Shown here one piece after another: positions 1 to 64,000 of a stretch of 64,000 nucleotides of DNA. Within the stretch, counting starts at the first letter, position 1, and every line of letters starts with the position of its first letter. The position numbers and the translations under genes are program-made. The notes beneath the pieces are model-generated. The model had not been told where the DNA came from. It saw nothing but the letters and a program-made list of their open reading frames with translations, and searched no databases. This DNA comes from Blautia schinkii DSM 10518 (GTDB lineage: Bacteria; Bacillota; Clostridia; Lachnospirales; Lachnospiraceae): NCBI GenBank assembly GCA_000702025.1, contig JNKJ01000020.1, positions 1 to 64,000 on the forward strand, given 5' to 3'.

Positions 1-327
1 CAGGCAGATGTAAGCTGGCTTGCGCCACATACATCTGGCCCATATCCAAGGAAACACCTGAAGACACCTGGGAAGGGCTTCGGCCATTTCAAGGTTCGAG
101 CTATCTACGATTCAACTATGTTGGCACAGATACCTGTGATCCACGCAATTAGACGGTAGAGCTCACGGCGAACCATTGTCCTGTCGGTAACCAATCCACG
201 TATATCAGAGTGGTCAATGCCGGGAACTGATACCCCGAAGCTCTTTCCAGATGTCTTCAGGAACAAATAAACAAAAAAGTTTGTGGTGATTTTCTGCAAT
301 TTACTCTTGACAAAAGTCATTACATAT
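1..327. other. Intergenic stretch, no gene recognised
   Basis: No reading frame here has both a ribosome binding site and recognisable protein content. The longest frame, minus strand 105-320, has no motif I recognise. An upstream gene or a decayed transposase remnant ending here cannot be excluded. Confidence 0.5.
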
Positions 328-430
328 CAGTTGAAGGCAAGCGAGCATCAGCCTGACGTGGATGAACACCTCCCCCCAGCCCCCAAGCCCCTGCTCCAAA
401 CCGTTCAACACCTTCCCGGGGACCCCCTAA
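328..430. repeat. Right half of a long palindromic intergenic element
   Basis: The stretch runs from CAGTTGAAGGCAAGCGAGCA through a C-rich arm to CGTTCAACACCTTCCCGGGG. Both landmarks recur at 14,031-14,140 in the complete element there, and the first recurs in inverted form in the core of the element at 13,078-13,291. The arm between them differs. No matching left arm is present upstream, so this is a solo right half, just upstream of the tex promoter. Confidence 0.6.
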
Positions 431-433
431 CAC

Positions 434-462
434 TTGACAAATTCTTCCGACGTTGTTATTGT
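434..462 (+). promoter_or_regulatory. Sigma-A promoter of tex
   Basis: TTGACA at 434-439 and TATTGT at 457-462 are separated by 17 bases. The tex ribosome site AGAGGAG and its ATG at 516 follow about 50 bases downstream. Confidence 0.6.
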
Positions 463-515
463 AACAGGGATGGGTTACACGCCCCTTTTGAGAACCATAA
501 GAGGAGACAAACAGA

Positions 516-2672
516 ATGGATATAATTCAGGCAATCACACAGGAACTTAGTGTACAGAAATGGCAGGTAGAGGCAGCAGTCAAGCTAATTGACGAAGGCA
601 ATACCATTCCATTCATTTCCCGATACAGGAAAGAGGCAACTGGTTCTATAAACGACGAACAACTGAGAACACTGCATGAACGACTGGTATACCTCAGAAA
701 TCTTGAGGAAAAAAAGACCCAGGTATTAAGCAGTATCGAGGAGCAGGGCAAACTGACCCCCGAGTTAAAAAAACAGATACTGGAAGCCCAGACCCTGGTG
801 GTGGTAGAGGATCTTTACCGTCCGTACCGTCCGAAACGCCGCACCCGTGCCACCATCGCCAAGGAAAAAGGCCTGGAGCCCCTTGCAAATATTATCATGC
901 TCCAGATGACAGATAAAAGCATAGAAGAGGAAGCAAAAGCCTTCATCTTTCCGGAAAAAGAGGTGGAGACTATTGAAGATGCAGTCAGCGGCGCAAAGGA
1001 CATCATTGCCGAGCATATTTCCGACCAGGCTGACTATCGTATCTATATCCGTAATCTGACCGCACAGAAAGGCAGCATCAGCTCCGTGGCCAAGGACCCG
1101 GAGGCTCAGTCCGTATATGAGATGTACTATGAATTTGAGGAGCCGGTGAAAAAGCTTGCAGGCCACCGGATTCTGGCGTTAAACCGCGGTGAGAAGGAGA
1201 AATTCCTCACAGTGAAGATCCTTGCGCCCGAGGAGGACATTCTCCGCTATTTGCAGCACCAAGTCATCACCAGAGAAAATCCCCACACCACTCCGATTCT
1301 CAGAGATGTGGCAGAGGACAGCTACAAGCGTTTGATCGGACCTGCGATTGAGAGAGAAATCCGAAACGATTTGACCGAAAAAGCCGAGGACGGAGCAATC
1401 CGCGTATTTGGCAAGAATCTGGAGCAGCTTCTCATGCAGCCTCCAATCGCCGGACAAGTAGTGCTCGGATGGGACCCGGCCTTCCGTACCGGATGTAAGC
1501 TTGCTGTTGTAGACAGCACAGGAAAGGTACTGGATACCACGGTGATTTACCCAACCGCGCCCACAAGCGAGGCGAAAATCAAGGCGGCCAAGGACACTCT
1601 TAAGAAGATGATTAAGAAATACGGAATCACGCTCATTTCCGTGGGCAACGGCACTGCCTCCCGCGAGTCAGAGCAGATTATTGTGGAGCTGCTCAAGGAG
1701 ATTCCGGAAAAGGTACAGTACGTGATCACCAATGAGGCGGGCGCTTCCGTTTACTCCGCAAGCAAGCTGGCGACAGAGGAGTTCCCTAATTTTGATGTGG
1801 GCCAGAGAAGCGCGGCCTCCATTGCCAGACGTGTGCAGGACCCCCTCGCAGAGCTGGTTAAAATCGATCCCAAGTCCATCGGTGTAGGCCAGTATCAGCA
1901 TGACATGAATCAGAAAAAGCTGGGAGAGGCCTTAAGCGGAGTTGTTGAGGATTGTGTAAATAAAGTAGGTGTTGATTTAAACACTGCATCCGCCTCCCTT
2001 TTGGAATATATTTCCGGTATCAGCAAGGTGATTGCGAAAAATATTGTCATCTACCGCGAGGAAAACGGCAAGTTCAAGAGCCGCCGTGAGCTTCTGAAAG
2101 TAGCAAAGCTTGGGCCGAAAGCCTTTGAGCAGTGCGCCGGATTTATGCGTATCAGCGGCGGAAAGAACCCACTGGATTCCACCAGTGTGCACCCGGAGAG
2201 CTACGACGCAGCAACTAAACTTCTGGAAAAGCTGGGCTATAAGCCTGAGGACATTGTGGGCGGAAAGCTTTCCCGCATTTCCCGTCAGGTGCGTGATTAT
2301 AAGAAGCTTGCTGCCGAGCTGGAAATCGGTGAGATTACGCTCCGCGACATTGTAAAGGAACTGGAAAAGCCAGCCCGTGACCCGCGTGACGAAATGCCCA
2401 AGCCTATCCTCCGCACAGATGTGCTGGATATGAAGGATTTAAAAGAGGGTATGATTCTCAAAGGTACTGTCCGTAATGTTATTGATTTCGGCGCTTTTGT
2501 GGATATCGGCGTTCACCAGGACGGCCTTGTGCATATCTCTGAGATATGTGAGAAGTTCATCAAACATCCCCTGGAGGCTGTGAGCGTAGGAGACGTTGTG
2601 GATGTGCGCGTGCTGGGCGTAGATTTAAAGAAAAAACGAATCAGCCTTTCAATGAAGGGTACCGGGAAGTAA
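516..2672 (+). CDS. tex: Tex family RNA-binding transcription accessory protein
   Basis: Cytosolic nucleic-acid-binding protein of the Tex family, linked in other bacteria to transcription and RNA metabolism. The 718 aa are full family length. Visible in order are the helical N-terminal Tex region, a YqgF/RNase H-like domain from about residue 313 (VVLGWDPAFRTGCKLAVVD), helix-hairpin-helix segments around 480-570 (SASLLEYISGISKVIAKNI) and a C-terminal S1 RNA-binding domain from about 644 (GTVRNVIDFGAFVDIGVHQD). The start follows AGAGGAG. It appears to be transcribed alone from the promoter at 434-462. The family assignment is secure; the precise cellular role is known only from homologs. Confidence 0.95.
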   Translation: MDIIQAITQELSVQKWQVEAAVKLIDEGNTIPFISRYRKEATGSINDEQLRTLHERLVYLRNLEEKKTQVLSSIEEQGKLTPELKKQILEAQTLVVVEDLYRPYRPKRRTRATIAKEKGLEPLANIIMLQMTDKSIEEEAKAFIFPEKEVETIEDAVSGAKDIIAEHISDQADYRIYIRNLTAQKGSISSVAKDPEAQSVYEMYYEFEEPVKKLAGHRILALNRGEKEKFLTVKILAPEEDILRYLQHQVITRENPHTTPILRDVAEDSYKRLIGPAIEREIRNDLTEKAEDGAIRVFGKNLEQLLMQPPIAGQVVLGWDPAFRTGCKLAVVDSTGKVLDTTVIYPTAPTSEAKIKAAKDTLKKMIKKYGITLISVGNGTASRESEQIIVELLKEIPEKVQYVITNEAGASVYSASKLATEEFPNFDVGQRSAASIARRVQDPLAELVKIDPKSIGVGQYQHDMNQKKLGEALSGVVEDCVNKVGVDLNTASASLLEYISGISKVIAKNIVIYREENGKFKSRRELLKVAKLGPKAFEQCAGFMRISGGKNPLDSTSVHPESYDAATKLLEKLGYKPEDIVGGKLSRISRQVRDYKKLAAELEIGEITLRDIVKELEKPARDPRDEMPKPILRTDVLDMKDLKEGMILKGTVRNVIDFGAFVDIGVHQDGLVHISEICEKFIKHPLEAVSVGDVVDVRVLGVDLKKKRISLSMKGTGK

Positions 2673-2761
2673 ATCAGGCAATTTGTACCGTGGCAGATGA
2701 TTTGCTATTGCACTGCCAAACGGTGAACTGATATCAGAAGGTTGAATGGAAAGGTTTATTC

Positions 2762-3082
2762 ATGGATTTTATATCATCACAGACAGAGCCTGCTGCACTT
2801 TGGCAGCAGGCTCTGCTCATATATTGGATTGTGATAAATTTGATTACTTTTTGTGTGTATGGTCTTGATAAGGCAAAGGCCAGGAAAAATAAATGGCGTG
2901 TGCCAGAGTCGCGGTTGTTGGTTCTCACAGCGGTTGGGGGCTCTTTTGGCGCGCTTTTTGGTATGCTCGTATTTCATCACAAGACAAAGAAATGGAAATT
3001 CCGTGTTGCGGTTCCTATATTCCTGGTTGTACATATTTTGATTGCGACATATATTATTATCCGAAACTTTAATTTCCTCTGA
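2762..3082 (+). CDS. DUF1294 small membrane protein
   Basis: Integral membrane protein of 106 aa, function unknown. It has an N-terminal membrane segment (LIYWIVINLITFCVYGLDKA), a basic loop containing KWRVPE, a glycine-rich GGSFGALFGM segment, the HKTKKWKFR motif and a last hydrophobic segment; this is the DUF1294 pattern. ATG 2762 follows AAAGG by eight bases. A perfect 12-bp stem with a 6-base loop lies at 2785-2814, inside codons 9-18; it may act as the tex terminator or damp translation here. The hydrophobic domain itself begins after the hairpin. Confidence 0.85.
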   Translation: MDFISSQTEPAALWQQALLIYWIVINLITFCVYGLDKAKARKNKWRVPESRLLVLTAVGGSFGALFGMLVFHHKTKKWKFRVAVPIFLVVHILIATYIIIRNFNFL

Positions 3083-3115
3083 AACCTCCATTTTGCCAGT
3101 AAAAGTGGAGGTTTC
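3081..3115 (+). terminator. Hairpin at the end of the DUF1294 gene
   Basis: GAAACCTCCA at 3081-3090 pairs with TGGAGGTTTC at 3106-3115, and the inner TTT/AAA can extend the stem. No clear T-run follows, so termination is plausible rather than certain. Confidence 0.45.
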
Positions 3116-3180
3116 ATAAGAATATGATGAGATTTCAGACAGGATGGAGATTATTTTGTCATGAGCGGAGGAAATTAGGA

Positions 3181-3352
3181 ATGATAAAATTTTTAAAATC
3201 AGAATTACAACGTATTGATTTGCACTCTTAATTTTATAGGCAGCACCATTATCGGTATTGTCCTTTTTAGTGTCTTATCAGCAGCCATGATTGCAATAAT
3301 GGTTGTATTTGTCACGTTGTCCTATAAAATGAATCATATGCAGGTTGAATAA
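3181..3352 (+). pseudogene. Decayed small membrane protein gene (ABC permease-like remnant)
   Basis: A GGAGG-like site precedes ATG 3181, which opens MIKFLKSELQRIDLHS and then hits TAA at 3229. From 3233, shifted by one base, the sequence codes a hydrophobic segment (STIIGIVLFSVLSAAMIAIM) ending at TAA 3352. N-terminus and C-terminal membrane helix with the middle lost suggest a collapsed permease subunit. It lies beside an ABC exporter but on the opposite strand. Family assignment is a guess. Confidence 0.4.
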
Positions 3353-3393
3353 ATGAAACGTGTCATTATAGAAGTAACAAATAACATAATGGT

Positions 3394-4164
3394 TTATGAT
3401 ATTCTTCTCTTATAAATCTGGATTGAGAAAATATACGCTGCAATGGTAATTCCCAGACACCAGGCAAAAGCAATCCATAGGCTGTTGTTTAATGGCAGAT
3501 CAAGTGTCAAGGCCCGGAAACTGTCAATGATAGGGGTCATGGGCTGGATTTCTGCGAACCATTTCATACCGTGGTTCATAGAATCAACAGGGACGAAGCC
3601 TGAGCTGATGAAGGGTAAAATAAATAGCGGGAGCATAAGTCCGCTTGAACCCTCGACTGTTTTTGAAAGCAGTCCGCACATGACAGCAAGCAATGAAATT
3701 GCAATGTTTACAAAAATAAGTAGTCCGACAACCACAATCCAATCCGCAAAACTTCCCTTTGGCCGGAAGCCAAGAAGAAAGGCCGTACCAATGATCATGA
3801 TAGTTGAAACTGTATTTCTGACTACTCCTGCGCCGGCATGTCCAAACAGAATAGCAGTTTTAGAAATAGACATAGAGCGGAAACGGTCATTGATTCCCTT
3901 TGTCATGTCAGACGCCACATTCATGGCAGAATATTGCGAGGACTGACCAATACTCTGCAGGATAATGCCCGGCACAATGAAATCTATATAGTTCAGATTT
4001 TCTACATTTGCAATTTTTCCAAATACAGTTCCAAATAAAAACATTAATAAAAACGGCACGATTGTCGCTACCAGAAGTGCTTCGGGATTCCGCAGAGAGA
4101 TAAGTAAACAACGTTTAAACATGATCCACGAGTCGGAGATGATACTTGTTTTTACTTTAAACAT
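3394..4164 (-). CDS. ABC-2 type exporter permease (DrrB-like)
   Basis: Membrane subunit (256 aa) of a drug or lipid exporter. It has about six hydrophobic segments typical of ABC-2 permeases, beginning ALLVATIVPFLLMFLFGTVF. The region around residues 60-90 (FIVPGIILQSIGQSSQYSAM) and the loop with FRSMSISKTAILFGH match the DrrB/ABC2_membrane style. It starts one base after the stop of the ATPase gene, with AAGGAGG inside the end of that gene, so the two are probably translationally coupled. The substrate is unknown; the TetR gene upstream suggests an inducible toxic compound. Confidence 0.85.
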   Translation of the reverse strand: MFKVKTSIISDSWIMFKRCLLISLRNPEALLVATIVPFLLMFLFGTVFGKIANVENLNYIDFIVPGIILQSIGQSSQYSAMNVASDMTKGINDRFRSMSISKTAILFGHAGAGVVRNTVSTIMIIGTAFLLGFRPKGSFADWIVVVGLLIFVNIAISLLAVMCGLLSKTVEGSSGLMLPLFILPFISSGFVPVDSMNHGMKWFAEIQPMTPIIDSFRALTLDLPLNNSLWIAFAWCLGITIAAYIFSIQIYKRRIS

Positions 4165-4165
4165 G

Positions 4166-5011
4166 TTAGATGGCCTCCTTATTTTCTTTAATTAAGGTTA
4201 AAAAAACATCTTCTAAAGAGGGCAGATTTGGCTCAATGCTCTCAACAGAAATCCCCTCTTTAGTTAAAAGTTCCATTGCGTTTTCGGCTTGTTTTTCGGT
4301 CTGGAAATTTAGCTGAGCGCCCCGTCCTGGTATGATTTCTTTAAGATATTGCGGTGTACCTTCAATGAGAATTTCGCCGTTATGAAGAATCGCAACATTG
4401 TCAGCCAGATATTCCGCTTCTTCTAAATATTGTGTAGTGAGAAGCACAGTAGTTCCTTGCTTAGCTAAGTTCTTTACTAATTCCCACATGATGATGCGAT
4501 TCTGCGGGTCAAGTCCTGTTGTGGGCTCGTCGAGGAAAAGAACCTGCGGTTGAACCATAAGGCTCATGGCGATATCGAGTCTGCGTCTCATACCGCCGGA
4601 ATAAGTGGATACTCTTTGTGCAGCCGCGTCTTGTAAATCAAAAAAGGATAGCCATCCCTCTGTTTTTCTTTTGACATCAGGCAGACGTATGAGCTGGCCG
4701 ATAAGATTTAAATTTTCTCTGCCTGTCAGGACTTCATCTACTGCTGTGAATTGTCCTGTCAGACTGATACACCTCCGTACAAGTTCTTCCTGATATACTA
4801 CATCAAAATCGTTAATGGAAATCTTACCCCCATCAGGTTTTAATAAAGTGGATAGTATTTTGACAATTGTGGTTTTACCTGCACCGTTAGAGCCTAATAG
4901 CGCGTAGATGGTACCGCTGGGAACAGTGAAATTCACGTCTTTCAGCACTTCTTTGTTCTTATAGCTTTTCCGTAACCCTGAAACGGAAATGGATATAGTT
5001 TGCTTTGCCAC
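4166..5011 (-). CDS. ABC exporter ATP-binding protein (DrrA-like)
   Basis: ATPase of 281 aa powering the permease encoded next. Walker A is LLGSNGAGKTTIVKIL, the signature is YSGGMRRRLDIAMSL, Walker B is VLFLDEPTTGLDP, and the H-loop region reads TTQYLEEAEYLADNVAIL with Gln where many ABC proteins have His, as in DrrA-type proteins. The C-terminal part (LEDVFLTLIKE) is the DrrA-type extension. Translation most likely starts at GTG 5011, preceded by AGGAGG with seven-base spacing. An inverted repeat at 5042-5062 is a probable operator for the TetR protein encoded upstream. Confidence 0.9.
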   Translation of the reverse strand: MAKQTISISVSGLRKSYKNKEVLKDVNFTVPSGTIYALLGSNGAGKTTIVKILSTLLKPDGGKISINDFDVVYQEELVRRCISLTGQFTAVDEVLTGRENLNLIGQLIRLPDVKRKTEGWLSFFDLQDAAAQRVSTYSGGMRRRLDIAMSLMVQPQVLFLDEPTTGLDPQNRIIMWELVKNLAKQGTTVLLTTQYLEEAEYLADNVAILHNGEILIEGTPQYLKEIIPGRGAQLNFQTEKQAENAMELLTKEGISVESIEPNLPSLEDVFLTLIKENKEAI

Positions 5012-5041
5012 AAGGATACCTCCTGAATATCATTTTTTTTC

Positions 5042-5062
5042 ATACATAACGAATGAATGTAT
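5042..5062. promoter_or_regulatory. Putative TetR operator upstream of the exporter ATPase gene
   Basis: ATACAT and ATGTAT form inverted arms around AACGAATGA. The ACGAATG core also occurs in the two sites flanking the tetR promoter (5800-5817 and 5860-5877). The position, about 30 bases upstream of the GTG start, fits repression of the exporter genes. Confidence 0.55.
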
Positions 5063-5140
5063 TGGGCTAAATAAAATTGCCTGGCAAACAGGCAACTTAT
5101 TGTAGAATCTTAAGTATGGGGCCGAGCGGAGCTATTGTGT

Positions 5141-5782
5141 TCAGGCATCTTCGCTAAAATAGGGTAAAGACTTTATCATATCGGCTATTTCATTATCATA
5201 AAGCGGCAATCCCATCTTTTCTAAAATTTCAGATACAAACAGATACCTGCGCTGCATTTCCTCGAAATTTCCGGGAAATACGGAAGGTATAAACATCAAG
5301 TCTATCAGCACCAGGAATTCCGATAATTCCTTTGCGTATTCCGTATGAATAGAACCATCTTCCATCCCTTCTTCGATGAGCTCCAGCCAGTGCGGACAAA
5401 GAATGCGCCGGTTCGTTTCCAGCATTCTTGCTAAAACGTGAGGATTTTTCATTAATGGAATGGCCTGTTTTGATATTTCTACTTGCTTTTCATCGGATTG
5501 GTTTAAAAGGATTGCTAATCTCATTTTTTGCAGTCCATTTAAATCCGTACGCTTTTTAACCACTTCAAAGGGATTATTTTTAGAAAACATCTTTGCTCCC
5601 AGCGCATCCATAATCTCTTCTTTCGATTTGAAATGGTGGTATACAGCTCCCTTAGTTAAACCGTCTAATTCATCAACTATATTCTGGATTGTGGTATGGT
5701 CGTAGCCTTTTTCGAGAAATAGACGTTCGGACACTTCCAAAATTTTATCAACGGTTACTTCCGGATATTTGTTTCTGGCCAT
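5141..5782 (-). CDS. TetR family repressor of the adjacent exporter
   Basis: DNA-binding repressor of 213 aa. The N-terminal TetR helix-turn-helix spans about residues 8-55 (ILEVSERLFLEKGYDHTTI, then LTKGAVYHHFKSKEEIM). The rest is a helical ligand-binding domain without recognisable specificity. ATG 5782 follows AAGGAGG. It precedes the exporter genes on the same strand and its promoter carries two matching operator-like repeats, so autoregulation together with control of the exporter is a good inference. Confidence 0.88.
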   Translation of the reverse strand: MARNKYPEVTVDKILEVSERLFLEKGYDHTTIQNIVDELDGLTKGAVYHHFKSKEEIMDALGAKMFSKNNPFEVVKKRTDLNGLQKMRLAILLNQSDEKQVEISKQAIPLMKNPHVLARMLETNRRILCPHWLELIEEGMEDGSIHTEYAKELSEFLVLIDLMFIPSVFPGNFEEMQRRYLFVSEILEKMGLPLYDNEIADMIKSLPYFSEDA

Positions 5783-5799
5783 ATAGATTGTCCTCCTTC

Positions 5800-5877
5800 A
5801 TACATTCGTTTGGTATGTAATTATTATAAGGGAATAGTATTGTTATGTCAATGGTTTTTCATACTAAACGAATGTAT
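5800..5877 (-). promoter_or_regulatory. tetR promoter flanked by two operator-like inverted repeats
   Basis: On the minus strand TTGACA (complement of 5846-5851) and TATAAT (complement of 5823-5828) are both consensus and are separated by exactly 17 bases. ATACATTCGTTTGGTATG at 5800-5817 lies downstream of the -10, and CATACTAAACGAATGTAT at 5860-5877 lies upstream of the -35. The two are inverted copies of each other at 17 of 18 positions. Confidence 0.75.
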
Positions 5878-5928
5878 TTTTATCCGTGGTTTTGTGCCAT
5901 GATTTATGGAATGGTACTGTTACAAATA

Positions 5929-5970
5929 CAAATGTCCGTAAAGTCTGCAATAAGACTTTACGGACATTTG
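5929..5970. terminator. Perfect 18-bp hairpin between mscS and tetR
   Basis: CAAATGTCCGTAAAGTCT at 5929-5946 pairs perfectly with 5953-5970 across a 6-base loop. It lies downstream of the minus-strand mscS-like gene and upstream of tetR. T-runs are weak on both sides, but stem quality suggests a terminator. Confidence 0.6.
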
Positions 5971-6025
5971 TTATGAATTTAGCTGTATGGCACCCGCTGC
6001 AATATACTCATAAATGCTTAAAATG

Positions 6026-6892
6026 TCATTTATCTTGAGGATCATGGATATGCACATCTAGCTGATTGTACGGTATTGCGATTCCCTGGGCGTCAAATTC
6101 TTCCTTTATACGCTGGTTGAGCCGCCACTTGGCAGGCCAGTAGCTTTCTGTAGGTACCCATACACGAAGCCCCATGATTACGGAGCTTTCTGCCAGCTCA
6201 TCCACGAAAACCACCATTTCTTCGTCGCTCTGGGTATCAGGGTCCTCTTTTAAAAGGCCTTCGAGTATCGCTTTGGCCTTGTGTATATCCGAGTCATAGG
6301 AGATGCCTACTTTGATTTCAAGCTTGCGGCGGTCCCGGGCAGTCACATTGATGATTGTGCTGTTGGAAAGAGTACCGTTGGGGATTACAATGTGTTTATT
6401 ATCCACAGAGAGCAGGGTGGTATAGCAGATCTCAATTTTGAATACTGTGCCTTCACATCCGGTCTGCTGGTTCTGGATGATATAGTCGCCTACCTGGAAA
6501 GGCTTAAACAACAAAAGCATCATTCCTCCGGCTACATTTGCCAGACCACCCTGCAGCGCCAGACCGATGGTGACGCCGGCTGTTCCGAGAAGTGCGGCTA
6601 CGGAGGATTCCTTCACGCCAAAGCTGGTGGAGATGTTAAAAATCAGTAAGGCATATAATAGAAATTTTGAGAGCGAAGCTGCAAACTGGATGACTCCCCG
6701 GTCTACATTTGCCCGCTCTAAAGAACGCCGCATTAGGTTTAGCAGCCATTTAATCACTTTTTGACCTACATAGAAAATTACAATTGCCAGAACCACTTTA
6801 AGACAGAATTGCGTCACTGCCGGAAGCTGGTCAGATAAATATTTCTGCAGTTTATTTACATTTTCTTCTAATTCCTGTACACTTTCTTCCAA
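6026..6892 (-). CDS. MscS-family mechanosensitive channel
   Basis: Small-conductance mechanosensitive channel subunit of 288 aa, the usual length. Membrane helices lie in the first about 120 residues (FCLKVVLAIVIFYVGQKVI; LLYALLIFNISTSFGV), followed by the glycine/alanine-rich pore helix (ALLGTAGVTIGLALQGGLAN) and the beta domain (FKPFQVGDYI, then IPNGTLSNSTIINVT). It would release solutes on hypo-osmotic shock. Single-gene unit on the minus strand with the hairpin at 5929-5970 downstream. Confidence 0.93.
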   Translation of the reverse strand: MEESVQELEENVNKLQKYLSDQLPAVTQFCLKVVLAIVIFYVGQKVIKWLLNLMRRSLERANVDRGVIQFAASLSKFLLYALLIFNISTSFGVKESSVAALLGTAGVTIGLALQGGLANVAGGMMLLLFKPFQVGDYIIQNQQTGCEGTVFKIEICYTTLLSVDNKHIVIPNGTLSNSTIINVTARDRRKLEIKVGISYDSDIHKAKAILEGLLKEDPDTQSDEEMVVFVDELAESSVIMGLRVWVPTESYWPAKWRLNQRIKEEFDAQGIAIPYNQLDVHIHDPQDK

Positions 6893-7082
6893 GATATCAT
6901 CTCCGTAATTCTAAGTATTCCCCACCCAGTGAGCGTCCCTGTAAGTTAACAAAAGAAATAAATATGTTCGGAAACAGGATTGCCGTGGTGAGCATTTTTA
7001 TCAGTATATCAAGGATTGAAAGGAATGGCAAGGTTGCCGGATTCAATTCTGTTTAACTGTTAATACATTTCCGTCCGCATTC

Positions 7083-7454
7083 GCAAGAGGGCTGCTTTTG
7101 ACGGATACTTATTGAATATATAGGGTGTAGAGGATATAAAGGATGGAAAAGATGTAAAAAGCGCTTTACGCCGTATACGCAAAATGGTATAGTAATCCCA
7201 ACAGACAACGGCGGTCCTGCAGGGTGTCGCTGTTGTAGTATGGTTATATGATCAATGTCTTTCAGATTTTTTCTGAATCTGATTTCATGTCCGCTTCGGA
7301 CAGATTAACTCCTTGAGAAAAGTTAAATGTAAAAGTTAAAGGTGAATGTTAAAAGCAACAAGAAAAGCGAAAAGTCATCAAAACCGTTGTCTGTATTTTT
7401 TAAATATACTATAATAGAGACAGATACCTGCATGACCTTGAAAAAGGAGGTCCT
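7083..7454 (+). repeat. Conserved noncoding leader, copy 1
   Basis: About 370 bases upstream of the first Rpn-like gene recur almost unchanged upstream of the second (10,530-10,923). Positions 7206-7302 are identical over 97 bases to 10,671-10,767, and contain three small hairpins: CAACGGCG/CGCTGTTG, CAGATT/AATCTG and TGTCCG/CGGACA. A promoter with TTGTCT (7387-7392), 17 bases and TATAAT (7410-7415) follows, then AAGGAGGT before the ATG. The element could be a structured RNA, a regulatory leader or an end of a mobile unit. No gene lies in 6893-7082. Confidence 0.7.
7387..7415 (+). promoter_or_regulatory. Promoter of the first Rpn-like gene
   Basis: TTGTCT and TATAAT are separated by 17 bases. 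The same two boxes and spacing are kept in copy 2 at 10,857-10,885 although bases between them differ, which supports a real promoter. Confidence 0.65.
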
Positions 7455-8381
7455 ATGCAGGAAAACAGCCACATTAGTACAAAGGAAGAGAACCATAGTC
7501 AGGTTTCTACAAATGAAAAAATCAATGACGGGACGAAGGTTTACAGACAGACCGAGGATGCCGTTCTGAAAGCAGCCGCACAGTTTTTCGGGGAAGAGCT
7601 CTTTCCGTATCTGGGGATTGACGAAAAGCCTTTGGGGGTGTGTCCCACAGAGATGGTCCATCTGGAGATAAGGAAGATGTATGAGGATTTTAACTTTCTT
7701 ATGAACGAGGACCGTTGGTATCATCTTGAGTTTGAAAGTGACAGAATTACAAAAGACGATTTGAAACGTTTCCGCGAATATGAGGCTGTTACAAGCCGTA
7801 CATATGGGGTTGCGGTGACTACGATTGTAGTATGTTCTTCCAAAGTCAAGAACCAGATGTCAGAAATTACAGAAGGCTTGAATACTTATAGGGTGAAAGT
7901 AGTACGTCTGAAGGAAATGGACGCAGGCTCGGTTTTGGAAAAGCTTTCTGCCAAAGGAGCGGAACGAGTCGAGAGGGAGGACCTGGTTCCGCTGCTTCTC
8001 ACACCACTCATGGGTGGCGGTATGCCGGAAAAGGAGAGAATCCGAAAGGGCTTTGAATGGCTGAAAAGAGATTATCCCCGTATCTGTCAGGAGGATATAC
8101 GAAAGATGCAGGCGGTTTTATATGCACTAGCCGCGAAGTTTTTGACACAAAGGGATTTGGATGTATTAAAGGAGGAGATTGCAATGACTTTATTAGGACA
8201 GATGCTCATGGAGGATGGAATTAAGAAAGGCAGGATTGAGGGCAGAGAGGAAGGCACACAGGAGGGAATTCGGCTTACGAAGGAAGTCTGGAAGCTTTCG
8301 GCTCAGGGTAAGGCTCCGGAATCTATTGCCAAGGCCCTCGATATTTCTTATGAAATGGTATGCAGTATTCTGGAGGAATAA
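7455..8381 (+). CDS. Rpn-like PD-(D/E)XK nuclease/transposase family protein, copy 1
   Basis: 308 aa. The middle segment HLEFESDRITKDDLKRFREY followed by GVAVTTIVVCS has the layout of the PD-(D/E)XK core of Rpn/YhgA-type recombination-promoting nucleases. The C-terminus has glycine-glutamate runs (GRIEGREEGTQEGIR), a hallmark of that group, and ends in a helical segment with SIAKALDISYEMVCSILEE, like a short helix-turn-helix. ATG 7455 follows AAAGGAGGT. A paralog with the same upstream region lies at 10,924. Nuclease activity is inferred; the exact catalytic residues are not certain from sequence alone. Confidence 0.6.
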   Translation: MQENSHISTKEENHSQVSTNEKINDGTKVYRQTEDAVLKAAAQFFGEELFPYLGIDEKPLGVCPTEMVHLEIRKMYEDFNFLMNEDRWYHLEFESDRITKDDLKRFREYEAVTSRTYGVAVTTIVVCSSKVKNQMSEITEGLNTYRVKVVRLKEMDAGSVLEKLSAKGAERVEREDLVPLLLTPLMGGGMPEKERIRKGFEWLKRDYPRICQEDIRKMQAVLYALAAKFLTQRDLDVLKEEIAMTLLGQMLMEDGIKKGRIEGREEGTQEGIRLTKEVWKLSAQGKAPESIAKALDISYEMVCSILEE

Positions 8382-8414
8382 GCTTTGAAGTGGTCAGTTT
8401 TTTAAGATAGGAAG

Positions 8415-8456
8415 ATAGCTGGATGGTAATGAGAAAACCATTCAGCTATTTTTATT
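8415..8456 (+). terminator. Intrinsic terminator after the first Rpn-like gene
   Basis: ATAGCTGGATGGT (8415-8427) pairs with ACCATTCAGCTAT (8437-8449) with one G-T pair, followed by TTTTTATT. Confidence 0.75.
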
Positions 8457-8655
8457 CTACAACAACAATAAAGAAAAAAACAAAATGATGTAACATTTCG
8501 GCAAGATGAGTGTTTAATTAATAAGAGCCGAGATAATATTAATCTGATATCCGGTAGAGGTCTCCCGGACATTATGCTATGATTAAGGCAGTAGAAAACA
8601 AGTAAAAACGGCAGATAATCAAATGGTTCCAGTGGTGTAAAGTGCAGGGTACATA

Positions 8656-9186
8656 ATGCAGGGATGTAAGAGGGTGGTGAGCTTGCTGGAGAATGAATTG
8701 CTGGAAAAGCTTTATAAGCAATATTACCGGGAATTATATGTGTACATATATGCAATCTGCAGACAAAAGGTAATGACAGAGGACGTGCTGCAGGAGACAT
8801 TTCTCAAGGCGTTTACTGCATTGAAAGAATCACATACTAATATGCGTGCCTGGCTTTATGTGGTTGCCCGGAATCTTTGCCTGAACGGTATCAGAAAAGA
8901 GAAAAATATGATTGCGTCAGGTGAAATTATGTATCACACCCCAGCGGCCATGGATGTGCTTGAGAAAATTATTGCGGATGAACAGGCGCGCGAACTGACA
9001 AGAGCGCTGATGAAGCTTTCCAATCCGAAAAGGGAGGTTCTTATACTTCAATATTTCGGAGGCTTCAAACAGCGCGAGATAGCCGCCATGCTTCAGCTTA
9101 CGCCGGAAAATGTGAGGGTGCTGTCATTACGTGGCAAAAAGGACTTAAAAATCTTGTTGGAGGTGAATCGAGATGAACTATCATGA
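8656..9186 (+). CDS. ECF-type RNA polymerase sigma factor
   Basis: 176 aa sigma-70 family member with region 2 (LYKQYYRELYVYIYAICR, then EDVLQETFLKAF, then WLYVVARNLCLNGIR) and region 4 (LSNPKREVLILQYFGGFKQ, then REIAAMLQLTPENVRVLS). It redirects polymerase to a small regulon and is presumably held by the membrane protein encoded next, whose start overlaps this gene by 14 bases. ATG 8656 has a weak AGGG site; in-frame GTG 8677 or TTG 8683 after AAGAGGG is an alternative start. Confidence 0.9.
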   Translation: MQGCKRVVSLLENELLEKLYKQYYRELYVYIYAICRQKVMTEDVLQETFLKAFTALKESHTNMRAWLYVVARNLCLNGIRKEKNMIASGEIMYHTPAAMDVLEKIIADEQARELTRALMKLSNPKREVLILQYFGGFKQREIAAMLQLTPENVRVLSLRGKKDLKILLEVNRDELS

Positions 9187-10447
9187 GCTTTTAAAAAAAT
9201 ACAAAGAGGGCGTCCTGGACAGTGAGGAGAAGGCGCAGGTGGAGCGGGATATTGAAAAACACGAAGCCATCAGCGACTATCTGTATGAGAATGGGGAAAT
9301 CCCAGAACTTCAGGAGGTATTCAACGGAACAAAAGAGGAACAAGGAGATAAAGAAGAGGATGACTTTGTAACTCTGATCAACCAACATATCCGCAAGGCG
9401 TTTACAAGGTTGGGGCTTGCGGTGCTTGCAGTATCCTTGGCGATGGTGCTATTTATACAATTTTGTCTGCCCGGTATTGTGTCTGCTTTTTTCTATAATC
9501 CAGCCAGAAAAAACGCGGAATATGATAATCAGATGAGTATGGATATGGCTGTATATACAGAGCTTTTTATACCATGTATGCGCAGATATACCGTTAATGT
9601 AGATGAAAAAGGTTATGGAAAATATGATTTTACTGTGCGCCAGAATGAAAGTCTTAACGGCAGGTTTACAAGTGTTTCGGGGGAGATTACCAGGGGGAAG
9701 CTTAAATATTATAATGATGATCTCCTTAAGCCGCCGACATCCAATTGTTTTGTCTGGACGCAGGTTATCGGGGATTTGTCACGGCCGCTGACGGAGGTGA
9801 TGGAGGACCAGTATAACATGTGCGTTGCAGGATATCGGGATGATTCACTGGAATTGCTTCAAAACCTTGATGATAAGGAGTTTTATATCGGCTATGTGTC
9901 CTTGAATTGTATGATGGATTATGAAACTTTTATGGAATACCTGGATAACAATCCTGTAAATGAACCCTGGTGTGCCGTGAAAACGAGAGATGCAGAAGGG
10001 GAAGGTGTACTGGACGAGTCCGGCGAAGATATAAAGTATGTAACATTCCGCGCGGATAATTTAGGCTTTTGCTGTGATGTTACCACGCATTCCTCGTTTG
10101 AGTGGGACAGGGAGAAATATCCGGAATTGTTTTGGTGGGGAGAGAGTACGGAAGAAGATGATGATATGGCCATCATTGACCAGCTTGAGGGAAAGATGAG
10201 GTCAGAAGCGTATATGCAGAAACATTTTTCCAGCCTTCTTAACTATATGGCGGATCAGAAGCAGTTCTTTAAAATGATGAACTCCAATCAACCGGTAGAT
10301 GAGCTGTCGTTACGTAATGCTGCGGAGTATGTAAAAGAAAATGGAATAACGGTTTATGGTTTTGCCGGAATTATGACTAAGGATACAATTCTGGAGCTCA
10401 GTAAGGATGAAGAAGTATATGAGATTTATACGGTGGTTTTACAATAA
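9173..10447 (+). CDS. Membrane anti-sigma factor with C-terminal sensor domain
   Basis: 424 aa. The first about 75 residues are cytosolic and acidic (MNYHELLKKYKEGVLDSEEK), then one membrane helix (GLAVLAVSLAMVLFIQFCLP, around residues 78-100), then about 320 extracytoplasmic residues. This is the layout of the Sigma_reg_N/Sigma_reg_C anti-sigma family, not of the zinc-binding type: no HxxxCxxC motif is seen. Overlap with the sigma gene supports a co-translated pair. The inducing signal is unknown. Confidence 0.8.
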   Translation: MNYHELLKKYKEGVLDSEEKAQVERDIEKHEAISDYLYENGEIPELQEVFNGTKEEQGDKEEDDFVTLINQHIRKAFTRLGLAVLAVSLAMVLFIQFCLPGIVSAFFYNPARKNAEYDNQMSMDMAVYTELFIPCMRRYTVNVDEKGYGKYDFTVRQNESLNGRFTSVSGEITRGKLKYYNDDLLKPPTSNCFVWTQVIGDLSRPLTEVMEDQYNMCVAGYRDDSLELLQNLDDKEFYIGYVSLNCMMDYETFMEYLDNNPVNEPWCAVKTRDAEGEGVLDESGEDIKYVTFRADNLGFCCDVTTHSSFEWDREKYPELFWWGESTEEDDDMAIIDQLEGKMRSEAYMQKHFSSLLNYMADQKQFFKMMNSNQPVDELSLRNAAEYVKENGITVYGFAGIMTKDTILELSKDEEVYEIYTVVLQ

Positions 10448-10476
10448 TGTAAGATGGGATAACGGCTGTAGGTTTT

Positions 10477-10495
10477 GGGGGCGAAAAGTGCCCCC
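10477..10495 (+). terminator. Hairpin after the anti-sigma gene
   Basis: GGGGGC and GCCCCC are separated by GAAAAGT. Only a short T-rich stretch (TTACT) follows, so strength is uncertain. Confidence 0.5.
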
Positions 10496-10529
10496 TTACT
10501 GAAGTCGATTCAGTTTACCTTTTTATATA

Positions 10530-10923
10530 TTTTCGTCCTGCTTTCGCAAGGGTGGCTGCTGTTGAGCAGATACTTATTGAATATATAGGATGTAGAGGAT
10601 ATAAAGGAGGGAAAAGATGTCAAAAACGCTTTACGCCGTATAAGCAAAATGGTATAGTAATCCCAACAGGCAACGGCGGTCCTGCAGGGTGTCGCTGTTG
10701 TAGTATGGTTATATGATCAATGTCTTTCAGATTTTTTCTGAATCTGATTTCATGTCCGCTTCGGACAAAATATTTCCTTGAGAAAAGTTAAAGGTAAAAT
10801 TAAAGGCAAATGTTAAAAGCAAAAGCAACAAGAAAAGCAAAAAGTCATCAAAACCGTTGTCTGTATTTTTCTAATATACTATAATGGAGACAGATACCTG
10901 CATGACCTTGAAAAGGAGGTCCT
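10530..10923 (+). repeat. Conserved noncoding leader, copy 2
   Basis: Second copy of the leader described at 7083-7454, with the 97-base identical block at 10,671-10,767, the same hairpins, the same promoter (TTGTCT 10,857; TATAAT 10,880) and the same ribosome site. It carries small insertions such as extra AAAGC units around 10,819-10,824. The noncoding block is better conserved than the first 30 codons of the genes it precedes. Confidence 0.7.
10857..10885 (+). promoter_or_regulatory. Promoter of the second Rpn-like gene
   Basis: TTGTCT and TATAAT separated by 17 bases, the same boxes as at 7387-7415. Confidence 0.65.
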
Positions 10924-11898
10924 ATGCAGGAAAACAGTTATGTGAAAACAAATGAGAAAATCGAAAGCCAGTTTTATGCAAATGAAAAAAAGGACAGCGG
11001 GACGGATGTTTACAGCCAGACCGAGGATGCGGTCTTAAAGGTGGCGGCGCAGTTCTTTGGGGAGGAGTTATTTCCTTATCTGGGGATTGATGAGAAGCCG
11101 TTAGGGGTGTGTCCCACAGAAGTGGTCCATTTGGAAATTAAAAAAATGTATGAGGATTTTAATTTTCTCATGGAAGGGAACCGCTGGTATCACCTTGAGT
11201 TTGAAAGTGACAGAATCACGAAAGAGGATTTGAAACGTTTCCGTGAATATGAGGCTGTGACAAGCCGAACATATGGGGTTGCGGTGACAACGATTGTGGT
11301 GTGTTCCTCCAGGGTCGGGAGCCGGATGTCTGAATTTACCGAGGGTCTGAATACGTATAGGGTAAAGGTTGTCCAACTCAGGGATATGGATGCGGATACC
11401 GTTTTGGATAGACTTTCCGCGAAAGGGATTGAGATGGTCAGAAAAGAAGATCTGGTACCCTTGGCCCTTACCCCTCTGATGGGTGGAAACATGCCGGAGA
11501 AGGATAGGATACGAAAGAGCTTTGACTGGTTGAAAAGGGACTATCCAGGCATTGCCCGGGAGGATATACAAAAGATGCAGGCGGTATTATATGCACTGGC
11601 CGTGAAGTTTTTGACACAGAAAGATTTAAATGTATTAAAGGAGGAGATTGCAATGACTATATTAGGACAGATGCTCATGGAGGACGGAATTAAGAAGGGC
11701 AGGATTGAGGGCAGAGAGGAAGGGATGCAAGAAGGCATACAAATGGGCAGAGAGGAAGGCATACAAGAGGGCACACAAGAAGGAATACGGCTTACGAAAG
11801 AAGTTTTGAAGCTTTCTGCAAAAGGCCAGACCCCGGAAGCGATTGCCGAGGCGATGAATGTTTCTTATGAAATAGTATGCGGTATTCTGGCGGATTGA
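10924..11898 (+). CDS. Rpn-like PD-(D/E)XK nuclease/transposase family protein, copy 2
   Basis: 324 aa paralog of the 7455-8381 product, nearly identical through the HLEFESDRITKEDLKRFREY core and most of the C-terminal half, more divergent in the first 30 residues. It is exactly 16 aa longer because the glycine-glutamate tail is expanded (EGMQEGIQMGREEGIQEG) at 11,725-11,780, a slippage or unequal-crossover product. The end reads EAIAEAMNVSYEIVCGILAD, the same helical tail. Activity is inferred from family resemblance only. Confidence 0.6.
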   Translation: MQENSYVKTNEKIESQFYANEKKDSGTDVYSQTEDAVLKVAAQFFGEELFPYLGIDEKPLGVCPTEVVHLEIKKMYEDFNFLMEGNRWYHLEFESDRITKEDLKRFREYEAVTSRTYGVAVTTIVVCSSRVGSRMSEFTEGLNTYRVKVVQLRDMDADTVLDRLSAKGIEMVRKEDLVPLALTPLMGGNMPEKDRIRKSFDWLKRDYPGIAREDIQKMQAVLYALAVKFLTQKDLNVLKEEIAMTILGQMLMEDGIKKGRIEGREEGMQEGIQMGREEGIQEGTQEGIRLTKEVLKLSAKGQTPEAIAEAMNVSYEIVCGILAD

Positions 11899-11996
11899 AA
11901 TTTGAATTTTGAGGTACGCTGTGGATACATTCTTAGAGTTTTGGTGCAGCCAGGCGTGATTTAGAAAATTTGCAGCGTGCATTATAAACAGACTAT

Positions 11997-12038
11997 AGAA
12001 GGGATTTCAGGCGGAAGATGCCGCCTGAAATCCCTTCT
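11997..12038. terminator. Perfect hairpin between convergent genes
   Basis: AGAAGGGATTTCAGGCGG (11,997-12,014) pairs perfectly with 12,021-12,038 across AAGATG. It sits between the plus-strand Rpn-like gene and the minus-strand sdpI-like gene, so it may serve both. Confidence 0.6.
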
Positions 12039-12051
12039 GCAGTCAAAAAGC

Positions 12052-12678
12052 TTATACACCTTTTTTGTAAAGATACAACGAATACACGACAGGCAAAAAA
12101 ATCATCGCCGCGACAATGATTGGAAGTGTAAAGCCCAGGGGGAGGAAGCAGTTCAGGATTATCACAATTCCGCAGATTAACCACAAATACCCTGCCATGT
12201 GGTGTGTACGGTTCCAGTTCTCTGTGCTGTTTAAGGTCCAGGGCAGTTTAATGCCCAAGGTATAGCTCTGCTTGCTTTTGGGCAGGTAATTGCCAAAAAG
12301 AATAATGAAAACGCCGACTATCAGCGGAGTGATTTTTTCTACCGGCAGTTTATATTCAAGTGCCCATAGAAAGCTGATAGGCTCACAGACCAGCGCGACA
12401 ACCGGAACCAGCCATTTTGAAAGTACACGTAGAAAAGGTGAAGCATTTAGGCGTTTTGGGTCGTTGTCCATGGAAATATGAATAATCAGATTCAGTCCGG
12501 CTAGGATGAGGGGCATGCCAAATACGACAAAAGGTTTTAGCGCATAATCATTGGGCGTACCGTCGCTTGACCAGTGAATAGGCAATTTGTCCGGGAGCTT
12601 GTTGTACACTGTGAGCGCAAAAAGCATGGGCAGCAGGCAGAGCCCGGTAGTTATGATAAGAGTTTTATTTTTCTTCAT
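12052..12678 (-). CDS. SdpI family membrane protein
   Basis: 208 aa polytopic membrane protein of the SdpI/DUF1648 type. An N-terminal DUF1648-like segment (YNKLPDKLPIHWSSDGTPND) is followed by about five more membrane segments including LIVGVFIILFGNYLPKSKQS and TLNSTENWNRTHHMAGYLW, typical of the SdpI domain. In Bacillus subtilis SdpI gives immunity to the SdpC toxin and works with SdpR; here no toxin gene is nearby. ATG 12,678 follows GGAGGTGAACATC and overlaps the end of the repressor gene by 14 bases. Confidence 0.85.
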   Translation of the reverse strand: MKKNKTLIITTGLCLLPMLFALTVYNKLPDKLPIHWSSDGTPNDYALKPFVVFGMPLILAGLNLIIHISMDNDPKRLNASPFLRVLSKWLVPVVALVCEPISFLWALEYKLPVEKITPLIVGVFIILFGNYLPKSKQSYTLGIKLPWTLNSTENWNRTHHMAGYLWLICGIVIILNCFLPLGFTLPIIVAAMIFLPVVYSLYLYKKGV

Positions 12679-12943
12679 GATGTTCACCTCCAAATTGGGA
12701 AAACCAAAGCATGATTTCCTCAAATACTGATACGTTGATTTCATAGAATATGTAGTTTTTGTACCGGGTCTCGAAAATGAGTCCGGCCTTTTTTAGTTGT
12801 GCTAAATGGTAGGAAATCGTGGCAGCGGTCATATCGAACTGTTCGGCAATTTCACCGGCAGACATTTTCTTGCCCTTCAGCATGATGAGGATTTGACGGC
12901 GGACAGGATCGGAAAGTGCTTTAAATGTGTCTGCAAATGCCAA
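12665..12943 (-). CDS. ArsR/SdpR-type autorepressor
   Basis: Winged-helix ArsR-type repressor of 92 aa. The helix-turn-helix is visible in ALSDPVRRQILIMLKG, then MSAGEIAEQFDMTAATISYH, then LAQLKKAGLI. No metal-binding cysteine motif is present, as in SdpR. I chose TTG 12,943, which follows AAGGAGCTGATCA, rather than the longer frame to 13,018 that would start inside the operator and promoter. It is the first gene of a two-gene operon and the 22-bp palindrome upstream is its likely binding site. Confidence 0.87.
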   Translation of the reverse strand: MAFADTFKALSDPVRRQILIMLKGKKMSAGEIAEQFDMTAATISYHLAQLKKAGLIFETRYKNYIFYEINVSVFEEIMLWFSQFGGEHHEEK

Positions 12944-12966
12944 ATGATCAGCTCCTTTCAAGATGG

Positions 12967-13018
12967 TATTTAGAAATATTTCTAAATAGATTATAGTATA
13001 AGTGGAGGGGGAATGCAA
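12967..13018 (-). promoter_or_regulatory. sdpR promoter and perfect palindromic operator
   Basis: 12,967-12,988 is a perfect 22-bp palindrome (left half TATTTAGAAAT). On the minus strand TTGCAT (complement of 13,013-13,018) and TATAAT (complement of 12,990-12,995) are 17 bases apart, so the palindrome covers the start site region. A half-site TTCTAAATA recurs at 13,036-13,044 upstream of the -35. Confidence 0.8.
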
Positions 13019-13077
13019 GAACTAATTAGATGAAATTCTAAATAGGTGGGGAGGGGGACCCCCGGAAAGGGTTGAAC

Positions 13078-13291
13078 GGTAAGGAGAAAAAAATTTGGCG
13101 CGGAGGAGCTGGCGCTGGTCTTGTCAGGCATTGCTCGCTTGCCTTCAACTAATTGCCAACTGCGACTAAAGCGCTCAAGAAGAGCTTTCGCGCTTAAGTC
13201 TCCGTAGGCAATGGATTTTCAGGCGCGCTTCCGCAAAATGCCTGACAAGACCAGCGCCAGCTCCTCCGCGCCAAATTTTCTTCTCCTTACC
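13078..13291. repeat. Long palindromic intergenic element A
   Basis: Arms of 55 bp at 13,078-13,132 and 13,237-13,291 are nearly perfect inverted copies (each holds GCGCGGAGGAGCTGGCGCTG or its complement) around a 104-bp core. The core carries, in inverted form, the AGTTGGCAATTAGTTGAAGG and TCCGTAGGCAATGGATTTTC modules that also occur in element B. The left flank holds GACCCCCGGAAAGGGTTGAA, shared in inverted form by the right ends of element B and the half element at 328-430. Confidence 0.8.
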
Positions 13292-13714
13292 TTCCTCTAC
13301 GTTTCCATCCCCCTCCGTGACGGTTGTGGCTTTTGCCGGTAGATTTATGAAGTATGGGAAGTACCAGTCTTAGAAATGTCTGTTTTAAAATGGCTGGGAA
13401 GGTAGTGTATTAACTTGTATATAAACAGGGGACGGATTTGTAAGGATGTCCCAAAAGTGGGGGACTACACTAATTCAAGTGTCCACTGTTATGGAGACAT
13501 TATAACATATTCAGAAAAACATGAAATCGACTATACTAGCACAGCATTGCATAAATCCCAGTGAATTCTGCGCCCGTCGTCCGTGTAGATATTGCTGCAA
13601 TAGAAGCCATTGCCACATTAAGCAGATCATTATATTGTTTCGCAAGTACAGTAGAACACTATAACCGCATACCTTACCGCTATTCATTAACTATCGGTGA
13701 AAGCTACGAGCCGT
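13292..13714. other. Intergenic, no gene recognised
   Basis: Between the two palindromic elements. The open frame at 13,561-13,812 has no ribosome site, begins at a non-ATG codon and runs into the repeat arm, so I do not call it. The segment around 13,600-13,715 may be a decayed gene but no family is recognisable. Confidence 0.4.
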
Positions 13715-14140
13715 ACCGAAGGGGTGGGAACGTAGTGGTAGGTGCCGGGGAGGGATTTGGGGGCGGGAGGCGTCTTTGCGTGGACGGGCTGATTTTGCGG
13801 AAGCGCGCCTGAAAATCCATTGCCTACGGAGACTTAGCGTACTGCCCGGTTTATCTCTGGTGAAAATCCGAAGGATAATTTTTCATCGGCAAGGCGGCTG
13901 AATGAGTCGATGCGGTGGTATCGGCGATTGAAGCCAACGAAGTCCGATGGGAAATTAGACAAGGATTTTCACCAGAGATAAACCGGGCAGTGCGCTCAGC
14001 GCGAACGCTCTTCGTGAGCGGCTTAGTCGCAGTTGGCAATTAGTTGAAGGGAAGCGAGCAATCAGCCCGTCCACGCAAACACGCCTCCCGCCCCCAAATC
14101 CCTCCCCGGCACCGTTCAACACCTTCCCGGGGCCCCCTTT
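13715..14140. repeat. Long palindromic intergenic element B
   Basis: Outer arms 13,741-13,793 and 14,060-14,113 are near-perfect inverted copies (GGGGGCGGGAGGCGT near the left arm, its complement on the right). The arm sequence is unrelated to that of element A, while the core modules (CTGAAAATCCATTGCCTACG; GCAGTTGGCAATTAGTTGAA) and the right flank (CGTTCAACACCTTCCCGGGG) are shared. A second palindrome is nested in its loop. Confidence 0.8.
13841..13991. repeat. Nested 29-bp perfect inverted repeat inside element B
   Basis: 13,841-13,869 (ACTGCCCGGTTTATCTCTGG and on) and 13,963-13,991 are perfect inverted copies around a 93-base centre. It is absent from element A, where the core is continuous, so it looks like an insertion or exchange of the loop. 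Confidence 0.75.
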
Positions 14141-14271
14141 CCCCTTTGTTTTTGGAAAAGTACAATAATATGAAACGATAAAAAACAATCCAGATTATGG
14201 TAAAATACAATAAAAATCCAGACGATAAATCGTATAAATATAACAAAGTAGGATAAAACAATAAAAAACAA

Positions 14272-14300
14272 TTGACAACAATACATCAAATTGCTATACT
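14272..14300 (+). promoter_or_regulatory. Promoter of the family 5 ABC importer operon
   Basis: Consensus TTGACA at 14,272-14,277 and TATACT at 14,295-14,300 with 17-base spacing. A leader of nearly 190 bases follows; AAAGTATT near 14,317 and AATACTTT near 14,415 could close a long-range stem in it. Confidence 0.8.
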
Positions 14301-14491
14301 AAGCTCAAGTTAAGGCAAAGTATTTTTTATGATAATGCAAAGGGGCATGTAAATATAAAGGTATCTCCAAGGAGAAGTTTTAATTTCACATTGCAAAGAG
14401 GCAGAGCGTAAAGAATACTTTTTTTGTACTTAAAATTAACCACGTAATTGTTACTAATGAACAACTTTTTTTGAGAAAGGAAGAAAAAACT

Positions 14492-16102
14492 ATGAAAAAG
14501 TACAGAAAACTTTTAGCCGCAGTTCTTGCCGGCGCTATGACGGTCGCTATGAGTGCCGGAGTGCAGGCAGCCGCAGAGGACGGCTACATTGTTAAAGCCA
14601 CCAACACCGAAGCGAAATCAAGCGACAATGACTTTGTGATCGCCATCGAAGGAAGCGTAAGCTCCATGGACCCGGCAAACATCCCGGATACCAGCGCTAT
14701 CTCCGCAACCCGTGGTGTTTACGAAAACCTGGTGCAGTTTAATGAGGACCAGGAAATCGTGGGACAGCTTGCAAAATCCTGGGAAGTATCCGACGATTCC
14801 CTTACATACACCTTTAAGCTTCAGGAGGGTGTGAAATTCCATGATGGAACAGACTTCAATTCCGCAGCCATTAAAGCAAACTATGACCGTGTAGTGGATG
14901 AGAAGAATAAACTCCGCCAGAGAAGAACCTTTATTGTTGCGCAAAACGACGGCACAGAGAAGGAGCGTGTGGCAAGCATCGAGACTCCGGATGATTATAC
15001 AGTTATCTTTACCTTAAGCGAACCATGGTCCCCGTTTATCAACCGCCTGACACAGTTCTGCATCATCAGCCCGGCAGCTCTTGAGGAGTACGGCAATGAT
15101 ATCATGAACCATCCGTGCGGAACCGGCCCGTACATCTGTACAGAGTGGGAAGAGGGCGACCATACCTCCTTCAAACGCAACGAGGATTACTGGGGAGAGA
15201 AACCAGGCGTAGACACCGTAACCATCAAAGAGGTTCCGGAGGCAGGTTCCCGTACCGCTATGCTGCAGACCGGCGAGGCAGACATGATCTACCCGACACC
15301 TGCAGACCAGATTGAGGCAATCAAATCTGTTGATGATGTAAACGTACTGACAGCAGATTCAAACATTATGAGATACGTAACCCTGAATATGGACCTTCCG
15401 GAACTTCAGGACCAGAAAGTGCGCCAGGCTATGAACTATGCCATCGACAAAGACGCATACATTGCCCTGATGTACTCCGGCAACGGAAAACCGGCAACCT
15501 CTATTGTACCTTCCATTATCGGCGGATATGAAGAGCAGACCCCATACACCTACGATGTGGAAAAAGCGAAAGAACTGATGAAAGAAGCAGGTTATGAAGA
15601 CGGCTTTAAGCTTACACTGTGGGGAGACAATACCACACAGGAGATCAAGGGCATGACCTTTGTGAAGCAGCAGCTTGCACAGATTGGTATTGAAGTAGAA
15701 GTAATGCCGATGGAGTCTGCAACAGTCAACGACAAGATTTATGTGGAAAAAGATGAAGCAGAAATCAATATGTGGTATGTAAACTGGTCCGCATCTGACT
15801 TTACCATGGACGGCTCTGTACGCTCCCTGCTGTACAGCACCATGTGTCCGCCTACCAGCGCCAACACCGCATATTACAACAATCCTGACTTTGATAAACT
15901 GTTAGACGAAGGACTTCACACCGCAGACCTGGAAGAGCAGGCGAAGGTATACAGCGAAGCACAGAAGATGGCTTGGGATGCTGCACCGTGGCTGTTCCTG
16001 GGCAATGACCAGATCATCTACTCCACAAAATCTTATGTTTCCGGCGTATATGTAGCACCGGACGGAGCGTTCAACTTCGCACATGCGCAGCTTGCACAGT
16101 GA
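14492..16102 (+). CDS. Family 5 ABC solute-binding protein (oligopeptide/glycan type)
   Basis: 536 aa extracytoplasmic binding protein of the DppA/OppA family (SBP_bac_5): VYENLVQFNEDQEIVGQLAK, LQEGVKFHDGTDF and VRQAMNYAIDKDAYI are typical family segments. It feeds substrate to the DppBCDF-type importer encoded next. I chose ATG 14,492 after GAAAGGAAG. The signal peptide (MKKYRKLLAAVLAGAMTVAM, ending AGVQA) has no cysteine and so no lipobox; most Gram-positive relatives are lipoproteins, so anchoring is unclear. The genes downstream suggest fucosylated glycans or glycopeptides as substrate, but family 5 proteins bind many ligands. Confidence 0.88.
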   Translation: MKKYRKLLAAVLAGAMTVAMSAGVQAAAEDGYIVKATNTEAKSSDNDFVIAIEGSVSSMDPANIPDTSAISATRGVYENLVQFNEDQEIVGQLAKSWEVSDDSLTYTFKLQEGVKFHDGTDFNSAAIKANYDRVVDEKNKLRQRRTFIVAQNDGTEKERVASIETPDDYTVIFTLSEPWSPFINRLTQFCIISPAALEEYGNDIMNHPCGTGPYICTEWEEGDHTSFKRNEDYWGEKPGVDTVTIKEVPEAGSRTAMLQTGEADMIYPTPADQIEAIKSVDDVNVLTADSNIMRYVTLNMDLPELQDQKVRQAMNYAIDKDAYIALMYSGNGKPATSIVPSIIGGYEEQTPYTYDVEKAKELMKEAGYEDGFKLTLWGDNTTQEIKGMTFVKQQLAQIGIEVEVMPMESATVNDKIYVEKDEAEINMWYVNWSASDFTMDGSVRSLLYSTMCPPTSANTAYYNNPDFDKLLDEGLHTADLEEQAKVYSEAQKMAWDAAPWLFLGNDQIIYSTKSYVSGVYVAPDGAFNFAHAQLAQ

Positions 16103-16259
16103 TTAGGAAATACGACAAAATAAATACAAATCAATACAGTACAAATAACAGTATTAAAATAGCATCATAACGGTATTGCAATAACGTTAAAATAGCATTG
16201 TAATAGGATTAATCAACATTAAAACAACATCAATTAAAAACAGAACGTAGTAGTTTAAC

Positions 16260-16319
16260 AGAGAACTGCCCTTGACGATATCTGTCATTTTCTCACAGAT
16301 GCGATAGTGGCAGTTCTCT
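16260..16319 (+). terminator. Attenuating hairpin between binding protein and permease genes
   Basis: AGAGAACTGCC (16,260-16,270) pairs with GGCAGTTCTCT (16,309-16,319), with an inner ATCTGT/ACAGAT stem. It sits just upstream of the dppB ribosome site and probably limits read-through or protects the 3' end of the binding protein message. The 16,103-16,259 stretch is AT-rich with degenerate TTAAAATAGCAT copies. Confidence 0.6.
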
Positions 16320-16338
16320 TCAGATAGGAGGTAAATGA

Positions 16339-17259
16339 ATGGGACGTTATTTTGGAAAACGTTTGCTTAGCACCATTCCGCTATTGCTGGTAATCTCATT
16401 TCTGGTTTTCATGTTTATCCATATGATTCCGGGAGATCCGGCCAGACTGATCGCCGGCCAGGACGCCACCAAGGCTGATGTGGAAGTGGTCAGAGAGCAG
16501 TTAGGATTAAATAAGCCGCTTTTAGTACAGTATGGGGAATATATGAAAGGGCTTTTCACCGGTGACCTGGGAATGTCCATCAAAAACGGCAAAACCGTAG
16601 TGGAGACAATTGCACCGAGGTTAAAGCCGACCATCATGCTGACCATTTCCTCGATGATATGGGCAGCGCTCATCGGTATTATCCTTGGTATTATATCCGC
16701 GGTATTCCACGGCAGAATACTGGACTACATCGGAATGCTGATCGCTATCTCGGGAATTTCTGTTCCAAGCTTCTGGCTGGGTCTGGAGATGATGCAGTTA
16801 TTTTCCGTTAAGTTGGGTATGCTCCCCACCTCCGGCCTTGAGACTTGGCAGAGCTATATTCTGCCCTCTCTGACAATGGGAGCGGGCATCATGGCCGTGC
16901 TGGGACGATTTACCCGTTCCTCCATGCTGGAGACAATGCGCGAGGATTATGTACGTACCGCCCGGGCAAAGGGACTTAAGGAATCACTGGTTGTGATGCG
17001 CCACGCATTTAAGAACTCTCTGATCGAGATCATCACTGTAGCAGGTCTTCAGATCGGCGGACTTCTTTCCGGTTCCGTGATGGCTGAGACTGTATTTGCT
17101 ATCCCGGGGCTTGGACGTCTGCTGGTAGATTCCATAAACTTCCGTGACTATAAAGTGGTACAGGCGCTTCTGCTGTTTTTCGCGGCGGAATATATCTTCA
17201 TCAATTTGATCGTAGATATCCTGTATGGCGTGATCAACCCGAAAGTACGATATGACTAG
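16339..17259 (+). CDS. Family 5 ABC importer permease, DppB type
   Basis: 306 aa inner membrane permease. N-terminal TM (LLSTIPLLLVISFLVFMFIH), the HMIPGDPARLIAGQDAT segment and the EAA-type loop (MREDYVRTARAKGLKESLVV) are diagnostic of the DppB half. It pairs with the next permease. ATG follows ATAGGAGGTAAATGA. Confidence 0.94.
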   Translation: MGRYFGKRLLSTIPLLLVISFLVFMFIHMIPGDPARLIAGQDATKADVEVVREQLGLNKPLLVQYGEYMKGLFTGDLGMSIKNGKTVVETIAPRLKPTIMLTISSMIWAALIGIILGIISAVFHGRILDYIGMLIAISGISVPSFWLGLEMMQLFSVKLGMLPTSGLETWQSYILPSLTMGAGIMAVLGRFTRSSMLETMREDYVRTARAKGLKESLVVMRHAFKNSLIEIITVAGLQIGGLLSGSVMAETVFAIPGLGRLLVDSINFRDYKVVQALLLFFAAEYIFINLIVDILYGVINPKVRYD

Positions 17260-17270
17260 GAGGAGAGAAG

Positions 17271-18173
17271 ATGGCAGAATTAAAGACAAATAACAACAAA
17301 GAAATGTTTGCCACCGGCGAAGAACTCCCGAAGGCTCAAAGCAAGGTCAAGGAATTTGTGAAAAAATTTGTCAAGCGCAAAACCGCTGTGATTTCCTTGA
17401 TTTTTATCATATTTATCATTCTCATGGCTGTCATAGCTCCGTATGTGGTTCCTTACGCACCGGACCAGCCTGACTACACAAATCTTCTGCAGGGACCGAG
17501 TACAGCACACATCTGGGGAACAGATGAATTCGGACAGGATGTTTTCAGCCGTCTGATGGTAGGCGGAAGGCTTTCCCTTTCTTGTGCACTGATTGCGACG
17601 ATCGTTGGTACGGCCCTGGGTGTTGTACTGGGACTGATTGCAGGATTTTACGGCGGATTTTGGGATTCCCTGATCATGAGATGCTGTGACGTACTTTTTG
17701 CTTTCCCGGATATCCTGCTGGCAATCGCAGTCGTTGCGATTATCGGACAGGGTATGGTCAATGTCATGATCGCGGTGGCTGTGTTCACGGTGCCCTCCTT
17801 TGCCCGTATCATACGAAGCGCTACACTTTCCGTAAAGCAGGCGCCTTATGTGGAGGTGGCCCGTTCCCTGGGCTGCAAGAACAGCAGAATCCTGTTCGTG
17901 CATGTTTTCCCCGGAACCATCCAGTCCATGATCGTCAACTTTACCATGCGTATCGGTACCGCGATCCTGGCTGCATCCTCCTTAAGCTTCCTGGGCTTTG
18001 GTGCAAATGTTACGGAACCGGACTGGGGCGCTATGCTTTCCCAGGGCCGCAATTATCTGAACACCGCGCCGCACATGGTGCTGTTTCCGGGTATCCTGAT
18101 ATTCCTCACCGTTCTGGCGTTTAACCTGCTGGGAGACGGCCTGAGAGATACTCTGGACCCGAAGATGAACTAG
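17271..18173 (+). CDS. Family 5 ABC importer permease, DppC type
   Basis: 300 aa second permease. It has the long N-terminal cytosolic segment and first TM of DppC/OppC (AVISLIFIIFIILMAVIAPY), the HIWGTDEFGQDVFSRLMVGG motif and the EAA loop (YVEVARSLGCKNSRILFVHV). AGGAGGAGAGAAG precedes the ATG, 11 bases after dppB. Confidence 0.94.
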   Translation: MAELKTNNNKEMFATGEELPKAQSKVKEFVKKFVKRKTAVISLIFIIFIILMAVIAPYVVPYAPDQPDYTNLLQGPSTAHIWGTDEFGQDVFSRLMVGGRLSLSCALIATIVGTALGVVLGLIAGFYGGFWDSLIMRCCDVLFAFPDILLAIAVVAIIGQGMVNVMIAVAVFTVPSFARIIRSATLSVKQAPYVEVARSLGCKNSRILFVHVFPGTIQSMIVNFTMRIGTAILAASSLSFLGFGANVTEPDWGAMLSQGRNYLNTAPHMVLFPGILIFLTVLAFNLLGDGLRDTLDPKMN

Positions 18174-18185
18174 GAGGGAGAAAGC

Positions 18186-19175
18186 ATGTCAGAAAAACTA
18201 TTGGAAGTAAAAAATCTCCGCACGGAGTTCAAGCGTGACAAAAGCTGGGTGACGGCAGTAAACAATGTCTCCTTTGACATTAATGAGGGCGAAATCCTTG
18301 GTTTGGTAGGCGAATCCGGCTGCGGCAAATCCGTAACCTCCTTGTCCATCATGCGGCTTCTGGCCCGGAACAGCAAGATTTCCAACGGTCAGGTGCTCCT
18401 CAAGGGGAAAAACCTGCTTGAAAAGGACAACAAAGAAATACGTAAGATCCGCGGCCGTGAAGTAGCCATGATTTTCCAGGAGCCTATGAACTCCCTGAAT
18501 CCCTGTATGCGTGTTGAGAAACAGATTACAGAGGCCATTCTTCTGCATAATAATTTCAGCAAGGAGCAGGCCCACCAGCGTGCGTTCGACGTGCTGAAAT
18601 CAGTGGGGATACCTGAACCGGAAATGACTCTTAAGAGCTTTCCACACCAGCTCTCCGGTGGTATGTGCCAGCGTGTTATGATCGCCATGGCCATGTCCTG
18701 TGAGCCGGAGCTTTTGATCGCGGACGAGCCTACCACAGCGCTCGACGTGACGATCCAGGCCCAGATACTTGAACTTATGGAGGAAATCCGGGCAAAGAAA
18801 AACACAGGAATCCTCATGATCACCCATGACCTCGGCGTAGTGGCAGAGATGTGCAACCGCGTGGTTGTCATGTACGCGGGCAGGATTGTGGAGGAGGCTC
18901 CTGTGAAGGAATTGTTTGCAGATAGTAAACATCCTTACACTCAGGGTTTAATCGGCTCTGTGCCTAAGCTTGGAAGCGGTGTGAAATCCCTGCCCTCCAT
19001 TCCGGGAAGCGTGCCGGACCTCTCCGTAATGCCCAAGGGCTGCAAATTTGCCCCGCGATGTAAATACGCTATGGATATCTGCCGCGAGCAGGAACCTGAG
19101 CTGCACACGATCGACAAGGACGGCCGGCGCCGCTGCCGCTGTCATCTTCTGGACCAGAACAGAAAGGAGGCGTAG
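18186..19175 (+). CDS. Family 5 ABC importer ATPase, DppD type
   Basis: 329 aa ATPase: Walker [15 protein letters not shown], signature LSGGMCQRVMIAMA, Walker B LLIADEPTTALD, H-loop MITHDLGVVAE, and the C-terminal oligo_HPY extension with the CKFAPRCKYAMDICREQEPE cysteine cluster, which in relatives binds an iron-sulfur cluster. It acts as a heterodimer with the next gene product. Confidence 0.94.
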   Translation: MSEKLLEVKNLRTEFKRDKSWVTAVNNVSFDINEGEILGLVGESGCGKSVTSLSIMRLLARNSKISNGQVLLKGKNLLEKDNKEIRKIRGREVAMIFQEPMNSLNPCMRVEKQITEAILLHNNFSKEQAHQRAFDVLKSVGIPEPEMTLKSFPHQLSGGMCQRVMIAMAMSCEPELLIADEPTTALDVTIQAQILELMEEIRAKKNTGILMITHDLGVVAEMCNRVVVMYAGRIVEEAPVKELFADSKHPYTQGLIGSVPKLGSGVKSLPSIPGSVPDLSVMPKGCKFAPRCKYAMDICREQEPELHTIDKDGRRRCRCHLLDQNRKEA

Positions 19176-19181
19176 AAACCT

Positions 19182-20159
19182 ATGAGCGAACCATTAGTTT
19201 CAGTAAAAAATATTAAAAAGACCTTTGCGGCAAATAAAGGGATGTTCGGTAAGAAAAAATTCGTTCATGCGGTGAATGACGTATCCTTTGATATCATGCC
19301 GGGCGAGACTTTTTCGCTGGTAGGCGAATCCGGCTGCGGGAAATCCACCACAGGAAAGCTGATCGACCATCTGATCACACCTGATTCCGGAGAAATCTGG
19401 TTTGAGGGAAAAGAGATATCCAAGATTTCACAAAACGAAATGCGGCCTCTGCGCTCTGACATCCAGATGGTGTTCCAGGACCCGTACGGTTCCCTTAACC
19501 CAAGGATGAAGGTGCAGGATTTGATTGGTGAGCCGCTGCTTATACATACCAATATGTCTGCGGGCGAGCGGCTGAAAAAAGTCCACGAGCTTCTTCAGGT
19601 AGTAGGCTTAAGCCCGGCCCACGGAGAGCGTTATCCTCATGAATTTTCCGGCGGACAGCGCCAGCGTATCGGTATAGCCAGAGCGCTTACCGTACAGCCT
19701 AAGCTGATCATCGCCGATGAGCCTGTGTCAGCTCTGGACGTTTCCATCCAGGCACAGGTATTAAACCTGCTCCAGCAGCTTCAGGAGGAGTTCAGCCTTA
19801 CCTATCTTTTCATTTCTCATGACCTGAGCGTGGTGGAAATGATTTCTGACAGGATTGGGGTCATGTATCTGGGAACGATCGTGGAGACGGCGCCAAAGGA
19901 AGAGCTTTACGCAAATCCGCGCCATCCCTACACAAGAGCGCTGCTCTCTGCTGTGCCCATCCCTGACCCGGAGAAGGAGAAGGACCGTATCATCCTCAAG
20001 GGTGATCTGCCAAGCCCGAGCAATCCGCCGAGCGGCTGTCTTTTCCACACACGTTGTGCACACTGCACAGAGAAATGCCGCACCGAAAAGCCTGAGCCTA
20101 AGCTTGTAGGCGACAGACATGTGGTGAAATGCCATTATCCAGAACTGACGGAGGACTGA
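19182..20159 (+). CDS. Family 5 ABC importer ATPase, DppF type
   Basis: 325 aa ATPase: Walker [15 protein letters not shown], signature [15 protein letters not shown], Walker [14 protein letters not shown]-loop [11 protein letters not shown], and the C-terminal [16 protein letters not shown] motif. It starts six bases after dppD. With dppB, dppC and dppD it forms a complete importer. Confidence 0.94.
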
Positions 20160-20162
20160 TGA

Positions 20163-21467
20163 ATGTACGTATTTGACAGAGAAGCTTATAACAAACGCAT
20201 GGAATGGTATCTTGACGCCCGCTTCGGAATGTTTATCCACTGGGGCCTCTACTCCATCCCTGCCAGGGGAGAGTGGGTGCGCAGCACTGAGGAAATGCCA
20301 AAGGAAGAATATATGCAGTTCTTTGAGGAGTTTGACCCCGTGGATTACGACCCGAAAGCCTGGGCAAAAGCGGCAAAGGAGGCAGGCATGAAATATGTGG
20401 TCCTCACCGCAAAGCACCATGACGGCTTCTGCCTTTTCGACAGCCAGTACACGGATTTCAAATCCACGAACACGAAATGCGGACGTGACCTGGTGGCAGA
20501 GTTTGTGGAAGCCGTGCGGGCCGAGGGGCTTAAGGTAGGACTCTACTTTACGTTAATAGACTGGTATCACGAGGATTATCCTCATTACGGGGATAAGAAT
20601 CATCCTATGCGCAACAACGAAAATTATAAAAATAACGGCCGCAATTTCGATAATTATCTCACCTACATGCACAACCAGATTCGGGAAATCTGCACCAATT
20701 ACGGCAAGCTGGATGTGCTCTGGTTTGATTTTTCCTACGACGATATGAGAGGAGAAAAATGGAAAGCCACCGAGCTTATGGATATGGTACGCAGTCTCCA
20801 GCCGGATGTGATCATCGACAACCGTCTGGAATGCAGCGGCGAGGGCTACGGCTCTCTGGCGCAGGGAAATCCCACGCCTTATCACGGTGACTTCGTAAGC
20901 CCTGAGCAGATGATCCCGCCTAACGGGATCCAGGATGTCAACGGCAATGACCTGGCCTGGGAAGCCTGTATGACTATGAATAATAACTGGGGCTTTCACG
21001 CCACAGACCACTTTTTCAAGCCTGCGTCCATGCTAATTAAAAAGCTGGTGGAGTGCGTGTCAAAGGGCGGTAACCTGCTTTTGAACGTGGGACCGGATGC
21101 GAGAGGAAACATTCCCGGAGAGTCCATGGAGATTCTTTGCGAGATTGGAAAATGGATGAAGAAGAATGGGCGAAGCATTTACGGCTGCGGCAAGGCGGAA
21201 ATCCAAAAGCCGGATTACGGGCGTGTGACAAGGAACGGAAACCATCTTTATTTCCATCTTTATGAGAACACAGTGGGCCCGGTTCCGCTTCTGGGAATCA
21301 AAAAGGATGAGGTGAGGGCTGTCCGTTATCTGGAGACAGGAGCGGAGGTCCCCATCTCCAATAGTTGGGTCCACAGTGACTATCCCGACATCGTATTTGC
21401 GGACCTTGGACCTGATCCAATCCTGCCGAATTCAATTGATACAGTGCTGGAAGTTGTGTTAAAATAG
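20163..21467 (+). CDS. GH29 alpha-L-fucosidase, cytosolic
   Basis: 434 aa glycoside hydrolase of family GH29, releasing alpha-linked L-fucose. Family segments are RFGMFIHWGLYSIPARGEWV, YVVLTAKHHDGFCLFDS and LDVLWFDFSYDD; the Asp of WFD (about residue 189) fits the catalytic nucleophile. The acid/base residue cannot be assigned safely. No signal peptide, so it acts on imported oligosaccharide. ATG comes three bases after the ATPase stop, with GGAGG inside the end of that gene, tying it to the importer. Some GH29 members act on other substrates. Confidence 0.9.
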   Translation: MYVFDREAYNKRMEWYLDARFGMFIHWGLYSIPARGEWVRSTEEMPKEEYMQFFEEFDPVDYDPKAWAKAAKEAGMKYVVLTAKHHDGFCLFDSQYTDFKSTNTKCGRDLVAEFVEAVRAEGLKVGLYFTLIDWYHEDYPHYGDKNHPMRNNENYKNNGRNFDNYLTYMHNQIREICTNYGKLDVLWFDFSYDDMRGEKWKATELMDMVRSLQPDVIIDNRLECSGEGYGSLAQGNPTPYHGDFVSPEQMIPPNGIQDVNGNDLAWEACMTMNNNWGFHATDHFFKPASMLIKKLVECVSKGGNLLLNVGPDARGNIPGESMEILCEIGKWMKKNGRSIYGCGKAEIQKPDYGRVTRNGNHLYFHLYENTVGPVPLLGIKKDEVRAVRYLETGAEVPISNSWVHSDYPDIVFADLGPDPILPNSIDTVLEVVLK

Positions 21468-21567
21468 AGAATATTACCGCGCTGGTGTACGGACACATTC
21501 ATATTAGGCCGGGCGCGTATTTTAGGAAAAACAGAAAATCGGCGGCAGGAGAAGAAAGGGGTATTCC

Positions 21568-22329
21568 ATGTTTACGGAGGAGAGACAGGAAGCAATAGAA
21601 CAGTGTTTGAGGCAGTTTGGAAAGGTGAGGGTCAAGGACCTCAGCGAGAAGTTTCAGGTGACGGAGGACTGTATCCGCAAGGACTTAAAAATCCTTGAAA
21701 ATGCGGGCCGTCTGAAAAGAACATACGGAGGGGCCATCCTTTCCCAGGATTATCCGCTGGAGCGGGATGTGGTGGACCGCAGGAATTATCATCTGGAAAA
21801 AAAGAAGATCATCGCTGCCAAGGCTATGGAGCTGATCAGGAACAACGAGACGATTTTCCTGGATATCTCCACCACAAATATTGAGCTTGCCAAGCTGTTG
21901 GCTGCATCCAGGATGCGCGTTGTGGTGGTCAGCAATATGATCGACATTCTGCAGATCCTGGCGAAAAATTCCCTGATCACTGCCATTGGCACCGGGGGCA
22001 CCATGTACCAGACAGTCAACGGCTTTATGGGCGCGGCCACCATTGAGGTGATCAAGCAGTATAGCTTTGACAGGGCGTTTCTGGGAAGCTGCGGCGTGGA
22101 TATGGTGGACTGCACTGTGACCACCCTCGGCGTGGAGGACGGCCTTACGAAGAAAGCCGCGGTCCAGAGCAGCCGGCACAAATACGTGGTGATGGAGCGG
22201 GAAAAGTTCTATTTTAACGATTCCTATAAGTTTGCCCATTTTGACGATATCAATGGGATTGTCACCGATGAATTTCCTGACAGTACGATCGTGACGACAC
22301 TGGAGAGTTCCGGTGTGAGACTGATTTAA
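21568..22329 (+). CDS. DeoR family transcriptional regulator
   Basis: 253 aa repressor with an N-terminal DeoR winged helix (RQEAIEQCLRQFGKVRVKDL, then TEDCIRKDLKILENAGRLKR) and a C-terminal sugar-phosphate-sensing domain (TIFLDISTTNIELAKLLAAS, TAIGTGGTMYQTVNGFMGAA). It lies inside the importer/fucosidase gene train and probably responds to a phosphorylated sugar from the pathway, for example a fucose intermediate. No operator was identified. Confidence 0.9.
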   Translation: MFTEERQEAIEQCLRQFGKVRVKDLSEKFQVTEDCIRKDLKILENAGRLKRTYGGAILSQDYPLERDVVDRRNYHLEKKKIIAAKAMELIRNNETIFLDISTTNIELAKLLAASRMRVVVVSNMIDILQILAKNSLITAIGTGGTMYQTVNGFMGAATIEVIKQYSFDRAFLGSCGVDMVDCTVTTLGVEDGLTKKAAVQSSRHKYVVMEREKFYFNDSYKFAHFDDINGIVTDEFPDSTIVTTLESSGVRLI

Positions 22330-22387
22330 TAAGATAGTGCCGCCTGTGCGGGAAAAGTCCGGTGCGGCGGCAGTACGGAGGAAGATT

Positions 22388-23929
22388 ATGATTAACATTG
22401 TACAGCAGTGTACAAAAGACACAGTCGTTTATTTTTACCAGGAGGCGTGCGCGGGGTTGGAAAAGCTTCCCGCTTCGGTGCGCAGGATGTTCGCAGGAGA
22501 ATATCTGCAGACTGCATGGATGGCGGATGTGATTAATGCGACGGACTCGGCAGACGTGAGAGTCGCGACGGATGCAACAGATGCGATGAACGTGACAGGT
22601 GCGATAAATGCGACGGACTCGGCAGATCCGACAGGTGCGACAGACATGGACAACAGGCTGGCGCTGCTTGTGGGCACAGGAAAGCCGGGCCGGGAGTACC
22701 TTCATCTTAAGGAACTCGGCGCAAAGGCGGCGAAAGAGTGCAAAAGTAAAAAAATATACGACTTTTCCATTAATATAGAAAATATCATCAATGAACATGG
22801 ACTGCAGGCGGTGAGACACATTGCCGAGGGCATTATTTTAGGCGTGTACACACAGCGGCAGTTTAAGGAAACAGAAAAAGAGGAGATTTCCGTTGAGTTA
22901 TACGGGATTCCCGGAGATATGCTTGAGGAGGCACAGGCCCTTCTCGAGGAGACGGTGATTCTGACAGAGGGCGTATGCTTTGCCAGGGATATGGTGAATC
23001 TTCCCGGGAATCGTCTGCGCCCGGCAGATTTCGCTGCTGCGGTGCTTGATTTCGTGAAGGATACCGGCATTCAGGCGGAGCTTCTGGATGAGGCGGCGCT
23101 TAAGGAAAAAGGTATGCACGCGCTTCTGGGCGTAGGGGAAAGCAGTGCTTACCCGCCCTGTCTTTTAGTGCTCAGATACCAGGGCGACCCAAACAGCACC
23201 CATGTGACCGGACTGGTGGGCAAGGGAGTAACCTGTGACACGGGTGGTTATTGCCTGAAACCTTCCGGCTCTATGCTGGGCATTAAGGGCGATATGGCAG
23301 GAGGTGCGGCAGTATGCGGCGCGCTTTATGCTTTGGCGAAAAATCATGTGCGTGCCAATGCAGTTGCGGTTGTTCCTATGTGTGAGAACCGGATTTCCTC
23401 CGGCAGCCTGCTTCCGGGTGATGTGATCGGCTCCTATGCGGGCAAGACCATCGAAATCGCCAACACGGACGCAGAGGGACGGCTCATCCTGGCGGATGCG
23501 GTATCTTATGCGGTGCGTGAGGAAAATGCCACAGAGATTCTGGATATCGCCACCCTCACCGGAGCGGTAGTCAGTATGCTTGGTTTTACCGTGGGCGGAG
23601 CAATCTGCGATGAGGACGGGCTTTATGAGCGCTTTTATAAAGCTTATGCGTGTTCGGGAGAGCGCTATTGGAGGCTACCTTTCTATGAGGAACATGAAAA
23701 AATGATAGAGAGTAAGATTGCGGATATCCGTAATCTGAGCAGCAAAGGCTGCGGCACCATAACTGCAGGACTTTTTATCAGAGCGTTTGCAGAGGGCAGG
23801 CCATGGCTGCATTTGGATATTGCAGGCACCGCCTGGGTGGACGAGCCGGCTTTTGAGTTCCAGACCGCCGGAGCCACCGGGGCAGGCGTGACTTCTATTT
23901 ACCAGTTATGCCGCGGAGAGAATATGTGA
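22388..23929 (+). CDS. M17 leucyl aminopeptidase family protein with repeat insertion
   Basis: 513 aa cytosolic metalloaminopeptidase. The catalytic domain has GKGVTCDTGGYCLKPSGSML, KGDMAGGAAV and NTDAEGRLILADA, containing the metal ligands and catalytic Lys and Arg expected for M17. ATG 22,388 follows ACGGAGGAAG. The N-terminal macro-like domain is interrupted at about residues 45-85 by a low-complexity Asn/Ala/Thr/Asp stretch (INATDSAD occurs twice, 72 bases apart) encoded by degenerate GCGACGGAC-type repeats. It probably trims peptides delivered by the importer. Confidence 0.88.
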   Translation: MINIVQQCTKDTVVYFYQEACAGLEKLPASVRRMFAGEYLQTAWMADVINATDSADVRVATDATDAMNVTGAINATDSADPTGATDMDNRLALLVGTGKPGREYLHLKELGAKAAKECKSKKIYDFSINIENIINEHGLQAVRHIAEGIILGVYTQRQFKETEKEEISVELYGIPGDMLEEAQALLEETVILTEGVCFARDMVNLPGNRLRPADFAAAVLDFVKDTGIQAELLDEAALKEKGMHALLGVGESSAYPPCLLVLRYQGDPNSTHVTGLVGKGVTCDTGGYCLKPSGSMLGIKGDMAGGAAVCGALYALAKNHVRANAVAVVPMCENRISSGSLLPGDVIGSYAGKTIEIANTDAEGRLILADAVSYAVREENATEILDIATLTGAVVSMLGFTVGGAICDEDGLYERFYKAYACSGERYWRLPFYEEHEKMIESKIADIRNLSSKGCGTITAGLFIRAFAEGRPWLHLDIAGTAWVDEPAFEFQTAGATGAGVTSIYQLCRGENM

Positions 23930-23954
23930 CAGCATACGATTGGAGGTATGATAA

Positions 23955-24701
23955 ATGGAAGGATATATTTTAGAGGCTTGCGTAGATTCCGTGGAATCCG
24001 CGCTGGCAGCAGCCGAGGGCGGCGCCACCCGTCTTGAGCTGTGCAGTAATCTCGTAATCGGCGGGACAACGCCCAGCCCTTGGATGTATGACGAAATCAG
24101 GAAGCATTCAGATATCAGGATTCATGCGCTTATCCGCCCGCGCTTCGGGGATTTCTGCTACACGGATGCAGAGTTTTCCATTATCCGTCAGGCTGTGAGA
24201 GCTTTCCGAGAAATGGGAGCTGAAGGAGTTGTGTTTGGAATCCTGAAGCCGGACGGCACCTTAAATCTGGAACAGATGGGAGAGCTGATGGAAGAGGCAA
24301 AGGGAATGTCCGTGACTTTGCACCGAGCCTTTGACCTGTGCGTGGACCCTTATGAAGCTATGGAGCAGGCCATCGGACTTGGAATTGACACAATCCTCAC
24401 CTCCGGGCAGAAGAATATCTGTACTCAGGGAACCGCGCTCCTGCGTGAGCTGGTAGAAAAGAGCCGGCGCAGAATCAAAATCCAGGTGGGAAGCGGTGTG
24501 AACGCGGAGGTCATCCGTGAGGTTTACCCGAAGACAAACGCCCGGGCCTACCATATGTCCGGCAAGGTCACTCTGGACAGCCCTATGCGCTACCGCAAGG
24601 AGGGCGTCAACATGGGACTGCCTACGATCAGCGAATATGAGATTTGGCGTACAGATGCGGAGAATATCCGCGAGGCAAAGCGTGTGCTGGAGGAGCTTTG
24701 A
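23955..24701 (+). CDS. cutC: CutC family protein
   Basis: 248 aa TIM-barrel protein of the CutC family: LEACVDSVESALAAAEGGAT, RLELCSNLVIGGTTPS, IHALIRPRFGDFCYTDAEF and AYHMSGKVTLDSPMRY are family segments. The name comes from copper homeostasis in E. coli, but a copper role is poorly supported in general, and the setting here among glycan and peptide enzymes points to metabolism. Its stop overlaps the next start (TGATG). Confidence 0.88.
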   Translation: MEGYILEACVDSVESALAAAEGGATRLELCSNLVIGGTTPSPWMYDEIRKHSDIRIHALIRPRFGDFCYTDAEFSIIRQAVRAFREMGAEGVVFGILKPDGTLNLEQMGELMEEAKGMSVTLHRAFDLCVDPYEAMEQAIGLGIDTILTSGQKNICTQGTALLRELVEKSRRRIKIQVGSGVNAEVIREVYPKTNARAYHMSGKVTLDSPMRYRKEGVNMGLPTISEYEIWRTDAENIREAKRVLEEL

Positions 24702-27313
24702 TGGGAGAAGAAATATTTTTAAAAGAAAGCTGCGGCAGGATAGAGAAACGCTACAGAGAATTATGTGAGGAGCTGCCTGAGGTATTTCATGAGATTAATG
24801 ATAAGATTGAGGAATACTGCGGGGGAAGTGATATACAAAGCGGCAACGATATTTCCGTGAAATGTCATGGCGGTATTGAACTGCAGTACGACGGAGATAC
24901 AGCACTGGCGTGTAAATATCTTTATGGCTCCATGCCGTACAGTGATATTGGGAATTATCCCTTTGAGACGTTCCTTGACTATGCTGCCCACGGCGTTTAT
25001 TTATGGCGGAGCTTTGCGGATGTGCGCGCACTTCCGGAGGATATCTTTTTAAACTATGTGCTTTACCACAGAGTGAACGAGGAAGAAATCGCACCCTGTC
25101 GCAGCCTTTTTTATGAAAAGGTTAAGGACCGTATCGAGGGTCTGCACGGGAGGGAAGCGGCTCTTGAAGTGAACTACTGGTGTGTGGAGGAGGCAACGTA
25201 CCATTGCACAGATGACAGGACGCTTTCTGCACTCACTGTTTACCGCAGAGGAAACGGAAGATGCGGCGAGGAGTCGACTTTTTCCGTAAACGCCATGCGC
25301 AGTGCCGGAATCCCGGCCAGACAGGTGTATGCGCCCAAATGGTCACACTGCGATGATAACCACGCATGGGTGGAAATTTGGGACAATGGAGTTTGGTATT
25401 TCACGGGGGCTTGTGAACCTGTGCCTATTCTCAATAAGGGATGGTTTACAAATGCAGCTTCCAGAGCAATGATGGTGCACTCTCGATGGTTCGATACTGC
25501 GGCTTCCGACGGCGAGGTGATTGGCCGGGAAGGTATGGTCACTATGCTCAATGAGCTGCCAAGATATGCCCTGGTAAAACAGATCACAGTTCAGGTCAAA
25601 AAACCTGACGGCAGTCCGGCAGAGAATGCGCATGTGTCCTTCGAGGTGCTCAACTACGCAGAATTCGCTCCTATAGCTGAGGCAGAGACGGACAAGGACG
25701 GTGTGGTGAAGCTTACCACAGGACTTGGGAGCCTGCATATCTGGGTACATTGGCATGATGCAACCCCGGGCATGAGCCAGGATATAACCGCCGAAAGCTG
25801 TATTGACACGCGAAATGAAGACTTGTGTGTGATAGAGCTGGGAACGTATGCTTGTGGTGCTGAGTGTAAAGTCCGGGCAACCGGACAGACGTGCGACGCC
25901 AGTTGGCAGGAACTGGATATGATTGCACCTGTGGATGCCCCTGTAAATACCGACGCGCCCACAAAGGAGCAGGCTGAGACAGGAAGGAAGCGTCTTGATG
26001 AGGCATCCCGTAAGCGTAAGATAAAGACAGAAAACTGGAGCAATCCGGAGCGTACCGAGTTTTTACGAGGCAATGGAAATGCGGAGCTGCGTCAGAAGCT
26101 TATGGATGTGCTTACAGAAAAGGACCAGTCAGATTGCATCTGTGAAGTTCTGGAAGAGCATTTGGAATATGCGCTGCCCTACAGAGACACAACAGACAGT
26201 GCCACAACAGACAATGCTATAATAGATGAGGAGATATTTGTACAATATATCCTCAATCCGCGTGTGGACGACGAGGTGTTAAGGACCTACAGAAAAGCTG
26301 TGCTCAGAGCCTTTTCAGCAGAGGAGCAGGCTACATTCCGTGAGAATCCTGTTAAGATCTGGGAAACAGTGGAGCATAGAATTGTGTCGTGTCCAGAGGG
26401 CGAGCGCAGCAGCGTGATTACCACTCCGGCGGGATGCCTGAGACTGGGAATCGCAAGCCTGCTTTCCAAGAAGATATTGTTTGTGGCGATTGCCAGAACC
26501 CTGGGAATCCCAGCGCGGCTCAATCCCAGCGACCGTTCTATGGAATATAGGAAGGCTGGCGCTTTTGTCCCGGTTCTGCCTGAGGCGGAGAAAAACTGCT
26601 CACTTGTGCTGAAAGATAACGGCATTCAGTGGAAATACTTCCAGAACTGGAGCATTGCACGGCTTTGCGAAGGCAGATTTGTGTCTTTGAAGCTTGCGGA
26701 TGCTGCTTGGGATAATGGTGTTCTGTCTCTTAGGCTTGAACCCGGAAGATACAGAATCATCACTGCAAACCGTCTGCCAAATGGAAATACGTTTGCATAT
26801 AAATTAGATTTTACCCTGGAGCCGGGGGAAGAAAAGACCTTGGAGCTTCGGCTGCGCCAGGCCGATCTGGCCGATATGCTGGAAAGCATCGCAATCCCCG
26901 AATTTCAGCTTCGCCGAGAGGACGGCAGTTTCGCCGACGCTTCAGAGCTGACTGCCGAGGGTAAGCATATTGTGATGTTCCTGGAGGAAAGCAAGGAGCC
27001 CACAGAGCACATTCTTAATGAGATGATGGAGCAGGAGGAAGCGTTCAGAGCGCTTGCGCCGCAGATTATCTTTGTGTTCAAAACCCCGGAAGGGCTTAAG
27101 GATTCTACGGTTTCCAAGGCCATGAGGTGCTTCCCGGGAATCCGGGTATATTACGATGATTTTACCGAGAATCTGAACATGCTCGGACGGCGTATGTATG
27201 TAGACTTTGAGAAGCTTCCACTGATTATTGTGACTGACGGAAGGCTCAACGGAGTTTACGCCACAAGCGGATATAACGTAGGCACGGGAGAAATGCTGCT
27301 GCGGCTTATGTAA
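24701..27313 (+). CDS. Multidomain transglutaminase-fold protein, cytosolic
   Basis: 870 aa without a signal peptide. Transglutaminase-like domain about residues 110-250 with Cys188 (GRCGEES), His221 (DDNHAWVE) and an acidic residue about 239 (GACEPV). Next comes an Ig/carboxypeptidase-regulatory-like domain at about 290-360 (KKPDGSPAENAHVSFEVLNY), then a second transglutaminase-like domain at about 500-640 that lacks the catalytic Cys-His pair (LFVAIARTLGIPARLNP), then a C-terminal thioredoxin-like fold without CxxC (HIVMFLEESKEPTEHILNEM; LPLIIVTDGRLNGVYAT). A peptide or amide hydrolase acting on imported glycopeptides is a possible role. Last gene of the train; its start overlaps cutC. Confidence 0.75.
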   Translation: MGEEIFLKESCGRIEKRYRELCEELPEVFHEINDKIEEYCGGSDIQSGNDISVKCHGGIELQYDGDTALACKYLYGSMPYSDIGNYPFETFLDYAAHGVYLWRSFADVRALPEDIFLNYVLYHRVNEEEIAPCRSLFYEKVKDRIEGLHGREAALEVNYWCVEEATYHCTDDRTLSALTVYRRGNGRCGEESTFSVNAMRSAGIPARQVYAPKWSHCDDNHAWVEIWDNGVWYFTGACEPVPILNKGWFTNAASRAMMVHSRWFDTAASDGEVIGREGMVTMLNELPRYALVKQITVQVKKPDGSPAENAHVSFEVLNYAEFAPIAEAETDKDGVVKLTTGLGSLHIWVHWHDATPGMSQDITAESCIDTRNEDLCVIELGTYACGAECKVRATGQTCDASWQELDMIAPVDAPVNTDAPTKEQAETGRKRLDEASRKRKIKTENWSNPERTEFLRGNGNAELRQKLMDVLTEKDQSDCICEVLEEHLEYALPYRDTTDSATTDNAIIDEEIFVQYILNPRVDDEVLRTYRKAVLRAFSAEEQATFRENPVKIWETVEHRIVSCPEGERSSVITTPAGCLRLGIASLLSKKILFVAIARTLGIPARLNPSDRSMEYRKAGAFVPVLPEAEKNCSLVLKDNGIQWKYFQNWSIARLCEGRFVSLKLADAAWDNGVLSLRLEPGRYRIITANRLPNGNTFAYKLDFTLEPGEEKTLELRLRQADLADMLESIAIPEFQLRREDGSFADASELTAEGKHIVMFLEESKEPTEHILNEMMEQEEAFRALAPQIIFVFKTPEGLKDSTVSKAMRCFPGIRVYYDDFTENLNMLGRRMYVDFEKLPLIIVTDGRLNGVYATSGYNVGTGEMLLRLM

Positions 27314-27370
27314 CGGCAGCAGCAGATTAGGTATTATGTGCTGAGAAATCGGAAACAGGTGAGAATACGA

Positions 27371-27416
27371 AAGCCGGCTTTACCGTCTCGGACGAGATGG
27401 GAGCCGGCTTTTTTTA
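27371..27416 (+). terminator. Terminator at the end of the glycan/peptide gene train
   Basis: AAGCCGGCT and AGCCGGCTT form the outer stem, a CGTCTCG/CGAGATG stem lies inside, and a T7 run follows at 27,410-27,416. Confidence 0.85.
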
Positions 27417-27579
27417 TGCACTTTCCTACTGCCTGGGGTTATCCGGATATTTTTGTGGCGTATTTAAGGGGAAAAGGTTATAATAAAAAATAAAGACGTA
27501 AGAATTTTGAGGGTACAGGCCGGGAGAGGTATATGCATTGTAACTGGCCGAAGGCTCCAGTACAGAAGAAAGGATAAGC

Positions 27580-28473
27580 ATGGAACCTAGAGTAAAATAT
27601 ACGGATTCAGCCAGATATAAATGCCTGGAATATTTAAAACAGCACTCAGTTGAGCTTTATCTTGTGTACTGCGGTCAGGAAATCTGCGATTGCGGACACT
27701 CCTATGGGCCGGCTGAAAGACAGGAGTATCTGCTTCACTATGTGGTGAGCGGCAAAGGTGAATTTCAAGCCGGGGAAAGGAAATATCAATTGAAAAGCCA
27801 AGATGCATTCTTGATTTTTCCTGACGAGGTTACATACTATCAGGCTGATAGCAAGGAGCCCTGGACTTATATCTGGATTGCATTTAACGGCTCTAAGGCG
27901 CTGGAATGCATTCACTATGCCGGATTTTCCGACGAAAAGCGAGTGAACAGCTTTTCCTGCGGGGATACATTGATTCAGTGTGTCAATGAACTGCTTGCCG
28001 CCCATCAGCTTACTTATGCCAACGACCTATTAAGGCAGAGCGGTCTTATGAGATTTCTGGCTGCGGTGATCAACGAGGAGCAGGCCCGCTCACAGAGCCC
28101 GGTGGTCAATGAGTATTCCCAGCAGGTGTATGTAGATCATGCGCTCGATTATATGACACATAATTACCATAAGAATATCAAGGTCAGTGATATTGCGGAT
28201 TATATCGGAATTAACAGAAGCTATCTGACCAAAAGCTTTAAAAAAGTCCTGCAGATATCCCCTCAAGAATATCTGCAGAACTTCAGAATGAACAAAGCAG
28301 CATATCTTTTGAAAGCGACCTCACTTCCGGTCAATATGATTGCCGGAAAGGTGGGGTATAGTGATGCATTGGTTTTCTCAAAGGTATTTAAAAACAACTA
28401 CGGAGTCAGCCCTAAAATATACCGTGACAGTTCAGAGAAAGAGGTGCTTTTCTCCTCAAAGAAATATGAGTAG
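27580..28473 (+). CDS. AraC family activator, likely of the alpha-galactosidase operon
   Basis: 297 aa. N-terminal cupin-type sugar-sensing domain (LHYVVSGKGEFQAGERKYQL, AFLIFPDEVTYYQADSKEPW) and two C-terminal AraC helix-turn-helices (IKVSDIADYIGINRSYLTKS, NMIAGKVGYSDALVFSKVFK). Relatives with this layout (MsmR/RafR) activate melibiose/raffinose uptake genes. It is convergent with the GH36 operon, ending 34 bases from it. Confidence 0.85.
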   Translation: MEPRVKYTDSARYKCLEYLKQHSVELYLVYCGQEICDCGHSYGPAERQEYLLHYVVSGKGEFQAGERKYQLKSQDAFLIFPDEVTYYQADSKEPWTYIWIAFNGSKALECIHYAGFSDEKRVNSFSCGDTLIQCVNELLAAHQLTYANDLLRQSGLMRFLAAVINEEQARSQSPVVNEYSQQVYVDHALDYMTHNYHKNIKVSDIADYIGINRSYLTKSFKKVLQISPQEYLQNFRMNKAAYLLKATSLPVNMIAGKVGYSDALVFSKVFKNNYGVSPKIYRDSSEKEVLFSSKKYE

Positions 28474-28474
28474 C

Positions 28475-28505
28475 AAATAACCGGCCCTCAAAGAGGCCGA
28501 TTATC
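28475..28505. terminator. Bidirectional terminator between araC-type gene and GH36 gene
   Basis: AAATAACCGGCC pairs with GGCCGATTATC (G-T allowed) across CTCAAAGA, exactly in the convergent gap. Confidence 0.65.
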
Positions 28506-28507
28506 TG

Positions 28508-30715
28508 CTATACAACTGATAAATAGAAAATAAATGAGGAGAAATCCACATTGCTTTCGCATACACCCGTATGCGGAATGGGGATACCTGCGTGCATCAG
28601 CTCATCTCCGTAATAGGTTTCCGCACTGCTGTTGATATGATAAGCGTTGTCAGGATTCAGACCCCTAAGATACAAACGGTCAAATCTGCAGTTGGGAGTG
28701 CCAAGAAGATTATAGTATCCGACAATGGCTTCCTTACGGTTAGGAGAAACCATCATCCAGGCAGAGGCGTTTTCCTGAAACGGACTTTTCAGTCGGTAAA
28801 AGGTTCCGTGTTGCAGGAGGAGGCGGTGTTCTTTCACAAAGGCAATCTGTTCCCTGACCGCGTCCTTTTCTTCCCTGCTCATGGCAGTGATATCCAGCTC
28901 ATATCCAAAAGCGCCGAACATCGCCACATCCGCTCGTGTTTTAAGAGGCGTGCTGCGCCCTGTCTGCAGATTGGGAACCTCAGATACGTGTGCCCCCATG
29001 CTGGAAACCGGGTAAACCAGGGAAGTGCCATACTGTATTTTAATTCGCTCGATGGCGTCCGTATCATCACTTGTCCAGGCCTGAGGCGCATAATACAGGA
29101 TGCCCGGGTCGAACCTGGCACCGCCGCTTGCACAGGACTCAAATAAGATATCGGGAAACCTCCGGGTGAGTTTTTCGTAAAGGCTGTACACTCCCAGGAT
29201 ATATTTATGGAAGGTTTTCCCCTGAGAATCTGCCGCAGTCCCTATGGAATAGCATTCTGTAATATAGCGGTTCATATCCCACTTTACATAAGAAATATGT
29301 GCCTGCGAAAGTACCCTTTCCATCAGGCCATAAATATAATCAACCACATCTTTCCTGGAAAAATCAAGAACGTACTGGTTTCTGCTGGGGGAGGGAGTAC
29401 GTTCTGCTGGGCAGAGAATCCAGTCAGGATGCTCCCGGTACAGTTTCGTCCCCGGGTTAACCATCTCAGGCTCGAACCAAAGCCCGAACTGCAGACCAAG
29501 TGCCGTAATCTTCTCCGAAAGCCCCTCGATGCCGTCAGGCAGTTTGTCAAAGTTCGTCACGAACCAGTCGCCCAGTCCTGTTGTATCGTCTTCGCGGCCC
29601 CCGAACCATCCGTCGTCGAGCACAATTAATTCGATTCCAAGTTCTTTGGCAGTTCCGGCAATCTCAAGGATTTTCTGCTCTGTAAAATCCATTTCCGTTG
29701 CTTCCCAGTTATTGATAAGCACCGGCCTCTCTCTGTCCGTCCAGGAGCTTTGCATCAGATGCTCCTTAAACAGACGGTGGAAGGTCTGGCTCATGGCATT
29801 CAGTCCCTGGTCTGTGTATACAAACACAGCCTCCGGAGACACAAAGGTTTCCTGAGGATTCAGAGGCCACTCAAAGGTATCCGGATGGATGCCTATGGAG
29901 ATTCTGGAGCTCTGTTCTGTATCCACCTCCACCTGCTCCAGATGGTTGCCGCTGTAGATGAGACAGAAGCCGTATACTTCTCCGGAATCTTCCGTTGCAG
30001 AGGGCCTTTTCAGGGCAAAAAACGGATTGTATTCCGCACTGCTGGCGCCCCGCATGCTGCCGATGGAAGAGATTCCATGGTCCGGTTTTCTGACTCGGAT
30101 ATGGCGTTCCCGTGCCCATGCGCCTGTGAGATATACCATTTCGTATTCAGAATCCGGCAGGTCAATACTTGCGCTGAGCGCACGCTCCAGAACCAGTTTT
30201 TGTGTGCCTTGATTCATGATCTGCACATGTCTGGTGATGACCGGAAGACTGCAAAATACGGTATAGGACAGCAGGATTACCGCCTCTGTGACGGGGTCTT
30301 TGAGACGGATTTCCAGAGTGTCCGCGTCCTCTTCATTCCTTGTATATGTGGCAGGAAGCCCTTCCAGGGGCTTTTTCCCACGGTAAATCTTATGCGATTC
30401 ATAAGAAAAAGCAGTGACCCGGCTTCCGTTTTCCTGGCGGATGACATAGGCGGGAGTGCGGAAATCCCCCCTTCCGTAATCCGGGTATTCCCTGCGTACA
30501 TGCTGGAGGGAATGATGGGGGCTGTCCTTGGTTTGATATACAGTGAGCGGCCTGGTGTCTCCGGGCTGCAGATAGCTGAAATCCTCTTTGTCATGGATTC
30601 TTTTTCCATAATAAAGATTAGTCAGTTCCCCGTTACTTTGTATTTTTATGATGTAGCTGAGTTGATTGTTGAACAGGTGCAGCTCCTGTGAATTCTGGTG
30701 ATAAATAATACCCAT
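28508..30715 (-). CDS. GH36 alpha-galactosidase
   Basis: 735 aa cytosolic alpha-galactosidase that cleaves melibiose, raffinose-type sugars. The nucleophile Asp is about residue 480 (YVKWDMNRYI) and the acid/base Asp about 550 (AWTSDDTDAIERI), both at the expected spacing for GH36 enzymes near 730 aa. The N-terminal beta-sandwich and the LIVLDDGWFGGREDDTTGLG loop are typical. AAGGAG precedes the ATG. It is the last gene of a minus-strand operon starting with the binding protein at 33,822. Confidence 0.95.
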   Translation of the reverse strand: MGIIYHQNSQELHLFNNQLSYIIKIQSNGELTNLYYGKRIHDKEDFSYLQPGDTRPLTVYQTKDSPHHSLQHVRREYPDYGRGDFRTPAYVIRQENGSRVTAFSYESHKIYRGKKPLEGLPATYTRNEEDADTLEIRLKDPVTEAVILLSYTVFCSLPVITRHVQIMNQGTQKLVLERALSASIDLPDSEYEMVYLTGAWARERHIRVRKPDHGISSIGSMRGASSAEYNPFFALKRPSATEDSGEVYGFCLIYSGNHLEQVEVDTEQSSRISIGIHPDTFEWPLNPQETFVSPEAVFVYTDQGLNAMSQTFHRLFKEHLMQSSWTDRERPVLINNWEATEMDFTEQKILEIAGTAKELGIELIVLDDGWFGGREDDTTGLGDWFVTNFDKLPDGIEGLSEKITALGLQFGLWFEPEMVNPGTKLYREHPDWILCPAERTPSPSRNQYVLDFSRKDVVDYIYGLMERVLSQAHISYVKWDMNRYITECYSIGTAADSQGKTFHKYILGVYSLYEKLTRRFPDILFESCASGGARFDPGILYYAPQAWTSDDTDAIERIKIQYGTSLVYPVSSMGAHVSEVPNLQTGRSTPLKTRADVAMFGAFGYELDITAMSREEKDAVREQIAFVKEHRLLLQHGTFYRLKSPFQENASAWMMVSPNRKEAIVGYYNLLGTPNCRFDRLYLRGLNPDNAYHINSSAETYYGDELMHAGIPIPHTGVCESNVDFSSFIFYLSVV

Positions 30716-30725
30716 AAGCTTCTCC

Positions 30726-31556
30726 TTATAATTTACCGCCGGAAGTGGCGATGCCTTCGATAAACTGACGCTGGAACAGAATGTACAGAATCAGCATGGG
30801 AGTGATTGCCAGAACAGATGCGGCCATCAGCTGCGGATAATCCACAGAGTATGCGCTGGAAATCTTCGCCAGGGCGGAAGAAAGCGTTGCGGCATCTGTT
30901 TTTGTGTTTACAATCATGGGCCACATCAGGTCCTTAAAGGAAAACAGAGCGGTAAAGATGGACAGGGCCACAAGCCCCGATTTGGTCAGGGGCAGCATGA
31001 TTTTGAAAAAGGTCTGGCCAATGTTGCAGCCGTCCAGAGTGGCCGATTCCTCCAGCTCCTTTGGGAGCCCCATAAAAAACTGCCTGAGCAGAAAGGTTCC
31101 AAAAGCGCTTACCAGTCCCGGAAACAGAAGGGCAAAGATGGTGTTTCTCATCCCAAGCTTATCGATCATCAGGTACTGAGGAATGATAAAAATCTGCACC
31201 GGAACCATCATCTGAAACAGGACAAGCCCGAAGCCCAGCTTCTTTCCCGGGAAATCAAGCCTGGCAAAGGCATAGCCCGCCATGGCGCTGAAAAGCACAG
31301 CGCAGAACACTCTTAAGGCCATCATGGCAAAGGTGTTCAGGTAGAGCCTGGGGAAATCATTCTGTTTGATCACGGTGGCGAAATTCTCCCAATGAAGGGA
31401 AGAAGGCAGAAAATGGAACGGATTCATTGCTGTGGATTCCGTGACAGTTTTCAGCGAGGTGAGGAGCATCCACAGAAGCGGCATGATCATGATGACCGCG
31501 CCCAATATCAGAAAAATCTGTATGATGATCATTGTTATTCTTTGTTTCTTTTTCAT
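30726..31556 (-). CDS. CUT1 sugar ABC permease, MsmG/MalG type
   Basis: 276 aa permease. N-terminal TM (IFLILGAVIMIMPLLWMLLT), the segment ENFATVIKQNDFPRLYLNTF and the EAA loop (LEESATLDGCNIGQTFFKIM) mark the MalG half. It pairs with the next upstream gene product to import alpha-galactosides. No ATPase is encoded in the operon, so a shared MsmK-type ATPase elsewhere is needed. Confidence 0.93.
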   Translation of the reverse strand: MKKKQRITMIIIQIFLILGAVIMIMPLLWMLLTSLKTVTESTAMNPFHFLPSSLHWENFATVIKQNDFPRLYLNTFAMMALRVFCAVLFSAMAGYAFARLDFPGKKLGFGLVLFQMMVPVQIFIIPQYLMIDKLGMRNTIFALLFPGLVSAFGTFLLRQFFMGLPKELEESATLDGCNIGQTFFKIMLPLTKSGLVALSIFTALFSFKDLMWPMIVNTKTDAATLSSALAKISSAYSVDYPQLMAASVLAITPMLILYILFQRQFIEGIATSGGKL

Positions 31557-31569
31557 TTCAGACGCCCCC

Positions 31570-32487
31570 TTACATGTAGTTGACCCATTTATCCTGCAGC
31601 TTATTCTGGATCACGGTGATGATCATAATGATTGCCAGAAGCAGCATGACAATGGCCGAGCCGTATCCCTTATTGGAATATTTAAAGGAATTATTGTAGA
31701 ATAAATAAACCAGCGATACCGTGGAATCATAGGATGGGCTTGTGACATCGATCATCATATAAATCACATCGAATACCTGCATTGCGGTGATAATGCTTGT
31801 GACCAGGACAAAAAACAGAGTGGGAGATACGAGAGGAAGCGTGATGCTGAAAAACTGCCTCACAGGGCTCGCCCCGTCTATGTTTGATGCCTCATAATAG
31901 TCCCTCGGAATTTCCTGAAGCCCTGCAAGCAGCAGAACCATGCTGTATCCGAAGGAACTCCATACGCCGATAATAATGATGGAAATCATAGCTACATTGG
32001 GGTCGTCAATCCAGTTGATCCTGCCGATTCCAATCTTCTGAAGCAGATGGTTGATCAGGCCGTACTGGTTATTGTAAAGCCATTTCCATACCATCGTTAC
32101 CGCAGCCGGGGCGGCGATCATGGGAATAAAATAAATGGTTCGGTAGATACTTTTTCCCCGGACTTTGCCGTTGAGAAGAACAGCGGCAAGGAGGGCGAGG
32201 GCGATGGTGACCGGGACTACCCCCAGGGTATAAACAAGGGTATTTCGCACAGCAAACCATACCTGCTGATCAGCAAACATGGTTTTATAGTTGTCCAGAC
32301 CCACGAAAATATTTCCCTTTCCGAACGCACCGCTTTTGAAAAAGCTGAGATATAACGTCTGGAAAATAGGGATGATATTCAGGACCAGTAAGCCGATCAT
32401 AGTAGGCGCGATCATGAACCATGCCCAACGGTATTCATTCCACTGGCGTCTGGTGATAGGTGTTTTATTTTTCCTGCTATTTGCCAT
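31570..32487 (-). CDS. CUT1 sugar ABC permease, MsmF/MalF type
   Basis: 305 aa permease with MIAPTMIGLLVLNIIPIFQT as first TM and the EAA loop DYYEASNIDGASPVRQFFSI. ATG follows CAGGAGACGATAAATA, just after the hairpin that separates it from the binding protein gene. Confidence 0.93.
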   Translation of the reverse strand: MANSRKNKTPITRRQWNEYRWAWFMIAPTMIGLLVLNIIPIFQTLYLSFFKSGAFGKGNIFVGLDNYKTMFADQQVWFAVRNTLVYTLGVVPVTIALALLAAVLLNGKVRGKSIYRTIYFIPMIAAPAAVTMVWKWLYNNQYGLINHLLQKIGIGRINWIDDPNVAMISIIIIGVWSSFGYSMVLLLAGLQEIPRDYYEASNIDGASPVRQFFSITLPLVSPTLFFVLVTSIITAMQVFDVIYMMIDVTSPSYDSTVSLVYLFYNNSFKYSNKGYGSAIVMLLLAIIMIITVIQNKLQDKWVNYM

Positions 32488-32508
32488 TATTTATCGTCTC
32501 CTGTCAAA

Positions 32509-32535
32509 AATTGCGGCAGGTTCACTGCCGCAATT
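32509..32535 (-). terminator. Internal terminator between binding protein and permease genes
   Basis: AATTGCGGCAG and CTGCCGCAATT form an 11-bp stem with a 5-base loop. Reading the minus strand, the stem runs into TTTTT and then the permease ribosome site. This would give more binding protein than permease. Confidence 0.8.
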
Positions 32536-32562
32536 GGGATTGCATATTTACAGACGGATTGT

Positions 32563-33822
32563 TTACTGCTCAGCCGCAATGGCCTCATCCATCATAGCTG
32601 CTGTTTTTTCACAGGCTTCTTTTAAATCCTCTTTGCCGCCGTAAGCGCCTTTGAGCATTTCGTATGCTTTGTCTTCCCATACACTGGTCTGATGTGTGTA
32701 AGGTCTGATCTGGGCATAATCCACCATTTCGATATAGCACTGTACGTTAAAATCCGGATAAGCGGCAGTCCAGGAATCCGCGGTGCCTTCATATGCGGAG
32801 ATTGCGATTCCAAGCTCAGCCTGCTTTTTCTGTCCTGCTTCACTGCTTAAGTATTCCACCCATTTCCAGGATTCGTCCGGATGCTCTGTGGTAGCGGCAA
32901 TGGCATTGCCAAGTCCGTTGAAAATACTGGATTTGCCGCCCTCATTAGAGGTCGGGAGAACTGCACAGTCAAAGTTTTCTTTCATGAAATCGTTGGCTGC
33001 AAAGCCGGAGAGATTCCAGGAACCGAAGAGTCCCATTGCGCACTGGCCGTTCTGGATCGCCTCTGCTCTTGCCTTGTCATCATAGATTTCCGGAGAAAGA
33101 CCCTCTGCCACGTAGCTGAAGTATTCTGAAATACCGCCGATGGTCGCTTCTTCGGCATAGCCTGATTTATTGTCGGCAGTAACGATCTCGCCGCCGTTCT
33201 GATATACGAAGTTATAGTAACCTTCCTGGTTGTGAAGTCCTGCACACATTCCGTACTGGCTTCCGTCATCCTTAGTGAGCTTGATAGCAGCTTCTTTCAT
33301 GGTATCCCAGGTCCAGGTCTTGTCCGGATAATCAATCCCTGCTTCATCAAATAAGGTCTTATTATACCAGAGTGCAATGGTATCATAATCCTTGGGAACT
33401 GCGTACTGCTTGCCGTCCAGAGCATAAATCTGGCACAGTCCTTCCGGGAATTTAGCCAGATCAACATCCGAGGAGCCCTCAATATAAGAGGTCAGATCCA
33501 GAAGCTGGTCATTGGAAGCATAGTAGTAAATATTATTGGAGTGCATCCAGAAGGTGTCAGGGAGTGAGCCCCCTGTAGCCGCAGCCTCCAGACCTGTCCA
33601 GTAGTCATCCCAGCCGCTTACCTGAATATCAATTTTAATCCCGGGGTTCTCAGCCTCAAAGTCATCCGCTACTTTGCGAAGCAGGTCCGCCTGGTTGGAA
33701 TCCCAGCAGGCATAAGAGATGGTAACATCCTTACCTTCCGCAAGAACTGTCATACTTCCGCCTGTTGTCATAGCTGCAATCATTGCCGTACATAACGCCG
33801 CGCTTACTAACTTTTTCTTCAT
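32563..33822 (-). CDS. CUT1 sugar ABC binding protein, MsmE type
   Basis: 419 aa SBP_bac_1 family protein, first gene of the alpha-galactoside operon. The signal peptide (MKKKLVSAALCTAMIAAMTT, on to VLA-EGKDV) has a cysteine but with Leu at -1, so it is not a standard lipobox. Family segments: YAVPKDYDTIALWYNKTLFD and GQCAMGLFGSWNLSGFA. AAGGAGATG precedes the ATG. TTCCAC, 17 bases and TATATT on the minus strand around 33,885-33,915 is a weak promoter candidate, as expected for an activator-dependent gene. Confidence 0.92.
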   Translation of the reverse strand: MKKKLVSAALCTAMIAAMTTGGSMTVLAEGKDVTISYACWDSNQADLLRKVADDFEAENPGIKIDIQVSGWDDYWTGLEAAATGGSLPDTFWMHSNNIYYYASNDQLLDLTSYIEGSSDVDLAKFPEGLCQIYALDGKQYAVPKDYDTIALWYNKTLFDEAGIDYPDKTWTWDTMKEAAIKLTKDDGSQYGMCAGLHNQEGYYNFVYQNGGEIVTADNKSGYAEEATIGGISEYFSYVAEGLSPEIYDDKARAEAIQNGQCAMGLFGSWNLSGFAANDFMKENFDCAVLPTSNEGGKSSIFNGLGNAIAATTEHPDESWKWVEYLSSEAGQKKQAELGIAISAYEGTADSWTAAYPDFNVQCYIEMVDYAQIRPYTHQTSVWEDKAYEMLKGAYGGKEDLKEACEKTAAMMDEAIAAEQ

Positions 33823-34207
33823 AGAAACATCTCCTTTTCATATAGTGGGCAAGTTTTGTTTGAATTGTTATGGTATCAATATAACGGAAAATCGGGCGTT
33901 GTGGAATGATTTTTTGTGTCTTTTGTATGGTGAAATGTAATTTATGAAAAGGAGAGAAGGTAAAATACACAAGAAAAGACATAAAATAAGCGGCTTAAAG
34001 TTGGAAAATAAAGTCAGAAAATAAATGACAGATAATTATAGCAATGATATAATGAATTGTGGTTAATATAGCGAAAAAATAGTATTTTCTGATTAATAGA
34101 CAATGAATTAAAAGTGAGCATATCAAACGAAAGGTATAAATCCGAAGTTACCCAGAGGGGAATATCGAACTAAAAATATTGCATGTTTTAAAGGTTAGGG
34201 CGGAGCT
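33823..34207. other. Divergent intergenic region between two sugar loci
   Basis: 385 AT-rich bases between the msmE-type gene and the sensor kinase gene. It must hold both promoters; only the weak minus-strand candidate near 33,900 is visible. No ORF or hairpin of note. Confidence 0.4.
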
Positions 34208-35947
34208 ATGAGGCAACTATATAAAAGCATATTTCAAAGTATTAAAAACAGGATTCTTCTAATTTTCTTTGGCTGTGTGGTGATACCCAGCATTATTTTT
34301 ATTGGGATTTTCATTCACAGCTATTCAAATTATATTCTGGAGAGTACCATCTCAGAGCAGCGGAATGTGCTGCGGGAGATTAACAAAAGTATCAACCAGT
34401 ATTTTACCGGATACAAAGACACCTCCATGAATATTTATTATAACTCCTCCATTATTTCGTATTTAAACGGAGCTGATTATCAGACAAAATCGGATTATAT
34501 CGGCACCTTTCTTTCTGGAATCGTAAATTCCGAAAAATATATTGCTGCCGCAGTCATGCAGGTGGGAGACAATATGTACCAGGCCGGATATCAGTATCTG
34601 GAACTGGAGGACTGGCTGGAGAAAGCACGCCCGGAGATTCTTAGCCGGAAAGGCAGAGTGGTATGGTTTCCAACTGAGCAGTTTAAATGCAGTTATGGAC
34701 AGAAGCCGTATCAGTTTGTAATGGCGAGAGCTGTTAATTCGCCGGAGGAGACTATTGGAGTGCTGCTGTTCTTTGTATCTGCGGATTTGTTTGGAGACTG
34801 CTTTAATAATCCAGCGTTCCAAAAGAAGGACACCGTATTTTATCTGATTTCTGATGATGGTCAGGTGGTTGCAGGCAGTAAGGAGGAGTCTGTAGCATCC
34901 ACTATAGATACGCCGTTATTCCGCCAGGTCCTGGATACAGGGGAAGGCAATTTTGTCTATGAGGACAAAGAAAGCCGGGAAAAAAGTATCGTTGTCTGTG
35001 AGAAATCTGACGTGAGCGGATGGACTTTGATGACGGTTACAGGAGAAAAGGAGGCATACAGCCAGCTTCATACGATTTGGAGGATGGCGGGAATCATTGG
35101 CTGTCTGTATATGGGATTCATGCTGCTGGCGTACTATATTCTTTCCGTGTATGTTTTCCGCCCTGTCAAAAGGCTGGGAAAGGGAATGAAAAGTGTATCC
35201 GCAGGCGAATTCCGCCATATTGAGGAGGAGAAGGAAGGTAAGGGACAGGATGAAATCAGTCATGTAATCCATCGCTATAATGAGATGGTGGACCAGATTG
35301 GGAGGCTGATGGAGGAAATCCGCCGGGAGGAGGAAGCGAAGAATACGGAAAGGCTGAAGGTGCTTTCCATGCAGATAAGCCCTCACTTTGTGTATAATAC
35401 CCTGAATACGATCAAGTGGATGGCAGCGGCAAACCGTCAGGAAAACATCTGCAGAATGATAGAATCACTGATTAAGATGATGGTAAGCGTTACCTATCAT
35501 ACAAATGAAGAGGTCACCGTTAGAGAGGAACTGGAGTTACTGGAATGCTATGTATATATTCAGAAAATGCGCTTTATGAATTTTGAAGTGGAGATCGAGG
35601 TGCCCGAGGAGCTGTTGGACTTAAAGGTAAATAAACTGGTTCTCCAGCCTTTTGTAGAAAATTGTATTCTCTATGCTTTCAAGGATAAGGAGGAGCTGGG
35701 AATCATCAGGATTGGAGCGGAAAAAACGCAGAATGCGCTGGAAATCCGCGTGGAGGATAATGGCTGTGGCTTTGAACCGGACAAAATCAAGCCGTCTTCT
35801 ATAGACAACAGCCGTAATGACCATGTTGGCATCGGAAATGTAAGTGAACGTATCCGGCTCAATTATGGAGAGGATTATGGGGTACATATAGAGAGTAGTT
35901 TAGGAGCAGGCACTACGGTGTATATCCGGCTTCCGCTGCTAAAGTAA
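34208..35947 (+). CDS. YesM-type sensor histidine kinase
   Basis: 579 aa membrane kinase. TM1 (ILLIFFGCVVIPSIIFIGIF), an extracellular sensor region of about 240 aa, TM2 (MAGIIGCLYMGFMLLAYYIL), HAMP, then the His_kinase domain with His393 (SMQISPHFVYNTLNTIKWMA) and HATPase (LQPFVENCILYAF; VEDNGCGF; HVGIGNVSERIRLNYG). The YesM group usually senses sugars or binding-protein complexes and controls nearby CUT1 operons; the response regulator follows directly. Confidence 0.93.
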   Translation: MRQLYKSIFQSIKNRILLIFFGCVVIPSIIFIGIFIHSYSNYILESTISEQRNVLREINKSINQYFTGYKDTSMNIYYNSSIISYLNGADYQTKSDYIGTFLSGIVNSEKYIAAAVMQVGDNMYQAGYQYLELEDWLEKARPEILSRKGRVVWFPTEQFKCSYGQKPYQFVMARAVNSPEETIGVLLFFVSADLFGDCFNNPAFQKKDTVFYLISDDGQVVAGSKEESVASTIDTPLFRQVLDTGEGNFVYEDKESREKSIVVCEKSDVSGWTLMTVTGEKEAYSQLHTIWRMAGIIGCLYMGFMLLAYYILSVYVFRPVKRLGKGMKSVSAGEFRHIEEEKEGKGQDEISHVIHRYNEMVDQIGRLMEEIRREEEAKNTERLKVLSMQISPHFVYNTLNTIKWMAAANRQENICRMIESLIKMMVSVTYHTNEEVTVREELELLECYVYIQKMRFMNFEVEIEVPEELLDLKVNKLVLQPFVENCILYAFKDKEELGIIRIGAEKTQNALEIRVEDNGCGFEPDKIKPSSIDNSRNDHVGIGNVSERIRLNYGEDYGVHIESSLGAGTTVYIRLPLLK

Positions 35948-35967
35948 ATGCATGGACAGTTATAGAG

Positions 35968-36033
35968 ATAAGGCACGGACGGTTTGCAGATAAGGCACGG
36001 ATGGTTTGCAGGTAATCCACAGACCGTTATAAG
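35968..36033. repeat. 22-bp tandem repeat in the kinase-regulator gap
   Basis: Two near-identical 22-base units (ATAAGGCACGGACGGTTTGC at 35,968 and ATAAGGCACGGATGGTTTGC at 35,990) are followed by a degenerate third at 36,012-36,033. Confidence 0.7.
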
Positions 36034-36048
36034 TAAGGGGGAAATGTC

Positions 36049-37530
36049 ATGATAGAGGTTGTGATTGTAGAGGATGAGATGCTGGTGCGGCTTGGGACAA
36101 AGTTATGCCTGGAGGGATACCAGGGAGCTATCCGTGTGGTTGAGGCCTTTGAGTCTGCGGAGGAGGCGCTTGCATATTTCCGGGAGCATACCGCAGATGT
36201 ACTTATTACAGACATTAAGCTTGCCGGAATTTCGGGACTTGATTTGATTCGCGATGTGAAGCCTGACCATCTGCAGATGCGTACTATTGTGCTGAGCTGT
36301 TATGAAGAGTTTGCTTACGCCAGAGAGGCAATGGAACTTGGGGTGGACAAATATCTGCTCAAGCATGAGCTCAGTACGGACGAGCTGTCAAAGGCAGTTA
36401 TGGAATTATACCAGGAGGGCCGGGTGGGACGTGGTTTAAACCGTCCCAATCAACAGGCTGAAGGAGAAAAATATAGTGAAAAGGGCGAAGCATATGTGCT
36501 GGGTTATCTGATATTACGCGGGGAAAAGGATGCCCGAAACAGCGGCCCCGGGCAGATGGATTTTAATATTCTTTCTGAAATCATCCAGAAGTTGATGAAT
36601 GTAGGCAGGCTGGGGGAATGCTTCCTGCGCCATGAGACAGAGATTTTTCTGGTATTCCAGATGGAAAAGGGGACGGCCAGGGAGGAATTTTCTGAGAAAT
36701 TGCGTAATTTTTTTGAACGGTTGTCCCGTAATATTTATAATTATTTTAATAAAAATACGTATCTGTTCCTTTCCGAATATTTTGATACGCTTGCCCAGGT
36801 GCCGGAAATTTTTGAAAGTACAAAGAAAGAAGCTTCCTTGGCGTTTTATTATGAAAAATCCTGGCTGTTCTGGGGTGAAAAGCTTAAGGTACGGTCAGGA
36901 GAGTGCCCTAAGCTAAGACTGGAGACAGAGGGTGCATTTTCCCGGGAATGGTATGCTGCAAGCTGCCGTGCTATCCAAAACTTCTTCTTTGAAGCCAGAA
37001 GATGTCTGGCGGATGTTGTGCAGGTGAAGGCTGAGGCGGTGAAATATTTTTATGCCTTGGAGGAGTGCGCGGCGAATTACATTGGCGGAAAAAAGGAGAT
37101 TTTCTCTGCAAAGGATTATACCAGCATTGATGCATTTGACTCTGCTGCAATGCTGGAGGAATGGCTTTTATCTTTGCTGAAGGAGGCAAAGGAGAGGGTG
37201 CCGGGCTCGAAGGATCAGATATACGGTATCGAAGAATATATCAAGGCCCATTATCAGGAAGAATTAAGCCTTGAGCGTGTATCCGCGGTTTTTCATATGA
37301 GTATGCCTTATTTCTGCCAGTATTTTAAGAAACATATGGGGGTGAATTTTGTATCATACCTGAATGGTCTCAGAATACAGAAGGCAAAGGAGCTTCTGAG
37401 GGACCCGGCGCTTTCTACGGAGCAGGTTGCAGAGGCAATCGGAATTTCAAATCCCAATTATTTCGTGAGACTCTTTAAAAAGCTTACCGGAAACACGGTG
37501 GGGGCTTATCGTAAGAGCTTAAAAATGTGA
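36049..37530 (+). CDS. YesN-type response regulator with AraC DNA-binding domain
   Basis: 493 aa. Receiver domain residues 1-120 with phospho-acceptor Asp55 (DVLITDIKLAGISGLDLI), a long helical middle region and C-terminal AraC helix-turn-helices (LSLERVSAVFHMSMPYFCQY, TEQVAEAIGISNPNYFVRLF). It is expected to activate the importer and glycosidase genes that follow. AAGGGGGAAATGTC precedes ATG 36,049. Confidence 0.93.
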   Translation: MIEVVIVEDEMLVRLGTKLCLEGYQGAIRVVEAFESAEEALAYFREHTADVLITDIKLAGISGLDLIRDVKPDHLQMRTIVLSCYEEFAYAREAMELGVDKYLLKHELSTDELSKAVMELYQEGRVGRGLNRPNQQAEGEKYSEKGEAYVLGYLILRGEKDARNSGPGQMDFNILSEIIQKLMNVGRLGECFLRHETEIFLVFQMEKGTAREEFSEKLRNFFERLSRNIYNYFNKNTYLFLSEYFDTLAQVPEIFESTKKEASLAFYYEKSWLFWGEKLKVRSGECPKLRLETEGAFSREWYAASCRAIQNFFFEARRCLADVVQVKAEAVKYFYALEECAANYIGGKKEIFSAKDYTSIDAFDSAAMLEEWLLSLLKEAKERVPGSKDQIYGIEEYIKAHYQEELSLERVSAVFHMSMPYFCQYFKKHMGVNFVSYLNGLRIQKAKELLRDPALSTEQVAEAIGISNPNYFVRLFKKLTGNTVGAYRKSLKM

Positions 37531-37675
37531 AATATCTTAATATATTGAAATATTATAGGCGGAAAGAAGAAAATTGTGAATAAATTCATGAATTTTCTTT
37601 CTGTCTTTCCCATAATTGAGATGATAAGATAACAATACAGACAACAATAACTTGTATTTATGGGAGGGATGAGAA

Positions 37676-38932
37676 ATGAGCAGAATGAAAAAGCATTTGG
37701 CCCTTTTGGCCGCAGGATGTATGGCTGTCGGAACAATCGGAAGCAGTGTAACCGTGTTTGCGGAGGAAGGTGCTGAGGTAGGCGGAAAGCTGGTCATCTG
37801 GGAGCACACAGCTCAGTTCGAACAGCCGCTGAAGGCAGTGATCGAGGGCTTTAAGGAAAAATATCCAGATGTGGATGTTGAGTATCAGATTAAAACGTCT
37901 GACCAGTATTACAATCTTTTGCAGACAGCTATGCAGGCGGGCGAGGCACCCGATCTGTTCTGGACAAACGGCACAGCTACCACAAATATGCAGGTTTATG
38001 CAGAGCAGGGATTATTAATGGACCTTACCGGAAAGGTTGACTTTTCCCTCTATGATGATACCAGCGCCATGGGTATCTGTACCATCGATGATAAGGTGTA
38101 CGCGACACCAACGGCTGAGGTAGGCGGACGTGCCTGCTTCTATAATAAGGCTATTTTTGAAGAATTAGGGCTATCCGTACCGAAATCCTTCTCAGAATTT
38201 GAAGCAAGCCTTCAGACCATTAAGGATGCAGGATATATCCCGATTGCTTTCTCCGGATCTGACCCTTGGGCAGCATTGTTCCACTTTGAACCACTCCTGG
38301 CAGCTATGCATCTGGATTGGCTGGATGAGTATCTGGAAAAAGGGGAAGTGGATGTTAATGATGCTCGTGTGGTTGAGGTATATAATAAGATGCTTGACTG
38401 GGCAGACAAGGGATACTACGGTACAGGCTACACAGGCGTGGACGAATCCGGTGCATTACTGGCATTCTCAAAGGGAGAGGCTGCTATGTGTATCGAAGGA
38501 ACCTGGAACGTTCAGACTATTCAGGAAAATAACCCGGATCTGCAGCTCGGTGCATTCCAGGTACCAGGTGAGGACGGAACCAAGCCTTTTGTAGGAACAA
38601 GTTCCTGTGGCTTTTCCGTAAGCGCAGACACCGAGAATGAGGCTGCTGCTCTGGCATTTGCTAACTATTTCGCAAGCCTTGACGGACAGAAGCTCTGGAT
38701 TGGTACTTTGGATTCCATTCCTTGTACAAAGGAAATCGTTTCTGAAAATACCGTTATCAATGAGATTGCAGATTTCGATGTGCAGACAGAGAGCTATTAC
38801 AGCATCCTCGGATATTTGGAGGGTGAGGGAGAAAGCCCGAGAAACGTATGGGAAGAGGACCAGTGTAAGATATTTACAGGCGGCATCAGTGTTCAGGATT
38901 TTGTGGATGAACTGGAAGCATTGACTCGTTAG
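37676..38932 (+). CDS. CUT1 sugar ABC binding protein
   Basis: 418 aa SBP_bac_1 protein with the binding-protein fold segments YATPTAEVGGRACFYNKAIF and KGEAAMCIEGTWNVQTIQEN. The signal is ambiguous: LLAAGC at about residues 10-15 resembles a lipobox, but the hydrophobic region continues to an AxA-like site (VTVFAEEG). GGAGGG lies upstream of the ATG. Substrate probably mannose- or rhamnose-containing oligosaccharide, judged only from the downstream hydrolases. Confidence 0.9.
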   Translation: MSRMKKHLALLAAGCMAVGTIGSSVTVFAEEGAEVGGKLVIWEHTAQFEQPLKAVIEGFKEKYPDVDVEYQIKTSDQYYNLLQTAMQAGEAPDLFWTNGTATTNMQVYAEQGLLMDLTGKVDFSLYDDTSAMGICTIDDKVYATPTAEVGGRACFYNKAIFEELGLSVPKSFSEFEASLQTIKDAGYIPIAFSGSDPWAALFHFEPLLAAMHLDWLDEYLEKGEVDVNDARVVEVYNKMLDWADKGYYGTGYTGVDESGALLAFSKGEAAMCIEGTWNVQTIQENNPDLQLGAFQVPGEDGTKPFVGTSSCGFSVSADTENEAAALAFANYFASLDGQKLWIGTLDSIPCTKEIVSENTVINEIADFDVQTESYYSILGYLEGEGESPRNVWEEDQCKIFTGGISVQDFVDELEALTR

Positions 38933-38943
38933 TAAGTGAGGCG

Positions 38944-38980
38944 GGGTGCCACACAGGAATGTGGGGCACCCTATTTTTAT
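38944..38980 (+). terminator. Internal terminator after the binding protein gene
   Basis: GGGTGCC and GGCACCC, with an inner CACA/TGTG pair, are followed by TATTTTTAT. It sits before the first permease gene and likely reduces downstream expression. Confidence 0.75.
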
Positions 38981-39023
38981 CTTATAAGGTGATAAACTCT
39001 ATCTACTTGATTTTGACAGGGGG

Positions 39024-39929
39024 ATGAAGAATTTGAGAAAAAAGAAGGCATATATCGGATTTATTGCGCCGGGCTTTGTGATTTACACGATTTTGATGAT
39101 TATTCCCATCTGCTGTGCGGTATATTACAGCTTTTTTAATTGGAGCGGTATCGGGCCAATGGAATTTATCGGGCTGGACAACTTCAAAAAGCTGTTTACG
39201 GACGCGCGGATGTCGCGGATTTTTTTTAATGCATTAATGAATAACATGAAGTATCTGCTCTGTGTTCTGCTGATCATTACGCCGCTGCAGATATTTTTTG
39301 CCTACATGATCTACATTAAAATCCGGGGACACAAATATGTGCGGCTGATGCTGTTTCTGCCGTATGTGATCAGTACCTCGATTGTGGGTTTTTTCGCCAT
39401 TTTGCTTTTGGACCCGAATATCGGTGTGTTTAACAGCATTCTCGGGGCTATCGGAGGCCAGGATGCAAAAAGGGCATGGCTCGGCGACCCGGATATGGTA
39501 TTTAAAATCTTTGTGGGCGTGGTAATCTGGCAGTGTATTGGTGCCGGTATGATGATTTTTTATGCAAACATGCAGGAAATATCAGATGAGATTATTGAGG
39601 CGGCGGTCATCGACGGGGCCGGAGAAGTAAAAAAATTTTTCTATGTGGTTCTGCCTATGATGAAATCTTCCATGTCTACCAATATTACGCTCAGCGTAAT
39701 CTACGCCCTGACTATGTTCGATATCCCATATATTCTGGTGGGACCGCAGGGCGGAGTGAATAATAAACTGGACTTTGTAAACATGGTATTTTACCGATAT
39801 GCGTTTGGCGGCAGCTATTTCGGCGAGACCTCCATTGGCTTCGGCTCCAGTATCAGTGTGACGATGTTTGTGATCATTATGGTATTCTCGCTGGTGACTT
39901 CGAAGCTTATGCGTCGGTTCGGAGAGTGA
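39024..39929 (+). CDS. CUT1 sugar ABC permease, MalF type
   Basis: 301 aa. First TM AYIGFIAPGFVIYTILMIIP, later EAA loop EIIEAAVIDGAGEVKKFFYV. The start follows GACAGGGGGATGAAG. Pairs with the next permease; no ATPase gene in the cluster. Confidence 0.92.
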   Translation: MKNLRKKKAYIGFIAPGFVIYTILMIIPICCAVYYSFFNWSGIGPMEFIGLDNFKKLFTDARMSRIFFNALMNNMKYLLCVLLIITPLQIFFAYMIYIKIRGHKYVRLMLFLPYVISTSIVGFFAILLLDPNIGVFNSILGAIGGQDAKRAWLGDPDMVFKIFVGVVIWQCIGAGMMIFYANMQEISDEIIEAAVIDGAGEVKKFFYVVLPMMKSSMSTNITLSVIYALTMFDIPYILVGPQGGVNNKLDFVNMVFYRYAFGGSYFGETSIGFGSSISVTMFVIIMVFSLVTSKLMRRFGE

Positions 39930-39930
39930 G

Positions 39931-40797
39931 GTGGTAAGCATGAAAAAAACAGGAAAAAACAAAAAGATTGAAGCCAGGGGTACGCGTTTTGCAAAGAATC
40001 TGATTTCCGTTATTTTGATCACCTATTCGTCACTTTCCATTTTTTTGATAGGAAATACGATTTTGTCATCCTTTAAGACAAAGTCGGATTTGATCAATAA
40101 TACCATTGGCTGGCCGAAGAGCTTCAGCCTGGAAAGCTATCAGATTGTGCTGGGGCAGGAGCATTTTCTAAAATATTTTCTCAACAGTGTGCTGCTGGTG
40201 GGTGGAGCGCTTATCTGTCTGGAACTGGTGGCCTCCATGGTGGCTTACGGGCTCTCCCAATATGAATTTAAAGGCAGGGGGCTTATGCAGTCCTATTTTC
40301 TTGTGGGGCTGATGTTTCCAATCCAGTTGGGAATTCTGCCTTTGTTTGTGATGATGACCAAGGTGCATTTGAACAACAGTCTTTTAGGGCTGGTGTTGAT
40401 ATATACGGCGAATCTCTCGTTCCCGGTGTTTACCTTTTCCCGGTTTTTTAAGGAGTTTCCGGTGTCACTCATTGAGTCGGCAAGGATAGACGGAGCGTCT
40501 GAATTCCAGATTTATGCGCAGATGGTAGTTCCGATTTCAAAGCCCGTTATATTTACGGTGGGGCTTTTAAATTTCGTGCAGCTTTGGAATGATTTCTTTA
40601 TGCCCTTGGTGTTCCTTACCAAGATGGAGGTGCGTACGCTGACACTTGCCGTGTACAATTATTCGGCAAATTTTCTGGCAAATTGGAATAAAATTTTTGC
40701 GGCTGCGACGATTGCATTGATTCCGGTTATAATTATTTATTTTATGTTTTCAGAGCAGATTGTGGCGGGACTTACCGGAGGTTCTGTGAAGGGATGA
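39931..40797 (+). CDS. CUT1 sugar ABC permease, MalG type
   Basis: 288 aa. Segments NTILSSFKTKSDLINNTIGW, MFPIQLGILPLFVMM and EAA loop LIESARIDGASEFQIYAQMV. The annotated first codon is GTG 39,931 right after the stop of the MalF gene; ATG 39,940 after GAGGTGGTAAGC is the more likely start. Confidence 0.92.
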   Translation: MVSMKKTGKNKKIEARGTRFAKNLISVILITYSSLSIFLIGNTILSSFKTKSDLINNTIGWPKSFSLESYQIVLGQEHFLKYFLNSVLLVGGALICLELVASMVAYGLSQYEFKGRGLMQSYFLVGLMFPIQLGILPLFVMMTKVHLNNSLLGLVLIYTANLSFPVFTFSRFFKEFPVSLIESARIDGASEFQIYAQMVVPISKPVIFTVGLLNFVQLWNDFFMPLVFLTKMEVRTLTLAVYNYSANFLANWNKIFAAATIALIPVIIIYFMFSEQIVAGLTGGSVKG

Positions 40798-40841
40798 CGG
40801 CTCGCGAAAATATGACCGCCCAGTGCGGAAGGAGGATAAAT

Positions 40842-41882
40842 ATGACAGTAAGAGAGCGTTTTCGTAAGGTGATGGAGGGGGATGCCTCTGTGGATGAAAG
40901 CCCGGTGATCGAGTGGGCACTCTGGTGGGATGAGACCCTGCGTGAGTGGGAGGCGGCAGGTATGCCGGAGAGGATGAGTGATAACGAAATTTATGAATAT
41001 TTCGGTTTAGATAAGAACACACAGTTTTGGTTCCCTCATTATCAGGATGATTGTCCCCAACCTAAAAGCAAGTACAGCGGTGCGGGTATTGTGGCTGACG
41101 AAAAAGATTATGAACGTTTGCGGAAATTTTTCCTGCCGCAGGATGCAGTACAAAGGATGCGGGGGAAGATTGAGGAGACACTTCCCCTTTATGAGAAGGG
41201 AGAGACAATTGTGTGGTATACGCTCAATGGATTCTTTTGGTTCCCACGGGAGCTTTTCGGGCCGGAGGCACATTTGTATTCCTTTTATGATTATCCCGAA
41301 TTGTATCACAGGATGTGTGAGTACCTGGCAGAGTGGCATATCAAGGTGATTGACGAATTTGCACAATATATGCATGCGGATTTTATGACAATTGCCGAGG
41401 ACATGAGCTATAACATGGGGCCGATGATTTCCGAGGAAATGTTTGAGGAGTTTATGAAGCCGTACTATGAGCGGGTGATACCGGAGATAAAAAAGTACGG
41501 GACCAAGGTTTTTGTAGACACGGACGGCCGGGTGGACAAGGCTGTGCCGTGGTTCCTTAATGCCGGGGTGGACGGGGTTCTGCCGTTGGAGCGTCAGTCA
41601 GGAGTGGATGTGAATGAACTGCGCAGAAAATATCCTGACCTTATGATGATCGGAGGCTTTGATAAGACCTGTATGTTCCGGGGAAGGGAGGCCATCCGAC
41701 AGGAGGTTGAACGTCTGCTTCCGGTTATCAGAAGCGGAAGGTATCTCATTGGTATGGACCATCAGACACCTCCGGGCACTACCATGGAGGATTACCGTTA
41801 TTATCTTTCCCTGCTCCGCGAATATGGGAAGCAGGTGTGCAAAGGAGGGCATCATGAAGAAGGATATCATGAAAAAGGCTAA
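40842..41882 (+). CDS. URO-D superfamily protein lacking the usual His-Cys-Gly motif
   Basis: 346 aa, resembling uroporphyrinogen decarboxylase/methyltransferase (MtaA/CmuA-like) proteins. Segments: MTVRERFRKVMEGD, GFFWFPRELFGPEAHLYSFY and FVDTDGRVDKAVPWFLNAGV. Corrinoid methyltransferases of this fold have a zinc-binding HxCG-type motif where this protein has DTDG, so methyl transfer by that mechanism is doubtful. AAGGAGG precedes ATG 40,842. The gene lies between sugar permeases and glycosidases and its end overlaps the rhamnosidase gene by 29 bases, so a role in sugar or aglycone metabolism is likely but unknown. Confidence 0.75.
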   Translation: MTVRERFRKVMEGDASVDESPVIEWALWWDETLREWEAAGMPERMSDNEIYEYFGLDKNTQFWFPHYQDDCPQPKSKYSGAGIVADEKDYERLRKFFLPQDAVQRMRGKIEETLPLYEKGETIVWYTLNGFFWFPRELFGPEAHLYSFYDYPELYHRMCEYLAEWHIKVIDEFAQYMHADFMTIAEDMSYNMGPMISEEMFEEFMKPYYERVIPEIKKYGTKVFVDTDGRVDKAVPWFLNAGVDGVLPLERQSGVDVNELRRKYPDLMMIGGFDKTCMFRGREAIRQEVERLLPVIRSGRYLIGMDHQTPPGTTMEDYRYYLSLLREYGKQVCKGGHHEEGYHEKG

Positions 41883-44784
41883 ATGGATTTGGATTGCAGA
41901 TGCGGCAGAAACAGAGAATCAGAGGGCATGCTTTGGCACTTTTTTCCGGACGGAGAAAGACTGTGGGGAGGTGGTGTTAAATATCAGCGCCTCCACACGT
42001 TACATTGTTTATCTCAATGGTACGGAGCTTGGGCGCGGGCCTGTTCGGGCAGGAAGAAATGAATGGTTTTATGATGCATATTCCTTGGATGGACTGCTTA
42101 AGGAGGGAGAAAATTTTCTGGCAGTGAGGGTTTGGAGCTATGGCTGGTCCACTTATCAGAGTCTGCACGCACCGGGAGGGCTGATTTTTGAGGTGTGCTG
42201 CGGGGAGCAAGTGCTGGCGTTATCGGGAAATCATATATATGGCAGATTGGATGAGGGGCATGAGAGCTTTGCGCCTAAACGGAATGCAAATCTTGGGTTT
42301 ACGGATTATTATGATGCCAGGCGGTTTGACGCAATGTGGATGGAAAAACCGGAGGCAGTGAGGGAGTGGCCCTTTGCACGGGAAATCCCGGACGTGTGGG
42401 GACCGCTCGCATTGAGGGAAATCAGGCCCTTTACCTGGCAGGACCGGTATGTACAGCATATCGTGTCGGTTCAGGAGACGGAAAGGGGATGCAGGCAAAT
42501 TACCGTGAATACGAGAAGGGCATTCTTTGGTGACCGCCGGGATGCGGATGAGACTATTTTTTCGGGACTGCTGGGCTTTGAATTTGACTGTGTGGAAATG
42601 ATGAGCGGTGTGATTTCTTTTCCTAACAGGACTTGGAATGGGATAATCGGAGATTTTTGCATTGATGGCAGGCTTTATGAGGTAAATAATGCGAACCGGA
42701 CGATTCCTGTTGAGGTGGGAGCCGGAAGGCATTTGTTTTTACTGCAGGCGTCCGGGAAATTTGACGATCTGTATTGCCATTTGGAGCTGGATTTTCCGGG
42801 TACTATTGACATTTTGAAGCAGTCGGATGGAAGCAGTTTTTTCACTGTGGGACCTACGCAGAGAATTGTCCCGATTATTGATGGATTCGGTAAGGTGTAT
42901 GGCGGGCTTGATGAGTTTAACCGTATGGAAGAGGAGACTGCTGCACATAAAAATATATTTGCGTCTTGTACCTTGGAGGAAGTGTGCGTGAGAGCCGGGG
43001 CAGAGGGAGTGGCTTTATCCTGGGTAGAGCCACGGTATGTGTTTGAGGATGCATATTTGCTTTCTCTGGCAAGGACGGAGCGGGTGATAAAGGAGGAGCC
43101 AATCACAGATGAGATGCTGGGGATTCTGTGGAGTAATAATCAAGACACAGTGATTCAGCCGCCTAAGAAGGGGGATTACCGGAGGATAATTCTTGATCTG
43201 GGAGATATTTATGTGGGCAGCTTTGAGTTTCTGATTGAGGCGCCGGAAGGAACAGTTCTCGATGTATATTGCTTTGAAAATATGTATAGCGGTGACATTG
43301 ATTTTACGATTGGACTCAATAACGGCTTCCGCTACATTTGCAGGGAGGGCTGGCAGAAATACAGGTGCATGACCCGGATGGGTGCGAGATATGTGATGAT
43401 TACGGTACGAAATGCTGCCGGGTCTGTGGAAAATGCTGCCGGGTGTGTGCAAGCTGCTTCCAGGCCTGCACGAACCACTTCACGGTCTGTGCGTATCCGG
43501 GATTTTCATCTGCGTCATATGACTTATGCGATTTCACGCAGAGGTGAATTTGCATGCGATGATTTTCTTCTGACGCGCATTTGGGATATGTGCTGTCATA
43601 CTCACGAGCTTTGTCTGGAGGACAGCTTTACGGATTGCCCCACATATGAGCAGGCTTTCTGGATTGGAGACGCACAGCTTACTGCCCTGATCAATGCGTA
43701 TGTTTATGGAGATTATGAGCTTATCCGCCACAATCTTAAGCTGGCTGTAACAGCCCGGGAGAATACGGGATTGTTTAACGCACTGACTCCAACGGACTGG
43801 AATACGAGTATCCCGATGTGGATGATGAACTGGGTGATTTCCATTGACCAGTATGTACAGGTTACGGGAGATGAGAGTGTTATCGCGGAGTTATATGACG
43901 CGGTAAAAGCGGCGCTTGATTATTACGAGGGATTTATTTGTGAGGATAGCGGCTTTCTGATTTCGGCCTGGAATATGATGGACTGGGCGGCACTGGATAT
44001 CCATAATTATGGGGTGGTCACAGGGCAGCAGGCTATCCTTTCCTGGTGTTATCATCTGGGAGCGGAGTTTGCACGGCAGTTGGGATATGTGCAGGACGAG
44101 GTACATTACAGGGAGATACGCATGCGGCTTTTGAGACATATAGATCAGCAGCTCTGGGATAAAGTACACAACTGCTATCTGGACGGATGGTCCCCTTCGG
44201 AGGGCTTGTCAAAAACGGTAAGTATACAGACGCATGTGTTCCTCTATCTCTATCATGGAATCATCGACGATGAAAAACGGAGGGTTACAGAGGAATATCT
44301 CAGGAATCCGCCAGAGAACTTTATTAAGCCGGGGTCGCCGTTCATGCTCTATTATCTTCATGAGTGCCTGAACCGTATGGGACTCGGGGAGGAGGTCCTC
44401 GAGGATATCCGAGGCAGATGGGGCGAGATGCTGCATTATGATTCTACTACCTGCTGGGAGGTTTTTCCTGGGTTTTATGAAAACAGCCGTACCAGGAGTT
44501 ATTGTCATTCCTGGTCTGCTGCGCCTGCGGTGTTCTGTCTGGAGCAGGTTCTGGGTGTCCGCCGTGTCTGGACAGGATGGCAGATTGTAGAGATACAGGT
44601 ACCGAAAACCACGGCTAATTGGTGCAGGGGGGCGGTGCCTACGCCTTATGGTGTGATCCGGGCGAGCTGGGAGCGTGGAGAACGTCTGTATAAGCTATGG
44701 GTTCCCTCGGAGATTGAGGTGGATATCAGCGCGCTTTCTGATTGGAATGTGGAAATCTACCGTTTGGAGGGGAGCGGTGTGTAA
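41854..44784 (+). CDS. GH78-like alpha-L-rhamnosidase, cytosolic
   Basis: 976 aa multidomain glycosidase without signal peptide. An N-terminal beta-sandwich region (CFGTFFRTEKDCGEVVLNIS) is followed by the six-hairpin catalytic domain from about 590 with FTDCPTYEQAFWIGDAQLTA, the region where GH78 enzymes carry the general acid; then TTCWEVFPGFYENSRTRSYC, HSWSAAPAVFCL and a C-terminal beta domain. I chose ATG 41,854, preceded by AAAGGAGGGC. A short repeat (NAAGSVENAAGCVQAA) interrupts the protein near residue 525. Linkage and exact sugar are not decidable from sequence. Confidence 0.82.
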   Translation: MKKDIMKKAKWIWIADAAETENQRACFGTFFRTEKDCGEVVLNISASTRYIVYLNGTELGRGPVRAGRNEWFYDAYSLDGLLKEGENFLAVRVWSYGWSTYQSLHAPGGLIFEVCCGEQVLALSGNHIYGRLDEGHESFAPKRNANLGFTDYYDARRFDAMWMEKPEAVREWPFAREIPDVWGPLALREIRPFTWQDRYVQHIVSVQETERGCRQITVNTRRAFFGDRRDADETIFSGLLGFEFDCVEMMSGVISFPNRTWNGIIGDFCIDGRLYEVNNANRTIPVEVGAGRHLFLLQASGKFDDLYCHLELDFPGTIDILKQSDGSSFFTVGPTQRIVPIIDGFGKVYGGLDEFNRMEEETAAHKNIFASCTLEEVCVRAGAEGVALSWVEPRYVFEDAYLLSLARTERVIKEEPITDEMLGILWSNNQDTVIQPPKKGDYRRIILDLGDIYVGSFEFLIEAPEGTVLDVYCFENMYSGDIDFTIGLNNGFRYICREGWQKYRCMTRMGARYVMITVRNAAGSVENAAGCVQAASRPARTTSRSVRIRDFHLRHMTYAISRRGEFACDDFLLTRIWDMCCHTHELCLEDSFTDCPTYEQAFWIGDAQLTALINAYVYGDYELIRHNLKLAVTARENTGLFNALTPTDWNTSIPMWMMNWVISIDQYVQVTGDESVIAELYDAVKAALDYYEGFICEDSGFLISAWNMMDWAALDIHNYGVVTGQQAILSWCYHLGAEFARQLGYVQDEVHYREIRMRLLRHIDQQLWDKVHNCYLDGWSPSEGLSKTVSIQTHVFLYLYHGIIDDEKRRVTEEYLRNPPENFIKPGSPFMLYYLHECLNRMGLGEEVLEDIRGRWGEMLHYDSTTCWEVFPGFYENSRTRSYCHSWSAAPAVFCLEQVLGVRRVWTGWQIVEIQVPKTTANWCRGAVPTPYGVIRASWERGERLYKLWVPSEIEVDISALSDWNVEIYRLEGSGV

Positions 44785-47700
44785 TGGAGTTTTTGAGAGA
44801 GCGTATCGGAGAAATATTGCAGCAATTGAAGCCTCTTTGCTATCCTGTGCAAATTGAAGTTAAGGATTTCAGAGGCAGCATGGGGCATGTCCCGCTCACC
44901 GATGAGGTGTGTGTGGACACATCCGGCTGGGAGCGTGCAGACACTGAATGTTTGGGGCAGGAACAGGGTGTGTGGTTTGCGCTGGCTGCGGACATTACGG
45001 TACCGCAGGCGATGGCGGGTTTTCCCGTTGAGCTTGTATTATCCACCGGCCGGGAAGGGGAGTGGGATGCTGTGAATCCCCAGATTGCCGCCTATGTGAG
45101 AGGGAAACTTTGTCAAGGGCTGGATGTGAACCACAGAACCCTGTGTCTTACGGAGCAAGCCGTTTCCGGGGAGGTAATTCCTGTTTTTCTGTCAATGTAT
45201 ACAGGGGAAAAGGGCTCTGTGATCAGCTGGACATGCCGGATTAGGGCTGTGGATGTGAGCGTCAGGGAATTTTATTATGATTTGCTTGTGCCTTGGCAGT
45301 GCCTGGAGCTGATGGACGAGGAGAGCCGGGAGTATGCACAGCTTCTGGAGGTCTTGAATTCTGTTGTAAATCTGCTCGATATGCGAAGAGCTGGCGGTCC
45401 GGAATTTTCAGACAGTGTTGTGCAGGCTAAGGCCGAGCTGGTCGAGTTGGTTGCCAGGTTTCCGTCCTCTTCTATAACCGCCTCCTGTGTGGGGCATACT
45501 CATATTGATGTAGCCTGGCTTTGGACGCTTGAGGTCACAAGAGAAAAGGCAGCAAGGAGTTTTTCTACAGTATTGGAGCTTATGAAGCGTTATCCGGAAT
45601 ATGTATTCATGTCCAGCCAGCCCCAGCTTTATAAATTTGTGAAGGAGAACCAGCCGGGGCTGTATGAGCAGATTTGTGAGCGGGTAAAGGAAGGCCGCTG
45701 GGAGCCGGAAGGAGCTATGTTCCTGGAAGCGGACTGTAATCTGACCAGCGGGGAATCGCTGGTGCGCCAATGTGTGTACGGCAAGAAGTTTTTCCGCGAG
45801 GAGTTCGGGATTGAGAGCCGGATACTTTGGCTGCCGGATGTGTTCGGTTACAGTGCCGCGTTGCCGCAGATTATGGAGAAATGTGTGATTAAGAGCTTTA
45901 TGACCACGAAGATAAGCTGGAATGAGACGAACTGTATACCATATGACACGTTTTGGTGGGAGGGGATTGACGGAAGCAGAGTACTCACACATTTTATCAC
46001 TACCAGAGATTATAAGAAGAATGGGGTGAAAATTGCGACCAACCAGGAATTCACCACAGATTTTTCCACTAATTATAATGGCTATATTCATCCGTCGCAG
46101 ATTAAGGGCGCGTGGCAGAGATATCAGCAGAAAGGGCTCAACGACAATGTTCTTGTGTCTTTCGGTTACGGAGATGGCGGCGGAGGCCCCACGGCAGAAA
46201 TGCTGGAGACTGCCCGGCGGATGAAGGAGGGGAAATTCGGCTGCCCTACAGTACGGGTAGAAACTGCGGGGAGGTTTTTCGACAGGCTGCATGAACGGGC
46301 CGGGAATATGCAATTTCCGGTTTGGTCCGGGGAATTGTATCTGGAGTACCACAGAGGAACCTACACTTCCATGGCAGAGATTAAAAAAGCTAACCGCAGG
46401 GGTGAGTTTGCGCTTCTCAATGCGGAGGTCTGGTCAGTGCTGGCTGCACAGCTTGCAGGAGTAGAGTATCCGCAGGATGAGCTTGCAAAGGGCTGGGAGC
46501 TGCTCATGAGAAACCAGTTCCATGATATCCTTCCCGGCTCTGCCATTGCGGAGGTTTATGAGGATTCCTTTGCGGAATATGAAACACTGGGTGAGATTAC
46601 AAGTTGTGTAATGGATAAAGCTCTCTGTGCGCTGACTGAAGGGATTAGGACACAGGTGGGTGAAATCGTGGTTTTCAACGGGAATGGGATGAAAACGAGT
46701 GGAATTGTGGAAATTCCACGGACCGAATTGCTGCCAAAGTGGATAACGGAGTTGGAAGGAAAGCCAGAGCCAAAGCATAAGCCAGAGCATGAGACCGGAA
46801 TTGAGGCAGAACTTGAAGCAGATTTGTATCCGGTGCAGTGGACAAAGGACGGCAGGATGCTGTTTCGGGCTAAGGATGTGCCGGCTAAGGGATGGAAGGT
46901 TTTCCGGGCGGTGGGAAGGCCGCTTACAGAAGGTGCAATGGCAGAAAACTCACCGGGGAATTGCACTTATGAAAATATTAGTGCGGCTGTATGCAATTCA
47001 AATGCTGTGGAGACTTTTCGGGAGAACTGCGCGGATGGTTCTAAGGAGATACTTACGCCTTATTACTGTGTGAAGTGGAATGGCTGTGGGCAGATTACTT
47101 CGTTATACGACCGCCGTGCCCATAGAGAATTACTTAAAAAGGGTATGTGCGCAAATGTACTTATGACCTACGAGGATAAGCCGCATAAATTTGATAACTG
47201 GAATATTTTTGAGTATTATAAGGAAAAACAATGGCCTGTGGAACAGCTTGTGTCAATGCAGGTTATTGAGTGCGGGCCGGTACGCATGGCTTTGGAGCTG
47301 AATTGGATTTATCTTGACTCAAAGATTGAAGAAGTGGTTTATTTCTATGCAGACAGCCCAAGGATTGATATTCATGCGGCGGTCGACTGGAATGAAAACC
47401 AATTGCTGCTCAAAGCTCTCTTTCCGCTGGAACTGAATGCGCGCGAGGCCGTCTATGAAATCCAATATGGGCATGTGAAGCGCAGCACTACCAGAAATCA
47501 TTCCTGGGAGCAGGCCCGGTTTGAGGTGTGTTTCCAGAAATGGCTGGATATCAGCGAATATGACTATGGAGTCAGTTTTTTTAGCGACTGTAAATATGGG
47601 GTAAGTATCAATGAAAACGAAGTAGGCCTCACGCTTCTGAAGTCCGGCATGTACCCAAATCCCCGGGCTGACAGAGGGCATCACGAGTTTATCTATTCCC

Positions 47701-48104
47701 TGTTCCCACATACGGGTAGCTGGCAGGAGGCGGGGACAGTAATGGAGGCATACGAATTGAATAACCCGCTTAAGGGCATATTGAGGCAAGAGGGCGTATG
47801 TGGTTTGGCGTGCAGAAGCAGCGGTTTTCCGGGAACCTATGCACCTGTTCAAATCTCTGAGAAAAATATCGTGCTCGAAGTCCTGAAGCAGGCAGAGGAC
47901 GGAAAAGGCGTGGTTTTACGTCTGTATGAGTGCTGGAACCGCCGGACAAAAGCAACGCTTGTGTTCGCGCAGGATTTCAAGGAAGTTTATGTATGTAATA
48001 TGCTGGAGGAGAGGCAGGAGCGTGTGCCTTCCGGGGACAGATACTGTGTGGTGGAATTTAAACCGTTTGAAATTTTAACGTTGAGGGTAGACTTTGCCTT
48101 GTAA
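44784..48104 (+). CDS. GH38 alpha-mannosidase, cytosolic
   Basis: 1106 aa retaining alpha-mannosidase. The zinc motif HTHIDVAWLWTLEVTREKAA and the nucleophile Asp352 in LWLPDVFGYSAALPQ are present, followed by the helical middle domain (HRGTYTSMAEIKKANRRGEF, NQFHDILPGSAIAEVYED) and the large C-terminal beta domain. The start overlaps the rhamnosidase stop (TAATG), so the two are coupled. A lysine/glutamate/proline-rich repeat (GKPEPKHKPEHETGIEAELE, near 655-675) looks like a lineage-specific insertion. It likely trims imported mannose-containing oligosaccharides. Confidence 0.93.
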   Translation: MEFLRERIGEILQQLKPLCYPVQIEVKDFRGSMGHVPLTDEVCVDTSGWERADTECLGQEQGVWFALAADITVPQAMAGFPVELVLSTGREGEWDAVNPQIAAYVRGKLCQGLDVNHRTLCLTEQAVSGEVIPVFLSMYTGEKGSVISWTCRIRAVDVSVREFYYDLLVPWQCLELMDEESREYAQLLEVLNSVVNLLDMRRAGGPEFSDSVVQAKAELVELVARFPSSSITASCVGHTHIDVAWLWTLEVTREKAARSFSTVLELMKRYPEYVFMSSQPQLYKFVKENQPGLYEQICERVKEGRWEPEGAMFLEADCNLTSGESLVRQCVYGKKFFREEFGIESRILWLPDVFGYSAALPQIMEKCVIKSFMTTKISWNETNCIPYDTFWWEGIDGSRVLTHFITTRDYKKNGVKIATNQEFTTDFSTNYNGYIHPSQIKGAWQRYQQKGLNDNVLVSFGYGDGGGGPTAEMLETARRMKEGKFGCPTVRVETAGRFFDRLHERAGNMQFPVWSGELYLEYHRGTYTSMAEIKKANRRGEFALLNAEVWSVLAAQLAGVEYPQDELAKGWELLMRNQFHDILPGSAIAEVYEDSFAEYETLGEITSCVMDKALCALTEGIRTQVGEIVVFNGNGMKTSGIVEIPRTELLPKWITELEGKPEPKHKPEHETGIEAELEADLYPVQWTKDGRMLFRAKDVPAKGWKVFRAVGRPLTEGAMAENSPGNCTYENISAAVCNSNAVETFRENCADGSKEILTPYYCVKWNGCGQITSLYDRRAHRELLKKGMCANVLMTYEDKPHKFDNWNIFEYYKEKQWPVEQLVSMQVIECGPVRMALELNWIYLDSKIEEVVYFYADSPRIDIHAAVDWNENQLLLKALFPLELNAREAVYEIQYGHVKRSTTRNHSWEQARFEVCFQKWLDISEYDYGVSFFSDCKYGVSINENEVGLTLLKSGMYPNPRADRGHHEFIYSLFPHTGSWQEAGTVMEAYELNNPLKGILRQEGVCGLACRSSGFPGTYAPVQISEKNIVLEVLKQAEDGKGVVLRLYECWNRRTKATLVFAQDFKEVYVCNMLEERQERVPSGDRYCVVEFKPFEILTLRVDFAL

Positions 48105-48228
48105 GCAGATATGTCTCCTGCCTCTATAGCTTGCATATAAAAGACCTGGTGGAGGCCAAATATGTCGAAGCTCCTTCCAAGATAAGGCCGTCGCTGGATT
48201 GCAGAGCCGCACACAAAGCGGTGCAGGC

Positions 48229-48873
48229 TCAGAACATCATCACATCCGAGCAATCCATAAGCTCGTAGAATTCATTGGCTCTACGCAGGTTTTCATCTAT
48301 GAAGCTCTGGTCCAGACCTACAATGCGCAGAGTAATGGTAGAGAGCAGGTTAAGCAGGGTCAGGAATTCCGGGCTGTTCACATCGATATTTTTATTTTGC
48401 TCGATCAGTTCGCGGCGGGCACCGTATTCGGCAGTGGCGCACCAGTAGTAATACTGGGGCGTCATTTTCATTTGGAGGGATTCAATGATGGATACCTGGC
48501 GGGAACGTATGAGCGTATGTACGGCTTGGGGCAGCAGGTTATTATAATTGATTTCCAGATGAAAGGCCCTTGTCTGAGCATCAGAGAATATTTGGGTCAT
48601 CATAATACGGGAAAAAAGGATGTGATACTGCAGCGTATTCTCGGGAATTCCGTCCTGTTCCATGATATGATAGTCTATTTTTTGAAAGAAATCCAGGTAG
48701 ATACGCTCTACTAATTCCATTTTTTTGTAATAGTAGTTCACTAAGCCTACAGGTACATCGGCCTTTGATGCGATCATGCTGTAGGTTGTTTTTTTGTATC
48801 CGTGTTCATGCATGAGAGCTTTCGCGGTCTCAAAAACACGTTCTTTTGTTAGCAGACCATTGGCGTATTGCAT
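48229..48873 (-). CDS. TetR family regulator of the divergent symporter
   Basis: 214 aa. N-terminal helix-turn-helix (VFETAKALMHEHGYKKTTYS, then DVPVGLVNYYYKKMELVERI) and a helical ligand domain. It is divergent from the GPH symporter gene, and a perfect 10-bp-arm inverted repeat at 48,961-48,986 lies just downstream of the symporter promoter. Repression of the symporter and URO-D genes is the simplest inference. Confidence 0.85.
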   Translation of the reverse strand: MQYANGLLTKERVFETAKALMHEHGYKKTTYSMIASKADVPVGLVNYYYKKMELVERIYLDFFQKIDYHIMEQDGIPENTLQYHILFSRIMMTQIFSDAQTRAFHLEINYNNLLPQAVHTLIRSRQVSIIESLQMKMTPQYYYWCATAEYGARRELIEQNKNIDVNSPEFLTLLNLLSTITLRIVGLDQSFIDENLRRANEFYELMDCSDVMMF

Positions 48874-48928
48874 GAAAATTCCTCGCTTTTTTTGTTATTG
48901 TTTTTCTTCTATCATATCACAGGAACCA

Positions 48929-48986
48929 TAGACAAGACAATTAAATTTTGATATAATAACTTTGAATAAAATAAGATTTATTCAAA
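48929..48986 (+). promoter_or_regulatory. Symporter promoter with TetR operator
   Basis: TAGACA (48,929-48,934), 17 bases, TATAAT (48,952-48,957). Immediately downstream TTTGAATAAA and TTTATTCAAA form perfect arms around ATAAGA (48,961-48,986), placing a bound repressor over the start site. Confidence 0.78.
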
Positions 48987-49002
48987 ATTTGACTGGCTTA
49001 AA

Positions 49003-49084
49003 ATGGAGGGACAACAGTCAGACCTCTGCCAATGATGAAATGGAGGGACAACAGTTAAGTCTCTGCCAACGATGAAAAGGAGGG
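49003..49084 (+). repeat. 37-bp tandem duplication containing ribosome-site-like GGAGGG
   Basis: Units 49,003-49,039 and 49,040-49,076 each begin ATGGAGGGACAACAG and end GATGAA; a third partial unit AAGGAGGG (49,077-49,084) is the actual ribosome site of the next gene. Confidence 0.8.
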
Positions 49085-49089
49085 TTTTT

Positions 49090-50451
49090 ATGGGAGAGAG
49101 TGGCGGCAAATTAAGTAACTATTTAAAAGTTTCCTATGGACTGGGGGATTTGGGATTCATCTTCATGGTGACCATGTCCAACACGTATCTGTTAATGTTC
49201 TTTACCGATGTAGCCGGGATTACGGCGGCTGCGGCCGCTACGCTGATGATGGTGGGCAGGATTATCGACAGCTGCAGCCCGCCTATTATCGGTGCGGTTA
49301 TTGAGAAGAACAACCCGCGTTGGGGGAAATATCTGTCGTGGGTGTTGATTGGCGCACCGCTGATTTTTATTTTTAATACCCTGATGTTTTCCAGTAATAA
49401 GATGGCAATGCCCGGCAAGGCAATCCTGGCTTGTATCATATACGCAGCATTCTGTATTTCCACGAATATTGCATATACAGGCTACACATCCTTGAATTCG
49501 TCTCTCACAAATGATGCGAAGGAGCGAGTACAGCTTTCCACCATGCGCGGTCAGGGCAATGCACTTGGAAAATGTCTGGCAGGCTTTCTGCTCCTGCCAA
49601 TGATCAAGCTGATTGGCGGCGGTGACCTGAATTCAACAGGCTTCCTTTGGTCAGCAGTGATTGCAGGCGCTGTATGCGTACTTTTGTATCTAAATCTGTA
49701 CCATGCGGCTAAGGGAAAGGATATCCAGTACAAGGAGGGCGGCAAAAAATCCGAGAAGCTTACAGTTGCAGAGATGGTGCAGCTTATTTTTAGCAACAAG
49801 AACCTGCTCCTTCTTTTTGTGACGGACGTTGCCAGGATTTTGGCCATGCTCGTGACTTATGCAATGTTCCCATATTTCTTCAAATACGTTGCCAACAATA
49901 TCGATGGTGCGGCTCCGTTTTTCGGAATCGTAAATATTCTGGCGTTTATCGGTGCCACCAGCGTGCCGTTTATTACTAAGTTTTTATCCAAACGAAATGC
50001 TTACATAGCTGGTAACCTTCTGCTTTCTTTATGTATGGTTGCGGCAATCATCTGCAGCAACAGCGTGACGGCAGTTATTGCCTTGATCTCCATCGGTTAT
50101 CTGGGTTATTCCTGGGGTAATGTGGTGAATACGTCCATGTATGCGGATACGGTTGATTATGGAGAGTGGAAAACAGGGAAAAATGCGAGAGGCTTATATT
50201 TCTCTATGTTCCAGTTATCCATCAAGATTGCGGCTGTTTTCAGCACGGCGATTGCGGGATTTGGGCTGACCGCAGTTGGATATGTTGCCAATACCGAGCC
50301 AACGGAACAGGTTATCATGGGAATCCGTGTAATATCCATGGCACTGCCGGCGGCACTTTTGTTATTGGGTGTTGTGCTGCTTCTGTTCTATGACTTGACA
50401 CCGAAGAAAATGGACGAAATCCATAAGTCCCTTGGACGGGAAGAGGCGTGA
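49090..50451 (+). CDS. GPH-type sugar:cation symporter (MFS)
   Basis: 453 aa, twelve hydrophobic segments. The N-terminal pattern (YGLGDLGFIFMVTMSNTYLL, FFTDVAGITAAAAATLMMVG, RIIDSCSPPIIGAVIE) is that of the glycoside-pentoside-hexuronide:cation symporter family (MelB, XynB, UidB). Start ATG 49,090 follows AAAAGGAGGG. Substrate unknown; the partner gene downstream encodes a URO-D-family protein, with 36 bases between them. Confidence 0.88.
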   Translation: MGESGGKLSNYLKVSYGLGDLGFIFMVTMSNTYLLMFFTDVAGITAAAAATLMMVGRIIDSCSPPIIGAVIEKNNPRWGKYLSWVLIGAPLIFIFNTLMFSSNKMAMPGKAILACIIYAAFCISTNIAYTGYTSLNSSLTNDAKERVQLSTMRGQGNALGKCLAGFLLLPMIKLIGGGDLNSTGFLWSAVIAGAVCVLLYLNLYHAAKGKDIQYKEGGKKSEKLTVAEMVQLIFSNKNLLLLFVTDVARILAMLVTYAMFPYFFKYVANNIDGAAPFFGIVNILAFIGATSVPFITKFLSKRNAYIAGNLLLSLCMVAAIICSNSVTAVIALISIGYLGYSWGNVVNTSMYADTVDYGEWKTGKNARGLYFSMFQLSIKIAAVFSTAIAGFGLTAVGYVANTEPTEQVIMGIRVISMALPAALLLLGVVLLLFYDLTPKKMDEIHKSLGREEA

Positions 50452-50487
50452 AAGTATCTTAAATATAAAAAATGGGGGTAAAGGATT

Positions 50488-51465
50488 ATGGCTTTAACAG
50501 CAAAAGAAAATTTCAGAAAGTTTTTTCAGCATGAAAGAGGAGAATGGTTCCCAAGCTTTTTCACTGACGCGAACCTGGCAGTTTATTTGACTGGTATGGA
50601 TGAGCGTGCGCCGGGAAATAGGGGCGGAAAAGATTTCTTCGGGTGTACCTGGGTTTATGACGAGGTGGGAATGGCCGCTGTACCGGATACCAGTGTGCCG
50701 CCGATTCTGGAGGATATCTGTGACTGGAGAGAAGTGCTGGTGTTCCCGGATCTTGATGTGGTTGACTGGGAAGCCAGTGCGAAAGCGGACAAGGTCGATC
50801 AGTATGACCCGGATAAATTTAATTATGCCATGCTTTTGGAAGGACCTTTTGAGCGTCTCCACACTTTAATGGGCTTTGAGAATGCACTCTGTGCCATGCT
50901 TACAGATCCGGAAGAAGTTGCAGCGTTTTTTGACCGCCTGATGGAGATGAAATGTAAGGAGCTGGAAATTCTCCGTCAATATTACAAGGCTGAGGCCGTG
51001 TGCTTCCACGATGACTGGGGCACCCAGCTTAATATGTTTTTCTCTCCGGCGACATGGAGAGAGCTGATCAAGCCGCAGATTAAAAAGGCCGTGGACAAAT
51101 GCCATGAGCTGGGGATGTTCTTTGATATGCATTCCTGTGGAAAAATGGACCAGATCATTCCTGACTTTGTGGAAATCGGTATTGATTCCTTCCAAGGGCA
51201 GGGGATTAATGACATATTGGCAGCTATGGATAAAACCGGAAATAAGCTTTCTTATAATGTGACGCCGCGATATCAGGAGCTGGAGGCCGCTGCCGCTGCG
51301 GGAAGTTTGACAGAGGAAATTGTCAGAGAAAAGGTTCGGGATGAGGTTATGGCCTGCGCGCAGAAAGGGATTTATACGCCTGCCTTTGTACCGCTTCGGA
51401 ACTGGTGGTTCCCTATCGCATTGGATGAGGCGGCGAAATGTGGGAAGGAGATATTTGGGGAATAG
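50488..51465 (+). CDS. URO-D superfamily protein with His/Cys motif
   Basis: 325 aa, same superfamily as the 40,842 product but with MHSCGKMDQIIPDFVEIGID, the His-x-Cys-Gly type motif seen in zinc-dependent methyltransferase relatives, and AVCFHDDWGTQLNMFFSP upstream of it. No corrinoid protein gene is adjacent. It is more likely a catabolic methyl- or decarboxylase-type enzyme for the substrate of the symporter than a heme enzyme, since no heme gene is near. Role unproven. Confidence 0.8.
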   Translation: MALTAKENFRKFFQHERGEWFPSFFTDANLAVYLTGMDERAPGNRGGKDFFGCTWVYDEVGMAAVPDTSVPPILEDICDWREVLVFPDLDVVDWEASAKADKVDQYDPDKFNYAMLLEGPFERLHTLMGFENALCAMLTDPEEVAAFFDRLMEMKCKELEILRQYYKAEAVCFHDDWGTQLNMFFSPATWRELIKPQIKKAVDKCHELGMFFDMHSCGKMDQIIPDFVEIGIDSFQGQGINDILAAMDKTGNKLSYNVTPRYQELEAAAAAGSLTEEIVREKVRDEVMACAQKGIYTPAFVPLRNWWFPIALDEAAKCGKEIFGE

Positions 51466-51550
51466 GGCATAACGGAGAGGGTTAGGCTATACACTCTACG
51501 TATCGTAGGTTGCAGGTAAAGTCCGCTGCGGGTAGAATGTAACTCATAAG

Positions 51551-51608
51551 ATAACTGTTCAGCAGGTAGTATTGCGAAGCGGTAACTGTGAAGGTGCTGA
51601 ACAGTTAT
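51551..51608 (+). terminator. Hairpin after the symporter operon
   Basis: ATAACTGTTCAGCA (51,551-51,564) pairs with TGCTGAACAGTTAT (51,595-51,608), then TTCAT. It lies directly upstream of the interrupted XRE gene. Confidence 0.65.
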
Positions 51609-51638
51609 TTCATAATAAATGGAAATGAGGTAAAAAAC

Positions 51639-51758
51639 ATGAGCTACGTAACGGGAAGTACCATCAAAGAACTAAGAGAGAAAAAAGGCCTCACACAGAG
51701 GGAGCTGGCCGAGCGGATAAAGGTAAGTGACAAGACGGTATCGAAGTGGGAGACCGGA
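51639..51758 (+). pseudogene. 5' part of XRE/desulfoferrodoxin-like gene split by the transposon
   Basis: ATG 51,639 opens an XRE helix-turn-helix (TIKELREKKGLTQRELAERI, then KVSDKTVSKWETG) that is cut at codon 40. The frame then enters transposon sequence and stops three codons later at 51,771-51,773. Joining 51,758 to 59,230 restores the open frame. Confidence 0.88.
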
Positions 51759-51759
51759 G

Positions 51760-51778
51760 TTTCCCAAAGTTAAAGATA
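51760..51778 (+). repeat. Left terminal inverted repeat of the transposon
   Basis: TTTCCCAAAGTTAAAGATA; the complement of the right end reads TTTCCCTTAGTTAAAGATA, two mismatches in 19 bases. Confidence 0.8.
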
Positions 51779-51834
51779 CCACATCAATCCCACGCTGACT
51801 TTTGCTCAACCGATACAGCCGGAGGGCTGGATAA

Positions 51835-51886
51835 CAAGAAAAGGCGGTATGCGCCCCGTGGAGGGGTAGCGTACCGCCTTTTCTTG
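51835..51886. terminator. Strong hairpin near the left end of the transposon
   Basis: CAAGAAAAGGCGGTA (51,835-51,849) pairs perfectly with 51,872-51,886, with a GCCCC/GGGGT stem inside. T-rich on both strands, so it could insulate the element from flanking transcription. From 51,887 to 52,371 no gene is convincing; an open frame from 52,097 ending with TGA around 52,253 has no recognisable family. Confidence 0.7.
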
Positions 51887-51895
51887 TGGGGGTTT

Positions 51896-51921
51896 CCAAA
51901 GGGGGCAACGCCCCCATTTGG
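51896..51921. repeat. GC-rich hairpin preceding oriT
   Basis: CCAAAGGGGGC and GCCCCCATTTGG pair around AAC, directly abutting the oriT-like inverted repeat. Confidence 0.65.
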
Positions 51922-51960
51922 CACACGACTTTGCGAAGCAAAGTGTAGTGTGTTATACGC
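51922..51960 (+). other. MobV-type origin of transfer (oriT)
   Basis: TAGTGTG followed by TTATAC (51,946-51,958) matches the nick region of pMV158-type MobV relaxases, where cleavage falls in TAGTGTG/TTA, here between 51,952 and 51,953. The preceding inverted repeat (CACACGACTTTGC with GCAAAGTGTAGTGTG) reproduces the hairpin expected 5' of the nick. The matching MobV relaxase is encoded at 56,250. Confidence 0.85.
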
Positions 51961-52371
51961 TCTGTCGGCGTTGCCGTGAAAATGCCGTTGCCGCCGGGGA
52001 GGGCAAGGGCATTTGAAGCGGCAGGAAAACAGGGCTGTGCTTGCGTGGCGTAGAGCCGTAAGCACAGGTCTGGTTTCAACAGCAGACTGGGCGTATATGA
52101 AAGCCCCCGTCCCTCGTCCTACGCTCCGACTTGTGGACAAAGTGTCCCGAAGTTGTGGCCACACTCCCGGAAAAGTAACAGGACAGCGGGTAACCGTCAA
52201 GGCTGAAATGAACGGGTTTACACCCGGCCTTGACCGCCGCCCGCCGTCCCACTGAATGGGTGGACAAGGCGGCCAATCCCTCAAAGTGCTTGTCCGCGCT
52301 CTTTCTGATTTTGAGGTATTCAGTTTTTCAAAATTGAATAATCAAAATAAATTTTTTCGATTGAAAAAATT

Positions 52372-53238
52372 TTATTTGTTATCATCTTCAATGCCATATT
52401 TTTTCTTTTGCCGAATCACATAATTACTGATTTTTTCATCATATAGTGGATACTGGTAATCCAACTGGCATGCCACTTCTGACGAAACCTCCCGGAACAA
52501 TGCCATACATTGTTCAAAGGATTCCCACATATGGGGATAGGAATCCATATTATAAGTGGACATAAGTCGTTCCCACAATTCCTCTGGGACATATTGCTTC
52601 ATAAATTTATAGTTTTTTCCCAAACTGAAATGAAATCCCTGTTTGATACCAATCAGCCAGGAAATCATGCGAAGCAATTCTTTTCGTACTATATCATTCA
52701 TATGGTCAATAGCAAAAAGAATTTCTTTGCGGCATAAGCCCTTTACTACATATGTTGTAGTATTCCAAAATTCATTACAGCAATCGTCAAACATTCTTTG
52801 AGTAGGCTTCTGCAAGTGGTAGTCTATATCCGTTGGTATTGGCGGCTTTACGATACGGTTGTCTTTATCCAACAGTAACTTTACCAGTTTATCCCATGTA
52901 AAATACTCGTCTATCAGTTCCAGCGGCAGCAAAGTTAAATCTATCTTAACATCATCAGTAAACAGCATTAAATATGAAAATCCCTTTTCTACAGCTGGAA
53001 ATAATTCCATATCTTCCGGCTTTTGCAGAATCAACCTTTCACCAAATATATCTAGCCATTTATCATCACTTGTGAAGCTGTCCATATCCGTAACAAAAAA
53101 AGTAATATCAAAATCCTGAAAATCATCAGGCGGAATATTTGTATTTGTTCTAGATCCTTCCAAAGTAACCATGCGAATGCGTTTGTCTGTTTTTGCAAAA
53201 TTCAAAACAATATCATAAACTTCCTTTTCTGATCTCAT
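52372..53238 (-). CDS. ANT(6)-type aminoglycoside 6-adenylyltransferase
   Basis: 288 aa nucleotidyltransferase expected to adenylylate streptomycin. MRSEKEVYDIVLNFAKTDKR, VTLEGSRTNTNIPPDDFQDF, DITFFVTDMD, LFPAVEKGFSYLMLFTDDVK, IDLTLLPLELIDEYF and CCNEFWNTTTYVVKGLCRKE follow the ANT(6)-I pattern closely, including the nucleotidyltransferase acidic residues in DFQDFDI. From memory it differs from ANT(6)-Ia at many positions, so it is a divergent member. ATG 53,238 after GGAGGAGATAAAA is preferred over an upstream TTG. The region is AT-richer than the element backbone, as expected for acquired cargo. Confidence 0.9.
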   Translation of the reverse strand: MRSEKEVYDIVLNFAKTDKRIRMVTLEGSRTNTNIPPDDFQDFDITFFVTDMDSFTSDDKWLDIFGERLILQKPEDMELFPAVEKGFSYLMLFTDDVKIDLTLLPLELIDEYFTWDKLVKLLLDKDNRIVKPPIPTDIDYHLQKPTQRMFDDCCNEFWNTTTYVVKGLCRKEILFAIDHMNDIVRKELLRMISWLIGIKQGFHFSLGKNYKFMKQYVPEELWERLMSTYNMDSYPHMWESFEQCMALFREVSSEVACQLDYQYPLYDEKISNYVIRQKKKYGIEDDNK

Positions 53239-53326
53239 TTTTATCTCCTCCAATTATTGAAATAGGGGTGAAGCCATTTTAGGGCTTTCCCGCCTTGATT
53301 ACCCGTTAGCAAAGACGGGCGGGACT

Positions 53327-53371
53327 GTCAACGGCGGCGCATGAAATGCGCCGTTCATCTTGACCGTTGAC
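53327..53371. repeat. Compound palindrome between the two cargo genes
   Basis: GTCAACGG (53,327-53,334) and CCGTTGAC (53,364-53,371) form an outer stem enclosing CGGCGCAT-GAA-ATGCGCCG. Either a terminator or the scar of a cassette junction. Confidence 0.55.
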
Positions 53372-53429
53372 TGGCTCGGCTGGCTTTGCTATTTCTCTGA
53401 TAAATGAAATTTCGATTTTTAGAAAGCGT

Positions 53430-53975
53430 TTAAGATAACAATGCGGCTCCACTTGAAATTTTTTCTTTTACTGCAAAAACAGCCTCTTGGATAGAATAGG
53501 TTGTCGTTTCTATAACATTCGATTCATATATCCCCAAATTACAAAATTGCTCCCACATTGTTTCTACTAATTCAACATTTGTTTTTCTGTCTAATTTTGA
53601 GCGTTCCACAGCTCGTTTCATAGTTTCTTCTTTACTGGCTCTTAAAACAATATAGTGTACTTCATAATCTTCTCGAACAAGGGCTCTCCATGGTTCTAAA
53701 AACCACGGCCCGACAATTCCATCTACAATTACATCATATCCGCCGCGGGCATAGCGCTTTGCAGCTTCTAAAAAGGCTTCAATGACAACTAAATTTTGTT
53801 CGTTGGACTCTGGTAAATGCGGCGGTATTGCTCCTTTGCTTAAATAATGAAAAAAGTCGTCTGTGTGCATATGCACAGATTTATCCATGTTCGATTCTTT
53901 TGCGATAATCGACGCAGTTGTTGTCTTTCCTGTTCCCGGCGAACCTGTAATCACAATAATTCTTCCTTGATTCAT
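53430..53975 (-). CDS. Small P-loop kinase-like protein, specificity unknown
   Basis: 181 aa. Walker A is ITGSPGTGKTTTASIIA near the N-terminus, a HTDDFFHYLSKGAIPPHLPE segment supplies an acidic base region, and DVIVDGIVGPWFLEPW resembles Walker B plus lid-adjacent region; YIVLRASKEETMKRAVERSK is typical of small-molecule kinases (shikimate, gluconate, chloramphenicol phosphotransferase fold). It sits with the ANT(6) gene as AT-rich cargo of the transposon. A resistance phosphotransferase is a reasonable hypothesis, but specificity cannot be read. Confidence 0.65.
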   Translation of the reverse strand: MNQGRIIVITGSPGTGKTTTASIIAKESNMDKSVHMHTDDFFHYLSKGAIPPHLPESNEQNLVVIEAFLEAAKRYARGGYDVIVDGIVGPWFLEPWRALVREDYEVHYIVLRASKEETMKRAVERSKLDRKTNVELVETMWEQFCNLGIYESNVIETTTYSIQEAVFAVKEKISSGAALLS

Positions 53976-54003
53976 CTGTATTTTCCCTCACAATTCAAAT
54001 TTA

Positions 54004-54807
54004 TCACTTTGTTCCTGCCTGCTCAATCATCTTCTTCGCAAACTGCTGGAACATTTCAACAGTTTCTTTATCCATCGGTGCAAGCTGTCCGATCTGTCCA
54101 GCTATCATCGCCGTTACATCGTCAATGGAAAGCGGTTTTTGTTTCTGTTCCGCCAGTGCGTCCCGCATGGCTTGGAACATAGCGGCGGTCACAGCTTCTC
54201 CCGGCTGTTCCCCGTTGTCAATGTCTTTCTTAATGTCCCGCAGGATAGCCAGGAACACATTTTTGATTTTTTCAATCTCCGCTTCATGTTCCCCCATCTT
54301 TTGGGCGTTCAAAAGCTGTAAATCCTGCTTCGCTTCTGCCCGGTGTTCCGGGTGTTCTTTCATCAGGTCGGACAGGGAAGCCGTTGCCATCTCGATAAGC
54401 TGGTTTCTTGCTGTTATGCCCTTTGCCGCCGTATCCTGAAAATAAATCCGTATCAAATCTATCAGCTTAGGAAAATTCCTGTGTTCCAACAGGCGGTTGA
54501 GGATTTGCACATCAACAGCACCCGTCACAAGCCCCCTCACGGCTCCCTCGGACAAGCCTAATTCAGAAATATCGTAGCTTTTACGAACGCTCACGGTAGA
54601 CAAGCCCAGTATGTAGTCTGTCGATACCTTAAATTCCTTTGCCACACCTATGAGAATATCACTGCTGACCGTTCTTGTTTCGCCGCTGACAATGCGGCTC
54701 AACTGGGAAGCGGAAACGCCTATCTTCTCCGCAAGTTCCTTTTGTGTGATGTGGTTCCCGTTGCATAAATCGGAAATCCGCTGTCCGGGTGTTCCGGGTA
54801 AAGCCAT
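54004..54807 (-). CDS. XRE-type regulator of the transposon
   Basis: 267 aa. N-terminal helix-turn-helix (GQRISDLCNGNHITQKELAE, KIGVSASQLSRIVSGETRTV) and a long helical C-terminal region of unknown fold. ATG 54,807 follows GGAGGAGGT. It is divergent from the mobilization genes, and inverted repeats with AATGCAATTC arms in the gap could be its operators. Confidence 0.85.
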   Translation of the reverse strand: MALPGTPGQRISDLCNGNHITQKELAEKIGVSASQLSRIVSGETRTVSSDILIGVAKEFKVSTDYILGLSTVSVRKSYDISELGLSEGAVRGLVTGAVDVQILNRLLEHRNFPKLIDLIRIYFQDTAAKGITARNQLIEMATASLSDLMKEHPEHRAEAKQDLQLLNAQKMGEHEAEIEKIKNVFLAILRDIKKDIDNGEQPGEAVTAAMFQAMRDALAEQKQKPLSIDDVTAMIAGQIGQLAPMDKETVEMFQQFAKKMIEQAGTK

Positions 54808-54886
54808 AGATACGCACCTCCTCCGCATACTTCCATTATACAGAATGATTGCAAAAATGCAATTTCCAAAGTGTAAACTTCATCAA

Positions 54887-54920
54887 AATGCAATTCTCGC
54901 AATATTCCGGGAATTGCATT
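54887..54920. promoter_or_regulatory. Inverted repeat in the divergent regulator/mobilization gap
   Basis: AATGCAATTC (54,887-54,896) and GAATTGCATT (54,911-54,920) are perfect inverted arms; a further TTGCAAAAATGCAA copy lies at 54,849-54,862. The gap also holds a CTTCGGGACA/TGTCCCGAAG hairpin near 55,024-55,046, related to sequence near 52,130. Confidence 0.55.
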
Positions 54921-55145
54921 TTTTTCGTGTAGACTTAGGGTAGTTCATCGATGGACGGCACCTTGAAAACAGAATGACCGTCCGAAAAGGAATACCCCGG
55001 CCGGGGAAGCACCGCAAGGAGTCGGACTTCGGGACAAAATGTCCCGAAGTTGCGAGGAGCGTGCCAACGCCGGAACACGCCGCAGGAATGGGGCAGGAAA
55101 CCTTTTCGGGGAGAACGGCAACGGAAAGCAAAATGGAGGGAACGC

Positions 55146-55559
55146 ATGAGAGATAACCCCTATAAAGACTTGCCGCCGCTGGAACGCAGGCCGGACGGTT
55201 CCCTTTACCGCATGACCCCGGCGCAGAGAAAACAGGCGGCCAGCCTGATACGCCGGGAGTGCTGTTGCTGTGAGGACGGCAACTGCATTGTCCTTGACGA
55301 TGGGGACACCTGCACCTGTCCGCAGACGATTTCTTTCTCGGTCTGCTGTAAGTGGTTCCGCTGGGCGGTCTTGCCGCTGGACGGGACGCTGGAAGCGGAG
55401 ATTTTCCGGGATAAGGACTTGAAACGCTGTGAGGTCTGCGGCGGTGTGTTCGTCCCCAAATCCAACCGGGCAAAATACTGCCCCGGCTGTGCCGCCAGAG
55501 TTCACAGGCGGCAGAAAACAGAAAGTGAACGGAAAAGGAGGTCTGCTGTGGACAGTTAG
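55146..55559 (+). CDS. Cysteine-rich VLP-type protein
   Basis: 137 aa with two cysteine clusters: RRECCCCEDGNCIVLDDGDT and, near the C-terminus, CEVCGGVFVPKSNRAKYCPG followed by CAARVHRRQ, a zinc-ribbon-like element. This protein type recurs in Firmicute mobilizable elements next to RepA and relaxase genes. Function unknown. ATG 55,146 lies shortly after AATGGAGG. Confidence 0.78.
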   Translation: MRDNPYKDLPPLERRPDGSLYRMTPAQRKQAASLIRRECCCCEDGNCIVLDDGDTCTCPQTISFSVCCKWFRWAVLPLDGTLEAEIFRDKDLKRCEVCGGVFVPKSNRAKYCPGCAARVHRRQKTESERKRRSAVDS

Positions 55560-55670
55560 GAGCGAAAAAAGCCTTGATTTATCAGGCTTCGCAAGCCCCA
55601 AACCGGGGCTGGTGGTATAAAGTATCGCCCGCCCCGGAAAACGGGCTTCTAACCGTCCACAAAACGCACT

Positions 55671-56066
55671 ATGACAAATACCATCTATATCCATCAGCCT
55701 GAAAAGGCGTTCAGCTTCACCCGGCTCCCGAATTTCCTCTTTGAAGCCCCCACATTCAAGCCCCTGTCCAACGAGGCAAAGGTTCTGTACGCCTTTATCC
55801 TGCGCCGGACAGAGTTATCCCGCAAGAATGGGTGGGCGGATGATTGCGGACGGATTTATCTGTACTATCCCATCTGCGAGGTGGTTGACCTGCTCCACTG
55901 TGGGCGGCAGAAAGCGGTAAACACCCTGCGGGAACTGCAATACGCCGGGCTGGTGGAGATCCAGAAGCAGGGCTGTGGAAAACCCAACCGAATTTTCCCA
56001 AAATCCTATGAAGCGGTTCCAAACACCGACTTCAAGAAATCCGGTTCTGGTACGCCGGAGGGCTGA
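55671..56066 (+). CDS. RepA-like replication initiator N-terminal domain protein
   Basis: 131 aa matching the N-terminal domain of replication initiator protein A: QPEKAFSFTRLPNFLFEAPT, LSNEAKVLYAFILRRTELSR, IYLYYPICEVVDLLHCGRQK, VNTLRELQYAGLVEIQKQGC. The stop after GTPEG comes early; the adjacent frame from about 56,068 (ENRTYEVRKS, GSTKTG) resembles RepA linker sequence, so a frameshift may have shortened it. A replication protein in a transposon suggests that the excised circle may replicate. Confidence 0.8.
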   Translation: MTNTIYIHQPEKAFSFTRLPNFLFEAPTFKPLSNEAKVLYAFILRRTELSRKNGWADDCGRIYLYYPICEVVDLLHCGRQKAVNTLRELQYAGLVEIQKQGCGKPNRIFPKSYEAVPNTDFKKSGSGTPEG

Positions 56067-56249
56067 AAACCGTACTTATGAAGTGCGGAAATCACTCCCC
56101 GGAAGTACGAAAACCGGACGGTATATAGAAATACAAAGATTAAAAAGATTGATTTATATTCTATCCATTCCAATCCTATCCGAGCTAATTTCTGCGGGAT
56201 TTTCCCTGTGGAAAACCCCGGATAGGAAAGGAATGGGGAAAGGAGCAGA

Positions 56250-57194
56250 ATGGCACAACACGCAATTTTGCGGTTTGAGAAGCACAAGGGCAACCCGGCA
56301 AGGCCGCTGGAAGCCCATCACGAAAGACAGAAAGAACAATACGCCAGCAACCCCGACATTGACACAAGCCGGAGCAAGTACAACTTTCATATCGTCAAGC
56401 CAGAGGGCAGGTACTATCATTTCATTCAAAACCGCATTGAACAGGCCGGGTGCCGAACCCGCAAGGACAGCACACGGTTTGTCGATACGCTGGTAACTGC
56501 CAGCCCGGAGTTTTTCAAGGGGAAATCCCCAAAGGAGATACAGGCGTTTTTCCAGAGGGCGGCGGACTTCCTCATTGGCCGGGTAGGACGGGAAAATATC
56601 GTGTCGGCGGTGGTACACATGGACGAGAAAACGCCCCACCTGCATTTGACCTTTGTTCCGCTGACAAAGGACAACCGCCTGTGTGCAAAGGAGATTATCG
56701 GCAACCGGGCAAACCTGACGAAGTGGCAGGACGATTTTCACGCCTATATGGTGGAGAAATATCCTGACTTGGAGCGTGGGGAGAGCGCCAGCAGGACAGG
56801 CCGGAAGCATATCCCCACCCGGCTTTTCAAACAGGCGGTTTCCCTCTCCCGGCAGGCAAGAGCCATTGAAGCCACACTGGACGGCATTAACCCGCTGAAC
56901 GCCGGAAAGAAAAAAGAGGAAGCCCTCTCCATGCTGAAAAAGTGGTTCCCGCAGATGGAGAATTTCTCCGGGCAGTTGAAAAAGTACAAGGTCACAATCA
57001 ATGACCTGCTGGCGGAGAATGAGAAGTTGGAAGCAAGGGCAAAGGCCAGCGAAAAAGGAAAGATGAAAGATACGATGGAACGGGCAAAGCTGAAAAGCGA
57101 ACTGGACAATTTACAGCGGCTGGTTGACCGTATCCCGCCGGATATACTGGCGGAACTGAAACGTCAGCAGCGGCACACGGTAAAGGAAAGGTGA
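56250..57194 (+). CDS. MobV family relaxase
   Basis: 314 aa relaxase (Pre/Mob type) that nicks oriT and pilots the strand. The motifs are visible: N-terminal MAQHAILRFEKHKGNPARPL, SKYNFHI, and the metal-binding HMDEKTPHLHLTFVPL starting at His123. The C-terminal half is coiled-coil-like (ENEKLEARAKASEKGKMKDT). AAAGGAGCAG precedes the ATG. The cognate nick site is at 51,952, about 4.3 kb away near the left end, not directly upstream as in pMV158. Confidence 0.92.
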   Translation: MAQHAILRFEKHKGNPARPLEAHHERQKEQYASNPDIDTSRSKYNFHIVKPEGRYYHFIQNRIEQAGCRTRKDSTRFVDTLVTASPEFFKGKSPKEIQAFFQRAADFLIGRVGRENIVSAVVHMDEKTPHLHLTFVPLTKDNRLCAKEIIGNRANLTKWQDDFHAYMVEKYPDLERGESASRTGRKHIPTRLFKQAVSLSRQARAIEATLDGINPLNAGKKKEEALSMLKKWFPQMENFSGQLKKYKVTINDLLAENEKLEARAKASEKGKMKDTMERAKLKSELDNLQRLVDRIPPDILAELKRQQRHTVKER

Positions 57195-57266
57195 TAGATA
57201 TAAGCAGAAATTTTCGCCGCCTCTGTGCGGCATTGTACCTTGAAAACTGAATATGGAGGACACTGG

Positions 57267-57461
57267 ATGGCAAAAAGTGAAAGCGATATTTTTACACCCC
57301 GAACAGGGCAGGTTATACAAGCAGAGAACGGCACGCAGTATTTTGTATGTGGGAACAACCGTATAAAAATCTCCGAACACTTCGCCGCAGGCGGGAAGCC
57401 CCTCGGTGATCTGATTGTAGATGTGGTGCGGCATACCGCAGAAAAAGCCGCTTCAACCTGA
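57267..57461 (+). CDS. TnpW-like transposon-encoded protein
   Basis: 64 aa: MAKSESDIFTPRTGQVIQAE, YFVCGNNRIKISEHFAAGGK, PLGDLIVDVVRH. Small proteins of this sequence type, named TnpW, precede the large serine recombinase in Tn4451-like elements; function unknown. ATG 57,267 follows GGAGG. Confidence 0.78.
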   Translation: MAKSESDIFTPRTGQVIQAENGTQYFVCGNNRIKISEHFAAGGKPLGDLIVDVVRHTAEKAAST

Positions 57462-57560
57462 TAGCCCATCATTGATAACACGCCCACGCTTATGATATAA
57501 TTGCCATAGAGCAAAAGTATTGTAAGCGTGGGTTGTTTCTTTAGAAGGAGGATTTTTACG

Positions 57561-59183
57561 GTGAAACAACCTTACAATACTACGATTTACAACACGGCGC
57601 TTTATATGAGATTGAGCCGGGACGATGAACTGCAAGGAGAAAGCGGGAGTATTCAGACACAACGCATGATACTCCGGCAATATGCCGCCGAGCATGGCCT
57701 GAATGTCATAGATGAATATATCGACGATGGATGGTCTGGAACGAACTTTGACAGGCCGGATTTTCAGAGAATGATTGATGACATTGAGGACGGGAAAATC
57801 AACTGCGTTGTTACGAAGGATTTATCCCGCTTAGGCAGAAACTACATTCTGACCGGCCAGTACACGGAAATCTACTTTCCCAGCAAAGGCGTCCGCTATA
57901 TCGCTGTCAATGACAATGTGGACACCATCAACGGAGAGAATGAGCTTGCCCCATTCCTCAACATTCTGAATGAAATGCACGCCCGCCAGACCAGCAAAAA
58001 GGTAAAGGCGGCCATGCGGACACGGTTCGCAAATGGCGCACACTATGGAGCCTATGCTCCGCTTGGCTATGTCAAAGACCCAGATAAGAAAGGCCATCTT
58101 CTGATTGACCCGGAAACAAGGTGGATTATCGAAAAGATTTTTGACCTTGCCGTTCATGGCCGGGGAGCCGCCAGCATTACACGGATTTTGGTCGAAGAAA
58201 AAGTACCTACTCCCGGCTGGCTGAATTTCCAGAGATACGGCACTTTCGCAAATATCTATGCCGGAGCGCCGGAGGAAAAAGCCTATGCGTGGACGATAGC
58301 GCAGGTGAAAAGTATTCTGAAAGAGGAAACCTATATCGGACACAGCATCCACAATAAGCAGACCAACATTTCATTCAAAAACAAGAAGAAAGTACGCAAG
58401 CCAAAAGAGGAATGGTATCGTGTGGAGAACACCCACGAAGCGATTATTTCCGAAGATGTGTTCCGTCAAGTACAGGAGCAGATTTGCAACAGGCGCAGAC
58501 GGCAGAAGAACGGCACAACACAGATATTTTCCGGGCTGGTAAAATGTGCGGACTGCGGCTGGTCGCTGGCCTATGGTATGAACAGCCAGAACAAAAATCC
58601 CTATGCCCACTACCATTGTAGCAAGTACGGGCAAGGATTGCACCAGTGTTCCATGCACTATATCCGCTATGATGTGCTTTACGCCTATGTCCTTTCCCGT
58701 CTGCAATACTGGTCTGTGCTGGCACAGCAGGATGGGGACAAACTTCTGAAACGGCTACTTAACGCCAGCGACAAGGAACGCAATACTGCAAGGAAGCGGC
58801 AGACAGCCGAACTGAAAAAGGCGGAAAAGCGCAAAGCAGAAGTAGACACCCTGTTTGCAAAAATGTATGAGGACTGGTCTGCCGGACGCATTACAGAATA
58901 CAATTTCAATATGCTGTCCGAAAAGTATCAGGGCGAACAGCGAGAATTGGACGCAAAAATTGAACGGCTTCACGAAGCGATGGAGGCCGCCGCCCAGACA
59001 GCGGTTGACGCTGAAAAGTGGATAGGTCTGATGAAACAGTATGTCAATCCCATAGAATTGACGGCTGAACTTCTGAATACGCTGATTGAAAAAATCCTTG
59101 TCCATGAAGCGGTCAAAAGTGAGGACGGAAGCCGGGAACAGGAAGTGGAAATCTTCTACCGCTTTATCGGCAAAATCGAATGA
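57561..59183 (+). CDS. Large serine recombinase, TnpX-like
   Basis: 540 aa recombinase responsible for excision and integration. Resolvase domain with catalytic Ser19 (ALYMRLSRDDELQGESGSIQ), DGWSGTNFDRPDFQRMIDDI and TKDLSRLGRNYILTGQY; a recombinase domain (YGAYAPLGYVKDPDKKGHLL); a zinc ribbon (FSGLVKCADCGWSLAYGMNS, with a later Cys pair); a coiled coil; and a DUF4368-like C-terminus. Start is GTG 57,561 after AGAAGGAGG. Its position at the right end and the GA at the junctions agree with TnpX chemistry. Confidence 0.93.
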   Translation: MKQPYNTTIYNTALYMRLSRDDELQGESGSIQTQRMILRQYAAEHGLNVIDEYIDDGWSGTNFDRPDFQRMIDDIEDGKINCVVTKDLSRLGRNYILTGQYTEIYFPSKGVRYIAVNDNVDTINGENELAPFLNILNEMHARQTSKKVKAAMRTRFANGAHYGAYAPLGYVKDPDKKGHLLIDPETRWIIEKIFDLAVHGRGAASITRILVEEKVPTPGWLNFQRYGTFANIYAGAPEEKAYAWTIAQVKSILKEETYIGHSIHNKQTNISFKNKKKVRKPKEEWYRVENTHEAIISEDVFRQVQEQICNRRRRQKNGTTQIFSGLVKCADCGWSLAYGMNSQNKNPYAHYHCSKYGQGLHQCSMHYIRYDVLYAYVLSRLQYWSVLAQQDGDKLLKRLLNASDKERNTARKRQTAELKKAEKRKAEVDTLFAKMYEDWSAGRITEYNFNMLSEKYQGEQRELDAKIERLHEAMEAAAQTAVDAEKWIGLMKQYVNPIELTAELLNTLIEKILVHEAVKSEDGSREQEVEIFYRFIGKIE

Positions 59184-59205
59184 CACATCTTGAGATACCC
59201 AACAA

Positions 59206-59224
59206 TATCTTTAACTAAGGGAAA
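59206..59224 (-). repeat. Right terminal inverted repeat of the transposon
   Basis: Complement reads TTTCCCTTAGTTAAAGATA; see the left end at 51,760-51,778. Confidence 0.8.
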
Positions 59225-59229
59225 CAGGA

Positions 59230-59691
59230 AAAGGACTTCCGGATATTGGCATTATCGAGGAGCTGTCTAAAGCGTTGGGGATATCCATTGCTGAATTACT
59301 GACCGGAGATTACAGGCAAAATGATAACCCGTCCGGGAATATGAGGAACGTACATTTTTATGTATGCCCTGTGTGTGGAAATATTATTACATCCGTGGGA
59401 CACGGAACCTATTCCTGCTGCGGTATCACACTGCCGGAGGCAGAGTGGGAGGAGGCGAAGGACGAGCATATCGTCAATATTGAGACCATTGATAATGAAT
59501 ACTATATTTCTGTGCAGCATCCCATGAGCAAGCAGCACTATATTTCTTTTGTTGCATACGTAACCTCATCAGGTGTGGAAATTGCCAAACAATATCCCGA
59601 GCAGGAAGTACAAGTCAGGTTCAGAAAAAAAGGACATGGTTATATTTATGCGTATTGCAACCGACATGGATTATTCCGCGTGAGGCTGTAA
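59230..59691 (+). pseudogene. 3' part of XRE/desulfoferrodoxin-like gene split by the transposon
   Basis: In frame with the 5' part: the joined protein of 193 aa reads SKWETG-KGLPDIGIIEELSKALGI, completing the helix-turn-helix linker, then a desulfoferrodoxin/superoxide-reductase-like domain (HFYVCPVCGNIITSVGHGTY, and ISVQHPMSKQHYISFVAYVT with the iron-ligand-type His motif). The gene is inactive while the transposon is present. Confidence 0.85.
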
Positions 59692-59827
59692 TTAATTCTA
59701 AACAATGAAAGGCAGATTAGTATACCATAATGAAGGGCGGCCTATGTTTTGAGATTTTTAACCGGTTTTGCCGTGTTGGTGACAATCCGCAATTCTTTGC
59801 CACTGACTTCATCAAACTCTATCATAA

Positions 59828-59871
59828 ATAAGAAAAGCCTATTAAGAATTTTCTCAATAGACTTTTCTTAT
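59828..59871 (-). terminator. Terminator after the HigA-like gene
   Basis: ATAAGAAAAGCCTATT and AATAGACTTTTCTTAT form a stem with one mismatch; T-rich on the minus strand. Confidence 0.65.
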
Positions 59872-59878
59872 ACCATAT

Positions 59879-60166
59879 TTAATTAATAGTTTGTTTTGGA
59901 ACAAATTCAATTTTAATATTCATTCCCAGCCCTTCTGCAAGCCGCTTTAGTAACTTTAAGGATGGATTAGCATTTCCATTTTCCAATTTGCTAATATCTG
60001 CTCTGTCAATTCCAGTACGGTCTGCCAACTGCTGTTGAGTAAGGTGCTGATCTCTCCGTGCTTCTATCATTGCCCGAATAACTTGAAATTCAGGCTCTAA
60101 AGCATCATACTCGGCTTTCACTCGAGGATTAGATAAATGTTCTTTTTTCAATTCTTCCAAGTTCAT
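59879..60166 (-). CDS. HigA-like XRE antitoxin/regulator
   Basis: 95 aa helix-turn-helix protein: VIRAMIEARRDQHLTQQQLA, DRTGIDRADISKLENGNANP, SLKLLKRLAEGLGMNIKIEF is the HigA/XRE antitoxin form. Start ATG 60,166 has GAGAGGAG at ideal spacing; GTG 60,172 is too close to it. No complete toxin gene is adjacent, only the 18-codon ORF upstream. Confidence 0.78.
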   Translation of the reverse strand: MNLEELKKEHLSNPRVKAEYDALEPEFQVIRAMIEARRDQHLTQQQLADRTGIDRADISKLENGNANPSLKLLKRLAEGLGMNIKIEFVPKQTIN

Positions 60167-60168
60167 AT

Positions 60169-60225
60169 TCACTGCTCCTCTCTATTCAGATAATCGCGCC
60201 TATATTTTTGAGCAAGCTTTTTCAT
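60169..60225 (-). CDS. 18-aa ORF upstream of the HigA-like gene
   Basis: MKKLAQKYRRDYLNREEQ, preceded by AAAGGA and a consensus-spaced promoter. Either a leader peptide or a toxin gene remnant; the stop overlaps the HigA-like start region, which would couple translation. Confidence 0.4.
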   Translation of the reverse strand: MKKLAQKYRRDYLNREEQ

Positions 60226-60257
60226 TACACATTCCTTTTAACTTCTTTTCTATTTTT

Positions 60258-60286
60258 ATTATAGTGGAATATATCCCTCATATCAA
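60258..60286 (-). promoter_or_regulatory. Promoter of the HigA-like gene
   Basis: On the minus strand TTGATA (complement of 60,281-60,286), 17 bases, TATAAT (complement of 60,258-60,263). Confidence 0.7.
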
Positions 60287-60324
60287 TTGCCAAAAAACTT
60301 TTCATTCGCAATAGACACAAAAAG

Positions 60325-60376
60325 AAACGCCGCAAACCTGCAAAAATATATTGTTTATGCAGGTTTATAGCGTTTC
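60325..60376 (-). terminator. Terminator after the transglycosylase gene
   Basis: GAAACGC, then AAACCTGCA, pair with TGCAGGTTT, then GCGTTTC; on the minus strand the stem is followed by TTTTTG. Confidence 0.7.
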
Positions 60377-60401
60377 GTAAATAGGTGTTATGCTCTGCGT
60401 A

Positions 60402-61448
60402 TTACGCCACACATTCCACCAATTCCTTAATATATTTATAAAAATCCTGCAGGATTTTCCAGTCCGGGTTTATGGAGGAGAGAAAATCGCAGCCCTGGGT
60501 AAAGAATAAATCGACCTTATCCGGTTCATCGGAGGAGGCTGAAGCAGTTTGTACATCGTTGGCTTCCGGGATTGCCTCCGGCATCGCTTCCGGATGAATA
60601 CCGCTGGAATTTGTTTCACTGTTTGCATAGGCAGTGTTCGTAAAATCAGCATTTGCGTAATCAGCATTTGTATAATCACTATCTATCGTGTGTGAAGTAT
60701 CTATTACACCGGCAGCGTTATCCTGCTTTTCCGCGCCTAATGGAAGTGCGGCCCTGTTGTTATGCTCACCTTCGGAGAGGTAACCTGCCTCAATCATCTG
60801 CGCTCGCACCTGCTCCTGGCGCTTGACTGCAAGCTGCGGATTATCCACCGGATTGTATACGGAGGGGGCATTGGGGATGCCTGCCAGCATAATGCATTCG
60901 TCCTCGTTAAGCTGCATAGGAGCCTTGGCAAAGTAGCCGCGGCTGGCCTCGCCCACGCTGTTATAGCCGTTACCGAAATAAATGGAATTCAGGTAAAGCT
61001 CGAGGATTTCATTTTTTGTAAAACGTTGTTCCATTTTCATCGCCATAAATACCTCGGCGATTTTACGTGTGAAATGCTTCTCCTGGTCAAAATAAACATT
61101 CTTGGCAAGCTGCTGTGTTATGGTGCTGCCGCCCTGTACAAGGGAGCCGGCCTTAATATCGTTGTAGACCGCTCTAGCAATGGCGATGGGGTCAACGCCC
61201 GGATGCTTATAAAACCGCTTATCCTCAACAGCAATGACGGCATCCCGGTACGTTTCAGGCAGGTCATCAAGACGGGTATATACAGGCTTTGTCTGTATCT
61301 CTATCCTCATTTCCTCGAGACTCATTTTCTTGAGCCCCTGGGAATACATATCATATCCCTGGTATACAATAAACGCACCGCAGAATAAAGCGGCCACAAA
61401 AATCAAGGTTGCAGCTTTTTTAAAAAAACGGATGATCATATCTGTCAC
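60402..61448 (-). CDS. Monofunctional peptidoglycan transglycosylase (GT51)
   Basis: 348 aa membrane-anchored glycan polymerase. One N-terminal TM (ATLIFVAALFCGAFIVYQGY), then the GT51 motifs: AVEDKRFYKHPGVDPIAIAR (catalytic Glu), QGGSTITQQLAKNVYF, KIAEVFMAMKMEQRFTKNEI, LELYLNSIYFGNGYNSVGEA. No transpeptidase domain follows. The C-terminal part contains a degenerate repeat (SDYTNADYANADFTNTAYAN) and a PEAMPEAIPEA run, encoded by short tandem repeats. Start is GTG 61,448. Confidence 0.9.
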   Translation of the reverse strand: MTDMIIRFFKKAATLIFVAALFCGAFIVYQGYDMYSQGLKKMSLEEMRIEIQTKPVYTRLDDLPETYRDAVIAVEDKRFYKHPGVDPIAIARAVYNDIKAGSLVQGGSTITQQLAKNVYFDQEKHFTRKIAEVFMAMKMEQRFTKNEILELYLNSIYFGNGYNSVGEASRGYFAKAPMQLNEDECIMLAGIPNAPSVYNPVDNPQLAVKRQEQVRAQMIEAGYLSEGEHNNRAALPLGAEKQDNAAGVIDTSHTIDSDYTNADYANADFTNTAYANSETNSSGIHPEAMPEAIPEANDVQTASASSDEPDKVDLFFTQGCDFLSSINPDWKILQDFYKYIKELVECVA

Positions 61449-61604
61449 CTGGCCTTTCTTTTTCCTAAGGTTTCTTTGATGATACCAGTATAAGATTTTC
61501 AGATGGAAACTGCCATCGAATCAGCTTACAATTTATATTCTTATCTTACATCTATGTAAGGTGAAATTGTAATATGGACATTGCCGCCGGGAATCTATCC
61601 GGAA

Positions 61605-62588
61605 TCAATCTCCGCTGCAAAGCTGAATCTCTTTTAAAACCGCAAGGGCCTCCTCACGTTTTTTGCGGTACAAATCCAAATCATTATATTCACCAATTCC
61701 AACATAACACTCTAAAAGGCAATAAAACAAAAGATAAATCCGTCGCCGCATCACCCTTTTTTCTTCGTAAAATCCTTCATCCGGGAGGCATGCTCCCCGG
61801 AAAAGTTCCGGAATATTCATCCAGGGCGCTGCCCACTCAAAATCCTCATCTCCAAACACGGCCCGGTCTCCGTCGATAATCATTTTTATGCGGAGCGTGC
61901 CGTTTTCCCGGGAAAAAATCACATTTCCGCTCCACACATCGGTATGCAGAAGTCTGGGTACGCGAATTTCATCCAACAGTTGCTGGTTTGCTGTAAAGAC
62001 CTTTCGAAAAACTCCGGTTTCTTCGGCTGTCAGACCGCCGGTTTTCTCAAGACGCTGCAAAATATCCTCTGCCTCCCGGATAAGACACTGAGACCAGGTA
62101 TGAGAAGCCTTATCTGACACCAGCCTGGAGACAAAACCGAAGCGGTCTCCCACAATCTCATGAAGCCCGGAGGCATACGCGCCCATCTGCTGAAACAGCA
62201 GGGCCTGTTCCTCCTCACTAAGCTCGGCCCGGCTCATAACTTCACCGGATACATACTCTGTTATCATGTAATCTCGATTCAGAAGCTTTCGGGAGGTATC
62301 GCAGACCAGCACACATGGGCAGGAAATACCGGCATTTTCGCATAACTTGTATACCTGGGCTTCTGCTTCCATGAGGTGCTGTTCAAAGCCCATAATCAGA
62401 TGGCGGTTCACCGGCCCGAATCGGAGGATTACATGTCCGCCCTCCCAGGAAGCCTCATAAGTCGTATTAAACATCCCGCCGCTTAAGGGGGAAATCTGCA
62501 CCTTTTCTTTGATTCCAAGCTTCTCCAACAGGATTCTTTCTATACATTCCGGTTCGACTTTTTCATATAAACTTGATTTTTCATTCAT
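61605..62588 (-). CDS. APH-family phosphotransferase, substrate unknown
   Basis: 327 aa kinase-like fold of the aminoglycoside phosphotransferase family: ISPLSGGMFNTTYEASWEGG (nucleotide loop), HTDVWSGNVIFSRENGTLRI (catalytic loop, Asp within HTDVWSGN), MIIDGDRAVFGDEDFEWAAP (metal-binding Asp). Chromosomal members of this kind often phosphorylate sugars, choline-like or amino-sugar metabolites; resistance is not implied. Confidence 0.78.
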   Translation of the reverse strand: MNEKSSLYEKVEPECIERILLEKLGIKEKVQISPLSGGMFNTTYEASWEGGHVILRFGPVNRHLIMGFEQHLMEAEAQVYKLCENAGISCPCVLVCDTSRKLLNRDYMITEYVSGEVMSRAELSEEEQALLFQQMGAYASGLHEIVGDRFGFVSRLVSDKASHTWSQCLIREAEDILQRLEKTGGLTAEETGVFRKVFTANQQLLDEIRVPRLLHTDVWSGNVIFSRENGTLRIKMIIDGDRAVFGDEDFEWAAPWMNIPELFRGACLPDEGFYEEKRVMRRRIYLLFYCLLECYVGIGEYNDLDLYRKKREEALAVLKEIQLCSGD

Positions 62589-62739
62589 CCGTGTGGTTCC
62601 TCCAATTTGTATTCGTGCCTTTCATTATATAGATTTGTGCGGGAACCGCTACTGGAAAGATACTGAATTAACTGAAAAATTTCCATAAATATAACAATTT
62701 CGTAAGGGCAGTGCAAAGGCCGGGGCATCATATCGCACT

Positions 62740-64000
62740 TTAACGGCACAGAGGTTTCGGATAACCGTAGGAACGGAACAGGCGCGTCATGTTTTCTTCA
62801 TTCTTTTTCAGAGCGTCTTCTATGGAGAGGCCGTCATCCAAAATCTGGTGCAGTACATTACAAAGGATTGCTTCAATTTTATTCTGAGGAATGATCAGGG
62901 TATTATTTTTATAAGGTCCGGTTCTTTTATGGGTATAAGAAAAGCTTCTTTCTGTAATGCCCAGCCATGGGTAAAGCTTCAACAATTCCTGACTGTGGTA
63001 AGGGGCAATAACAGGTGACTGACCATCCAGTATAGTCATGTAATAGCTTGTGTCGTGCTGCGTGAGCCAGTCAAAATACGCAAAGGCAGCTTCTGTGTTT
63101 TTTGTAAAAGGATTAAGACCCATATTCCAGCCCACGCTGGCCGGACACTTGCCGGGAAGTATTTCATAACCGATTCGTCCGATAATATTGTTCTGGATAC
63201 CACTTGTAATCTGTGCGGCATATTCCGTATAGGTGATGAGCATGGCTGTTTTTCCTGAAGAAAAATCAGCTACGGTATCAGCAATGGAGGTATGGAATGG
63301 ATTCCCCTTGGTATACTGCAGAGTCTCAAGAATACTTTCTATTGCATGTACATTTTCAGGTGAATAAAGCTTTGGACGGTTATAAGCGTCCCAGAGCATT
63401 CCTCCATAAGCCCATAACCGGATGAGGATTTCCGGAGCAAGTTCTTCATCGGTGATTCCTGCAAAGGAAGTTCCGTATTCTGTAGGCGAATCAGGATTAA
63501 AGTCTCTCGAAAAGAAACGGGCAGTTCCGTTAAATTCTTTCCAGGTTTTTGGCGGGCGGAGGGAAATCTGGTATTGGTTTTGAAAGCTCTTAACGATTTG
63601 GCGGTTTTCAAACAGATCCTTTCGGTAGAACATAATCTGTGAACCGCCGATGATAGGGATGCCGTAATACCGCCCCTCATATTTACAGTTGTCCATATTC
63701 TCCCTGAAGATGGATTCCTTATGAAAACCGGGGCTGTTTATAAAATCTGAAATATCTGATACAAATGTATTCTGGACCATGAAATTCAGCCAGGGAATGT
63801 CAAACATATGAATGTCATAAGCTGCATCTGTGTCAATCGTCTGAGAAATACGGTCCAGCATCTGATTTTGAGGATAAAAATCAAATTCCAGGGCAATACC
63901 TGTTTTTCGCGTAAAATAATCAGACAGGAGCAGTATGGAACGGGAGGTGGCCAGATCTACCATTAAAACCTTCAGCTTTTTAGAATGAACGGCCGGGCTT
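62740..64000 (-). CDS. Extracellular-solute-binding-like protein, N-terminus outside window
   Basis: At least 420 codons, open to the window edge on the minus strand (frame continues above 63,963 as SPAVHSKKLKVL-MVDLATSR). SBP_bac_1 features: FDIPWLNFMVQNTFVSDISD, YYGIPIIGGSQIMFYRKDLF, FSSGKTAMLITYTEYAAQIT. No signal peptide is visible where the binding domain begins, so a longer N-terminal domain, for example a DNA-binding one as in some clostridial regulators, is possible. It cannot be decided here. Confidence 0.7.
   Translation of the reverse strand, partial: SPAVHSKKLKVLMVDLATSRSILLLSDYFTRKTGIALEFDFYPQNQMLDRISQTIDTDAAYDIHMFDIPWLNFMVQNTFVSDISDFINSPGFHKESIFRENMDNCKYEGRYYGIPIIGGSQIMFYRKDLFENRQIVKSFQNQYQISLRPPKTWKEFNGTARFFSRDFNPDSPTEYGTSFAGITDEELAPEILIRLWAYGGMLWDAYNRPKLYSPENVHAIESILETLQYTKGNPFHTSIADTVADFSSGKTAMLITYTEYAAQITSGIQNNIIGRIGYEILPGKCPASVGWNMGLNPFTKNTEAAFAYFDWLTQHDTSYYMTILDGQSPVIAPYHSQELLKLYPWLGITERSFSYTHKRTGPYKNNTLIIPQNKIEAILCNVLHQILDDGLSIEDALKKNEENMTRLFRSYGYPKPLCR

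Follow-up and report, generated by a model that had tools for sequence, protein, structure and literature searches.

Bacterial MITEs, or fold-back elements, are small and mobile; ERIC, RUP, Correia and NEMIS are examples. The attC sites of integrons are conserved in structure above stem sequence, their unpaired positions are conserved as well, and the integrase IntI recombines them at the folded bottom strand. Insertion in REP/RAYT systems is not known to leave a target duplication. Going by the summary parts of the papers cited, MITE-type elements of bacteria have been reviewed (PMC2229807), REP, BIME and REPIN sequences are described together with a RAYT transposase (PMC3116915, PMC8266576, PMC2817692, PMC3733652), and insertion sequences, IS110-type elements among them, are known to land in REPs (PMC1525189). 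By the same measure, IS110-type elements use an RNA of their own as guide (PMC11208160, PMC11187229), and template switching repairs inverted repeats and plays a role in compensatory changes (PMC8794818, PMC8604942, PMC7202029).

Here we analyze a family of hairpins in Blautia schinkii DSM 10518, starting from two palindromic elements, A and B, in the first 64,000 nucleotides of contig JNKJ01000020.1 (assembly GCA_000702025.1, forward strand). This whole stretch is called the window, and coordinates without a further label refer to it. A and B are probably genus-level fold-back (MITE-like) mobile elements that are mobilised in trans, with arms kept complementary by template-switch copying. The hairpin family is real and mobile and shows an unusual degree of arm co-evolution, which is best explained by occasional arm-to-arm copying.

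Elements in the window

Element A (13053–13310) is composed of an outer end, two arms, a core and an inner end. The outer end (END; 13053–13079, minus strand) fits the END pattern with three mismatches, and the 5′ arm (13078–13132) and 3′ arm (13237–13291), both on the plus strand and 55 nt long, are 98% complementary with 104 nt between them. The structured core (13133–13236, plus strand) reads CTAA-N5-AACTGCGACTAA ... GTA-N5'-TGGATTTTC. The inner end (INEND) and the conserved tail of A occupy 13289–13385 on the minus strand, with an approximate tail boundary drawn from the conserved sequence that follows INEND in paired as well as solo copies. Between A and B lies a spacer (13311–13721 with the tails counted in, no strand) that had no match in its own genome at the four of 209 candidate places that were scored.

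Element B (13722–14138) lies on the opposite strand to A. From left to right it consists of INEND (13722–13743, plus strand, no mismatch), the arm adjoining the spacer (13744–13795, minus strand), the core (13796–14058, minus strand), the outer arm (14059–14111, minus strand) and END (14112–14138, plus strand, one mismatch). The core is broken by a second palindromic repeat nested in its loop (13833–13999, no strand; arms 13833–13869 and 13963–13999). This nested repeat represents a second family, which occurs eight times at this loop position in the hairpins read, and its middle (~95 nt) matches genus genomes that have no first-family hit, such as G024, G013, G055 and G028.

A and B have in common an outer end of the GTTCAACACCTTCCCGGGG type (0–3 mismatches) and the rest of the core, and a 45-nt block is 100% identical between them (A 13195–13239, B 13792–13836), in agreement with the shared flank and core noted in the preliminary description. 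The same description called the arms of each element perfectly self-complementary and the two sets of arms unrelated. The B arms, taken over 69 nt (13726–13794 and 14060–14128), are 90% complementary, and the variable arm proper (~50 bp) holds one internal mismatch in A and one in B. Aligned to each other, the two sets of arms agree in 32 of 58 columns (55%); seen beside all the other copies, they have the appearance of homologues that have diverged, not of clearly unrelated sequences. RNA fold z-scores of A and B are −15.4 and −18.6, with 0 of 200 and 0 of 100 shuffles folding as well.

A solo half, placed earlier at 328–430, was confirmed as a real copy: partial core, one arm and an END starting at 401 cover 328–426 on the minus strand. 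Its core is cut by the non-coding end of an inserted IS110-like element (1–327, minus strand), whose family assignment comes from a diverged copy on contig C19. Elsewhere in the window, two closely similar ORFs of ~310–320 aa were seen at 7455–8381 and 10924–11898, neither of which reached the cut-off of any Pfam family.

Insertion sequences in the hairpin core

Six insertion-sequence ends were located, five of them identical and one with three mismatches, and all join the core right after CTTCAACT. The hairpins that received them have different arms (window 1–327 and loci L297–L302). Hits to PF02371 (E = 1.1e-15) and PF01548 (E = 1.8e-13) identify the transposase of the diverged copy as IS110-type, and the insert of this copy is flanked by CT on both sides; the interiors of the five identical copies lie outside the stretches read, and their family is inferred from the common non-coding end. 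The hairpin core is a landing site for an IS110-type element, REP-like in this respect and unrelated to REPs as a repeat. By eye, the non-coding end of both versions has AGTTGAA in common with the reverse complement of the target. It is possible that this motif is the guide of the IS110-like element, although a match of 7 nt could be chance. Two further insertion sequences seem to lie within a hairpin arm or core (L192, ~1737–2050; L184, ~1665–1978), the protein of the latter presumably resembling an ISL3 transposase.

Copies in the host genome

The preliminary description had suggested a genome-wide search with the core module, and this search was productive: AACTAA-N5-AACTGCGACTAA, allowing up to two mismatches, matched 148 places in the host genome (6.68 Mb, 65 contigs), against one for the reversed control. 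A lack of further copies, which the preliminary description had named as a refutation, is thereby clearly ruled out. The END pattern matched 99 places. Within 375 kb of host sequence, 170 units, whole or partial, were located; the unit is ~230 bp long and non-coding, and copies sit between ORFs in the pairs inspected. Among 63 cases of neighbouring units at most 2.5 kb apart, 44 are convergent (+ then −), 10 divergent and 9 same-strand, and convergent pairs hold 88 of the 170 units. Their usual form is END-hairpin-INEND-tail, a spacer, and the mirror image of this arrangement.

The 37 spacers range from 95 to 1017 bp and match one another only over 21–42 nt, within the tails adjoining INEND. 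Unpaired copies carry the same tail as paired ones, and a partner-end match was present near 7 of 53 of them, compared with 2 and 4 in controls; 16 of the 53 had less than 800 bp of downstream sequence. Mean arm identity was 0.585 between pair partners versus 0.609 with other copies (23 pairs, p = 0.16). Partners are therefore no more alike than other copies, which indicates that the pairs are not recent inverted duplications. END is at times tandemly duplicated with a period of ~35 bp (C12:50587–50641, C54:668–722 and C15:57742 in the host genome, G000).

Relatives

The core pattern, at up to three mismatches, was found in 11 of 64 genus genomes, the host included, with the lone hits in G029, G057 and G008 at control level (one control hit in 9 genomes). 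Clear families by number of core matches are those of G014 (31), G046 (26), G059 (19), G031 (5) and G006 (4); G040 gave one match by pattern and four cores on reading, and the single match of G004 was read. Related copies occur in eight other genomes examined, G059 and Blautia parvula among them. Public genome contigs yielded 14 matching stretches, 13 from the MAG S27M_St_58 and one from Blautia parvula NBRC 113351, in which 10 copies, including two convergent pairs, are carried on a complete chromosome.

Several single loci in relatives deserve mention. One B. parvula pair (L112, 5740–5920), read from the sequence, combines two core types: the right core is the standard one, and the left core is AGCTAA-CCTGC-TCCCATTTACTAA...TTAAGTAACTGGG-GCAGG-TGGATCT. 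At L121 of G059 (3480–4360), an array of repeat units of ~120–140 bp, recognised by eye, lies upstream of a peptide-binding protein gene whose ortholog is window 14471–16102. An element or remnant is also located just upstream of a similar ABC-F-type gene in the host (L200, ~1400; G000:C27:59545) and in G059 (L295, 1501–1562); the genes of the two species have a similar N-terminus and ABC_tran in each, consistent with an old common site or an insertion hot spot.

Transposition and the search for the enzyme

The hairpin of G059 is solo and young. Flush direct repeats of width 7 bound its copies: nine of 12 agree at at least six of seven bases, five of these exactly, and the remaining three comprise one exact 8-bp repeat and two copies that do not fit. 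None of 10,000 permutations reached the observed duplication total. These 7-bp target-site duplications identify the hairpin itself as the transposable unit, and we infer that its mover makes 7-bp duplications and is of the DDE type. The short deletion derivatives L274, L276, L281 and L295 of this genome retain both ends. Of the features expected of MITE-like elements, the family displays many dispersed short non-coding copies, joined in G059 by flush target-site duplications.

In the host genome, neither pairs nor single units yielded a target-site duplication. For pairs, the top-scoring offset (7/36) is the GGGGNCCCC palindrome of END itself, and the best scores of the single units (6/38 and 13/69) lie within the conserved end sequence. 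No clean empty site was found at the loci tried, where relatives were too distant or not syntenic.

Between two matching ends in G059, no transposase was found (30 of 52 end matches; 12 without a core, with one ORF each in nine). Neighbours of short complete palindromes in that genome include a PDDEXK_2 'nuclease family transposase' and an IstB/DnaA-like ATPase. The orphan ENDs of the host genome likewise gave no transposase family (one inward ORF for 10 of 14). The Y1 transposase family PF01797 has no match in G059 or G014, two fragments in the host and one weak hit in G046; in copy-poor genomes it is represented by 14 (G004), 3 (G031) and 1 (G040) matches, and it occurs in many genomes without copies. 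A REP/RAYT mechanism was rejected on the 7-bp duplications of G059 and this pattern of Y1 matches, none in G059 and G014 and only fragments in the host.

How the arms vary

Arms pair within copies at 6647 of 6947 positions (95.7%) in 117 host hairpins, 19 of which are perfect; 13 of 130 copies with arms below 20 positions were left out of this count. Between copies, median arm identity is 62% (1500 random pairs). Pairing in seven other genomes covers 910 of 979 positions. G–T and A–C mismatches in the arms are balanced in the host (61 vs 73, p = 0.34), in G059 (23 vs 26, p = 0.78) and in the seven others (18 vs 21), which argues against selection on an RNA from one strand, as such selection would favour its wobble pair.

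Arms of ~43 to 66 nt are matched in length as well. The 5′ arm minus the 3′ arm gives −1 to −4 in 97 of the 99 copies within 25 nt of the median, with two outliers at −31 and +23, and the spread of this difference is below that of all 5000 permutations. This permutation spread is the fair test, because a separate arm-length correlation kept 97 of 108 copies by a length filter that alone raises the correlation. In 30 disjoint nearest pairs of copies, paired changes comprised 76 transitions and 90 transversions and unpaired changes 42 transitions and 16 transversions, and 53 indel columns were mirrored versus 40 one-armed. The arms thus display the transversion-rich paired changes and mirrored indels by which template switching was to be recognised. 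The arm exchange proposed in the preliminary description, if taken as wholesale, does not describe this pattern: across the many copies, divergence of the arms takes the form of paired base changes and of indels mirrored between the two arms.

The younger copies of G059 were analyzed separately (12 of 13 copies; the divergent copy L160 was dropped). Here mismatches affect 56 of 623 arm cells (9.0%) at a between-copy divergence of 11.7%, and unpaired changes account for 66 cells versus 10 paired, 20 of the 66 stemming from two column pairs whose sides have different majorities. Pairing, at 567 cells, still exceeds every one of 2000 permutations (maximum 560). Two arm mismatches are common to seven of the 12 copies, indicating that elements with imperfect arms transpose and that transposition itself does not repair arms, and the excess of unpaired changes implies that copying is not frequent on a short time scale. 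Arm copying is therefore occasional and would probably take place during replication. Copying of one arm from the other, already suggested in the preliminary description, emerges as the best-supported explanation, short of proof, on the strength of paired transversions, mirrored indels and balanced mismatches.

The N5 core stem

The five-base N5 stem of the core has 23 allele combinations in 130 host copies, 15 of them fully paired. It pairs at 616 of 650 positions, against a shuffled maximum of 61.4%, and its 34 exceptions are T–C (30) and C–C (4), with no G–T or A–C. In 44 cores from eight relatives, among them G014, G040, G046 and G059, N5 mismatches are A–C or C–A in 16 cases, G–T in none and others in six; G059 accounts for ten of the 16, and these reflect common descent, which inflates the count. 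Read on the opposite strand, the A–C mismatches of the relatives become G–U, and the host T–C become G–A beside an internal loop, two kinds of pair that would suit an RNA. A wobble bias is thus absent from the arms and from the host N5 stem and present in the N5 stem of the relatives (16:0), where it weakens the copying reading and strengthens the case for an RNA. The core may be an RNA read from the opposite strand, even with arms kept by copying. Rfam gave no family at gathering score in the window; hits below threshold were to two microRNA precursor models and one CRISPR repeat model.

Discussion

The mechanism that we favour takes as its unit a hairpin of ~230 bp with outer arms of ~50 bp and a core of short stems with conserved internal loops. 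The host version bears additional outer and inner end sequences and is often arranged as a convergent inverted pair. Spread would be by a transposase acting in trans, with target-site duplications found only for the related solo form of G059. Replication at the hairpin would now and then switch template and rewrite one arm from the other; a new base, gain or loss in one arm would then be either erased or copied to the second arm. Selection for recognition, whether of DNA or of RNA, would preserve the non-complementary core loops. Several results weigh against this mechanism: the A–C bias in the N5 stem of the relatives, the excess of unpaired changes in G059, the failure to find a transposase with matching ends among the ORFs scanned, and, in the host, the lack of target-site duplications and of a clean empty site at the loci tried. 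In a more far-reaching version, recognition would depend on the three-dimensional shape that the hairpin core adopts, with loops fixed and arms and stems free to be rewritten by copying; this version is in our view doubtful. If it is true, each copy would be sequence-unique yet functional, and the left and right hairpins of a pair would not cross-pair.

Pairing might instead be kept through compensatory mutations in a functional RNA, perhaps of the opposite strand. Several stems covary, internal loops are conserved, fold z-scores are strong, and on the opposite strand the 16:0 bias in the N5 stem of the relatives becomes G–U pairing and the 30 host T–C become G–A near the loop. Arguing against this reading, the arms have no wobble strand bias (61:73, 23:26 and 18:21) and the host N5 stem has no wobble at all, nearest pairs hold more paired transversions than paired transitions, indels are mirrored, and no Rfam family reaches gathering score; we therefore consider it unlikely as an account of the whole hairpin. 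Selection rather than copying would also keep the arms paired if the element were a folded single-stranded DNA known by its shape, like attC or REP. The balanced G–T and A–C arm mismatches would suit DNA, as would stems that vary around fixed loops, but the 7-bp target-site duplications speak for a double-strand (DDE-type) mechanism of transposition, seven of 12 G059 copies moved despite two arm mismatches, the Y1 transposase is unmatched in G059 and G014 with two fragments in the host, and mirrored indels are hard to obtain by selection alone. These points make a single-stranded, shape-known element distinctly improbable. Strong selection on both strands of a DNA hairpin could be the source of part of the arm pattern, which tells against copying as its only source.

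The remaining readings have very little weight. The preliminary description raised the possibility that copies sit at gene ends and act as terminators, and by eye some ENDs do seem to begin right behind a stop codon. Among 33 assignable pairs, however, flanking ORFs are tandem in 20, divergent in 11 and convergent in only 2, the flanking gene being the longest ORF per side rather than an annotated one and the counts standing without a computed genome-wide expectation; six contig-start pairs with wrong left flanks had been dropped from the '++' class, leaving 38, of which five were unassigned. Transcription terminators or other gene-end punctuation are very improbable on this gene context, and such a role was rejected. 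Parvovirus-type rolling-hairpin replication, which also copies one arm from the other, would explain inverted terminal hairpins around a unique middle, but under this model the asymmetric core should occur both ways round with respect to the ends. In 130 copies, the core has END on its 5′ side in 117 and INEND on its 3′ side in 9 more, is swapped in one (C19_105163) and has neither end in three. This near-uniform orientation, with one of 130 clearly swapped, led us to reject rolling-hairpin replication, to which we attach hardly any probability. Many contigs end inside copies, as an assembly artefact would have it, yet complete copies lie within contigs with distinct flanks and others within the complete B. 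parvula chromosome. An artefact, which the preliminary description had named as a possible refutation, is refuted for the whole family and has next to no probability left.

Template-switch copying in a trans-mobilised element, the reading that we prefer, touches on the open question of whether hairpins stay paired by slow compensatory mutation or by arm-to-arm copying. One genome offers more than 100 hairpins of the same family, in which indels are mirrored and transversions paired; its relatives offer younger copies with recognisable insertion sites; a strain comparison in such a bacterium could measure compensation against copying directly. The same hairpins constitute a precise landing site for an insertion sequence of the IS110 type, an RNA-guided family.

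Searches of the open-licence literature, judged by titles and abstract openings, gave no description of the hairpin family, and the known systems resemble it in part. Like MITEs, it is short, non-coding, palindromic, high in copy number and mostly intergenic, with flush duplications in the G059 form. Unlike them, it has a multi-stem core with fixed internal loops, arms that diverge in step, and convergent pairs around differing spacers, with no parent element found. With REP and BIME sequences it shares high-copy extragenic hairpins, often in inverted pairs, and a landing site of the IS110 type, whereas its unit of ~230 bp contrasts with the 20–40 bp of REPs. As in attC, structure is kept over stem sequence and unpaired positions are conserved, but the duplications are of the double-strand type and the arrangement is inverted, not direct. 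A parallel in the behaviour of the arms is quasipalindrome correction, in which one arm is likewise rewritten from the other with multi-base paired changes. Template-switch homogenisation of inverted repeats has been published, as far as the summary of that paper indicates (PMC8794818), and the mode of evolution is accordingly not new in principle. What is new here is its scale and setting: unlike the published template-switch cases, the arms are ~50 bp long, and the mobile family to which they belong has over 100 copies.
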